Made by a program: the position numbers and the translations under genes | Shown: positions 1-38,153 of the stretch, piece by piece | How positions within the stretch are numbered: position 1 is the first letter of the stretch | Layout of the letters: the number at the start of each line of letters is the position of its first letter | The notes under the pieces: generated by a model | Databases searched by the model: none | Seen by the model: only the letters and a program-made list of their open reading frames with translations | Told to the model about the DNA's origin: nothing | From: Microbacteriaceae bacterium | GTDB lineage: Bacteria; Actinomycetota; Actinomycetes; Actinomycetales; Microbacteriaceae | Direction: 5' to 3' | Length of the DNA: 38,153 nucleotides | Assembly: GCA_947448845.1 (NCBI GenBank) | Contig: CANFOX010000002.1 | Span: 1-38,153, forward strand

Positions 1-885
1 CCATGGTCTGATGCCGCCATCTCAGGATGGATTCTTGACCCAGACCGCAAGAAGATGTCGAAGTCAAAAGGCAACGTGGTTACCCCTTACGACCTGCTTG
101 TTGAACATGGTTCCGATGCGGTTCGCTACTGGGCGGCATCGGCTCGCCTGGGCACCGACGCGGCTTTCGACACCGGAATGATGAAGATTGGTCGCCGACT
201 TTCGATCAAACTTTTGAATGCCGCTAAGTTTGCGCTTTCATTTGACGCCCCAACCGGTGCTAGTAAGGTAACCGAACCAATCGATCAGAGTCAGTTGTTG
301 GCCCTTGCCGATGTGGTTCGAGAAGCAACCACCGCATTTGAAAATTTCGACCACACTCGAGCCCTCGAGCTAACAGAGAAGTTCTTCTGGAACTTCACCG
401 ACGATTACCTAGAGCTGGTTAAAGAACGAGCCTACGGTCAAGGTGGAGCAACCATGGAAGGTCAGGCATCGGCGGTAATTACCCTACGTCTTTCGCTTCA
501 CGTATTGCTTCGCTTACTCGCCCCATTTCTTCCGTTTGCCACAGAAGAAATCTGGTCTTGGTGGCAGTCAGATTCCGGCTCGGTTCACCGAAGCGCTTGG
601 CCTACCGCTACCGAAGTTTCCAATGGCTTAGACGCAAGCAATCACGGCCTAACTGAGCTAGCGGCCACAGCACTCACCACCATTCGAAAGGCCAAATCGG
701 ATGCCAAAGCCTCAATGAAGGCCGCCATCGAAACCGCCACACTAGAGGCGCCAGCAGCCGTGCTGACAAGTTTGCGGCTATTTGAAAGCGATTTAAAGGC
801 AGTCGGTCGAATCAGTGATTTGGCTTACTCCGAAGCCGAAGAGGTTGCCGTGAAAAATATCGTTTTAGCGCCTACAGAAGAGTAA
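1..885 (+). CDS. valS: Valyl-tRNA synthetase, C-terminal part (5' end outside window)
   Basis: This is the last 294 codons of a class I aminoacyl-tRNA synthetase that charges tRNA-Val in the cytoplasm. The reading frame is open from base 1. The class I signature KMSKSKGN lies near residues 19-26 of the visible part and is followed by VVTPYDLLVEHGSDAVRYWAASARLGTDAAFD, which is typical of ValS rather than IleS or LeuS. The anticodon-binding helical domain follows, with a LLRLLAPFLPFATEEIWSWW stretch. The tail is a short basic helix-rich segment (about residues 220-290 of the fragment). The gene ends TAA at 883-885, directly against the stop codon of the convergent benE gene, so there is no room for a separate terminator. 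Family assignment is firm; the N-terminal catalytic half is not visible. Confidence 0.95.
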   Translation, partial: PWSDAAISGWILDPDRKKMSKSKGNVVTPYDLLVEHGSDAVRYWAASARLGTDAAFDTGMMKIGRRLSIKLLNAAKFALSFDAPTGASKVTEPIDQSQLLALADVVREATTAFENFDHTRALELTEKFFWNFTDDYLELVKERAYGQGGATMEGQASAVITLRLSLHVLLRLLAPFLPFATEEIWSWWQSDSGSVHRSAWPTATEVSNGLDASNHGLTELAATALTTIRKAKSDAKASMKAAIETATLEAPAAVLTSLRLFESDLKAVGRISDLAYSEAEEVAVKNIVLAPTEE

Positions 886-2052
886 CTAAGAGCTTTTTCG
901 GCGAGTGAACAGCCAATAGGCAACTCCGGCAAGCAACGCCCAGAAGGCAGAGCCAATGCCAAAAATGATTACACCGGAACTGGTGGTCAAAAATGTAATG
1001 ATCGCCGGAACCCTGAAGTTTTCATCTTCGGTTGCGGCACTCAACGCGTTTCCAATGGTCACCACGAGAGCCAAACCTGCCGCCGTAAGAATCAGGTCGT
1101 GAGGAATCTTCAGCGCAACGCTAACTACTAACCCTGCGAAAACTGCCATGGCGATGTAGCCTAGGCCGCCAAGAAGTGAAGCCAACCACCGCTTGTTTTT
1201 ATCTGGATGCGCGTGCTCGTTGGCGTTCAAGGCCGCCGTGATGGCGGCTAGATTGATTGAAAAGCCGCCGAATAGCGAGCCAAGAACAGAGGCAAAACCG
1301 GTGGTAACCATAACCGACTTGAACGGCACCTCGTAACCAAAAGATTTCATTATGGCAATGCCGGGAATGTTTTGGCTGGCTATGGTCACCAAGTAAAGCG
1401 GAATTCCTATGCTGACAATGGCTTCAATGCTGAACTGCGGGGCTATGAATTCCAGTTTCGGAATCATGGTTGCCCAGTCAAGAGTGATTCCGTGAGCGAA
1501 TGAACCAAGCACCAAAATCAAAGCCATTGCAGCCGGGGCCGCCCAAACCTTCGCAAAGCGCATCAAAATAAGCCAAGCAATCACTGCAGGTATGACTACC
1601 CCCGGATAAATCGCGATGGCCTTGATTGGCGCAATACAAAAGTTGAATATGACGCCCGCCAACATCGCGCTGGCGATAGGCCTTGGAACCGAAGATGCCA
1701 GCCTTCCTAACCAGGGCCAAGCACCGGTGAGCATAAGTAAAGCACCGGTAAACATGAATGCACCAACCGCAGTGGCGAAACCTAGGTGCAATGCGCCAGA
1801 AGCAACTAAAAGCGCCGCCCCAGGTGTGCTCCAAACGATTGAAAGCGGCATCTTGAAAAACCAGCTGAGCAACACCGACAGTAAGCCGTAAAGGCCAAGC
1901 ATTACCGAAACCGCAGACATGGTTTGGCCACTGGTTGCGCCGAGTGAAGTGAATGCCGCAAGAACAACACCTAGCGAAGCAGCCGTTCCTGCCAAAGTGG
2001 CAACCGCACCGGCGAGCGCAGGCGCTTTTAGGTCAGAAAGGGTGATTGCCAT
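886..2052 (-). CDS. benE: BenE-family benzoate/H+ symporter-like membrane protein
   Basis: A 388-residue, almost wholly hydrophobic protein with roughly 11-12 predicted membrane segments. The sequence PLSIVWSTPGAALLVASG (about residues 69-86) and the SVPRPIASAMLAGVIFNFCIAP stretch match the BenE family of proton-coupled carriers, which is related to the nucleobase/ascorbate transporters. Its first named substrate is benzoate, but most members are uncharacterised, so the substrate here is unknown. The ATG start lies 3 nt after the clpX stop, and no close Shine-Dalgarno is seen, so translation is probably coupled to clpX as the last gene of the clpP1-clpP2-clpX transcription unit. No aromatic catabolism genes are visible nearby. 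The stop codon abuts the valS stop. Confidence 0.85.
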   Translation of the reverse strand: MAITLSDLKAPALAGAVATLAGTAASLGVVLAAFTSLGATSGQTMSAVSVMLGLYGLLSVLLSWFFKMPLSIVWSTPGAALLVASGALHLGFATAVGAFMFTGALLMLTGAWPWLGRLASSVPRPIASAMLAGVIFNFCIAPIKAIAIYPGVVIPAVIAWLILMRFAKVWAAPAAMALILVLGSFAHGITLDWATMIPKLEFIAPQFSIEAIVSIGIPLYLVTIASQNIPGIAIMKSFGYEVPFKSVMVTTGFASVLGSLFGGFSINLAAITAALNANEHAHPDKNKRWLASLLGGLGYIAMAVFAGLVVSVALKIPHDLILTAAGLALVVTIGNALSAATEDENFRVPAIITFLTTSSGVIIFGIGSAFWALLAGVAYWLFTRRKSS

Positions 2053-2055
2053 TAA

Positions 2056-3327
2056 CTAGGCCGATTTCTCTTGGCGAACCTTGAAAGGAATAATCTTTGG
2101 CTCACTCTTTTTCAAAACCACGTCTTTGGTGATCTTGACCGTTCCCTGAACCTTGCTTCCTGGAATCTCGAACATTATCGACCCAAGGGTTTCTTCCATG
2201 ATGGCGCGAAGGCCTCGGGCGCCGGTTTCACGAAGCACGGCTTCATCGGCGATGGCATCGAGGGCAGCCTTGTCGAACTCGAGCTCAAAACCATCTAGCT
2301 CAAACATTCGTTGATATTGGCGCACCAAGGCGTTTTTAGGTTCGGTAAGAATCTGAATAAGTGCTGGTCTATCTAATTGAGTAACGCTGGCAATCACTGG
2401 CAGACGCCCAATGAATTCTGGAATCAGGCCAAACTTGCGCAGGTCTTCTGGCTGCACGGCCGAGAAAATGTTTGGGTCGGCTTTGTTGCTTGAAACTTCA
2501 GCGCCGAAACCAATTCCCTTTTTACCCGTGCGCGAGGCGATAATCTCTTCAAGCCCCGCAAAGGCACCAGCCACAATGAAAAGCACATTGGTGGTGTCGA
2601 GCTGAATGAACTCTTGTTGCGGGTGCTTGCGGCCGCCCTGCGGCGGAACCGAAGCAACGGTGCCCTCAAGAATCTTGAGCAGGGCCTGCTGAACACCTTC
2701 ACCGGAAACGTCTCTGGTGATTGAAGGGTTTTCTGCTTTACGAGAAATCTTGTCGATCTCATCGATGTAAATAATGCCCTGTTCGGCGCGCTTCACATCG
2801 AAATCGGCAGCCTGCAAAAGCTTCAAGAGAATGTTCTCTACATCTTCGCCAACGTATCCGGCTTCGGTAAGTGCGGTGGCGTCTGCCACGGCAAACGGAA
2901 CGTTGAGACGGCGAGCCAGCGATTGGGCTAGGTAGGTTTTACCGCATCCGGTTGGACCAATCATCAGAATGTTTGACTTGGCAATTTCGATTGAGTCGTG
3001 CTCTTTGCCCGCAGTGGTTAGGGTTCCACCTGAACGAATGCGCTTGTAGTGGTTGTAAACGGCAACCGAAAGCGCTTTTTTCGCCTGGTCTTGACCAATC
3101 ACATATTCGTCGAGGTAGCCGAAAATTTCTCGCGGTTTCGGCAATTCAATCTCTTCAATTTGCGTTGAGGCCGCGCCGAGCTCTTCTTCGATGATTTCGT
3201 TACAAAGTTCAATGCACTCATCGCAAATGTAAACGCCTGGGCCTGCAATTAGTTTGCGAACTTGCTTCTGGCTCTTTCCGCAAAAAGAACACTTGAGCAG
3301 GTCGCTAGATTCGCCCAACTTCGTCAT
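2056..3327 (-). CDS. clpX: ATP-dependent Clp protease ATP-binding subunit ClpX
   Basis: A 423-residue AAA+ unfoldase that recognises tagged substrates and threads them into the ClpP1P2 chamber. The N-terminal zinc-binding domain has C13-x2-C16 and C35-x2-C38. Walker A GPTGCGKT is at residues 124-131, the pore loop GYVG at 157-160, and Walker B IIYIDEID at 185-192. The ClpP-docking IGF loop is present as [10 protein letters not shown] in the second half. Length is normal for ClpX. It follows clpP2 on the same strand after 55 bp. The ATG has no Shine-Dalgarno; instead a TAGGCT hexamer lies exactly 6 nt upstream, suggesting an internal promoter that makes a leaderless message. benE follows 3 nt downstream. 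Confidence 0.97.
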
Positions 3328-3333
3328 AACAAA

Positions 3334-3339
3334 AGCCTA
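3334..3339 (-). promoter_or_regulatory. -10 element TAGGCT of a probable leaderless clpX promoter
   Basis: On the minus strand TAGGCT is followed by 6 nt (TTTGTT) and then the clpX ATG. This places the expected transcription start at or within a base of the start codon. No clear -35 box is seen at 17 bp. The same TANNNT-6-start arrangement recurs before msrA, the aldo/keto reductase, gpx, the GNAT gene, rmlA and phnA. Confidence 0.55.
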
Positions 3340-3382
3340 GCCTCGGGGTACCACAAAACGCGGTAACCCGCGCGCTCGAAAA

Positions 3383-4015
3383 CTACTTGATTGGGTTCTT
3401 GCGACTGGTTAGAACCTGATCGATCAGACCGTATTCGAGTGCCTCAGCGGCGGTCAAAATCTTGTCACGATCGATATCTTTTTTGACCTGATCAACTGGG
3501 CGGTTCGAGTGCTTAGAGAGTGCGTCTTCTAACCATTCGCGAAGTCGCATAATTTCTTTTGCCTGAATCTCAATGTCAGATGCCTGACCACGACCAGAAT
3601 CACCGCTTGAAGGCTGGTGAATCAGAACTCGAGAGTTTGGCAGTGCCATGCGCTTTCCAGGTGTTCCAGCCGCAAGCAAAACTGCTGCGGCTGATGCGGC
3701 CTGACCGAGGCATACCGTTTGAATCTGTGGGCGAATGAACTGCATGGTGTCGTAAATGGCAGTCATTGCGGTGAAGGAACCACCTGGTGAGTTGATATAC
3801 ATAATGATGTCGCGATCTGGGTCTTGGCTTTCAAGAACCAGAAGCTGAGCCATTACATCGTCTGCTGATGCGTCGTCAACCTGAACTCCAAGAAACACAA
3901 TGCGTTCCTCAAAGAGCTTGCTATAAGGGTTCTGACTGCGGTAGCCATAAGAGGTGCGCTCGGTGAATTCAGGAAGAATGTAGCGAGATTGAGGCAGTTC
4001 CATTTTGCTATTCAT
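3383..4015 (-). CDS. clpP2: ATP-dependent Clp protease proteolytic subunit ClpP2
   Basis: A 210-residue serine peptidase subunit. Actinobacteria carry two ClpP subunits that form a mixed ClpP1P2 tetradecamer. The triad is Ser108 (in [11 protein letters not shown]), His133 (in VLIHQPS) and Asp184 (in DRDKI). The stretch [19 protein letters not shown] closely matches mycobacterial ClpP2. A longer open frame begins at 4135 but would run deep into clpP1. The ATG at 4013-4015 is preferred because it has an AGAGG ribosome site about 8 nt upstream and sits 13 nt after the clpP1 stop. It is co-transcribed with clpP1. Confidence 0.95.
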
Positions 4016-4028
4016 GATGATTGCCTCT

Positions 4029-4610
4029 CTAGAGTTTTCCAACGCCGGTGGTAGCGGCAGCTTGAGCTTGAATGTGGTCGATGAAGCCGTATTCGAGGGC
4101 TTCCTGAGCGGTGAACCAGCGATCGCGGTCGCCATCTAGCATTACCTGCTCAACCGATTTACCGGTTTGAGCTGCAGTAATGCTGGCAAGTTGGCGCTTC
4201 ATCGAAAGAATGAGTTCGGCTTGCGTCTGAATGTCACTGGCAGTTCCGCCGAAACCACCGTGTGGTTGATGCAAAAGCACGCGAGTGTTTGGGGTGGCGT
4301 AACGCTTACCCTTGGTACCTGAGGTAAGCAAGAACTGACCCATCGATGCACACATGCCGATACCAACGGTAACGATGTCATTTGGCACGTAGTTCATGGT
4401 GTCGTAAATGGCCATTCCAGCCGTGATAGAACCGCCGGGTGAGTTTATGTAAAGAAAGATGTCTTTGGTTGAGTCTTCTGCGGCCAAAAGCAAAATTTTC
4501 GCGCAGATTTCATTGGCATTGTCGTCGCGAACGTCTTCGCCAAGCCAGATGATGCGATCTTTCAGCAAGCGCTCAAAAACGCTGTTAGGTATTTGTGCGT
4601 GTTCCGCCAT
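4029..4610 (-). CDS. clpP1: ATP-dependent Clp protease proteolytic subunit ClpP1
   Basis: A 193-residue ClpP serine peptidase, first gene of the clpP1-clpP2 pair. The triad is Ser89 (in GMCASMGQF), His114 (in VLLHQPHGG) and Asp163 (in DRDRW), with the same 25- and 49-residue spacings as E. coli ClpP. The GTKGKRY segment and length fit ClpP1. The ATG is preceded by AAGGAG at 4616-4621 with a 5-nt spacer. It lies 82 bp after the tig stop codon, and a possible promoter sits in that gap. ClpP1 and ClpP2 together with ClpX do regulated proteolysis in the cytoplasm. Confidence 0.96.
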
Positions 4611-4640
4611 GACGACTCCTTGGTTCGTGGTTCGAACTCA

Positions 4641-4646
4641 AAGATA
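4641..4646 (-). promoter_or_regulatory. Possible -10 element of clpP1 promoter with adjacent palindrome
   Basis: On the minus strand TATCTT is placed to start transcription near 4634, giving a leader of about 24 nt that carries the AAGGAG ribosome site of clpP1. The 8-bp palindrome GTTCGAAC (4630-4637) covers the predicted start, and half of it is repeated as GGTTCG at 4622-4627. No convincing -35 is seen. Regulator unknown. Confidence 0.35.
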
Positions 4647-4692
4647 CTTGGCAACTCGACAAAAACTGTGCCTGTTCGCCGTTGGCTAAGTT

Positions 4693-6006
4693 CTAGTGGT
4701 TGTGACCGGCGTGTTCGTCGACTGAATCGAAGTCGCTCTTAGTGAAGTCTGCAAGGTCGATCTTCTTGCCCTTGCTGTCGGTTACTTCGGCTGCTTCAAG
4801 CACAATTGCTAGCGCTTTGCGGCGTGCTACTTCGCTGGCGAAAACAGGAATTTGGCCGTTTTCGTCGACAACCTTGATGAATTCCTGAGGAGCCATGCCG
4901 TATTGCGCAGCGCTAGCTGCCAGGTGCTGAACCAACTCTTGCTCGCTTACCTGAACCTCTTCTGCGGTGCCAATGGCTTCAAGAATCATCTGAACCTGGA
5001 ACGACTTAGCGCTCTGTTCGTAAACTTCAGCGCGGTGTTTATCGTCATTCTGACGACCTTCACCCTCTAGGTGACGCTCAACGTCTTGGTTCACAGAAAC
5101 TTCAGACACGGGAATCTTCACCAGCTCTAGAAGTGCATCCAGCGCCTTTTCGCGAGCTTCAATTCCCTGACCGTAACCCTTTGAGCGCTCAACCTGCTTT
5201 TCTAGGTCAGCCTTCAGTTCTTTTATGGTGTCAAATTCACTGGCCAATTGTGCGAACGCATCGTCTGCGGCTGGAAGTTCTCGTTCTTTAACTGAGCGAA
5301 GGGTTAGCGAAACCTCAGCTTCGGTTCCAGCCAGTTCCCCACCCACCAGTTTCGATTTGAAGGTGGTACTTTCACCTGCGGTAAGAGTGTCGAGTGCTTC
5401 ATCGATTCCGTCAAGTAGGTTTCCCGAGCCGATTTCGTATGAAATGTTTTCAGCCGAGTCAACCAGCTTGCCGTTCACGTTAGCGGTTAGGTCGATGCTG
5501 GTGAAGTCGCCCTTCTTGGCAGGGCGCTCAACGGTTTTGAGAGCACCAAAGCGGGCACGAAGGCGGTCAAGTTCTTGTTCAACTTCATCTTTTGAAACCT
5601 TGATCTCGTCAACCTTCAGCTTCAACCCCTTGTACTTAGGAAGATCGAAGGTTGGCATTACCTCAACTTCAATTTCAACCTTCAAGTTACCCTCAAAGGT
5701 CTCTTCGTTTGGGGTGCTAATGATGTTGGCTTCTGGCTGCGCTAGCGGGCGAACCTTGGTGGTTTCCAGGGCTGCGCGATACATCGGGTCGAGTGCATCG
5801 TTTACTGCGTGAGCCAAAATCGCAGGGCGACCAACTCGCTTCTCAAGAATCGGAGCCGGAACTTTTCCCTTGCGGAAACCGGGAATCTGAACCTCTTCGG
5901 CAATGTGCTCGTAGGCATGTTCGAGGGTTGGCTTCAACTCTTCAGGGGTCATCTCAATGATGAGTTTTACGCGGGTTGGGTTTAGGTGCTCGACCTTAGT
6001 TTCCAA
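4693..6006 (-). CDS. tig: Trigger factor (ribosome-associated chaperone and prolyl isomerase)
   Basis: A 437-residue protein that binds the ribosome exit tunnel and shields nascent chains. The start VEHLNPTRVKLIIEMTPEEL and the ribosome-docking signature GFRKGKVPAPILEKR identify the N-terminal domain. The middle FKBP-type domain (about 150-240) contains KKGDFTSIDLTANVNGK, and the C-terminal helical chaperone arm follows. The tail is acidic and ends in HAGHNH, as in many actinobacterial copies. The frame is open further upstream, but TTG at 6004-6006 is chosen because AGGAG lies 6 nt before it and family homology begins there. It sits between tRNA-Pro and clpP1 on the same strand. Confidence 0.95.
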   Translation of the reverse strand: METKVEHLNPTRVKLIIEMTPEELKPTLEHAYEHIAEEVQIPGFRKGKVPAPILEKRVGRPAILAHAVNDALDPMYRAALETTKVRPLAQPEANIISTPNEETFEGNLKVEIEVEVMPTFDLPKYKGLKLKVDEIKVSKDEVEQELDRLRARFGALKTVERPAKKGDFTSIDLTANVNGKLVDSAENISYEIGSGNLLDGIDEALDTLTAGESTTFKSKLVGGELAGTEAEVSLTLRSVKERELPAADDAFAQLASEFDTIKELKADLEKQVERSKGYGQGIEAREKALDALLELVKIPVSEVSVNQDVERHLEGEGRQNDDKHRAEVYEQSAKSFQVQMILEAIGTAEEVQVSEQELVQHLAASAAQYGMAPQEFIKVVDENGQIPVFASEVARRKALAIVLEAAEVTDSKGKKIDLADFTKSDFDSVDEHAGHNH

Positions 6007-6012
6007 GGGAAT

Positions 6013-6017
6013 CTCCT
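6013..6017 (-). promoter_or_regulatory. Ribosome binding site fixing the TTG start of tig
   Basis: AGGAG on the minus strand, 6 nt before the TTG codon. It supports this non-ATG start over in-frame codons further upstream, which would add residues unlike any trigger factor. Confidence 0.8.
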
Positions 6018-6068
6018 GAGAATAAGGCGAAGCCCGTGTGGGCCCCACCGAGTTTGCGACAAAAAAAA

Positions 6069-6144
6069 TGGTCGGGGTGACAGGACTCGAACCTGCGATA
6101 TCCTGCTCCCAAAGCAGGCGCGCTAGCCACTACGCTACACCCCG
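6069..6144 (-). tRNA. tRNA-Pro (anticodon TGG)
   Basis: A 76-nt cloverleaf. The acceptor stem CGGGGTG/CACCCCG, the T loop GGTTCGAGTCC and the anticodon stem CCTGC/GCAGG with loop TTTGGGA (anticodon TGG) are all present. CCA is encoded (6069-6071) and is followed directly by a run of eight T residues. It lies upstream of tig on the same strand. Confidence 0.96.
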
Positions 6145-6164
6145 GCGGTTTTTCAACCTTGGTT

Positions 6165-6170
6165 AGTCTA
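6165..6170 (-). promoter_or_regulatory. Probable -10 element for tRNA-Pro
   Basis: TAGACT on the minus strand predicts a transcription start near 6158, about 13 nt before the mature tRNA 5' end. The -35 region is not clear. Confidence 0.4.
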
Positions 6171-6210
6171 TCCCATAGAATGTTCTGGTTGCGAACATTT
6201 GCAACAACCC

Positions 6211-6281
6211 GCGGGTGTAGCTCAATGGTAGAGCCTCAGTCTTCCAAACTGATGGTGCGGGTTCGATTCCCGTCACCCGCT
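6211..6281 (+). tRNA. tRNA-Gly (anticodon TCC)
   Basis: A 71-nt cloverleaf. The acceptor stem is GCGGGTG/CACCCGC, the D arm AGCTCAATGGTAGAGC, and the anticodon stem TCAGT/ACTGA holds loop CTTCCAA (anticodon TCC). The T loop GGTTCGATTCC is normal. CCA is not encoded, unlike the tRNA-Pro next door. It is divergent from tRNA-Pro; a TAGAAT hexamer at 6176-6181 is a possible -10 with TTCAAC 18 bp further upstream. Confidence 0.96.
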
Positions 6282-6326
6282 CGATTGCCACACAGCCCTT
6301 CATTCCCTTATTTTCGGAGCCAACCC

Positions 6327-7580
6327 TTGACGCTTATTGACTCAAAAGTTGACCTTGATTTTGGCCCGGCCGTTGGATTGTTCTGCCGTGAATGCGGCAA
6401 CAAGGTTGCCCTAGGGGCACGTCACGTTTGCGAAGAATGCTTTGGCCCACTTGAAGTTTCATACAACTTCGGCAAAGTAACTCGGGCTCAAATCGAAGCC
6501 GGCCCAAAGTCAATTTGGCGCTACGCTCCAATGTTGCCGGTGCCTCAAGATGCCGCGAATCGCCCGGTTGACCTAGCCCCAGGATTCACCAAATTGTTGG
6601 AATCCGTGAACCTTGCCAAACGTCTTGGAATGAAAAAATTGTGGATCAAAGACGACCGCGACAACCCTACCCACTCATTCAAAGATCGTGTCGTGGCAGT
6701 TGCCATGACTGCTGGCAAAACCCTTGGCTTCACTACCATTTCTTGCGCCAGCACCGGAAACCTTGCAAACGCGGTTGCAGCAGCAGCTGCTCGGGCCGGA
6801 ATTCGTTCGGTGGTTTTGATTCCCGACAACCTCGAAAAGGGCAAAGTCGTCACTAGTGCTGTTTACGGCACCACGCTGGTTGGCATCCGGGGTAACTATG
6901 ACGACGTGAACCGTCTCTGCAGCGAAATTGCCGACGATCGTGGCTACGGTTTTGTAAACGTAAATCTTCGCCCCTATTACGCCGAGGGTTCTAAAACCCT
7001 TGGTTATGAAATTGCCGAACAACTCGGATGGCGTCTGCCAGATCAAGTTGTCGTTCCTGTGGCGTCTGGGTCACTTCTAACGAAGATTGACAAGGCGTTT
7101 AAAGAACTCATAGCTCTCGGCCTTGTTGACGAAAAGCCATACAAAATCTTTGGCGCCCAAGCTACCGGCTGCAACCCGGTTGCAGAAGCATTCGAAAAAG
7201 GTTGGGATGTTGTGAGGCCGCAAAAGCCTCACACCATTGCCAAGTCGCTCGCCATCGGCAACCCAGCAGATGGCCCATATGCCATCGATGTTGCCAATCG
7301 AACCAGCGGGTCAATCGGTCACATAAGTGACGAAGCCATTGTTGAAGGCATGCGACTGCTGGCAGAAACTGAAGGTATTTTCGCCGAAACTGCCGGTGGC
7401 GTCACCATCGGAAACCTAAAGCAGTTCATTCAGAACGCAGCTCTCGATCCGGAACTCGAAACCGTTGTTTTGAACACCGGCGACGGGCTGAAAACCCTCG
7501 AAGCCCTAGATACGTCGGTTGGCTTCTCATCCGTTATCGAACCAACCCTCGAAGCTTTCCGCACAGCCGTGCCGGAATAG
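6327..7580 (+). CDS. thrC: Threonine synthase
   Basis: A 417-residue PLP enzyme converting O-phosphohomoserine to threonine, the last step of threonine synthesis. An N-terminal cysteine-rich segment (CRECGNK...CEECF) precedes the fold-II PLP domain, as in the archaeal/actinobacterial ThrC group. The PLP lysine is Lys119 in HSFKDRVV, and the phosphate-binding loop is near ASTGNLANAVAA. The frame is open back to 6159 but that would include the tRNA-Gly gene. TTG at 6327-6329 is chosen because GGAG lies at 6316-6319, 7 nt before it. The sulfur carrier gene follows after 10 nt, so the two form an operon. Confidence 0.93.
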   Translation: MTLIDSKVDLDFGPAVGLFCRECGNKVALGARHVCEECFGPLEVSYNFGKVTRAQIEAGPKSIWRYAPMLPVPQDAANRPVDLAPGFTKLLESVNLAKRLGMKKLWIKDDRDNPTHSFKDRVVAVAMTAGKTLGFTTISCASTGNLANAVAAAAARAGIRSVVLIPDNLEKGKVVTSAVYGTTLVGIRGNYDDVNRLCSEIADDRGYGFVNVNLRPYYAEGSKTLGYEIAEQLGWRLPDQVVVPVASGSLLTKIDKAFKELIALGLVDEKPYKIFGAQATGCNPVAEAFEKGWDVVRPQKPHTIAKSLAIGNPADGPYAIDVANRTSGSIGHISDEAIVEGMRLLAETEGIFAETAGGVTIGNLKQFIQNAALDPELETVVLNTGDGLKTLEALDTSVGFSSVIEPTLEAFRTAVPE

Positions 7581-7590
7581 AAAGTTGATT

Positions 7591-7869
7591 ATGACTGCAA
7601 TTGTTCGCGTTCCCACCATTCTTCGTAACTACACCGCGGGTGAAGCCGAAGTGCCAGCCAATGGCACAACTCTCAATGACCTGCTGCACGATCTCGAAAC
7701 CCGTCACGTTGGACTGTTGGCTCGTGTGCTAGACGAGAACGGCAAGATTCGCCGTTTCGTGAACATTTACGTTAACGACGAAGATGTTCGTTTCGAGCAG
7801 GGCCTTGAAACCCCAATTTCAGAAGGCGCTCAGGTTTCGATCTTGGCTGCCGTTGCCGGCGGAGTCTGA
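7591..7869 (+). CDS. CysO-like MoaD/ThiS-family sulfur carrier protein
   Basis: A 92-residue ubiquitin-fold protein. IVRVPTILRNYTAGE at the start and KIRRFVNIYVNDEDVRFEQGLETPI in the middle match M. tuberculosis CysO, which carries a C-terminal thiocarboxylate that donates sulfur to CysM for cysteine synthesis. Mature carriers end in Gly-Gly; this one ends AVAGG-V, so the diglycine is capped by one valine that would need removal. No cysM or JAMM peptidase gene is in the window. It follows thrC by 10 nt, and its last 40 bp overlap the convergent nei gene. MoaD or ThiS function is less likely given the CysO-like middle region. Confidence 0.88.
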   Translation: MTAIVRVPTILRNYTAGEAEVPANGTTLNDLLHDLETRHVGLLARVLDENGKIRRFVNIYVNDEDVRFEQGLETPISEGAQVSILAAVAGGV

Positions 7870-8657
7870 CACTTAGTGCACCAGTAAAGTTTTCGGCTAG
7901 CCATCAGGGCGATACTGACCTCGGTGCCGCATACCCTGCAAGGCAAACCTTCTCGCTTGTAAACAAAATAGCGGTCAACTTTGGCAGGCAACGCATCAAG
8001 AAGTTCATCTCGAGTAATCATGATTCCGGTGGCAACGCCAACTTTCATCAAAGTTTCAGCGTCATGCCAAATGCCTCGGATGACGCTTTCAGGAAACATG
8101 CTTCCGAGCGCGTAGGGGTCGAGTCTCGCCCGAAACAAAAGTTCGGCACGGTAAACATTTCCGATTCCCGCCACAACAGATTGATCCATCAGCAGGAGCC
8201 CGATGGCTCTTTTACTCGTGGTTATTTTTTGCACGAAGCGCGATTCTTGGCTGGAATCCGAGTCGGGGTTCAATGGGTCTGGGCCAAGTTGTTTTGCGAG
8301 CACCAAGGCCTCTTGAGTCGTTATTAAGTCGCAGGCGGTTGGGCCACGCAGATCTGCAAACTGATTGCCAACGATAAAGCGCACTCGCACCTGGCCAACC
8401 GGCTCGGGAACGACTTCTTTGAACTTGGCAAAGTTCCACTTACCGTAAATGCCAAGGTGAATTCGCAGAGTTAGGTCATTTTCAAAGTTTAAAAACATCT
8501 GCTTGCCTACCGCCCAAGCTTCGATAAGTTTTAGCCCATCGATTTGAGCGGCACCGGCAGAAAAGCGCCCTTGCGGAGAAATGACCTCGAGCACTTTGCC
8601 GCCAAAAACCTCATTAAAGTGATTGGCGGTTCTATGAACGGTGTGTCCTTCTGGCAA
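7830..8657 (-). CDS. nei: Fpg/Nei-family DNA glycosylase
   Basis: A 275-residue bifunctional DNA glycosylase/AP lyase for oxidised bases. Catalytic Pro2 and Glu3 are present after the initiator (M-P-E-G-H), and GKQMF around Lys51 fits the conserved beta-hairpin lysine. The helix-two-turn-helix (QSVVAGIGNVYRAELLFRARLDP) and a zinc finger C240-x2-C243...C260-x2-C263 complete the family layout. The start codon is TTG immediately after the rpiB stop codon, with no gap, so translation is probably coupled. The nei-rpiB pairing matches mycobacterial Rv2464c-Rv2465c. Its 3' end overlaps the sulfur carrier gene by 40 bp. Confidence 0.93.
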   Translation of the reverse strand: MPEGHTVHRTANHFNEVFGGKVLEVISPQGRFSAGAAQIDGLKLIEAWAVGKQMFLNFENDLTLRIHLGIYGKWNFAKFKEVVPEPVGQVRVRFIVGNQFADLRGPTACDLITTQEALVLAKQLGPDPLNPDSDSSQESRFVQKITTSKRAIGLLLMDQSVVAGIGNVYRAELLFRARLDPYALGSMFPESVIRGIWHDAETLMKVGVATGIMITRDELLDALPAKVDRYFVYKREGLPCRVCGTEVSIALMASRKLYWCTKCQTPPATAAKIET

Positions 8658-9128
8658 CTAACTGATCTCGCCGGTGTTTTCGAAGTTTGCAATCTTTTTG
8701 ATGCGACGGGCATGGCGTTCATCGCCGCTAAAAGGCTCAGAGATGAAGGCTTCGATTAGCCGAAGAACTTCTGCCTGTTCATGTTGACGGGCACCAACTG
8801 CAACCACATTGGCGTTATTGTGCTGACGAGCTAGTTTTGCGGTGTCAAGATTCCAAACCAATGCGGCGCGAATGCCTGTGACTTTGTTTGCCGCAATCTG
8901 CTCACCGTTACCGCTACCACCAAGCACAATGCCCAATGCTTCAACCTGCGCCTGCTCATCGGCAATCACGGCGAGCGCCGCATTGATGCAAAAAGCTGGA
9001 TAGTCGTCGAGTGGGTCGTAACTGGTTGGACCGTGGTCGAACACTTCATGACCCTGCTTGGTGAGTTCACCAATCAAAAAGTGGCTCAATTCCAAGCCAG
9101 CGTGATCGGTAGCAATGTGAATGCGCAT
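8658..9128 (-). CDS. rpiB: Ribose-5-phosphate isomerase B
   Basis: A 156-residue isomerase of the RpiB/LacAB family that interconverts ribose 5-phosphate and ribulose 5-phosphate in the pentose phosphate pathway. The start MRIHIATDHAGLELSHFL and the GIVLGGSGNGEQIAANKVTGIRAAL stretch are diagnostic, as is NNANVVAVGAR. The actinobacterial type uses a glutamate in place of the catalytic cysteine in GSGNGEQ, and that glutamate is present. The ATG has AAAGGA about 5 nt upstream. It is divergent from pepN across 67 bp and is followed without gap by nei. Confidence 0.95.
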   Translation of the reverse strand: MRIHIATDHAGLELSHFLIGELTKQGHEVFDHGPTSYDPLDDYPAFCINAALAVIADEQAQVEALGIVLGGSGNGEQIAANKVTGIRAALVWNLDTAKLARQHNNANVVAVGARQHEQAEVLRLIEAFISEPFSGDERHARRIKKIANFENTGEIS

Positions 9129-9153
9129 AAGAATCCTTTGCAGTTACTGCTAT

Positions 9154-9160
9154 TAGGCTA
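9154..9160. promoter_or_regulatory. Overlapping divergent -10 elements for rpiB and pepN
   Basis: The 7-bp core TAGGCTA reads TAGGCT on the plus strand (9154-9159, toward pepN) and TAGCCT on the minus strand (9155-9160, toward rpiB). Both fit TANNNT. The rpiB message would have a leader of about 20 nt carrying its Shine-Dalgarno. Polymerase could not occupy both hexamers at once. Confidence 0.45.
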
Positions 9161-9195
9161 GTTGAACAATCTGAATACGAAACGAAGTTGAGAGC

Positions 9196-11739
9196 ATGCC
9201 AGGCGAAAACCTAACCCGAATTGAAGCCCAAGAACGCGCCAAAACCGTGAGCGTTGAGTCTTATTTGGTTGAACTTGACCTAACAAAATCAACCGAGGTT
9301 TTCGACAGCAAAACCACGGTCAAGTTCGCTGCCACTGGCGGTGGCGTTTTCATCGACGCCATCACCGCCAAAGTTCACAGCGTGACCCTGAATGGCGAGG
9401 CATTGGATGTTGCCAAAGTTTCAGATGGCACTCGCATTCAATTGACTGGCCTAAAAGCCCAAAACGAGCTCGTGGTGCATTCCGATGCCAAGTTCATGAA
9501 CACCGGTGAAGGCTTGCACCGCTTTGTTGACCCAGTTGACAACGAGGTTTATGTTTACACCCAGTTTGAGGTTCCAGATAGCCGCCGCGTCTTTGCGGTC
9601 TTCGAGCAGCCAGATTTGAAGGCAACCTTTGAGTTTCAGGTAATAGCGCCTGACTACTGGAAGGTGGTTTCCAACCAAACCACCCCAACCCCGATTTCGC
9701 TTGGTGAAGGCAAAGCCCGCTGGAACTTTGCACCTACCCAGCGCATTTCAAGCTACATAACCGCATTGATTGCTGGCCCCTATCACGAAGAACGAGGCGA
9801 ACTCACCTCAGCTGACGGTCGCACAATTCCGCTTGGTGTTTTCTGCCGCAAATCGCTTGCAGAACACCTTGAAACCAAGCACGTTATAGACATCACAAAA
9901 GCTGGTTTCGAGTTCTTCGAAAAGAACTTCGATTACGCCTACCCGTTTGAAAAATATGACCAGCTCTTTGTGCCCGAGTTCAATGCTGGTGCCATGGAAA
10001 ACGCCGGTGCGGTTACTTTCACCGAAACCTATGTGTTCCGTTCGGCGGTAACCGATGCCACTCGTGAGCGACGAGTGGTGACCATTTTGCACGAGCTTGC
10101 CCACATGTGGTTCGGCGACTTGGTAACCATGCGTTGGTGGAACGACCTATGGCTAAACGAGTCGTTTGCCGAATACGCCTCACACCTTGCCACAGCTCAG
10201 GCCACCGAATGGCGCGAGAGCTGGGTCACCTTTGCCGCCCTCGAAAAGAGTTGGGCCTACCGTCAAGACCAACTTCCAAGCACCCACCCGATTGTGGCAT
10301 CCATCAATGATTTGAACGACGTTCAGGTCAACTTCGATGGCATTACCTACGCCAAGGGAGGTTCGGTTCTAAAGCAACTTGCCGCCTGGGTTGGGCAAGA
10401 AGCCTTCTTGAAGGGTGTTTCGGCATATTTCAAGAAACACGCCTACGGAAACACCGAACTGGTTGACCTGCTGCGTGAACTTGAAGTTGCTAGCGGCCGA
10501 AATCTCTCAGAGTGGTCGAAACTTTGGCTGGAAACCGCGGGTGTGAACACCCTGCGCACCGAAATTACCGAGGATGCCGACGGCAACGTCGCATCGGCTC
10601 GCATTGTGCAAACCGCTGATAGCAAATATCCACACATTCGCCCACATCGCATTGCGATTGGTAGCTATGAACTTCAGGGTACGAAAGTAATTCGCACCGA
10701 CCTTTTTGAAACCGACGTAAACGGCGAAGTGACTGAACTCTCGCAACTCGTTGGTAAAAAGCGCCCAAGCCTGCTTTTAGTGAACGACGAAGACCTGGCC
10801 TACGCCAAGATTCGCCTTGACGAAAATTCGCTGAAGTTTGCTCTCGAAAACCTAAGTAACATCGAAAGCCCTATGGCAAGAAGCCTCATTTGGGGAACCG
10901 TCTGGGATGCCGCCAGAGATGGCGAAATCAGCATTCACGATTACATCAACCTGGTTATCGATCACATTGCAACCGAAACCGAATCAACCACCCTGTTGGT
11001 TCAGCTTCGCCAGTTGTTGACCTCGGCAACCATATATGTGCCTGCCGATCAGCGCAGGGTCACCGGTGAAAAAGTGAGCGCTGCCCTACTGAAACTTTTG
11101 CGTCAGGCAAAAGCTGGGTCAGACGCACAACTGCAGTTTGCCAAGTTCTTCGCTCAGCTGGCTACCGGTGAGGCGCAGGTCGAAGCGCTCGCCGACATTC
11201 ACTCTGGCAAAGAAACCATTGCCGGGCTCAAGATTGACACCGACCTAGCCTGGGAACTCTTGATTGGGTTAACCGCCAACGGTGCCGCCGGTGAAACGCA
11301 AATTGCGGCCGCAGTTGCCGCAGACAACACGGCAAATGGTCAAAAAGCCGCTGCTGCTGCGCGGGCAACTATTGCCGCAACCAAGCAGGCTACCTGGAAC
11401 ACCTTGACCGCAACCGACGATTACTCGAACGCATTGGTTCAAGCCGCCAGTGCAGCGTTTGGCCGCACCAGCGACGTTAGCCTGTTGCAGCCTTTCGTTG
11501 AGCGCTACTTTGCCGAAGCCAAGACCATTTGGGCCGCCAAAACCTTCAAAATTGCCGAATATCTTCTTGAGAATCTTTACCCGATTCAACTTGCCAGCCA
11601 AGAACTTTACGAAGCAACCAAGAATTGGATTGACGCCCAAGACTGGAGTGAACTAGCAAGCATGAAGCGCATCATGGTTGAGAACCTCGCCACCTTAGAA
11701 CGTGCCCTAAAGGTTCAAGCGGTAGCCACTAGAGCATGA
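9196..11739 (+). CDS. pepN: Aminopeptidase N (M1 family zinc peptidase)
   Basis: An 847-residue cytoplasmic M1 metallopeptidase that removes N-terminal residues from peptides, plausibly finishing the products of the Clp protease encoded nearby. The exopeptidase motif GAMEN is at 265-269, and the zinc site HELAH (299-303) pairs with Glu322 in the x18-E arrangement. The C-terminal half is the helical ERAP1-like domain of actinobacterial PepN. Length is typical. Upstream AGTTGAGAGC gives only a weak ribosome site. It heads an operon with mscS (ATGA overlap) and glbO, matching the mycobacterial neighbourhood pepN-glbO. Confidence 0.95.
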   Translation: MPGENLTRIEAQERAKTVSVESYLVELDLTKSTEVFDSKTTVKFAATGGGVFIDAITAKVHSVTLNGEALDVAKVSDGTRIQLTGLKAQNELVVHSDAKFMNTGEGLHRFVDPVDNEVYVYTQFEVPDSRRVFAVFEQPDLKATFEFQVIAPDYWKVVSNQTTPTPISLGEGKARWNFAPTQRISSYITALIAGPYHEERGELTSADGRTIPLGVFCRKSLAEHLETKHVIDITKAGFEFFEKNFDYAYPFEKYDQLFVPEFNAGAMENAGAVTFTETYVFRSAVTDATRERRVVTILHELAHMWFGDLVTMRWWNDLWLNESFAEYASHLATAQATEWRESWVTFAALEKSWAYRQDQLPSTHPIVASINDLNDVQVNFDGITYAKGGSVLKQLAAWVGQEAFLKGVSAYFKKHAYGNTELVDLLRELEVASGRNLSEWSKLWLETAGVNTLRTEITEDADGNVASARIVQTADSKYPHIRPHRIAIGSYELQGTKVIRTDLFETDVNGEVTELSQLVGKKRPSLLLVNDEDLAYAKIRLDENSLKFALENLSNIESPMARSLIWGTVWDAARDGEISIHDYINLVIDHIATETESTTLLVQLRQLLTSATIYVPADQRRVTGEKVSAALLKLLRQAKAGSDAQLQFAKFFAQLATGEAQVEALADIHSGKETIAGLKIDTDLAWELLIGLTANGAAGETQIAAAVAADNTANGQKAAAAARATIAATKQATWNTLTATDDYSNALVQAASAAFGRTSDVSLLQPFVERYFAEAKTIWAAKTFKIAEYLLENLYPIQLASQELYEATKNWIDAQDWSELASMKRIMVENLATLERALKVQAVATRA

Positions 11740-12623
11740 GTCTCGCGCTCGATGTCAACGGCTGGGCCCATTCTGTTTGGGCAGATTGGGCCTGGCTGAT
11801 TCGCCCAGTGTTGATATTGGCGCTCTCGTTGGCGCTGAGAAGCGTTTTATTACTTTTGGTAAAGCGTCTCGTTCGACAGATCGTTAAGCGCGCCGACGGC
11901 AAGGGCGAAGTCAGCACCGAAACCTCACCCATTGCAACTGCCCGTTTAGTTCAGCGCACCAAAACTATTGGCTCTGTGCTAAGTAACTTCATTACCTGGG
12001 GCGTTTTGATTGTTGCGTTCACGCTGCTGCTAAGTGAATTCGGAGTTGCCGTTAGCGCTCTTGTTGCCGGCGCCGGGCTTCTTGGTGCAGGCATTGGATT
12101 CGGGGCCCAAAACCTGATTCGAGATCTACTTTCTGGTCTGTTTATTGTGTTTGAAGATCAATTCGGTGTTGGCGACGTGGTAGACCTCGGAAGCGCATCG
12201 GGCGTCGTCGAATCGGTTGGTCTTCGGGTAACTCAACTGCGCGATGTTGATGGCACAGTTTGGTATGTGCGAAACGGTGAAATCACTCGCGTTGGAAACA
12301 AGTCGCAGGGCTGGTCTCGAATCATCATCGACCTGACTCTTGATGCCAATGCCGATGTAGCTAAGGCCGAGGCTACCGCACTAAAAGTTGCCAAAACTGT
12401 GGCGGCAAAGCACAAAACCAAAGTTATTGGCGAACCTGAGGTTTGGGGCGTTCAAACCTTTAGCGGCAGTGAAACCACCATTCGCCTGATTCAACAAGCT
12501 CGCCCAAACCTGAGCGACGACGTGGCGCGTGAGCTTCGTGCTGAGCTTAAGTCGGCACTAGCAGCAGCAAAGATTGCCATGGCACCCAAGGTGCTTCTGG
12601 TAGAAACCATCGCCAAAAAGTGA
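11736..12623 (+). CDS. MscS-family small-conductance mechanosensitive channel
   Basis: A 295-residue membrane protein. Helices near residues 20-45 and 75-100 are followed by the pore helix VAGAGLLGAGIGFGAQNLIRDLLSGLFIVFEDQFGVGDVVDLG (about 110-155), the defining MscS signature. The cytoplasmic beta domain follows. Such channels release solutes on hypo-osmotic shock, which would suit a freshwater life. The ATG overlaps the pepN stop (ATGA), and the gene ends in a GTGA overlap with glbO. There is no cysteine or ligand-binding extension. Which MscS subfamily it belongs to cannot be told by eye. Confidence 0.93.
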   Translation: MSLALDVNGWAHSVWADWAWLIRPVLILALSLALRSVLLLLVKRLVRQIVKRADGKGEVSTETSPIATARLVQRTKTIGSVLSNFITWGVLIVAFTLLLSEFGVAVSALVAGAGLLGAGIGFGAQNLIRDLLSGLFIVFEDQFGVGDVVDLGSASGVVESVGLRVTQLRDVDGTVWYVRNGEITRVGNKSQGWSRIIIDLTLDANADVAKAEATALKVAKTVAAKHKTKVIGEPEVWGVQTFSGSETTIRLIQQARPNLSDDVARELRAELKSALAAAKIAMAPKVLLVETIAKK

Positions 12624-12994
12624 CCGAATCGTTCTATGAGCAAGTTGGCGGCGAACCGGTTTTTCGCCAGCTTGTTGCCGCCTTTTACCGGGAAATCGCA
12701 ACCGACGAACTGCTACGGCCAATGTACCCAGCCGAAGATCTTGCCGGCGCAGAAGACCGCCTGCGCATGTTCTTAGAGCAATACTGGGGCGGGCCAAAAA
12801 CTTACCAAGAACAGCGTGGGCACCCCAGGCTTCGCATGCGCCACAACGAGTTCAAAATTGACCCTGCGGCCCGCGACCGGTGGCTTTTTCACATGCGAAA
12901 CGCAGTTAACCAACTGAACCTGCCGCCGCTTTACGAAGCGGAACTTTGGGCATACCTAGATCGGGCGGCCCACTCGCTACTCAACAGCCTCTAG
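12620..12994 (+). CDS. glbO: Group II truncated haemoglobin (trHbO)
   Basis: A 124-residue globin with the 2-over-2 fold. FYEQVGGEPVFRQLVAAFYREI, the segment AGAEDRLRMFLEQYWGGPKTYQEQRGHPRLRMRH and the end AAHSLLNS match M. tuberculosis GlbO almost word for word. The proximal haem histidine is the one in LRMRH, and the tyrosine of QYWGGP is in place. trHbO proteins bind O2 and have been linked to peroxide and NO handling. The start is GTG overlapping the mscS stop (GTGA). The TAG stop overlaps the stop of the convergent unknown gene by 4 nt (CTAG). Confidence 0.96.
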   Translation: MTESFYEQVGGEPVFRQLVAAFYREIATDELLRPMYPAEDLAGAEDRLRMFLEQYWGGPKTYQEQRGHPRLRMRHNEFKIDPAARDRWLFHMRNAVNQLNLPPLYEAELWAYLDRAAHSLLNSL

Positions 12995-13650
12995 TAGGTG
13001 TTCGATTGCCTTGCTAAAACGTGGCCGTGATTGCTACTGAGGCGAACCCACCCGTCACTGTGGTAAACCTCTACTTCTTCGTCAACCGTCAAAAACCCCA
13101 ATCCGGCAGCTGCAAACGCGGCCCCGGCAGGCAAATTAGTCTTTAGGTCAACCGAACGCCCCCATATTGAACCTCGAATTCGAGAGGCTATCGGGCCACC
13201 CACCGAAGGCGGAATCGACTCAGCCACTTCGGCAATGCCCCGTCGAGCGATGTCGGTAAGGTCTCGCTCGGCAAGCGTTCCAACCAGGTGCCAACCGCTT
13301 CTTGGCGGAGTAACGCCTGCCCAGGCAACGTGCTGGTGTTCCGGAAGGCTTACAACCAAGCTTTCGAAAACCCCCGCCAAACCAGCCTCAAGCTGCACAA
13401 TAATTCCATCGATGGTGACCACGGCATCCACTTCAAAGTCGGCCTCAAGTGGCATGGTTCTCATGCCAATAATGGTCGGGCTCGAATCGTTCAGACCGGT
13501 TGCGAAAACTGGCGCAACATAGGCTGCCAAAACGTTTCCATAGGCGCGCAACTTTACAAAACCGTTTTGATCCATGCGTTTAGCGCGCTGCAAAAAGTTG
13601 AGCAAATCTCTTGCGGTTGATTCGTCTGCGATGGTGAATTGATTCTTCAT
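12991..13650 (-). CDS. Conserved-looking hypothetical protein, no family recognised
   Basis: A 219-residue protein that I do not recognise. It has no signal peptide, no clear membrane helix and no known catalytic motif. The N-terminal third is helical and basic (STARDLLNFLQRAKRMDQNG), and the middle looks beta-rich with alternating hydrophobics (EADFEVDAVVTIDGIIVQLEAG, GWHLVGTLAERDL). A glycine/alanine-rich segment, LPAGAAFAAAGLGFLTVDEEVEVY, precedes a tail with GWVRLSSNHGHVLARQ. Codon use resembles its neighbours, so it appears native. It is divergent from tesB across a 24-bp gap, and its stop overlaps that of glbO. The start ATG has no obvious Shine-Dalgarno. Confidence 0.75.
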   Translation of the reverse strand: MKNQFTIADESTARDLLNFLQRAKRMDQNGFVKLRAYGNVLAAYVAPVFATGLNDSSPTIIGMRTMPLEADFEVDAVVTIDGIIVQLEAGLAGVFESLVVSLPEHQHVAWAGVTPPRSGWHLVGTLAERDLTDIARRGIAEVAESIPPSVGGPIASRIRGSIWGRSVDLKTNLPAGAAFAAAGLGFLTVDEEVEVYHSDGWVRLSSNHGHVLARQSNTY

Positions 13651-13674
13651 ACGATGTCTAAACTAGCGGTAACC

Positions 13675-14562
13675 ATGAATCAACCACGCATTCCCGTTGA
13701 CCCGCTTGCAGAAATGATTGCCACCCTCGATCTAACCGAGGCGGCACACACCCGCGAAGACATCTTCATTGGCCCGAGTCAATGGATGCCGCACGGCAGA
13801 GTTTTCGGCGGTCAGGTTTTGGCCCAAAGTTTGGTGGCGGCGAACCGAACCGTTGAAGGCACTCGCCTACCCCACTCGCTGCACGGTTACTTTTTGAGAC
13901 CAGGCGATATTAACTTGCCAATTACCTTTTCGGTTGATCGGCTTCGCGACGGCAGATCGTTCAGCACCCGCAGAGTTCAGGCTTATCAAAAGGGTGAGCC
14001 CATCTTTTCGATGATTGCTTCATTTCAGGATGACGACCCGGGTCTCACCCACCAAGACTCACTCCCCACGGGAATTCCAGAACCGGAATCACTTCGGAGC
14101 GCCGCTGAGCTAATGGGTGACAACCCACATCCGGTTGCCCAATATTGGGCCAAGGCGCGACCTTTTGACATGCGTCACGTGCCGAGCGCCATCTATTTCA
14201 GAGTTGAGGGTGAACCGGTTGCCCATCAGGCGGTCTGGATCAAAGCACTCGGAACTTTGCCGAAAGATCAAAGCCTTCACACCGCAGCCTTGGCCTATGC
14301 CAGCGATTACTCAATTCTCGAATCCATCTTTCGCCGCCACAGCATTTCGTGGTCGCACCAGGGCCTAAAGTCGGCCAGCCTCGACCACGCCATGTGGTTT
14401 CACCGGCCGGCCAAGGTTGACGAATGGATGCTCTATGTGCAAGAAAGCCCAAGCGCCCAAGGCGGTCGCGGGCTAGCGCTCGGCAAAATCTTCAGTCGCT
14501 CGGGCGAACTTCTCGCCACCGTTGCCCAAGAGGGCATGGTGCGCGTGCCTGAGGTCTCTTAG
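13675..14562 (+). CDS. tesB: Acyl-CoA thioesterase II
   Basis: A 295-residue double-hotdog thioesterase hydrolysing acyl-CoA to free fatty acid and CoA. The PHGRVFGGQVLAQSLVAA segment (about 38-55), HSLHGYFLRPGD (about 67-78) and the C-terminal SLDHAMWFHRP...GRGLALGKIFSRSGELLATVAQEGMVR match TesB, including the Asp in SLDHAMWFH and the Gln in VAQEG of the catalytic network. The ATG at 13675 is chosen; another ATG at 13654 is possible but has no better ribosome site. TAAACT sits 10 nt before the chosen start, so the leader would be only a few bases. The stop overlaps the ettA stop by 4 nt. Confidence 0.93.
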   Translation: MNQPRIPVDPLAEMIATLDLTEAAHTREDIFIGPSQWMPHGRVFGGQVLAQSLVAANRTVEGTRLPHSLHGYFLRPGDINLPITFSVDRLRDGRSFSTRRVQAYQKGEPIFSMIASFQDDDPGLTHQDSLPTGIPEPESLRSAAELMGDNPHPVAQYWAKARPFDMRHVPSAIYFRVEGEPVAHQAVWIKALGTLPKDQSLHTAALAYASDYSILESIFRRHSISWSHQGLKSASLDHAMWFHRPAKVDEWMLYVQESPSAQGGRGLALGKIFSRSGELLATVAQEGMVRVPEVS

Positions 14563-16241
14563 TCGCGAGTTAGACGGCGATAGGTGGAGCGGTGAGGCTT
14601 CGCCGCGTCGGCACCAAGGCGCGCAATCTTGTTCTCTTCGTAAGACTCGAAGTTGCCCTCGAACCAGTACCACTGGTCTGGGTTATCGTCGGTGCCCTCA
14701 TAGGCAAGGATGTGCGAGGCAACTCGATCGAGGAACCACCGGTCGTGAGTAATCACCACGGCGCAACCTGGAAACTCAAGTAGCGCGTTTTCAAGACTTC
14801 CGAGGGTTTCAACGTCGAGGTCGTTGGTGGGTTCGTCGAGCAGCAATAGGTTTCCGCCCTGCTTCAGCGTGAGCGCCAAGTTGAGGCGGTTTCGCTCTCC
14901 ACCAGAAAGCACACCTGCCGGTTTTTGCTGGTCGGGGCCCTTGAAACCGAAGGCGGCAACGTAGGCACGCGACGGAATCTCTTGGTTGCCAACCACCAGG
15001 TAGTCGAGTCCGTCAGAGACAACCTCCCACAGGGTCTTGCTTGGGTCAATTCCAGAGCGGCCCTGGTCAACGTAAGAAATCTTTACGGTTTCGCCAACCT
15101 TTAGCTCTCCGCCGTCTAGTTTTTCTAGGCCAACGATGGTTTTGAACAAGGTTGATTTTCCGACACCGTTAGGGCCGATTACGCCAACGATGCCGTTGCG
15201 CGGAAGACTGAAGGTAAGGCCGTCAATCAGCGAGCGACCTTCGAAACCCTTCTTCAGCCCCTTGGCTTCAAGAACAATATTGCCCAGCCTTGGGCCCGCA
15301 GGAATCTGAATCTCTTCGAAGTCGAGCTTTCTGGTGCGATCTGCCTCGGCCGCCATCTCTTCGTATTTCGCCAAGCGAGCCTTCGACTTGGTTTGGCGAG
15401 CCTTCGGAGTTGAACGAACCCAATCGAGTTCATCGGCAAGGCGCTTCGAAAGTTTGGCGTCTTTTTTACCCTGAACCTGAAGGCGCTCCTGCTTTTTCTC
15501 GAGATAGGTCGAGTAGTTTCCCTCGTAGGGGTAAGCACGACCACGGTCAAGCTCCAGAATCCATTCGGCAACATTGTCTAGAAAGTACCGGTCGTGAGTT
15601 ACAGCAAGCACTGCGCCTGGGTATTTCGCCAGGTGCTGCTCGAGCCAAAGCACCGACTCAGCGTCGAGGTGGTTAGTGGGTTCGTCGAGCAGAAGAAGGT
15701 CTGGCTTCTCGAGCAGCAACTTGCACAGCGCCACTCGGCGACGCTCTCCTCCTGAAAGGTTCGTTACCGCTGTGTCGCCGGGTGGGCAGCGCAGTGCGTC
15801 CATTGCCTGCTCAAGTTGATTGTCGAGATCCCAGGCGTCAAGGTGGTCAATCTCTTCTTGCAGCTTGCCCATTTCTTCGAGCAAAGTGTCGAAATCGGCG
15901 TCTGGCTCTGCCATGGCAGCCGAAATTTCGTTGAAGCGGTCTAGCTTTGCCTTAGTTGCCTTCACGGCTAGCTCAACGTTTCCAAGAACGGTAAGGGTTT
16001 CATCTAGCGGCGGTTCTTGAAGCAAAATGCCAACACTGTGTTCTGGCGAAAGCCTAGCCTCACCATTGCTTGGAGTGTCTAGGCCGGCCATGATCTTCAA
16101 CACGGTTGACTTACCAGCGCCGTTCGGGCCAACAACGCCGATTTTTGCGCCAGGGTAAAAAGCCAAAGTTACGTCGTCGAGAATCACTTTGTCGCCGTGC
16201 GCCTTACGCGCCTTGATCATTTGGTAAATGAACTCTGCCAC
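14559..16241 (-). CDS. ettA: Energy-dependent translational throttle protein EttA (ABC-F)
   Basis: A 560-residue soluble ABC-F ATPase with two nucleotide-binding domains. Each has Walker A (GPNGAGKST near 38, GPNGVGKST in the second half) and a signature LSGGERRRVALCKLLLEKPDLLLLDEPTNHLD or LSGGERNRLNLALTL...DEPTNDLD. The linker between them, with the KKQERLQVQGKKDAKLSKRLADELDWVRSTPKARQTKSKARL stretch, is the tRNA-interacting arm. EttA binds the ribosomal E site and gates elongation according to ATP/ADP. The start codon is GTG. Upstream, toward ssb, lies the 97-nt inverted-repeat element. The EttA-SSB order matches mycobacterial Rv2477c-Rv2478c. Confidence 0.95.
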   Translation of the reverse strand: MAEFIYQMIKARKAHGDKVILDDVTLAFYPGAKIGVVGPNGAGKSTVLKIMAGLDTPSNGEARLSPEHSVGILLQEPPLDETLTVLGNVELAVKATKAKLDRFNEISAAMAEPDADFDTLLEEMGKLQEEIDHLDAWDLDNQLEQAMDALRCPPGDTAVTNLSGGERRRVALCKLLLEKPDLLLLDEPTNHLDAESVLWLEQHLAKYPGAVLAVTHDRYFLDNVAEWILELDRGRAYPYEGNYSTYLEKKQERLQVQGKKDAKLSKRLADELDWVRSTPKARQTKSKARLAKYEEMAAEADRTRKLDFEEIQIPAGPRLGNIVLEAKGLKKGFEGRSLIDGLTFSLPRNGIVGVIGPNGVGKSTLFKTIVGLEKLDGGELKVGETVKISYVDQGRSGIDPSKTLWEVVSDGLDYLVVGNQEIPSRAYVAAFGFKGPDQQKPAGVLSGGERNRLNLALTLKQGGNLLLLDEPTNDLDVETLGSLENALLEFPGCAVVITHDRWFLDRVASHILAYEGTDDNPDQWYWFEGNFESYEENKIARLGADAAKPHRSTYRRLTRD

Positions 16242-16278
16242 TGATTCCGCCTCATGTTTTTGTTCGGGCCGTTAGTAA

Positions 16279-16375
16279 ACGACACCCTCGCTTTGATTTG
16301 CTTTGTTCCAGTATATCGAACTGGTAAATGGGCCTTGGTGGCCTCTAGTTTTGCAAATCGCTACGAGGGTGTCGT
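16279..16375. other. 97-nt inverted-repeat element between ssb and ettA
   Basis: The outer arms acgacaccctcg (16279-16290) and cgagggtgtcgt (16364-16375) pair perfectly over 12 bp. After a 4-by-4 internal loop, gatttgc (16295-16301) pairs with gcaaatc (16353-16359). Inside are two further hairpins: ccagt/actgg (16308-16312 with 16320-16324) and ggcc/ggcc (16331-16334 with 16340-16343). The fold resembles a branched RNA rather than a simple terminator, and neither strand has a T run after it. It could be a structured leader of ettA (minus strand), a small RNA gene, or a small mobile element with terminal repeats. No flanking target duplication is seen. Confidence 0.6.
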
Positions 16376-16424
16376 ATTGGCTAGCCGAGAACGAGGGGGC
16401 GAAACTCGACTAGGGCTTTTGGGG

Positions 16425-16880
16425 CTAAGCGCTAGCTTTAGCCAACTTCTTTTGCTTCGGCTCGGTGACTTCGTCGTCGGTTTCTTCTGCTTCAGTTTCT
16501 TCTGCTGGGTCGGCCTCACGCACTAAAACGGTGCGAGTGAAAGCGCTCGAACCCCAGGTGAGGTCGTGGCCCACCGAATCGGCTTCAATTTCAACTGAGG
16601 TTCCGGCTCGCTCTCCGTTATCCCAATCGCGAACCCGAAGTTTGCCGCCAACCAAAATGCGGTCACCCTTCGAAATCGAACCGGCAGCATTAATTGCAAG
16701 CTGACGGAAGGCCGTAACCGTGTACCAGTTGGTGTCACCGTCGATCCAGCGGTTCTGCGAGCGGTCGAAACGACGTTGCGATGAAGCTAGGCGAAATGAG
16801 GTGATTGGCAAACCATCTTGGGTTACCAAATGGCGAGGCGTGGTAGCTACCAAGCCGCTAACTGTGATTGTCTCTGACAT
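16425..16880 (-). CDS. ssb: Single-stranded DNA-binding protein, SsbB-like paralogue
   Basis: A 151-residue OB-fold protein. SETITVSGLVATTPRHLVTQDGLPITSFRLASSQRRFDR, DTNWYTVTAFRQLAINAAGSISKGDRILVGGKLRVRDWDNGERAGTSVEIEADSVGHDL is the SSB core. The acidic protein-interaction tip DDDIPF of the essential SSB is missing; the tail is acidic (EADPAEETEAEETDDEVTE) but ends in the basic KQKKLAKASA. This and its place next to ettA point to the SsbB paralogue (M. tuberculosis Rv2478c), so another ssb should exist beside rpsF/rpsR elsewhere. ATG at 16878-16880 is chosen because AGGAG lies 6 nt upstream; longer frames start inside the leader. Confidence 0.92.
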   Translation of the reverse strand: MSETITVSGLVATTPRHLVTQDGLPITSFRLASSQRRFDRSQNRWIDGDTNWYTVTAFRQLAINAAGSISKGDRILVGGKLRVRDWDNGERAGTSVEIEADSVGHDLTWGSSAFTRTVLVREADPAEETEAEETDDEVTEPKQKKLAKASA

Positions 16881-16997
16881 GCTGTCTCCTTGTTCAGGCG
16901 AGTACCTGTGGGAAGAGCATGGCAAACCAGTTTTCGGCGCATAGGTCGAGATTGAAAACCTGTGAGTAACTTCGCTCGATTGCCGGGCTGTGAATAA

Positions 16998-17519
16998 CTA
17001 GCGCAGGTAGGCAGTGAATGCGGTGCGAGCCTTCGCAACCTTTGGGCCAACTATGGCCACGCAGTAGCCGGCATTCGGGTTTTTGTCCCAGTAGTCCTGG
17101 TGATATTCCTCGCCGACCCAGAACTTGGTAAGAGGCTCGAGGGTGGTAACTATGCCCTCACCCCAGTGCTCGGCAGCTCTAGCGATGGCCGCCTCAAACT
17201 CTGCCTTTTCATGCTGATCGCGATAAAACATGGATGAACGATACTGAGTGCCCACATCGTTACCCTGGCGGTTAAGTTGGCGTGGGTCGTGAATGGTGAA
17301 GAAGCAGTCGAGAATTACTTCGGCAGGAATTATTTTTTCGTCGAAAATTACCTTGGCGACCTCAGCATGACCAGTGTTTCCGTCGCAAACCGCATTGTAG
17401 GTTGGGTTTACCATTTGGCCTCCGGCGTAGCCAACCACCACATCCTGAATGCCTTTGAACTGCATGTAAGCAGAATCGAGACACCAAAAGCAACCGCCAC
17501 CTAGAACAAATTCGCGCAT
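16998..17519 (-). CDS. msrA: Peptide-methionine (S)-S-oxide reductase MsrA
   Basis: A 173-residue enzyme that reduces methionine-S-sulfoxide in proteins using thioredoxin. The catalytic motif GGGCFWC is at residues 7-13 (nucleophile Cys10), followed by the family stretches GYAGGQMVNPTYNAVCDGNTGHAEV and QYRSSMFYRDQHEKA. The EEYHQDYWDKNPN segment near the end is conserved. The ATG lacks a Shine-Dalgarno; TAAAGT lies exactly 6 nt upstream, so the message is probably leaderless. It is divergent from the aldo/keto reductase across only 22 bp. A 117-bp gap without visible features separates it from ssb. Confidence 0.95.
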   Translation of the reverse strand: MREFVLGGGCFWCLDSAYMQFKGIQDVVVGYAGGQMVNPTYNAVCDGNTGHAEVAKVIFDEKIIPAEVILDCFFTIHDPRQLNRQGNDVGTQYRSSMFYRDQHEKAEFEAAIARAAEHWGEGIVTTLEPLTKFWVGEEYHQDYWDKNPNAGYCVAIVGPKVAKARTAFTAYLR

Positions 17520-17525
17520 GTCTCT

Positions 17526-17535
17526 ACTTTAGGCT
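17526..17535. promoter_or_regulatory. Overlapping divergent leaderless -10 elements (msrA and aldo/keto reductase)
   Basis: TAAAGT on the minus strand (17526-17531) lies 6 nt before the msrA ATG, and TAGGCT on the plus strand (17530-17535) lies 6 nt before the reductase ATG. The two hexamers share 2 bp inside the 22-bp intergenic gap. Each -35 region must therefore lie inside the opposite coding sequence. Confidence 0.6.
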
Positions 17536-17541
17536 TTAGAT

Positions 17542-18546
17542 ATGAGCTATCAAGCGGCGGAAACTCGCTATGACCAAATGAAATATCGACGAACTGGGCA
17601 AAGTGGGCTCTTGCTTCCAGAACTTTCACTTGGGCTTTGGCATAGCTTTGGTGATAGCGATTCGTCGCGAACTCAGCGAAAATTACTTCGGCGCGCCTTT
17701 GATTTGGGTATAACCCACTTTGATTTGGCTAACAATTATGGCCCACCCTATGGCTCGGCAGAAGAAAACTTTGGTGATCTTTTTGCCGCTGACTTCACTA
17801 AGCATCGCGACGAACTAGTCGTCTCAACTAAAGCCGGTTATGACATGTGGCCTGGGCCTTACGGGGAATGGGGTTCTCGCAAATACCTTCTGTCTTCGCT
17901 AGACCAGAGCCTCAAGCGCATGCGATTGCCATATGTTGACATCTTTTATTCGCACCGATTCGACCCAAATACCCCGCTTGAAGAAACCATGGGCGCCTTA
18001 GCAAGCGCGGTGCAACAAGGTAAAGCCCTCTACGTTGGAGTATCGAGCTACAACAGCGAACAAACCGAACGCGCCAAGGCTATTTTGGCTGAACACAATG
18101 TTCCGCTATTGATTCACCAACCTCGCTACAACATGTTTGATCGCAATGCCGAAAACGGTCTTCTGACGACTTTGGCTACCGAGGGCATTGGCTGTATTGC
18201 CTTTTCGCCGCTGGCACAGGGGCTTTTGACAGATAAGTACCTTGGCGGCAAAGTTCCTAAAAACTCTCGGGCAGCGCGCAAAAAATATCTACAGCCAGAG
18301 AGCATCAACGAGGTCTACTTGCAGAGAGTTCAGGCGTTAAACGAAATCGCCGCCCAGAGGGGGCAATCTCTGGCTCAATTGGCAGTCTCGTGGATTCTGC
18401 GGCAGCCAACAATAACCTCTGTTCTCATTGGAGCCAGCTCGGCAAGTCAACTTGAAGATAATTACAAAGCCTTGAGTGCCAGCAAGTTCACCCAAACTGA
18501 AATTGAACTTATTGACCAATTTGCAGTTCACGGAACGGCATTCTGA
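17542..18546 (+). CDS. Aldo/keto reductase, YghZ/GPR (AKR14) type
   Basis: A 334-residue NADPH-dependent reductase. The sequence follows E. coli YghZ closely, e.g. LSLGLWHSFGD, THFDLANNYGPPYGSAEENFG, STKAGYDMWPGPYGEWGSRKYLL and FYSHRFDPNTPLEETMGAL. The tetrad is Asp61, Tyr66, Lys97 and His138. YghZ reduces L-glyceraldehyde 3-phosphate and methylglyoxal, so aldehyde detoxification is likely; the true substrate is unproven. It is the first gene of a seven-gene overlapping operon that includes agmatine/putrescine enzymes, where aldehyde reduction could be useful. The ATG has TAGGCT 6 nt upstream, so the operon probably begins with a leaderless message. The next start codon follows the stop without gap. 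Confidence 0.92.
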   Translation: MSYQAAETRYDQMKYRRTGQSGLLLPELSLGLWHSFGDSDSSRTQRKLLRRAFDLGITHFDLANNYGPPYGSAEENFGDLFAADFTKHRDELVVSTKAGYDMWPGPYGEWGSRKYLLSSLDQSLKRMRLPYVDIFYSHRFDPNTPLEETMGALASAVQQGKALYVGVSSYNSEQTERAKAILAEHNVPLLIHQPRYNMFDRNAENGLLTTLATEGIGCIAFSPLAQGLLTDKYLGGKVPKNSRAARKKYLQPESINEVYLQRVQALNEIAAQRGQSLAQLAVSWILRQPTITSVLIGASSASQLEDNYKALSASKFTQTEIELIDQFAVHGTAF

Positions 18547-19485
18547 TTGCGCTTTAGGGGTGCTCCATTCGGTGTGTTTTTTGCACTTGCCGCAGCAATG
18601 TTCTTCGGGTTAAATGCCAGCACATCCAAAATTATTGTTGCTGCCGGAATATCGACAGGTTCGTTAGTTCTTTTTAGGTCTCTTGCCTGCACCCTGCTGG
18701 TTGGCGTTTCACTTGTTCTTACTAAGCCGCAGAGGTTTCGTCTGAGCAAATCTGAAATACCGAAGCTCTTACTGTTTGGGGTGTTTGGCGTGGCCCTAAT
18801 GCAGTGGGCCTACAGTAATGCGGTTTCAAAACTTCCCGTTGGAATAGCCCTTCTAGTTGAATACACCGCGGTTATTTGGGTTCCTTTAGCCTCGAAACTT
18901 TTCTGGAATGAGCGAACCAAACCGCGCCTCTGGGTTGGGGTGGCACTGGTGATCGCCGGTCTTGTTGCCATAAGCCAGATTTGGAACGGCGGGCTAGACG
19001 CCGCCGGGCTTGGCTTTGCTGCCCTTGCGGCGGTGTTATTAAGCGTCTTTTTCTTAATGGGAGAACGCATGCAGCACAACAGAGATTCACTCTCAACCAT
19101 GTTCTACTCGATGTTGGTGTCGAGTGTCTTTTGGTTTTGCCTTTCGCCCTGGTGGCAGTTCGATTCCGGCCGGTTGACGCAACCCGTTAGCCTCGGCGGA
19201 AATCTGGCAGCAGCCACTGTTCCATTTTGGGTTTTGTTGATTTGGGTTGGGGTGGCAGGTTCTTTTATTCCAATGCTGCTGTCATACGCCTCACTGTCAC
19301 TTCTTAGCGCCACCGGAGTCGGCATTGCGTCAACCGCTGAAGTTGTGTTTGCGGCATTATTTGGTTGGATTTGGTTAGGTGAAAAACTAAGTGAACCGCA
19401 ACTTCTTGGCGGCGGTTTGCTGATTGCGGGAATAGTCGTTGCTCAAACTTCAAGACTGAAAAAGGAAGATTATGCCAACATTTGA
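18547..19485 (+). CDS. EamA/DMT-family transporter
   Basis: A 312-residue inner-membrane protein with about ten membrane helices arranged as two EamA repeats (about 10-140 and 150-305). Family marks include VFFALAAAMFFGLNASTSKII, the helix end VALLVEYTAVIWVPLASKLFWNERTKPRLWVGVALVIAGLV and the second-half copy TAEVVFAALFGWIWLGEKLSEPQLLGGGLLIAGIVV. Members export or import metabolites such as amino acids and polyamines. Here the operon context suggests arginine, agmatine or putrescine, which is only an inference. The start is TTG directly after the reductase stop, and the 3' end overlaps the thioredoxin gene by 14 bp. Confidence 0.9.
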   Translation: MRFRGAPFGVFFALAAAMFFGLNASTSKIIVAAGISTGSLVLFRSLACTLLVGVSLVLTKPQRFRLSKSEIPKLLLFGVFGVALMQWAYSNAVSKLPVGIALLVEYTAVIWVPLASKLFWNERTKPRLWVGVALVIAGLVAISQIWNGGLDAAGLGFAALAAVLLSVFFLMGERMQHNRDSLSTMFYSMLVSSVFWFCLSPWWQFDSGRLTQPVSLGGNLAAATVPFWVLLIWVGVAGSFIPMLLSYASLSLLSATGVGIASTAEVVFAALFGWIWLGEKLSEPQLLGGGLLIAGIVVAQTSRLKKEDYANI

Positions 19486-19852
19486 ACTCGGGCTCGAAAA
19501 GTTTGAAGAGACCGTGCTTTCCGACGGAATCACGCTGATTGACTTTTGGGCGGAATGGTGCGGGCCGTGTCGCATGTTTGGTCCAATCTTTGAAGAAGCC
19601 TCAGATGCAAACCCTGATATTCGTTTTGCCAAAGTAGACACCGAAGCCGAGCAACAGCTCTCTGGCGAATTAGGCATCAGCTCGATTCCCACCCTTATGA
19701 TTTTTCGGGATGGTGTGCTGCTCTTCAGCGAAGCTGGCGCACTGCCAAAAGATGCACTCAACGACATAGTTAGCCAAGTGCGAGCATTAGATATGGTCGA
19801 GATCAAAAAGCAAATAGCCGAGGCCGATAAAACGGGTGAAGCACAGAAATGA
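19472..19852 (+). CDS. trxA: Thioredoxin
   Basis: A 126-residue cytoplasmic thioredoxin. The active site WCGPC has Cys30 and Cys33, preceded by LIDFWAEW. The cis-proline is in SIPTLMIF, as expected. A basic/acidic tail of about 15 residues (VEIKKQIAEADKTGEAQK) extends past the usual end. A good ribosome site (AAGGAAG) precedes the ATG, which lies inside the end of the eamA gene. The stop overlaps the decarboxylase start (ATGA). It may serve MsrA (17519) and the glutathione peroxidase-like enzyme (23697), both of which normally use thioredoxin. Whether it is the main cellular TrxA is unknown. Confidence 0.92.
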   Translation: MPTFELGLEKFEETVLSDGITLIDFWAEWCGPCRMFGPIFEEASDANPDIRFAKVDTEAEQQLSGELGISSIPTLMIFRDGVLLFSEAGALPKDALNDIVSQVRALDMVEIKKQIAEADKTGEAQK

Positions 19853-21213
19853 TTTTTGATTCGGCGTCATCGGAATCACTTCAAGAACGAATTTTTGCTT
19901 ATTCGCGCGACCGCATTGCAATGAGCCCACCGCCGCTAGATAACCCTAAGAGTCTGAGGTGGCTTCAAGAAAATGTTCCTCCAACCATCACGGCCCAGGG
20001 TCTTGGCGGGGAAAAAGCGCTTACGTTATTTGAAAACGTGCTCGCCCAGGCTTGCATTTCAACAGATCACCCAGGTTACGTCTCGTTCATTCCGACAGCA
20101 CCAACCGATGCATCAACCCTGTTTGACCTCGTGGTTTCAGCAAGTTCGATCTATGGTGGCTCATGGCTCGAAGGCGCCGGTGCAGTTTATGCAGAGAATC
20201 AAGTACTCGCTTGGTTGGCAAAAGAAGTAGGGCTTCCTGAAACTGCCGGCGGGGTTTTTGTGCAAGGTGGCAGCCTTGGCAATCTCTCGGCCTTGGTTAC
20301 GGCAAGACACCAGGCACAGCAAAAACTAATCGCCGCAGGCTTCCCTTCACCTTCGCGTTGGCGCATTATTTGCAGCGAGGAGGCCCACTCTTCACTGGCC
20401 GCCGCAGCCAGAGTGATGGACATCGACCTGGTAAAAGCCAAGGTTGACGAAACAGGCAGACTGCGTGGGCCAGCTGTCTCTCAAGCGCTAAGCGAAACCG
20501 AGAAAAATTCAGTTTTTGCAATTGTTGCAACGGCAGGTACTACAAACTTTGGAATCGTAGACAACCTGGATGAAGTCGGGCAGATTGCCAACGAAGCTGG
20601 AATTTGGTTTCACATCGATGGCGCTTACGGCCTTGCTGGAATCTTGGCGGCATCCAGTTCTCACCTGTTTGTTGGAAGTCACCGCGCCGATTCGTTCATA
20701 GTTGACCCGCACAAGTGGCTTTTTGCGCCTTTCGATGCTTGCGCTTTGGTTTACCGAAACCCAGACCTGGCACGCGTGGCCCATGCCCAGCACGGTGAAT
20801 ATCTAGACACTCTTACCGATTCCGGTGATTTCAACCCGAGCGATTACGCCTTCAACCTAACCAGGCGAGTAAGGGGTCTACCACTTTGGTTCTCACTGGC
20901 TACTCACGGTGTTGATAAATACCGACAGGCGGTCGAACAAAACATTCAGGTGGTTCGGCAAATCGCCGAAGTGATTCGCCGTGACCCACACCTTGAACTT
21001 GTTCGCGAACCAGAACTCTCGGTTGTGGTTTTCAAAAAACGAGGATGGCAGCTAGCCGACTACGAAGCCTGGTCGAAAAAACTGCTGGAGCGAGGTCAGG
21101 CATTTGTTGTGCCCAGTTCACACCGCGGTGAAGTAAACACCCGGTTTGCAGTGGTGAACCCGGAAACCACACTCGAACTTCTAAAAGAAGTCGTTGAAAG
21201 CATGCACGAATGA
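19849..21213 (+). CDS. PLP-dependent group II decarboxylase, substrate unknown
   Basis: A 454-residue fold-I PLP enzyme of the aromatic-amino-acid/DABA/glutamate decarboxylase group. The PLP lysine is Lys289 in VDPHKWLF. Asp257 and Ala259 in HIDGAYG and the ring-stacking His180 in SEEAHSS are in the expected places. ATAGTTNFGIVDNLDEVG is also typical. Substrate cannot be read from these motifs. The gene overlaps trx upstream and the N-carbamoylputrescine amidase downstream by ATGA, so it is translated with agmatine-to-putrescine enzymes. This suggests arginine as substrate, although known arginine decarboxylases belong to other families. Tyrosine, tryptophan, glutamate or diaminobutyrate remain alternatives. 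Confidence 0.88.
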   Translation: MIFDSASSESLQERIFAYSRDRIAMSPPPLDNPKSLRWLQENVPPTITAQGLGGEKALTLFENVLAQACISTDHPGYVSFIPTAPTDASTLFDLVVSASSIYGGSWLEGAGAVYAENQVLAWLAKEVGLPETAGGVFVQGGSLGNLSALVTARHQAQQKLIAAGFPSPSRWRIICSEEAHSSLAAAARVMDIDLVKAKVDETGRLRGPAVSQALSETEKNSVFAIVATAGTTNFGIVDNLDEVGQIANEAGIWFHIDGAYGLAGILAASSSHLFVGSHRADSFIVDPHKWLFAPFDACALVYRNPDLARVAHAQHGEYLDTLTDSGDFNPSDYAFNLTRRVRGLPLWFSLATHGVDKYRQAVEQNIQVVRQIAEVIRRDPHLELVREPELSVVVFKKRGWQLADYEAWSKKLLERGQAFVVPSSHRGEVNTRFAVVNPETTLELLKEVVESMHE

Positions 21214-22211
21214 AAATCACCGTTGCCAAAGCCCCAGAATCACTGTCAAGGGTTTACCCAGCAACCAGAAAGCCAATTCGAGTAGCACTTGTGCAAACAC
21301 GTTGGCATTCAGATGCGGCCGAGCACGAAGCTGTTCTGACCAGTGGCATTGAGGCCGCCGCCGCCGAAGGTGCCACGATTGTGTTTTTGCCAGAACTTAC
21401 CCTGAGCCGCTACATGGCAGACACCGAACCAACCAACACGCCAAACCTGCTGGCAGAAGCATTGCAGGGCGGCGCTACGCACCAATTCGCCGCCAAGGTT
21501 GCCGCCAAATGTAACATTTTTGTGCATGCATCGCTATACGAGATTCAAGACCGCGAGGATGGCCGCGGGCTGAATGTGGCAATAATTGTGGCGCCATCCG
21601 GTGAAATCATTGCTCGAACACCCAAGTTGCACATACCGGTTACCGCCGGCTACTACGAAGATCGTTACTTTGCGGCGGGGCCGGCAACTGGAAACCCATA
21701 CCCGGTTTACGAGCTCGAACTCGGGGGAAACAAAGCCCGATTTGGTCTACCAACCTGCTGGGATGAATGGTTTGCCGAAACCACCAGAAGCTATTCGCTA
21801 CGCGGTGCCGAGGTGCTGGTTTACCCAACCGCCATTGGCTCGGAACCAGATCACCCAAACTTTGACACCGAGCCCCTCTGGCGCCAAGTGATTATTGGAA
21901 ACGCAATAGCCAACGGCACTTTCATGGTGGTGCCAAACCGCTATGGCAATGAAGGCAATATCGAGTTTTACGGAAGCAGTTTCATCGCTGACCCATACGG
22001 GCGCGTTCTGGCTCGAGCCGGTCGAAGCGGTGACGAAGTTCTCGTTGCAGACCTTGACCTCGACCAGAGGCGAGATTGGCTCGACCTGTTTCCGTTTTTG
22101 GCTACCAGAAGGCCTGACACCTATGGTTCTTTAGTAGAAGTGGTTCGAAACCCGCGCCGCGCCGATGGCCAAGGTGAACTCGGTGGCATTGCCGGGGTCG
22201 ACTTCAGTTGA
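21210..22211 (+). CDS. aguB: N-carbamoylputrescine amidase
   Basis: A 333-residue nitrilase-superfamily hydrolase that splits N-carbamoylputrescine to putrescine, CO2 and ammonia. The catalytic triad is Glu62 (FLPELTLS), Lys139 (TPKLHIP) and Cys183 (PTCWDEWF). The AguB-specific stretches TAGYYEDRYFAAG, CWDEWFAE and YPTAIGSEP are present. An extra N-terminal segment of about 22 residues precedes the usual start IRVALVQT. It may therefore be the natural N-terminus or the start may be slightly later, but the ATGA overlap with the decarboxylase favours this one. It is followed by agmatine deiminase with a TTGA overlap, which makes the pathway assignment strong. Confidence 0.93.
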   Translation: MKITVAKAPESLSRVYPATRKPIRVALVQTRWHSDAAEHEAVLTSGIEAAAAEGATIVFLPELTLSRYMADTEPTNTPNLLAEALQGGATHQFAAKVAAKCNIFVHASLYEIQDREDGRGLNVAIIVAPSGEIIARTPKLHIPVTAGYYEDRYFAAGPATGNPYPVYELELGGNKARFGLPTCWDEWFAETTRSYSLRGAEVLVYPTAIGSEPDHPNFDTEPLWRQVIIGNAIANGTFMVVPNRYGNEGNIEFYGSSFIADPYGRVLARAGRSGDEVLVADLDLDQRRDWLDLFPFLATRRPDTYGSLVEVVRNPRRADGQGELGGIAGVDFS

Positions 22212-23218
22212 GCTGGAGAATGCCCGCCGAATGGCAGCCACACGAATGCACCTGGATGGCTTGGCCTTCGGCAGGCTACACCCTAGGTGAAACCGAAGCA
22301 GACCATGAAACTGCTCGTAAAACCTGGGCAAACGTTGCCAATGCCATTGTTCGGTTTGAGCCGGTGAACATGCTGGTAAACCCCGAAGACGAAACCTTGG
22401 CGGCTAGCTTTCTAAGCCCGGCAGTGAAACTTCATTTGGTTGAACTTGATGATGCCTGGATGCGAGACATTGGGCCAACTTTCGTAACCAACGATTCGGG
22501 TGACGTGGCTGCTGTTGACTGGGTTTTCAACGGATGGGGCCAGCAGCCTTGGGCTAGATGGCAGCGTGACTCGAAGGTTGGCGAGGTGGTTGCGAATCTT
22601 TCTGGCAGGTCACGAATTGCCAGCAGCCTTGTGAACGAGGGCGGCGGAATTCACGTGAATGGTGCTGGAACCATTCTGCTAACCGAAACCGTGCAGCTCG
22701 GCGAGGGTCGTAACCCAAACCTCTCGAAATCAGAAGTTGAAAACGAGCTACGAGCGAAACTTGGAGTGCAAAGAGTCATTTGGGTCAAACGTGGTCTGAC
22801 GCGCGATTATGACGAATTCGGCACCAGGGGTCACATCGACATCGTGGCCTGTTTTGCTGACGAAAACACTATTTTGTATCACGATCAGCAAGATGAACGG
22901 CATCCAGATTTCGCGGTTTCTCAAGAAGTGAAAGCCACTCTAACTGCTGCCGGAACCTTCAAGGTGATTGGCATTCCAGCGCCGAAAAAGCTGCAGGATT
23001 CACACGGACCGGTGGATTACTCTTACATAAATCACTATGTATGCAACGGCGCGGTGATCTTGTGCTCGTTCGACGACGACAACGATGCTGTCGCCAAGAA
23101 AATCTTAGAAAGCACCTACCCTGGTCGTGAAGTTGTCTTGGTTGACTCAACCGCCCTCTTTGAACGCGGGGGCGGAATTCACTGCATCACTCAACAGCAA
23201 CCGAAAGGCAAAAAATGA
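22208..23218 (+). CDS. aguA: Agmatine deiminase
   Basis: A 336-residue enzyme of the guanidine-modifying (peptidyl-arginine deiminase-like) fold converting agmatine to N-carbamoylputrescine and ammonia. The start RMPAEWQPHECTWMAWPS, the DDAWMRDIGPTFV segment, EGGGIHVNGAGTILLTE and the C-terminal RGGGIHCITQQQP with catalytic Cys326 are diagnostic. The TTG at 22208 overlaps the aguB stop (TTGA) and matches the usual N-terminus of actinobacterial members. The ATG four codons later is an alternative, but GGAG is only 1 nt from it. It ends in an ATGA overlap with the next gene. Confidence 0.94.
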   Translation: MSWRMPAEWQPHECTWMAWPSAGYTLGETEADHETARKTWANVANAIVRFEPVNMLVNPEDETLAASFLSPAVKLHLVELDDAWMRDIGPTFVTNDSGDVAAVDWVFNGWGQQPWARWQRDSKVGEVVANLSGRSRIASSLVNEGGGIHVNGAGTILLTETVQLGEGRNPNLSKSEVENELRAKLGVQRVIWVKRGLTRDYDEFGTRGHIDIVACFADENTILYHDQQDERHPDFAVSQEVKATLTAAGTFKVIGIPAPKKLQDSHGPVDYSYINHYVCNGAVILCSFDDDNDAVAKKILESTYPGREVVLVDSTALFERGGGIHCITQQQPKGKK

Positions 23219-23700
23219 GTATCGATAAAGACATCGAGATTGTGAAGCAGCAAGAAGCCGAACTGATTTTCGAGAAGTTCAATGAAACTGCGGCGGTCGA
23301 ACTGGGTAACGTTGCGATTGAACGTGCAGCAAAAGCAAATCAACCGGTAACAGTTGTGGTTCGACTAGGTGGTTCGCCAGTGTTCGTTCAAGCCATGCCC
23401 GGAACGGCCCCGGCAAATTTCTACTGGGCGAATCGAAAAGCAAACCTGGTTGAGCTCTACGGTCAGAGTTCTTACCAACTTGGATTGAATTCAAAAAAGT
23501 CGGGCGATGACCTCGTGGCGGTTGCTGGTCTAAATGCTAACGACTACAGCGCACACGGTGGCTGCTTTCCCATTCGAGTTCAAAACGTCGGGCTCATCGG
23601 CAGCATTACCGTTTCTGGGTTGCCGCAGCGCGAAGACCACATTTTAGTTTCGAACGCCATCGCAACATATCTGAAAGTGAAAATCGCTCAACTCGACTAG
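23215..23700 (+). CDS. UPF0303 / haem-degrading-domain (HbpS/GlcG-like) protein
   Basis: A 161-residue cytoplasmic protein of the UPF0303 family, related to the DUF336 fold of HbpS and GlcG and to yeast Ybr137w. The signature LGNVAIERAAKANQPVTVVVRLGGSPVFVQAMPGTAPANFYWANRKANLVELYGQSSYQLG and the later SAHGGCFPIRVQNVGLIGSITVSGLPQREDHILV fit the family well. Biochemical roles are not settled; haem or small-molecule binding has been suggested for relatives. It is the last gene of the agmatine operon (ATGA overlap with aguA). Its stop codon overlaps the convergent gpx stop by 4 nt. Confidence 0.88.
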   Translation: MSIDKDIEIVKQQEAELIFEKFNETAAVELGNVAIERAAKANQPVTVVVRLGGSPVFVQAMPGTAPANFYWANRKANLVELYGQSSYQLGLNSKKSGDDLVAVAGLNANDYSAHGGCFPIRVQNVGLIGSITVSGLPQREDHILVSNAIATYLKVKIAQLD

Positions 23701-24179
23701 TTGGGCAGGTTTGCCTCTATCATTTCGACAATCTCGGGTGCATCTGGCTTAACCGGTGGCCGAAAACGGTGAATCTCACCGTTTGGTAACACTAGAAACT
23801 TTTCAAAGTTCCAGGTAACCGGCCCGGCCAAGCCGTGAGAATCTTTGGTTTTCACAAGTTCTTTATAGAGAGAATGGCGCTTTTTTCCGTTGACAGCCGA
23901 TTTTTCGGTCATCGGAAAAGTTACGCCCCAAGTGGTTGAACAGTATTCGGCGATCGAATCATTGTCTTTGAGCTCTTGAAGGAATTGACCGGATGGAACG
24001 CCGAGCACGGTGAAACCGCGGGCCGAATATTTTCTCTGAAGAGCCTCGAGCGCTTCATATTGCGGCGATAACCCGCATCGCGAAGCCACATTCACCACGA
24101 GCACAACCTTGCCCGAATAATCTGCGAAGTTTGCCGAGGTTCCGTCTAGCATTGTCAGCGCTACATCTTTGATTGCCAT
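23697..24179 (-). CDS. Glutathione peroxidase-family (thioredoxin-dependent) peroxidase
   Basis: A 160-residue peroxidase that reduces hydrogen and organic peroxides. The tetrad is Cys35 (NVASRCGLS), Gln65 (VPSGQF), Trp123 and Asn124 (VTWNFEKFLV). Cysteine replaces selenocysteine, as in most bacterial members, which usually take electrons from thioredoxin. The usual PCNQF motif reads PSGQF, so one commonly conserved cysteine is missing; Cys80 in AEYC is the only other cysteine. The ATG has no ribosome site but TAGTCT lies 6 nt upstream, so the message is probably leaderless. It is convergent with the agmatine operon that encodes thioredoxin. Confidence 0.92.
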   Translation of the reverse strand: MAIKDVALTMLDGTSANFADYSGKVVLVVNVASRCGLSPQYEALEALQRKYSARGFTVLGVPSGQFLQELKDNDSIAEYCSTTWGVTFPMTEKSAVNGKKRHSLYKELVKTKDSHGLAGPVTWNFEKFLVLPNGEIHRFRPPVKPDAPEIVEMIEANLPN

Positions 24180-24185
24180 TACTGC

Positions 24186-24191
24186 AGACTA
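24186..24191 (-). promoter_or_regulatory. -10 element TAGTCT of a probable leaderless gpx promoter
   Basis: TAGTCT on the minus strand is followed by 6 nt (GCAGTA) and the gpx ATG. It lies in the 17-bp gap downstream of the GNAT gene, so gpx can be transcribed separately. Confidence 0.5.
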
Positions 24192-24196
24192 CTCGC

Positions 24197-24805
24197 CTAA
24201 AACTCTTTCAGCATTATGAGTGACCGAATTTGAGTAGTTGCCCGCGAATCTTCGCACTCAACAAACTGAGTCACTTCGCCTACCAGCGTTGCCATTAGTG
24301 CCGAATTTTTCATTTTGACGAAACCACACCGCTCATAAAGGTCGATGGCCCTTTGGTTCACATCAAGAACTTGAAGAGAAAGTGACGCTAGACCCAACTG
24401 CTCTCTCGCCCACGAGCTCAAACGCGCAATGCACAGCTGCATCAATGCCCTAGTTTGCACGCTCGAACCGCGCATCACATTGTCTAACTCGGCGGTGCTT
24501 GAAGTTATCTTTGACAGGCCGAGGTGGCCGACCATCCGGTTGCTTTCAAAAATCAGAAATAGGATGCGGTTGGACTGACCAATTGAAGCATTCGTTAGAT
24601 AGTTGAGAGTTTTAGCGGCGGTGGAATCGAACTTTGCGCAGAACATGGCCATGTTCTCTTGGCGCCAGGAAGCCATCTGTTCGATTAACTCGGACTGGAG
24701 GTAGACCCATTCCCCGACCGGAACCAGCATCACCGATTCGGAAACCTGAAGTGCAAACCCGCTAGCGGCTTCAAAACTTGGTTGCTTTAGGTCGTTCACC
24801 TGCAC
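24197..24805 (-). CDS. GNAT-family N-acetyltransferase
   Basis: A 202-residue acetyltransferase. The fold is shown by RILFLIFESNRMVGHLGLSKI (beta 4), a central ELDNVMRG stretch, and the acetyl-CoA end LSLQVLDVNQRAIDLYERCGFVKM. The VMRG-type motif occurs in acetyltransferases acting on amino-sugar nucleotides, so this protein could acetylate the product of the WecE-like aminotransferase encoded on the other side of the divergent promoter. That link is an inference; it shows no clear resemblance to E. coli WecD. The GTG at 24803-24805 is chosen because TAGCTT lies exactly 6 nt before it, giving a leaderless message. Confidence 0.82.
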   Translation of the reverse strand: MQVNDLKQPSFEAASGFALQVSESVMLVPVGEWVYLQSELIEQMASWRQENMAMFCAKFDSTAAKTLNYLTNASIGQSNRILFLIFESNRMVGHLGLSKITSSTAELDNVMRGSSVQTRALMQLCIARLSSWAREQLGLASLSLQVLDVNQRAIDLYERCGFVKMKNSALMATLVGEVTQFVECEDSRATTQIRSLIMLKEF

Positions 24806-24811
24806 GGTTTG

Positions 24812-24832
24812 AAGCTACCTTTCTGCGAATAT
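24812..24832. promoter_or_regulatory. Divergent -10 elements between GNAT gene and glycosyltransferase
   Basis: TAGCTT on the minus strand (24812-24817) is 6 nt before the GNAT GTG. On the plus strand GAATAT (24827-24832) is 6 nt before the glycosyltransferase ATG, and TACCTT (24816-24821) is a second candidate that would give a short leader. The whole intergenic gap is 33 bp. Confidence 0.45.
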
Positions 24833-24838
24833 TGAGCC

Positions 24839-25771
24839 ATGAGCCCTAAAGTCAGCGTAGTTGTTCCGGTTTACAAATCGGCAGACACAATCGCAGAACT
24901 TTGCGAGCGAATTTCGAAATCTTTAGACAGCAAAAAAGTTTCGTACGAAATCGTTTTGGTAAACGACGGTTCCCCAGATGAGAGTTGGGCGTTGATTCAA
25001 TCTCTCGCCAAAGCTAATAGTGCGATTGTTGGAATCAGTCTTTCAAAAAACTTCGGTCAGCACCGAGCCATTCTTGCAGGCCTAACAGCCAGCAAGGGCG
25101 AATGGGTGGTTGTGATGGATGCCGACTTACAAGATTCACCAGAAGCCGTTGCCGAACTTTACAAAACCGCCACCAAGCGAGGCGATGCAGCCGTAATTGC
25201 CAATCGGGTCGGTCGAAATGACGGCAAGGCAAATAGCACCACGTCAAAATACTTTTACAAACTTCTGGCCAAGCTTTCTGACATCAAGCTCGACGGTGAG
25301 CAGGGTAACTTCGGAATTTACTCTGGCGCACTCATCGACTCGGTAATAGCCATGGGTGACTTGGATTTCTTCTTTCCATCGGCGGTCAAGTGGTCGGGGT
25401 TCAGGCACTCAACCCTTGACGTTGAGAGATCAACCCGTGATCAAGGAGAAAGTTCTTACAACTTCAAGCGACGCATGGCCCTAGCCCTTCGAGTGCTCGT
25501 AGTGAACTCAAATCAACTGCTTCGATTTTCAATTTTTCTAGGTCTGCTGGTTTCTGGTTTGGCAGCTGTCACCGCTATCTATTTGATTATTGCCAACCTG
25601 GTTGGCGCCATTCAAGTCGCTGGCTGGACAAGCGTTATGGTTGCCATCTTTTTCATGGGCGGAACGTTGTTGGTTAGCAACGGAGTGCTCGGTCTTTACC
25701 TAGGCAAAGTGTTTGATGCTTCGAAAAACCGACCCCGGTTCATTGTTGCCGATTCTGTTAACCTCAAGTAA
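24839..25771 (+). CDS. GtrB/ArnC-like polyprenyl-phosphate glycosyltransferase (GT2)
   Basis: A 310-residue GT2 enzyme with a cytoplasmic GT-A domain (about 1-220) and two C-terminal membrane helices (about 224-250 and 257-285). SVVVPVYKSADTIAEL, VLVNDGSPDESW, SLSKNFGQHRAILAGL and the metal-binding VVMDADLQDSPEAV are the standard marks of the DPM1/ArnC/GtrB group. These enzymes load a sugar from a nucleotide donor onto undecaprenyl or decaprenyl phosphate. A GtrA-like flippase gene follows after 3 nt and WecE after that, so this is a sugar-lipid unit. The donor sugar is not certain. Confidence 0.92.
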   Translation: MSPKVSVVVPVYKSADTIAELCERISKSLDSKKVSYEIVLVNDGSPDESWALIQSLAKANSAIVGISLSKNFGQHRAILAGLTASKGEWVVVMDADLQDSPEAVAELYKTATKRGDAAVIANRVGRNDGKANSTTSKYFYKLLAKLSDIKLDGEQGNFGIYSGALIDSVIAMGDLDFFFPSAVKWSGFRHSTLDVERSTRDQGESSYNFKRRMALALRVLVVNSNQLLRFSIFLGLLVSGLAAVTAIYLIIANLVGAIQVAGWTSVMVAIFFMGGTLLVSNGVLGLYLGKVFDASKNRPRFIVADSVNLK

Positions 25772-25774
25772 TCA

Positions 25775-26164
25775 ATGAACAAAACTCACCTAACCAGATT
25801 CATCATTGTTGGCCTGAGCACAAATGCATTGCTTTTGCTTGCATTCTGGGCAGCTGTCAGTTCTGGTTTTCCGGCCCCAATTGCGGTAACTGCAACTTAC
25901 GCGATTGGCCTGGTGGCGTCTCTGTTGCTAAACGGCCGCTGGACATTCGGCACCCTAAAACGCAAGACGGCTGTGGGCTCAACTGTTCGGTTTACTGTTT
26001 TGTATGCGGCAGGCTACTTGTACAGCATTTTCACTTTTGGGTTACTCAGTTTCACCAATATGCCCCACGTTATTGATCAATTTTTTGTAATGGCTAGCTG
26101 TGCCGGCTTGTTATTCTTGGGGCAAAAGTACTGGGTTTTCAAAAACCGGAATGTGAAGCAATGA
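25775..26164 (+). CDS. GtrA-like flippase protein
   Basis: A 129-residue protein with four predicted membrane helices (about 9-29, 35-55, 70-92, 100-121). LTRFIIVGLSTNALLLLAFWAAV, the basic loop LLNGRWTFG and the tail AGLLFLGQKYWVFKN are characteristic of the GtrA/DPMS family, which is thought to flip polyprenyl-phosphate sugars to the outer face of the membrane. The start is 3 nt after the glycosyltransferase stop, and the gene overlaps wecE by ATGA. It should work with the GtrB-like enzyme upstream. Confidence 0.9.
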   Translation: MNKTHLTRFIIVGLSTNALLLLAFWAAVSSGFPAPIAVTATYAIGLVASLLLNGRWTFGTLKRKTAVGSTVRFTVLYAAGYLYSIFTFGLLSFTNMPHVIDQFFVMASCAGLLFLGQKYWVFKNRNVKQ

Positions 26165-27309
26165 TAGTTTTCACCCGCCCATTTCTCACCGGAGAAGAGC
26201 TTTCTAACATTTCTCAAGCAATGTCAAGCGGTTTGCTTGCCGGGGATGGACCATTCACAAAACTTTGCTCGTCGTGGCTCGAAGAAAAGCTTGGAGTAAA
26301 TCGGGCCCTACTTACCCACTCGTGCACTGCTGCGCTCGAAATGGCCGCCATGCTTTTGGACTTTCAACCCGGCGACGAGGTGATTCTGCCCTCTTACACC
26401 TTTGTATCTTCCGCCAATGCATTCGTGTTGCGAGGAGCCACCCCGGTTTTCGTTGATGTTCGGGCAGACAACCTGAACATAGATGAAACTTTGATCGAAT
26501 CGGCTATTACGCCCAGAACTAAAGCCATTTTGGTGGTTCACTATGCGGGGGTTGCCTGTGAAATGGATGAAATCATGGCAATCGCTAGCCGTCACGGTCT
26601 TCGAGTCATAGAAGACGCCGCTCAAGCAATAACAGCAACCTACAAGGGAAAACCGCTCGGAACTATTGGCGACCTTGGCGCGTTGAGTTTTCACGCCACT
26701 AAGAATGTGATCAGCGGTGAGGGTGGTGCTCTTCTGGTAAACCGGGCCGAGTTCGTTGAGCGAGCCGAGATTCTCAGAGAAAAAGGCACCGACCGGTCAA
26801 GATTTCTGAGCGGGCAAATCGATAAATACACCTGGCAAGACGTTGGCTCATCTTTTTTGCCAAGTGAGCTAATTGCCGCATTTCTGCTTCCACAACTGCA
26901 GGCGAGTGAGCAGATAAATGAAGCTCGCCTCTCGATTTGGCAACGGTATCTCGAAGCCTTAGGGCCTTTAGCCGAAGCTGGCCATTTTGAGTTAACTACT
27001 CATGCGGCTGAGACCAAGCACAACGCCCACATGTTCTATCTAGTTGCCGTGACTGCAACGGAACGAGAATCGCTTGCAAAGCACCTCAAGTCTCAGGGAA
27101 TCATTGCCGTTCCCCACTACGTTCCCCTGCATTCGAGTCCGGCAGGAACTAAACATGGCCGAGCCGCAACACCAATGCCCGTGACCGACTCTTACTCAGA
27201 GCGACTGCTTCGATTGCCCCTCTACCCAGATTTAGGGGAAGACCAACAAAAAGTTATCGCTGCTGTAACCGAGTTCTACGATAAGAAAATCAAGCGCGAA
27301 GCAAACTGA
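26161..27309 (+). CDS. wecE: dTDP-4-amino-4,6-dideoxygalactose transaminase
   Basis: A 382-residue PLP aminotransferase of the DegT/DnrJ/EryC1 group. The PLP lysine is Lys181 ([14 protein letters not shown]). Segments such as [73 protein letters not shown] and [31 protein letters not shown] follow E. coli WecE (RffA) closely. WecE transaminates dTDP-4-keto-6-deoxyglucose, made by RmlA and RmlB, whose genes lie just downstream. The 3' end overlaps the convergent rmlA gene by 20 bp. Function as a Fuc4N-forming transaminase is likely; a related 4-amino sugar is possible. Confidence 0.93.
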
Positions 27310-28153
27310 GTAAATAACTTCCGTAGCCTGATTTCGGGTAAAGATTAGCGTTGGCAATCAACTGGGCGTCGTCAATGAACCTTTTGCGCCAGGCCACTTC
27401 TTCGGGAACGCCAATTCTTGTGCCTTGACGGTTTTCAAGAACTTTTACAAATGTGGCCGCCTCGTGAAGGGAATCGACACTTCCGGTGTCAAGCCAAGCC
27501 GTTCCCCTGTCGAGTTTTTCCACATAAAGTTCCCCGTTTTGCAGGTACCTCAGATTCAAATCAGTAATCTCAAGTTCTCCGCGCGCAGATGGCCTCAATT
27601 CCTTGGCATAGTCTGCAACTTTTGAATCGTAAAAATAAAGCCCGGGAACCACAAAATTTGACTTAGGTTTTACCGGTTTTTCTTCAATGGAAAGCACTCG
27701 ATTCTGATCGTCGAACTCGACAACTCCGTAATCGGAAGGGTTGGAAACCTGGTAGGCAAACACCGTCGCGCCATTTAGTTTCTGCATGCGTTCTAGGGTC
27801 AAACCCAACCCAGCACCATAAAAAATGTTGTCGCCAAGAATGAGGGCGCAGTTGTCGCCAGAAATAAAACTTTCACCAATAAGGAATGCCTGAGCCAATC
27901 CTTCAGGGTTTGGTTGTTGGGCATATTGAATGGAGATGCCCCAACGACTGCCGTCACCGAGTAAACGCTCAAACTGGTTGGCTTCATGCGGTGTAGTGAT
28001 TACCAGAATCTCTCTGATGCCAGCGAGCATCAAAGTCGAGATGGGATAATAAATCATCGGTTTGTCATACACCGGCAGCAACTGCTTCGACGTAGCAATG
28101 GTCATTGGGTGAAGGCGAGTTCCGCTACCGCCAGCAAGAATTATTGCTTTCAT
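27290..28153 (-). CDS. rmlA: Glucose-1-phosphate thymidylyltransferase
   Basis: A 287-residue nucleotidyltransferase forming dTDP-glucose from dTTP and glucose 1-phosphate. The start [55 protein letters not shown] is the RmlA signature, with [18 protein letters not shown] and [16 protein letters not shown] further on. Length is normal for RmlA. It is convergent with wecE (20-bp overlap) and divergent from rmlB across 32 bp. The ATG is leaderless-like: TAAACT lies exactly 6 nt upstream. No rmlC or rmlD is visible, so dTDP-glucose here probably feeds the amino sugar. Confidence 0.95.
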
Positions 28154-28159
28154 AAGTTC

Positions 28160-28165
28160 AGTTTA
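28160..28165 (-). promoter_or_regulatory. -10 element TAAACT of a probable leaderless rmlA promoter
   Basis: TAAACT on the minus strand is followed by 6 nt (GAACTT) and the rmlA ATG. It lies in the 32-bp gap shared with the divergent rmlB gene, so any rmlB promoter must overlap it or lie inside rmlA. Confidence 0.55.
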
Positions 28166-28185
28166 GAGAAGTTGATAGAGGGCAC

Positions 28186-29175
28186 TTGAGAGTACTTGTA
28201 ACCGGCGGCTTGGGTTTCATTGGCTCAAACTTTGTGCGTCTCACCCTAAACACCAGACCGGATTGCCAAATTACTGTGTTGGACGCCGAAACTTACGCTG
28301 GTCGCCGAAGCAACCTGGCTGACTTGGATGGCAAATACGATCTCGTGATTGGTGACATTCGCGATCAGAGCCTGGTTGATTCACTTGTTGCCAACGCAGA
28401 CCTGGTGGTGCACTTTGCCGCCGAAAGCCATAACGACAATTCCCTAGTTTCACCAGAAAACTTCGTAACCACCAACATAAACGGCACCTTCAATTTGATT
28501 CAAGCTGCCGTCAAGCACGATGTTCGGTTTCACCACATTTCAACCGACGAAGTTTTTGGCGACTTGGCCTTGAATGACCCGGCAAAGTTCACCGAGCTAA
28601 CCGCCTATCGCCCTTCGAGCCCCTATTCTGCAAGCAAAGCCGCCAGCGACCATTTAGTGCGGGCCTGGGTTCGCTCGTTTAAACTTCGCGCCACCATCAC
28701 CAATTGCTCGAACAACTTTGGCCCTTACCAACATGAAGAAAAGTTGATTCCCCGCACGATTTTGCTGGCGGCAGCCGGCGTGAAACCCAAGGTTTACGGT
28801 GTTGGGCAAAACGTTCGAGACTGGATACACGTTGATGACCACAACCGAGGCGTTTGGGCAGCTATTGACCGAGGTCAAATTGGTGAAACCTACCTGCTTG
28901 GCGCCAATAATGAGCGCAACAACCTCGAGGTTGTCAGAGCCATCTTAAAAACCCTGAACCTTCGTGAAGATTTCTTTGAATTGGTTACAGATCGACCAGG
29001 CCACGACCTTCGATATGCAATCGATGCCACAAGGGCTCGCCTCGAGCTGAACTGGGCACCGAAAGAAAATAATTTCGAAAATCAGTTAGCTGGGGTTGTT
29101 GATTTTTATTTGACTAAAGCCGGTCAACTCGATGTCAACGAATCTGCGGGCTCATCAAGCCACCTCAACTTATGA
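28186..29175 (+). CDS. rmlB: dTDP-glucose 4,6-dehydratase
   Basis: A 329-residue extended SDR enzyme converting dTDP-glucose to dTDP-4-keto-6-deoxyglucose with bound NAD. The dinucleotide motif GGLGFIGSN is at 7-15. The catalytic residues Thr120-Asp121-Glu122 (HISTDEVFGD) and Tyr147-x3-Lys151 (YSASK) are present, as is NNFGPYQHEEKLIPR. The start TTG at 28186 follows AGAGGG at 28177-28182; the 3-5 nt spacing is short, so expression may be modest. The stop overlaps the start of the large membrane protein (ATGA). It supplies the substrate of WecE. Confidence 0.94.
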   Translation: MRVLVTGGLGFIGSNFVRLTLNTRPDCQITVLDAETYAGRRSNLADLDGKYDLVIGDIRDQSLVDSLVANADLVVHFAAESHNDNSLVSPENFVTTNINGTFNLIQAAVKHDVRFHHISTDEVFGDLALNDPAKFTELTAYRPSSPYSASKAASDHLVRAWVRSFKLRATITNCSNNFGPYQHEEKLIPRTILLAAAGVKPKVYGVGQNVRDWIHVDDHNRGVWAAIDRGQIGETYLLGANNERNNLEVVRAILKTLNLREDFFELVTDRPGHDLRYAIDATRARLELNWAPKENNFENQLAGVVDFYLTKAGQLDVNESAGSSSHLNL

Positions 29176-30923
29176 CCGAAAAAACAGGGCACCAAATTGC
29201 CTGGATCTCGGGTGCGGTTGCATTCATTTTTCTAATGACCCAATCGGCGCTGCAAGTTGGTAAAGAGTTTGGCGTAGCGCAGATTTTCGGTAGTTGTTTG
29301 GCTTACCTTGGCATATTCGCGGTTCTGGCGGTCATTAGCGGTGTGAGAATTCGGTTTTCTAGACCAAAGCAAATTTCGGCTTTATTGCAGCTGGTTACTG
29401 GGCTGTCGATGGCTTATCTAGTGGTTTATCGACTTTCCTTTGAGCATCCGTTTTTGCGCTACTACCAACCAAATGCCCTGAAGAACCTCGATGTCGGAAT
29501 TGCCTTTCACCAAGACACCGCATTTCACAGTGCTTTGATTCAAAGTATTTTGAATTTCGGCTACCCAAGCACTGGCCAACATGGCGCACCTATTACTTTT
29601 TACTATGTGCTCAGCCACTACCTAGACGCATTTGTTTGTTGGGTTACCGGTTTAGCTCCTTATCAAAGCGCAGCGCTATTTTTTGAATTCAAGAAAATGC
29701 TATTGGTGTTGGCGGTTGCAGTTTTTGTGGCTCTTGCAACTAAGAACAAAACTGGTGTTTTTCGCCTGGTAGCTTTCGCAATCGTTTTGCCAGTTGTTAT
29801 TGGCTCTTGGTCGGCAATTGGTTCTGAAGGACTCTGGTCGGCCTCGATTTTGCTACTGCTGAGCGCACCGAAACTTGTGAAAACCGTTCTGCTGCAAAAA
29901 CTTACAAGCAGGCACTTAGCCTTCCTAAGTTCAATGGTTGCCCTGGTTTCGCTAGCAAAACTATCGTCGGGAATTATGCTCGCCGCCGTTTTGGCCGCTT
30001 TTCTCATTCAACGGCACTTCAAAAATTTGAGAATCTGGATTACCGCGGCCGCTTTAGTTGTCTTTTTTGGCACGGCAGCGTTCCTGTTTGCCGCTTCGAA
30101 TCCGACCACTGTGGTTCGAGGTTTCAGCGCCATAGATTCAATCAACTTCTTGTTTTTTGTAACCAAAGAGCAATCTGTTGAATACTTGGCTGCCATTTAC
30201 CTGCTTGTTGCAGTTATCGGCTTATTCGCACTGCTGACTCGATCACGCCCGATCTTGCAACTTCTAACTGCCGGTTTTACCGGGGTTTTGATTCTTGGCG
30301 CACTGGCTTCGCACTTCAACAAAAGCGATCAGTATTACTTCAGTCTTGGGCTTCTCCACGCGCTTCTGGTTATAGCTTTGCCGCTACTTCTCGAGCCTTT
30401 GAAGCCTAGGTTCAAACCGCAGGCGCTTGGCAGTTGGGCTTTGGTTTCGGCGCTCGTGGCCAGCAGTGTTTTCATGCCACTGGCCGCAACTCACATCTTT
30501 GGGCAAACCAAGGAACAGATTGAATCGAACACTCTTCGCAAATTCAACGTGCGGGCAACATCCTTGGCTGTCTTTGAAGAAGCCCTTACCGAATACATGG
30601 CAAAAAACCAGTTGAACAAAAAAGATTCACTTCTGTTTGTTCCGAAATGGATGTTCAAAAACCGCAAAATGCAGTTCAAAGGGCAAACCTGGGCACACGG
30701 ATTACTGCTTTATGCGGTAACCGGCGTGCCGCTTTGGCATGGGTCGCCCGAATTGCATGCTGGTTACGGATTTGGCGCCTACAAAGCATCTGACCTTTGG
30801 GTGAACAACGACCAAGTTGGCATAGCGACCCAATGTTCATTGGGTAAAAATGTGATTCGAGTTTTAAGTTTCAATCACGCCGCACTCAAACTTGAATGTT
30901 CCCCAAAGCACCAAGTTAGGTAA
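29172..30923 (+). CDS. Large polytopic membrane protein, probable GT-C-type glycosyltransferase
   Basis: A 583-residue protein with about 11-13 predicted membrane helices and a C-terminal soluble region of about 130 residues. It carries no motif that I can assign with certainty. The first large loop, LRYYQPNALKNLDVGIAFHQDTAFHSALIQSILNFGYPSTGQHGAPITFYYVLSHYLDAF, contains acidic and histidine residues placed as in GT-C enzymes that take sugars from polyprenyl phosphate on the outer face. The gene overlaps rmlB by ATGA and is the last of the sugar cluster. That context suggests it is the GtrC-like partner of the GtrA/GtrB proteins. The acceptor (wall polymer or protein) is unknown. Confidence 0.75.
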   Translation: MTEKTGHQIAWISGAVAFIFLMTQSALQVGKEFGVAQIFGSCLAYLGIFAVLAVISGVRIRFSRPKQISALLQLVTGLSMAYLVVYRLSFEHPFLRYYQPNALKNLDVGIAFHQDTAFHSALIQSILNFGYPSTGQHGAPITFYYVLSHYLDAFVCWVTGLAPYQSAALFFEFKKMLLVLAVAVFVALATKNKTGVFRLVAFAIVLPVVIGSWSAIGSEGLWSASILLLLSAPKLVKTVLLQKLTSRHLAFLSSMVALVSLAKLSSGIMLAAVLAAFLIQRHFKNLRIWITAAALVVFFGTAAFLFAASNPTTVVRGFSAIDSINFLFFVTKEQSVEYLAAIYLLVAVIGLFALLTRSRPILQLLTAGFTGVLILGALASHFNKSDQYYFSLGLLHALLVIALPLLLEPLKPRFKPQALGSWALVSALVASSVFMPLAATHIFGQTKEQIESNTLRKFNVRATSLAVFEEALTEYMAKNQLNKKDSLLFVPKWMFKNRKMQFKGQTWAHGLLLYAVTGVPLWHGSPELHAGYGFGAYKASDLWVNNDQVGIATQCSLGKNVIRVLSFNHAALKLECSPKHQVR

Positions 30924-30935
30924 GGCATCGATTGG

Positions 30936-30964
30936 TTGCCCTTCCTCGAATACAGGTCTACCTT
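30936..30964 (+). promoter_or_regulatory. Promoter of the SDR gene (TTGCCC - 17 bp - TACCTT)
   Basis: TTGCCC at 30936-30941 and TACCTT at 30959-30964 are separated by exactly 17 bp. This is the best -35/-10 pair seen in the window. The predicted start is near 30971, immediately before a palindrome. Confidence 0.55.
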
Positions 30965-30972
30965 GAGATTAA

Positions 30973-30989
30973 CGAATCAGTTTGATTCG
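30973..30989. promoter_or_regulatory. Palindromic operator-like site CGAATCA-gtt-TGATTCG
   Basis: Two perfect 7-bp arms (30973-30979 and 30983-30989) flank a 3-bp centre. The site begins about 2 bp after the predicted transcription start, where a bound repressor would block initiation. It could also form a hairpin at the 5' end of the message, but the 3-nt loop makes a protein-binding site more likely. No regulator gene is visible nearby. Confidence 0.5.
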
Positions 30990-31003
30990 ACCAAGGGGTA
31001 AAA

Positions 31004-31807
31004 ATGCTAGTCAAAAACAAAGTTGTAGTAGTTACTGGTGCCGGAAGCGGAATGGGTCGGGAAATCGCCCTTGAGCTTGTTCGTCGAGGTGCAAAAGTTG
31101 GCATGGTTGACTTTCGCGCGGAATCGTTAGCCGAAACTGCAAAGCTGGTTAATGCGGCTGGCGGCGTTTGCTCAAGCCATGTTCTAGATGTTTCAGATGC
31201 AGCTGCGGTGGCTGCCCTACCCAAAGCCGTCGAAGCGAAACTAGGTGCGGTTGATGCCATCATGAACAATGCTGGAATTATTCAACCTTTTGTGAGAATC
31301 AACGATCTAGAACTTAAAGATGCCGCCCACGTGATGGCCGTAAACTTCACCGGCCCACTAATGCTCACCAAAGCATTCCTGCCGGGCTTGCTAAAGCGCC
31401 CAGAGGCACACATTTTGAACGTATCTTCCATGGGTGCCTATGCCCCGGTTCCCGGACAAAGTGTTTACGGCGCTTCAAAGGCAGCCATCAAGCTTTTCAC
31501 CGAGGGGCTGCGATCTGAGCTTTTGAACACCAAAATTGGGGTCACGGTGGTGTTTCCCGGCGCAATCGCAACCAACATTGCCGCAAACTCAGGTCTAGTT
31601 GGAATGGATGCAGATTCCGATGCAGCCGCTGCCCAAAAGACCACACCGGCTCCACTGGCTGCCAAAGCCATGGTCGATGCCATCGAGAAAAACAAGCCGC
31701 GCATTTGTATTGGATCGGATGCGAAACTGATGGATCGCCTAAGTCGCCTGAATCCGGTCTTCGCCGCCAACCTTATTTACAAGCAGATGGCTTCACTTCT
31801 CAAATAG
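31004..31807 (+). CDS. Short-chain dehydrogenase/reductase (classical SDR)
   Basis: A 267-residue NAD(P)-dependent oxidoreductase. The cofactor motif TGAGSGMGRE is at 11-20 and NNAG at 88-91. The catalytic Ser142, Tyr155 and Lys159 are in NVSSMGAYAPVPGQSVYGASKAA. The Asp/Arg pair after beta 2 (VDFRAES) suggests NADP or NAD preference cannot be settled by eye. Substrate is unknown. The ATG has a good AAGGGG ribosome site. It is a single-gene unit with its own promoter and palindrome, and its TAG stop lies directly against the CCA end of the convergent tRNA-Arg gene. Confidence 0.92.
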   Translation: MLVKNKVVVVTGAGSGMGREIALELVRRGAKVGMVDFRAESLAETAKLVNAAGGVCSSHVLDVSDAAAVAALPKAVEAKLGAVDAIMNNAGIIQPFVRINDLELKDAAHVMAVNFTGPLMLTKAFLPGLLKRPEAHILNVSSMGAYAPVPGQSVYGASKAAIKLFTEGLRSELLNTKIGVTVVFPGAIATNIAANSGLVGMDADSDAAAAQKTTPAPLAAKAMVDAIEKNKPRICIGSDAKLMDRLSRLNPVFAANLIYKQMASLLK

Positions 31808-31883
31808 TGGCGCCCTCGGTAGGAATCGAACCTACGACCAAGAGATTAGAAGGCTCTTGCTCTATCCACTGAGCTACGAGGGC
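31808..31883 (-). tRNA. tRNA-Arg (anticodon TCT)
   Basis: A 76-nt cloverleaf with encoded CCA (31808-31810). The acceptor stem is GCCCTCG/CGAGGGC, the D arm AGCTCAGTGGATAGAGC and the T loop GGTTCGATTCC. The anticodon loop CTTCTAA gives TCT. The 31-39 pair closing the anticodon stem is a C-T mismatch; the rest of the stem (AGAG/CTCT) is intact. Its 3' end abuts the SDR stop codon. Confidence 0.94.
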
Positions 31884-31900
31884 ATTGACGTGACCATAAA

Positions 31901-31906
31901 AGGCTA
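31901..31906 (-). promoter_or_regulatory. Probable -10 element for tRNA-Arg
   Basis: TAGCCT on the minus strand, about 17 bp upstream of the mature 5' end. It lies in the 47-bp gap downstream of the phnA stop. The -35 region is weak (TCAACG at 17 bp spacing). Confidence 0.4.
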
Positions 31907-31930
31907 TGAGTCAGTTTATTCTGCGTTGAG

Positions 31931-32287
31931 CTAGAGAACTTTTCTAACGACGCTAGATTTCAACATCATTTGCCCAAAACCATCGACCTTGGCCTCGATG
32001 TTGTGACCGTCAGGGCCATTCACGAGGCGAATGTTGCGAACCTTGGTGCCTACTTTGATTGACGTGGAATACCCTTTGACCTTGAGATCCTTGGTAATGG
32101 TCACAGAATCTCCGTCGGCCAAAACGTTTCCAACCGAGTCCTTTACCTCGATTGTAAATTCAGATGCATTATTGGTTTCGATTTCCGGCATCCACTCGTG
32201 TGCACATTCTGGGCAAACGAAAAGTGCACCCATTTCATAGGTGTATTCGCTTTTGCAAAGCGGGCAACTTGGTAACGATTCAGGCAT
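31931..32287 (-). CDS. PhnA/YjdM-family zinc-ribbon protein
   Basis: A 118-residue protein with an N-terminal zinc ribbon ([25 protein letters not shown], two CxxC pairs) and a C-terminal beta-barrel PhnA domain ([25 protein letters not shown]...[10 protein letters not shown]...[23 protein letters not shown]). E. coli YjdM was once linked to phosphonate use, but it is not a phosphonoacetate hydrolase and its role is unsettled. No phosphonate genes are nearby. The ATG has TAGGCT exactly 6 nt upstream and no ribosome site, so it is probably leaderless. It is divergent from the ABC binding-protein gene. Confidence 0.93.
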
Positions 32288-32293
32288 TCGCCC

Positions 32294-32299
32294 AGCCTA
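32294..32299 (-). promoter_or_regulatory. -10 element TAGGCT of a probable leaderless phnA promoter
   Basis: TAGGCT on the minus strand is followed by 6 nt (GGGCGA) and the ATG of the PhnA-like gene. It is identical in sequence and spacing to the clpX and aldo/keto reductase elements. Confidence 0.6.
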
Positions 32300-32418
32300 G
32301 CAACCACAGTTTGTTCAGCACGGATGCAATTTAAGGCGTATTGTGAAGTTACTTTATGCAGTTTGTCGCATTGCGGTGTTGCTTTGCGCTGAACTTCATA
32401 TTCAAACAAGGAGAACAA

Positions 32419-34290
32419 ATGAAAGCAAAGAGCTTTGTGCGTGCACTTGGCTTGGTAGCTGCAGCAGCCTTGACCACCACTGGTCTGGCAACCGTTGTAG
32501 CAACACCAGCCGGGGCATCAACTAAGTCGACCGTTACCCTGTTGTCGACCGGTGAAATCACCTCACTCAACTCGGGTACCAGCGACGGCTACACCACTTA
32601 CAACATTGACGTGGCCTATCTAACCGGAATCGGTTTCACCTACTACAACGACAAGGCCACCCTGCTAGATAACCCAGCCTTTGGTAGCCAGAAGATTGTA
32701 AAGAAGAAGGCAAAAGACTTCGAGATTCAGTACACCGTTAAAAAGGGCCAGGTTTGGTCTGACGGCAACCCAATTGACGCAGTTGACCTTCTGCTAACTC
32801 ACGTTCTCGTGACCAGCAAGTACTCTGCATCTGCCGGCTTGGGTGACCCAGCAAAAGACAAGCCAGCTTTCGACAGCATTGGTTACGGTGGCGCCTACGG
32901 TGAGCACGTTGTTGGTCTTCCAAAGATCAGCGCCGACCACATGTCGCTGACTGTCAAGTTCGACCAGCCGATGCCAGACTGGAAGCTTTTGGCTCCGACT
33001 CCTTCACCGGTTCACGCACTTGAGCAGCTTGCTGATGGCAAGAAGAAGCTTGGCACCCCAGCCCAGAACCTGGCCGCTAAGGCTCAGTTCTTGAAGGACT
33101 TCACCAAGAAGGCCTCTGCTCGTCTGAAGAAGATGGGTGCGAAGTGGACCAACGGTTACAACAACATGAACATCAACAAGAACACCAACCCGCTTCTTTT
33201 GATTAGCAACGGTGGTTTCATCGTTTCAAAGGGTACTGCCGGTGCATCTGTAACTTTGGTTCGTAACCCTAAGTACACCTCTGGCCCAGCATTGGCAACC
33301 AAAAACCCAATCAAGACCATCGTGTTCAAAGAGATTACCGACAACGCAGCTGCTGTTCAGGCACTTCAGAACGGTGACATCGATGTTTACTACAACACCC
33401 TTCCAACCGGTGCCGACAAGTCGGCGCTGTCTGGAATTGGCAGCGTAGTAGTCAAGACTGCTGTTTCTGGAAACTACTCGCACTTCGACCTTCGCGTAGG
33501 CCCATCAAACGGTTCTGACACTCCATACACCGGTGCATTTGCCGGTGACAGCCAGAAAGCTAAGGATCTGCGTCACGCATTCTTGCTTGCCCTGCCTCGT
33601 CAGCAAATTGTTGACACCTTGATTAAGCCAATCATGTCTAGTGCCAAGCCAATGGACACTCAGTTTGCCTTCGCCGGCAGCCCTGAGTATGCCGCTTTGG
33701 TAAAGGCCTCGGGCGTAGCAGAGTACTCTGCTGGCACTCAGGCTGCCCGCACCGCTAAGGCACTTGCGCTGGTTCAGAAGTACTACCCAGACGCCTCTGC
33801 ATCTAACAGCGCAGTTACCATCAAGTTGGCTCACGCAGACAGCGCAACCCGTCGCAACATCACCGCGCTGCTAACCGCAGAAGAAAAGAAGGCTGGTTTT
33901 GAAGTGACCGAGTTCAACCTTCCTGGTTTCTTCGGTGACGCTGAGAACAAAAGCTCGGCTTACGACGCAACCATGTATGGCTTCGGTTTGAGCAGCATCA
34001 GCCAGGGTAACTCGGTTGACATCTACAAGACCGATGGTGGAAACAACGTTTGGGGTTGGAGCAACGCATCAGTTGACGCCAACGCCAAGAGCCTTGCCGG
34101 TGACTACCTAAGCGACAAGCAGGTTGCTGCAAAGCGTCTTGCAATCGACAAGGTAGTTCACGACAACTACTGGGGTCTACCGCTCTACCAGAACCCAACT
34201 ATCACCGCCTACACCAAGGCGTTGAAGAACGTAAAGCCAGGTCTGATTGGTTCACCAACCATTTGGAACTACTGGCAGTGGCACTACTAA
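32419..34290 (+). CDS. ABC transporter substrate-binding protein, family 5 (oligopeptide type)
   Basis: A 623-residue exported binding protein of the DppA/OppA family. A Sec signal peptide is present: basic KAKSFVRALG, hydrophobic LVAAAALTTTGLATVVA, then TPAGAS. There is no lipobox cysteine, unlike most Gram-positive binding proteins. Family marks include VKKGQVWSDGNPIDAVDLLLTHVL, NGGFIVSKGTAGASVTLVRNPKY and ITDNAAAVQALQNGDIDVYYNTLP. AAG, AAC and GGT codons dominate more than in neighbouring genes, which suggests high expression. The ATG is fixed by AAGGAG at 32408-32413. Two permeases and an ATPase gene follow. Peptides are the likely substrate, but other family 5 ligands are possible. Confidence 0.92.
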   Translation: MKAKSFVRALGLVAAAALTTTGLATVVATPAGASTKSTVTLLSTGEITSLNSGTSDGYTTYNIDVAYLTGIGFTYYNDKATLLDNPAFGSQKIVKKKAKDFEIQYTVKKGQVWSDGNPIDAVDLLLTHVLVTSKYSASAGLGDPAKDKPAFDSIGYGGAYGEHVVGLPKISADHMSLTVKFDQPMPDWKLLAPTPSPVHALEQLADGKKKLGTPAQNLAAKAQFLKDFTKKASARLKKMGAKWTNGYNNMNINKNTNPLLLISNGGFIVSKGTAGASVTLVRNPKYTSGPALATKNPIKTIVFKEITDNAAAVQALQNGDIDVYYNTLPTGADKSALSGIGSVVVKTAVSGNYSHFDLRVGPSNGSDTPYTGAFAGDSQKAKDLRHAFLLALPRQQIVDTLIKPIMSSAKPMDTQFAFAGSPEYAALVKASGVAEYSAGTQAARTAKALALVQKYYPDASASNSAVTIKLAHADSATRRNITALLTAEEKKAGFEVTEFNLPGFFGDAENKSSAYDATMYGFGLSSISQGNSVDIYKTDGGNNVWGWSNASVDANAKSLAGDYLSDKQVAAKRLAIDKVVHDNYWGLPLYQNPTITAYTKALKNVKPGLIGSPTIWNYWQWHY

Positions 34291-34307
34291 GAACTAACTA
34301 GTTCTTA
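34288..34307 (+). repeat. Inverted repeat including the binding-protein stop codon
   Basis: taagaact (34288-34295) and agttctta (34300-34307) are perfect 8-bp arms with an aact loop. The TAA stop codon forms the base of the left arm. It precedes the strong terminator by 8 nt and may protect the 3' end of the binding-protein mRNA. Confidence 0.6.
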
Positions 34308-34315
34308 GGCCCAAT

Positions 34316-34355
34316 GAAAATCGGGGCACTCGGCAAACCGGGTGCCCCGATTTTC
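34316..34355 (+). terminator. Strong intrinsic terminator after the binding-protein gene
   Basis: gaaaatcggggcac (34316-34329) pairs perfectly with gtgccccgattttc (34342-34355). The inner tcgg/ccgg bases extend the stem to about 18 bp, with one G-T pair and a CAAA loop. The 3' arm ends in TTTTCTT. Because the arms carry AAAA and TTTT at their ends, it could also work on the opposite strand. Confidence 0.88.
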
Positions 34356-34390
34356 TTAATAAAACGGCAATATTTAGTGAAATATTTCGG

Positions 34391-34396
34391 TAGCCT
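34391..34396 (+). promoter_or_regulatory. Possible -10 element for the permease genes
   Basis: TAGCCT lies downstream of the terminator and predicts transcription from about 34403. That is the first base of the hairpin at 34403-34420. No good -35 is seen at 17 bp. Confidence 0.4.
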
Positions 34397-34402
34397 GAAC
34401 TG

Positions 34403-34420
34403 TGCAGCAAGGATGCTGCA
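34403..34420 (+). promoter_or_regulatory. 5' leader hairpin and direct repeat before the permease gene
   Basis: tgcagca (34403-34409) and tgctgca (34414-34420) form a 7-bp hairpin whose loop is AGGA. The 10-bp sequence tgcagcaagg also occurs twice as a direct repeat (34403-34412 and 34417-34426), each copy carrying an AAGG. The second AAGG serves as the ribosome site of the TTG start, so the first may be a decoy or a product of duplication. Confidence 0.5.
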
Positions 34421-34435
34421 GCAAGGTAGATATTT

Positions 34436-35983
34436 TTGTTCGCGTACATAATTCGTCGTCTCGGAATGATGTTGCTCATCGTTTTTGGCGCCAGCTTCAT
34501 GGCTTACAACCTAGAAGCTCTCTCTTCAGACCCCTTGGCGGTTTTTGCAGAAAGCACTGCCAAAAACAAGCAATACCTAATTGCGAGAATGATTCGCGAT
34601 TTGAACCTTGATGTTCCGCCACCGCTTCGATTCTTCATGTGGCTAAAGGGCATCATCTCAGGTCTTTGGGGTCACCTAGATTTAGGTAAAACTCGTGACA
34701 ACATCTATGTGATCGATGCCATTGGTCAAGCGATTCCAACCACATTTCGATTGGTAATTGCATCTACCATTCTGGCCATTGTTCTTGGCATCACCATCGG
34801 AATGGTAACCGCCATTCGCCAATACAGTCGTTTCGACTATGTGATGACCTTCATTTCGTTCCTATTGTTCTCACTGCCGATCTTCTGGGTAGCCGTTCTA
34901 CTGAAGCAGTACATGGCTATTGACTTCAACAACTTCTTGGCCAAACCAGACATTCCGATTCCACTAGTCATAATTTTTGGGCTAATTGCTGGCCTAGCGA
35001 TGGCGAGCATCATTGGGGGGCCACGTTCTAGGTTCTGGAAGATTTTCGCAGGTGTTTCAATTGGCGCCACGCTGCTACTTGAGTACCTGAGCTTGACTCA
35101 TTGGTTCGTAAAACCAGGGCTTGGCGTTATTGGGGTTGGTGTTTTGGCTTTCGGCGCTGCCGCTGTTGTTACCCAAATCTCTACCGGACTCGATAACCGG
35201 CGTTCACTTTTCGCCGCCCTCGGTGCAGCCACAGTGGTTACGGCAGGCTATTTTCCGTTGCACCTACTTATGGGGGCAAAAGCCAACTTTCTGAGCGTGC
35301 TTGCAATCTTCGCAATCACATTGGTTCTATCGGCACTGATCGGCTACTTAGTTGAAAAAACCGACCGAGCTGTAAACATTCGCACGGCAGTAATTACAGC
35401 ACTCATAGGTACTTTGCCTCTGATTCTTGATCGCTTTATGAGCGAGTTCGGCGGCTACCTAAACTCGGATGCCGTCAACGGCAGGCCGGTTCCAACTCTC
35501 GGCCAGGCAAACGACTTGTTGACGCCCCAACAAAGCAACAACTTTTGGATTCAGGGGCTTGACTTCACCATGCACCTTATTCTGCCGACCATGGCCCTTA
35601 CCTTGATTTCGTTTGCAGGTTATGTTCGCTTCTCTCGAGGCAGCTTGCTTGAGGTTCTCAACATGGATTACATTCGCACCGCTCGCGCCAAAGGCCTAAC
35701 CGAACGCACGGTGATTGTGCGTCACGCCATGCGTAATGCCCTATTGCCGCTAACAACCATTCTGGTAAATGACTTTGCCGGCGTTATCGGTGGCGCAATC
35801 ATTACCGAGCGAGTTTTCGGCTGGAAAGGCATGGGGCAACTGTTTAACCAAGCTCTGGTGAACTACGACCTCAATCTGTTTATGGGTGTATTCGTAATTT
35901 CTGCCATTCTCACCGTTCTGGCAAACCTGATCGCCGACTTGCTGTTCGGTGTGGTTGACCCTCGAATTCGAATTAGAAAGTAA
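34436..35983 (+). CDS. ABC transporter permease, DppB type with a large extra membrane insert
   Basis: A 515-residue permease; DppB/OppB proteins are normally about 310-340 residues. The N-terminal part (FAYIIRRLGMMLLIVFGASFMAYNLEALSSDPLAV and RLVIASTILAIVLGITIGMVTAIRQYSRFDYVM) and the C-terminal part (LDFTMHLILPTMALTLISFAGYVRFSRGSLLEVLNMDYIRTARAKGLTERTVIVRHAMRNALLPL, including the ATPase-docking EAA loop) are standard. Between them, about residues 175-345, is an insert with roughly five extra membrane helices. The start is TTG with AAGG 9 nt upstream. It should pair with the DppC-type permease that follows after 4 nt. Confidence 0.9.
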   Translation: MFAYIIRRLGMMLLIVFGASFMAYNLEALSSDPLAVFAESTAKNKQYLIARMIRDLNLDVPPPLRFFMWLKGIISGLWGHLDLGKTRDNIYVIDAIGQAIPTTFRLVIASTILAIVLGITIGMVTAIRQYSRFDYVMTFISFLLFSLPIFWVAVLLKQYMAIDFNNFLAKPDIPIPLVIIFGLIAGLAMASIIGGPRSRFWKIFAGVSIGATLLLEYLSLTHWFVKPGLGVIGVGVLAFGAAAVVTQISTGLDNRRSLFAALGAATVVTAGYFPLHLLMGAKANFLSVLAIFAITLVLSALIGYLVEKTDRAVNIRTAVITALIGTLPLILDRFMSEFGGYLNSDAVNGRPVPTLGQANDLLTPQQSNNFWIQGLDFTMHLILPTMALTLISFAGYVRFSRGSLLEVLNMDYIRTARAKGLTERTVIVRHAMRNALLPLTTILVNDFAGVIGGAIITERVFGWKGMGQLFNQALVNYDLNLFMGVFVISAILTVLANLIADLLFGVVDPRIRIRK

Positions 35984-35987
35984 GAAC

Positions 35988-37055
35988 ATGAGCGAAAAGT
36001 CTTCAGAGAAGAACGAAAACGAGATTGCGCTTCACGAAACTGAAAGCCTTAGCCAAGGGCAAATAATCTTTCGCCGATTCGTGCGTCACAAGGCGGCGAT
36101 GTTCTCGGTTTTCGCGCTGTTTTTCATTATCCTTTTCACTTATTCTGCTTCAGGAATTCACCTAGGTACCAAAGCGCACCCGTTCACAATTCCTGGCTGG
36201 TGGAAATACTCAATCACGCAGATTGACCCCGAGGGCGCCATTGCCACAATGTGTAAAAACGGAGTTACCGGTTGCCCCACGCTTGATCTGATTCCCTCGT
36301 TCATCGACGGAACTGGCCTCAACGTTGGAGCTCACCCGATGGGCACAGACATTATTGGCACCGACTACTTTGCTCTGGTAACTCGAGGTGCAGAGCAATC
36401 CATCATGGTGATGCTAATTGTTGGACTTCTCGGCGTGCTAGTTGGAACCACAATCGGCGCTATCGCTGGCTATTTCGGTGGAATGGTCGATGCGATTCTG
36501 ATGCGCCTCACAGACGTTTTTCTGGTAACCCCAACAATCGTTATCGGTGCCGTGATTGGCCGTAGATTTGGAAACCTTGGAATCGTTCCGCTTGCGTTGA
36601 TGCTCGGTTTCTTTGCCTGGATGGGCCTTGCCCGCTTCGTGCGCACTGAATTCCTGACGCTTCGAGAACGAGAATTTGTTGACGCGGCGAGGCTTGCCGG
36701 AGCCTCAGATGCCCGCATCATTTTCAAGCACATTCTGCCGAATGCAATTGGCGTAATAATCGTTGCCGGAACGCTATTGATGTCTGGTGCGATTCTGATT
36801 GAAACCGCCCTTAGCTACCTTGGCTTTGGTGTGCAGGCACCAGATGTTTCGCTTGGAACGCTGATTAGTCAATATCAAGACTCGTTTAGCGTGAGCCCTT
36901 GGCTGTTCTGGTGGCCTGGCGCATTCATTGTTTCGATTGCACTTTGCATCAACTTCATTGGTGACGGTTTGCGCGATGCCTTTGACCCACGTCAGAAGCG
37001 TCGCATTACCCTGAAAGACCGCATGAAGGCGCGCGAAACCAAGGTTGGCGCCTAG
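35988..37055 (+). CDS. ABC transporter permease, DppC type
   Basis: A 355-residue permease with an N-terminal cytoplasmic tail of about 35 residues, one leading helix (AAMFSVFALFFIILFTYSASGIHLG), an external loop of about 80 residues and five further helices. The motif HPMGTDIIGTDYFALVTRGAEQSIMVML and the EAA loop DAARLAGASDARIIFKHILPNAIG are typical of DppC/OppC. ATG at 35988-35990 is chosen; an upstream frame would overlap the preceding gene, and the ribosome site (AGAAAG) is weak in any case. The TAG stop overlaps that of the convergent PH-like gene (CTAG). Confidence 0.93.
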   Translation: MSEKSSEKNENEIALHETESLSQGQIIFRRFVRHKAAMFSVFALFFIILFTYSASGIHLGTKAHPFTIPGWWKYSITQIDPEGAIATMCKNGVTGCPTLDLIPSFIDGTGLNVGAHPMGTDIIGTDYFALVTRGAEQSIMVMLIVGLLGVLVGTTIGAIAGYFGGMVDAILMRLTDVFLVTPTIVIGAVIGRRFGNLGIVPLALMLGFFAWMGLARFVRTEFLTLREREFVDAARLAGASDARIIFKHILPNAIGVIIVAGTLLMSGAILIETALSYLGFGVQAPDVSLGTLISQYQDSFSVSPWLFWWPGAFIVSIALCINFIGDGLRDAFDPRQKRRITLKDRMKARETKVGA

Positions 37056-37552
37056 TGCCTTTCGTGCATTCGCTGACGAATCAAAGTAGCCGCGGCCCCG
37101 CTGTCGCTCAGGTTGCTGCTACTTATGGGCACCGATTCGCCGCCTTGAGTTTTCGAATTCGGAATCTTACTGAAGCGCCATCGGTTGGTGCTGTCGGTGA
37201 TCCAGCGCTGTTTACCGTTAGACGGAGCAACCCAAACTCTGGTGTTCTTGCCTTGATGTTTGATAAGCAAAGCCCACTTGGTTTCGATATCGGTAATGTC
37301 GCCATACTCGATAATCACAGTTCGAAGTGGGTTTACCACTGTGAGGCCACTCTCTCTAAGCTCCAACTTTGGGCGAAGCCAAATCAACACGGATGCGGTT
37401 GCCACCAAAGTAGCCAGCAAGGCGTCGAGCGCGATATTTTCACCGCCGCTTGGGTAAGCCAGGAATTGCGTCACGAACAATGCATCGAGAGCAAGGGCGC
37501 TGTAGCCCCAAACCAGATTGGCTTTTGGTCTAAAAACTTGAACGGTGCTCAT
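37052..37552 (-). CDS. Membrane-anchored PH-like domain protein (hypothetical)
   Basis: A 166-residue protein with two N-terminal membrane helices (about 13-33 and 40-59) followed by a bacterial PH-like domain: LRPKLELRESGLTVVNPLRTVIIEYGDITDIETKWALLIKHQGKNTRVWVAPSNGK. Similar small proteins are common in actinobacteria and have no settled function. The last 45 residues are polar and probably disordered. The opposite strand is also open over this stretch, but only this reading gives a hydrophobic pattern and a recognisable domain. It sits antisense between the second permease and the ATPase of the ABC importer. A GAAGAT hexamer 6 nt before the ATG is a weak leaderless -10 candidate. Confidence 0.75.
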   Translation of the reverse strand: MSTVQVFRPKANLVWGYSALALDALFVTQFLAYPSGGENIALDALLATLVATASVLIWLRPKLELRESGLTVVNPLRTVIIEYGDITDIETKWALLIKHQGKNTRVWVAPSNGKQRWITDSTNRWRFSKIPNSKTQGGESVPISSSNLSDSGAAATLIRQRMHERH

Positions 37553-37598
37553 GAATCAATCTTCGCAGGCGTTTTGAAAGATGAAAGAGAAACAAGCA

Positions 37599-38153
37599 AT
37601 GACTGAACCGGTTCTCAAGGTTTCCAACTACAACGTTGATTTTTGGGTGGATGGCGTTTGGTATCCGGCCGCTATTGACATGAACTTCGAGGTTTACCCG
37701 GGTCAAACCCTTGCCATCGTTGGCGAGTCTGGCTCTGGCAAGAGTTCAAGTTCGATGGGCCTAATGGGGCTTCTAGCGAGCAATGCCCGCACCACTGGAA
37801 CCGCATCGGTAAAAGGCGTTGACATGCTTTCGGCGCCAGCCGCCGCGGTTCGAAAGTTTCGCGGCAAAGAAGTTGCCTACATTTTTCAAGAGCCGATGAC
37901 CGCGCTAAACCCGGTTTATACAATCGGGTTTCAAATTGTGGAAACCCTGCGCATTCACTTCAGCATGGGCCCAGCGGCAGCCAAAGCCCGTGCCATTGAA
38001 CTGATTGACATGGTTGATATTCCAGACCCAGCCGGCTCATTTGACAAATACCCTCACCAACTTTCTGGCGGTCAGAAGCAGCGAGCCATGATTGCCCAGG
38101 CGTTGGCCTGTGACCCAGCTCTGCTGATTGCAGATGAACCAACTACCGCCCTA
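37599..38153 (+). CDS. ABC transporter ATP-binding protein, DppD/OppD type (3' end outside window)
   Basis: The first 185 codons of an oligopeptide-type ATPase. Walker A is GESGSGKSS (about residues 43-51), the Q-loop YIFQEPMTALNPVYTIGFQIVETL, the signature LSGGQKQRAMIAQALACDP and Walker B LLIADEPTTAL at the window edge. The EPMTALNP motif is specific to the peptide/nickel ATPases. Whether the protein is a single DppD domain or a fused DppD-DppF cannot be seen. ATG at 37599 is chosen; an in-frame ATG at 37581 is possible. It is split from the permease genes by the antisense PH-like gene and so needs its own promoter or read-through. Confidence 0.92.
   Translation, partial: MTEPVLKVSNYNVDFWVDGVWYPAAIDMNFEVYPGQTLAIVGESGSGKSSSSMGLMGLLASNARTTGTASVKGVDMLSAPAAAVRKFRGKEVAYIFQEPMTALNPVYTIGFQIVETLRIHFSMGPAAAKARAIELIDMVDIPDPAGSFDKYPHQLSGGQKQRAMIAQALACDPALLIADEPTTAL

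What the first reader, a model, noticed from the sequence alone, without database searches (positions are those of the whole stretch)
19849..23218. Candidate complete arginine-to-putrescine operon using an unexpected decarboxylase family
Seen: a group II PLP decarboxylase, AguB and AguA are joined by 4-nt start/stop overlaps, with an EamA transporter and thioredoxin upstream. Known: AguA and AguB convert agmatine to putrescine; known arginine decarboxylases are of the SpeA (alanine-racemase fold), AdiA or pyruvoyl types, not the AADC/DABA group. Inference: this decarboxylase may make agmatine from arginine, which would be a new arginine decarboxylase family, or else the cell imports agmatine and the decarboxylase acts on another amino acid.
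Basis: partly seen in the sequence, partly recalled or inferred. Interest (0 to 1): 0.72.

Follow-up and report, generated by a model that had tools for sequence, protein, structure and literature searches.

The report
Probable new arginine decarboxylase family
A small-genome actinobacterium carries an operon in which an enzyme related to dopa and lysine decarboxylases probably does the job of arginine decarboxylase, feeding two known enzymes that turn its product agmatine into putrescine; this would be a separate evolutionary invention of that activity, still to be proved by assay.

Summary
In detail: a group II (PF00282) PLP decarboxylase, an AguB-like and an AguA-like gene run with 4-nt overlaps at 19849-23218. 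Comparative evidence favours an arginine decarboxylase. In 150 genomes of the family, 36 of 36 carriers (≥56% identity) have AguA, against 41 of 114 others (p=2e-13; genera 24 of 24 against 24 of 61). The gene lies within 3 kb of aguA in 18 of 36, in 11 genera and several arrangements. In the wider order 31 of 38 carriers have AguA; 5 of the 7 without it have an agmatinase class found in none of the 31. The own genome (83% complete) has no AR-fold SpeA, SpeD-type enzyme or spermidine synthase match, but holds one short OKR-type decarboxylase of unknown role, a real caveat; 25 of 36 carriers lack that family. An acid, E108, is invariant in 66 of 66 sequences and absent from a related clade (13 of 13), though present in two further homologues. 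Outside the family no carrier has the gene near aguA. Activity was not tested; PF01862 (PvlArgDC) was not searched in genomes. Verdict: probable new arginine decarboxylase family, parallel to DesA-type lysine decarboxylases; confidence 0.75.

The parts
19849..21213 (+). Group II (AADC/DABA/DesA-like) PLP decarboxylase, candidate L-arginine decarboxylase; K289 in DPHKW, H180, D257, clade acid E108
   Evidence: PF00282 188 bits; 36 of 36 family carriers have AguA; E108 in 66 of 66 sequences
21210..22211 (+). AguB-like N-carbamoylputrescine amidohydrolase (CN_hydrolase; CWDEWF and YPTAIGSEP segments)
   Evidence: PF00795 145 bits; TIGR03381 199 bits, below cut-off 410
22208..23218 (+). AguA-like agmatine deiminase (PAD_porph; GGGIHCITQQQP segment), TTG start
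   Evidence: PF04371 348 bits; TIGR03380 275 bits, below cut-off 382
23215..23700 (+). HbpS-like heme-degrading-domain protein, last gene of the overlapping run; link to the pathway unknown
   Evidence: PF03928 107 bits; overlap ATGA; homologue in 4 of 49 decarboxylase loci
19472..19852 (+). Thioredoxin, overlapping the decarboxylase start by 4 nt; shared with near relatives only
   Evidence: TIGR01068 105 bits over cut-off; overlap ATGA; 4 of 49 loci
18547..19485 (+). EamA-type transporter; shared upstream with genus g13 only, substrate unknown
   Evidence: PF00892 119 bits; 2 of 49 loci
17542..18546 (+). Aldo/keto reductase, first gene of the collinear run; probably unrelated
   Evidence: PF00248 251 bits

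Best explanation
The 454-aa enzyme is an L-arginine decarboxylase that arose inside the group II PLP decarboxylases (the branch with aromatic amino acid, diaminobutyrate and DesA lysine decarboxylases). It makes agmatine; AguA deiminates agmatine to N-carbamoylputrescine; AguB hydrolyses that to putrescine, CO2 and ammonia. Shown: gene order, overlaps, families, co-occurrence, linkage, replacement pattern, conserved residues. Inferred: the substrate, the role of E108 in holding the guanidinium group, and the use of putrescine as such or in catabolism, since no PF01564 or PF02675 match was found in the genome.
For: 36 of 36 family carriers have AguA against 41 of 114 others, p=1.9e-13; by genus 24 of 24 against 24 of 61, p=3.6e-8. 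Within 3 kb of aguA in 18 of 36 carriers and 11 genera, 0.12 expected, in varied arrangements: decarboxylase-AguB-AguA, decarboxylase-AguA, decarboxylase-AguA-amidase, and TetR-decarboxylase divergent from AguA-amidase. In the order 31 of 38 carriers have AguA against 28 of 160 others, p=1.2e-13; outside the own family 23 of 30 against 24 of 154, p=1e-10. 5 of the 7 order carriers without AguA have one agmatinase class (TIGR01230 over cut-off) found in 0 of the 31 with AguA. In the same genus G092 (99% complete) lacks decarboxylase, AguA and AguB together. 19 of the 36 family carriers have no PF01276 match over cut-off, no second PF02784 gene and no PF02675 gene (hand count). E108 is invariant in 66 of 66 carrier sequences and absent in 13 of 13 of a related clade (SH-aLRT 95).
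Against: No activity was measured. The own genome has one OKR_DC_1 decarboxylase (G000:C45), and that family is itself associated with AguA (25 of 77 against 5 of 73, p=6e-5). Two order carriers, G187 (73% complete) and G225, have neither AguA nor that agmatinase class. The agmatinase class is also in 9 of 160 non-carriers, and the five carriers with it come from two genera with 91-95% identical proteins, so perhaps two events. 0 of the 23 carriers with AguA outside the own family have the two genes within 3 kb (hand count). E108 also occurs in two more distant homologues, G196a and G024b, which form a separate clade. AguA and AguB are below curated cut-offs, and only 9 of 36 carriers have an AguB orthologue. 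Tallies are not corrected by a species tree. PF01862 was not searched in genomes.
Confidence: 0.75

Rival explanations
1. The decarboxylase acts on another basic amino acid (ornithine, lysine or diaminobutyrate), as DesA and DABA decarboxylases do, and the cell takes up agmatine for AguA and AguB.
For: The nearest named families include DABA and desferrioxamine-pathway decarboxylases. 41 of 77 AguA-bearing family genomes lack the decarboxylase, so AguA can have another agmatine source. An EamA transporter lies upstream here and in genus g13.
Against: It gives no reason why 36 of 36 family carriers have AguA, nor why most order carriers without AguA have an agmatinase instead. Four DesA-like paralogues of the same family have Q, not E, at position 108.
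Confidence: 0.13
2. The short OKR_DC_1 protein elsewhere in the genome is the true arginine decarboxylase; the operon enzyme has an accessory role.
For: It is intact (484 aa, SAHK lysine site), belongs to the fold of B. subtilis SpeA, is associated with AguA across the family, and lies about 1 and 4 kb from aguA in the two genomes of genus g13.
Against: 25 of 36 carriers lack PF01276 over cut-off. G092 has it but no AguA, AguB or PF00491 match. It lies near aguA in 2 of 25 genomes that have both, one genus (hand count; some contigs are short). PMC8503589 (passages read) calls actinobacterial homologues probably not polyamine-related.
Confidence: 0.08
3. The enzyme decarboxylates an arginine relative (citrulline, homoarginine, canavanine or a modified arginine) and AguA/AguB act on that product.
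For: AguA and AguB score below their NCBIfam cut-offs, so a shifted substrate is possible.
Against: A TIGR01230 agmatinase is found instead of AguA in some carriers; citrulline decarboxylation would make AguA unnecessary.
Confidence: 0.04

Closest known systems
DesA/DfoJ-type lysine decarboxylase (group II, siderophore pathways; PDB 5o5c, deposited as a putative desferrioxamine-pathway decarboxylase)
   Same: Same PF00282 branch; PMC8503589 (section 2) describes a lysine decarboxylase origin in the glutamate/DOPA decarboxylase branch (that this is DesA is recalled)
   Different: 142 bits only; Q in place of E108; linked to AguA/AguB, not to siderophore genes
L-2,4-diaminobutyrate decarboxylase (NF052646)
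   Same: Best NCBIfam match
   Different: 165 bits against cut-off 900; no DABA transaminase among the neighbouring genes scanned
PDB 4obu (recalled as a Ruminococcus gnavus tryptophan decarboxylase)
   Same: Best solved-structure match, 178 bits
   Different: Leu 126 of the chain aligns with E108 (counted by hand)
SpeA (AR fold), AdiA / B. subtilis SpeA (OKR_DC_1), PvlArgDC and SpeD-derived arginine decarboxylases
   Same: The same proposed reaction; SpeD-derived ones were also found by their AguA/AguB or SpeB partners (PMC10407285, passages)
   Different: Other sequence families; the operon enzyme matches none of PF02784, PF01276, PF01862 or PF02675

Membership tests
Group II PLP decarboxylases (PF00282) | Whole-domain match above Pfam gathering score | tested here: met
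   188 bits against 27, residues 61-396
Group II PLP decarboxylases (PF00282) | PLP lysine in an HK motif, stacking His, Asp to the pyridine N (roles recalled) | tested here: met
   K289, H288, H180, D257 invariant
L-2,4-diaminobutyrate decarboxylase (NF052646) | Curated score cut-off | tested here: not met
   165 against 900 bits
Known arginine decarboxylase families (AR-fold SpeA, OKR_DC_1, PvlArgDC, SpeD-derived) | Match of the operon enzyme to PF02784, PF01276, PF01862 or PF02675 | tested here: not met
   Only PF00282, PF01212 and PF00266 matched at E up to 0.001
Arginine decarboxylase (function) | Converts L-arginine to agmatine | not testable with these tools
   Needs enzyme assay
Arginine decarboxylase (function) | Co-occurs with an agmatine-using enzyme | tested here: met
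   36 of 36 family carriers with AguA; 36 of 38 order carriers with AguA or the agmatinase class
AguA, agmatine deiminase (TIGR03380) | Equivalog cut-off 381.8 | tested here: not met
   275 bits; PF04371 at 348 bits is met
AguB, N-carbamoylputrescine amidase (TIGR03381) | Equivalog cut-off 410.25 | tested here: not met
   199 bits; next family 82 bits

The most novel reading that the evidence does not exclude
The E108 clade is a new family of arginine decarboxylases, a second origin of this activity inside the AAT-fold PLP decarboxylases, spread through several families of one actinobacterial order; agmatine is then handled by interchangeable modules (AguA+AguB, AguA+an amidase-signature enzyme that may replace AguB, or an agmatinase).
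Probability: 0.72. Interest if true: 0.68.

Novelty: new variant of a known kind. Interest (0 to 1): 0.6.

Why it matters
Arginine decarboxylase is a textbook case of one reaction invented several times; PMC8503589 (section 2) counts at least four folds and, for the glutamate/DOPA decarboxylase branch, mentions lysine decarboxylase only. A group II arginine decarboxylase would add an independent invention, explain how actinobacteria without SpeA could make agmatine, and give a function to a widespread gene that passes no curated functional model here. It is directly testable with one purified protein.

Tried and rejected
EamA as agmatine or arginine importer: found upstream in 2 of 49 decarboxylase loci, both genus g13; too narrow to use. 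DABA decarboxylase identity: rejected on score. AR-fold SpeA in the own genome: the single PF02784 gene is LysA (TIGR01048 425 bits, cut-off 298); in the other 35 carriers the PF02784 genes were counted, not identified (25 have one, 1 has none, 9 have two to four). SpeD-derived arginine decarboxylase: PF02675 in 0 of 72 genomes. Spermidine as end product: no PF01564 match in G000, G010 or G092; 18 of 150 genomes have one, best 45 bits, 10 over cut-off. OKR_DC_1 as the arginine decarboxylase: not excluded, kept as rival. Plasmid homologues in Streptomyces clavuligerus and Embleya: the gene table is empty there, and I saw no agu gene by eye in the ORF list, which was not searched. The halophile paper PMC5178350 (passages) shows no group II arginine decarboxylase. 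Literature searches showed no report of a group II arginine decarboxylase in what was listed (one search listed 12 of 476 papers, 10 of 11); the library holds open-licence papers only. One search found nothing relevant.
Full report
Observation. The overlapping run also takes in thioredoxin (19472-19852) and an HbpS-like gene (23215-23700); an aldo/keto reductase and an EamA transporter lie directly upstream on the same strand. Pfam and NCBIfam give a PF00282 decarboxylase, an AguB-like CN_hydrolase and an AguA-like PAD_porph protein. AguA and AguB fall below the NCBIfam cut-offs, although they hit agmatine deiminase and N-carbamoylputrescine amidase models best; the decarboxylase reaches no curated model.

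Genome. The window is contig C2 of a 1.26 Mb assembly, 83% complete. The best named relatives by this protein are MAGs labelled Micrococcales bacterium, Microbacteriaceae bacterium and Rhodoluna sp. (9 loci).

Co-occurrence. In 150 genomes of the family, 46 have a match at E up to 1e-40; I took the 36 with at least 56% identity, because identities drop from there to 51%. AguA (PF04371) is in 77 of 150. 36 of 36 carriers have AguA, against 41 of the other 114 (p=1.9e-13); by genus 24 of 24 against 24 of 61 (p=3.6e-8). The 10 genomes with weaker matches were counted as non-carriers; 5 of them have AguA. In the window's own genus G010 has decarboxylase, AguB and AguA in a row, while G092 has none of the three. 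These tests are not corrected by a species tree.

Linkage. Decarboxylase and aguA lie within 3 kb in 18 of 36 carriers, in 11 genera (hand count); 0.12 would be expected by chance placement. The arrangement varies: decarboxylase-AguB-AguA (own, G010, G013, G095, G027; one gene inserted in G046 and G117), decarboxylase-AguA (G083, G059, G038, G067 and others), decarboxylase-AguA-amidase with 4-nt overlaps (G093, L067), TetR-decarboxylase divergent from AguA-amidase (G118, L069; G243, L131), and divergent neighbours (G062). Outside the own family the picture differs: 0 of 23 carriers with AguA have the two genes within 3 kb (hand count). An AguB orthologue (E up to 1e-60) is in only 9 of the 36 family carriers; the amidase (NF005127, 963 bits, cut-off 575) may take its place in some. 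EamA occurs upstream in 2 of 49 decarboxylase loci (genus g13, followed by thioredoxin, about 2 kb before the decarboxylase), thioredoxin in 4 of 49, HbpS-like in 4 of 49: features of near relatives, not of the family.

Wider survey. In 198 genomes of the order, 51 match at E up to 1e-70; 38 have at least 52% identity. AguA is in 31 of these 38 and in 28 of the other 160 (p=1.2e-13); outside the own family 23 of 30 against 24 of 154 (p=1e-10). The 7 carriers without AguA are G153, G171, G187, G166, G254, G309 and G225. A PF00491 protein that passes the TIGR01230 agmatinase cut-off (186 against 174 bits; it does not pass NF002564, 219 against 302) and is at least 74% identical to that of G166 is in 5 of these 7, in 0 of the 31 with AguA, and in 9 of the 160 non-carriers. 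The five come from two genera and are 91-95% identical, so they may be two events. Another PF00491 class that passes both agmatinase cut-offs (L145) is common in AguA-bearing genomes too, so not every agmatinase-like gene is informative. On a quick tree the carriers with the agmatinase sit inside the AguA-bearing clade (short search, several long branches).

Other arginine decarboxylases. Own genome: one PF02784 gene, which is LysA; no PF02675 match (0 of 72 genomes); no PF01564 match; no PF00491 match; one PF01276 protein of 484 aa at C45, which matches the Ldc, AdiA and SpeF models far below their cut-offs. PF01276 over cut-off occurs in 11 of 36 carriers, 14 of 41 genomes with AguA but without the decarboxylase, and 5 of 73 without AguA. 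So OKR enzymes too go with AguA (p=6e-5) and may be the arginine decarboxylase in some non-carriers; they do not explain the 25 carriers that lack them, and G092 has one with no AguA, AguB or PF00491 match. 19 of the 36 carriers have no candidate from PF01276, from a second PF02784 gene or from PF02675 (hand count). PF01862 was not searched in genomes, and the own genome is incomplete.

Residues. In 66 distinct carrier sequences (51% identity or more by BLAST), E108 in the loop GGSWLEGAG is invariant; the three outliers in the same alignment have T, G and S. In one search, 13 more distant sequences have A, S, T, N, C or G there; on a quick tree these 13 form one clade (SH-aLRT 95) and the ten carriers in it another (82). 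Of the 11 of the 13 whose AguA status is known, 3 (G082, G145, G196) have AguA. Four DesA-like paralogues have Q, one has S, and three have D beside a gap. Against a strict rule, G196a (47%) and G024b (41%) also have E and form a third clade. In the alignments the position corresponds to Leu 126 of the 4obu chain and a Gln of 5o5c (counted by hand). In AADC, Ile101 and Phe103 are described as active-site residues that contact carbidopa, Ile101 from the adjacent monomer (PMC8003434, passages); that this is the matching loop is my inference. E108 is therefore a candidate for binding the guanidinium group, but no model could be made: the folding queue was full in all seven attempts. The DPHK site is one that PMC12484125 (section 19) lists for tyrosine and some aromatic decarboxylases; that paper gives no motif for arginine. 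This neither helps nor excludes the arginine reading.

Literature. PMC8503589 (section 2 and passages) states at least four folds for arginine decarboxylase, an extra origin of lysine decarboxylase in the glutamate/DOPA branch, and mentions no arginine decarboxylase there; it also judges actinobacterial OKR homologues probably not polyamine-related. PMC10407285 (passages) shows the same logic, in which AguA/AguB or SpeB beside an odd decarboxylase led to SpeD-derived arginine decarboxylases that were then assayed. I saw no report of a group II arginine decarboxylase in the searches listed in Tried and rejected.

Judgement. Works as an arginine decarboxylase: probable (0.75). Member of a known arginine decarboxylase sequence family: no, tested. 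It is a new variant of a known kind.

Noticed in passing
L067:7856-9565 (G093); L131:2787-4496 (G243); L069 (G118): An amidase-signature protein (NF005127, 963 bits in L067) follows AguA, with 4-nt overlaps in L067 and L131. G093 and G118 have no AguB orthologue at E up to 1e-60 (G243 was not searched for it). It may be a non-homologous N-carbamoylputrescine amidohydrolase.
   Followed up: partly
L134, L135, L136 (genus g102) and L137, L138 (genus g89): The agmatinase in two different families is 91-95% identical, which suggests transfer between them.
   Followed up: partly
G000:C45:4287-4988 (L077:763-2217): Short OKR_DC_1 decarboxylase of unknown substrate; in genus g13 its homologue lies about 1 and 4 kb from aguA.
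   Followed up: partly
L061:6423-6896 and L064:6994-7476: A DUF3237 gene (L061 scanned; L064 by similarity) sits between decarboxylase and AguB in genus g46.
   Followed up: no
window 23215-23700: HbpS-like heme-degrading-domain gene overlaps aguA by 4 nt; homologues lie near the decarboxylase in 4 of 49 loci; link to the pathway unknown.
   Followed up: no
window 29172-30923 and 12991-13650: Reading frames of 583 and 219 aa with no Pfam match at E up to 0.001.
   Followed up: no
L152-L157, L147, L010, L011, L168-L171: A related clade of 13 decarboxylases (44-51% identity) without E108, in genomes mostly without AguA; its substrate is unknown.
   Followed up: partly
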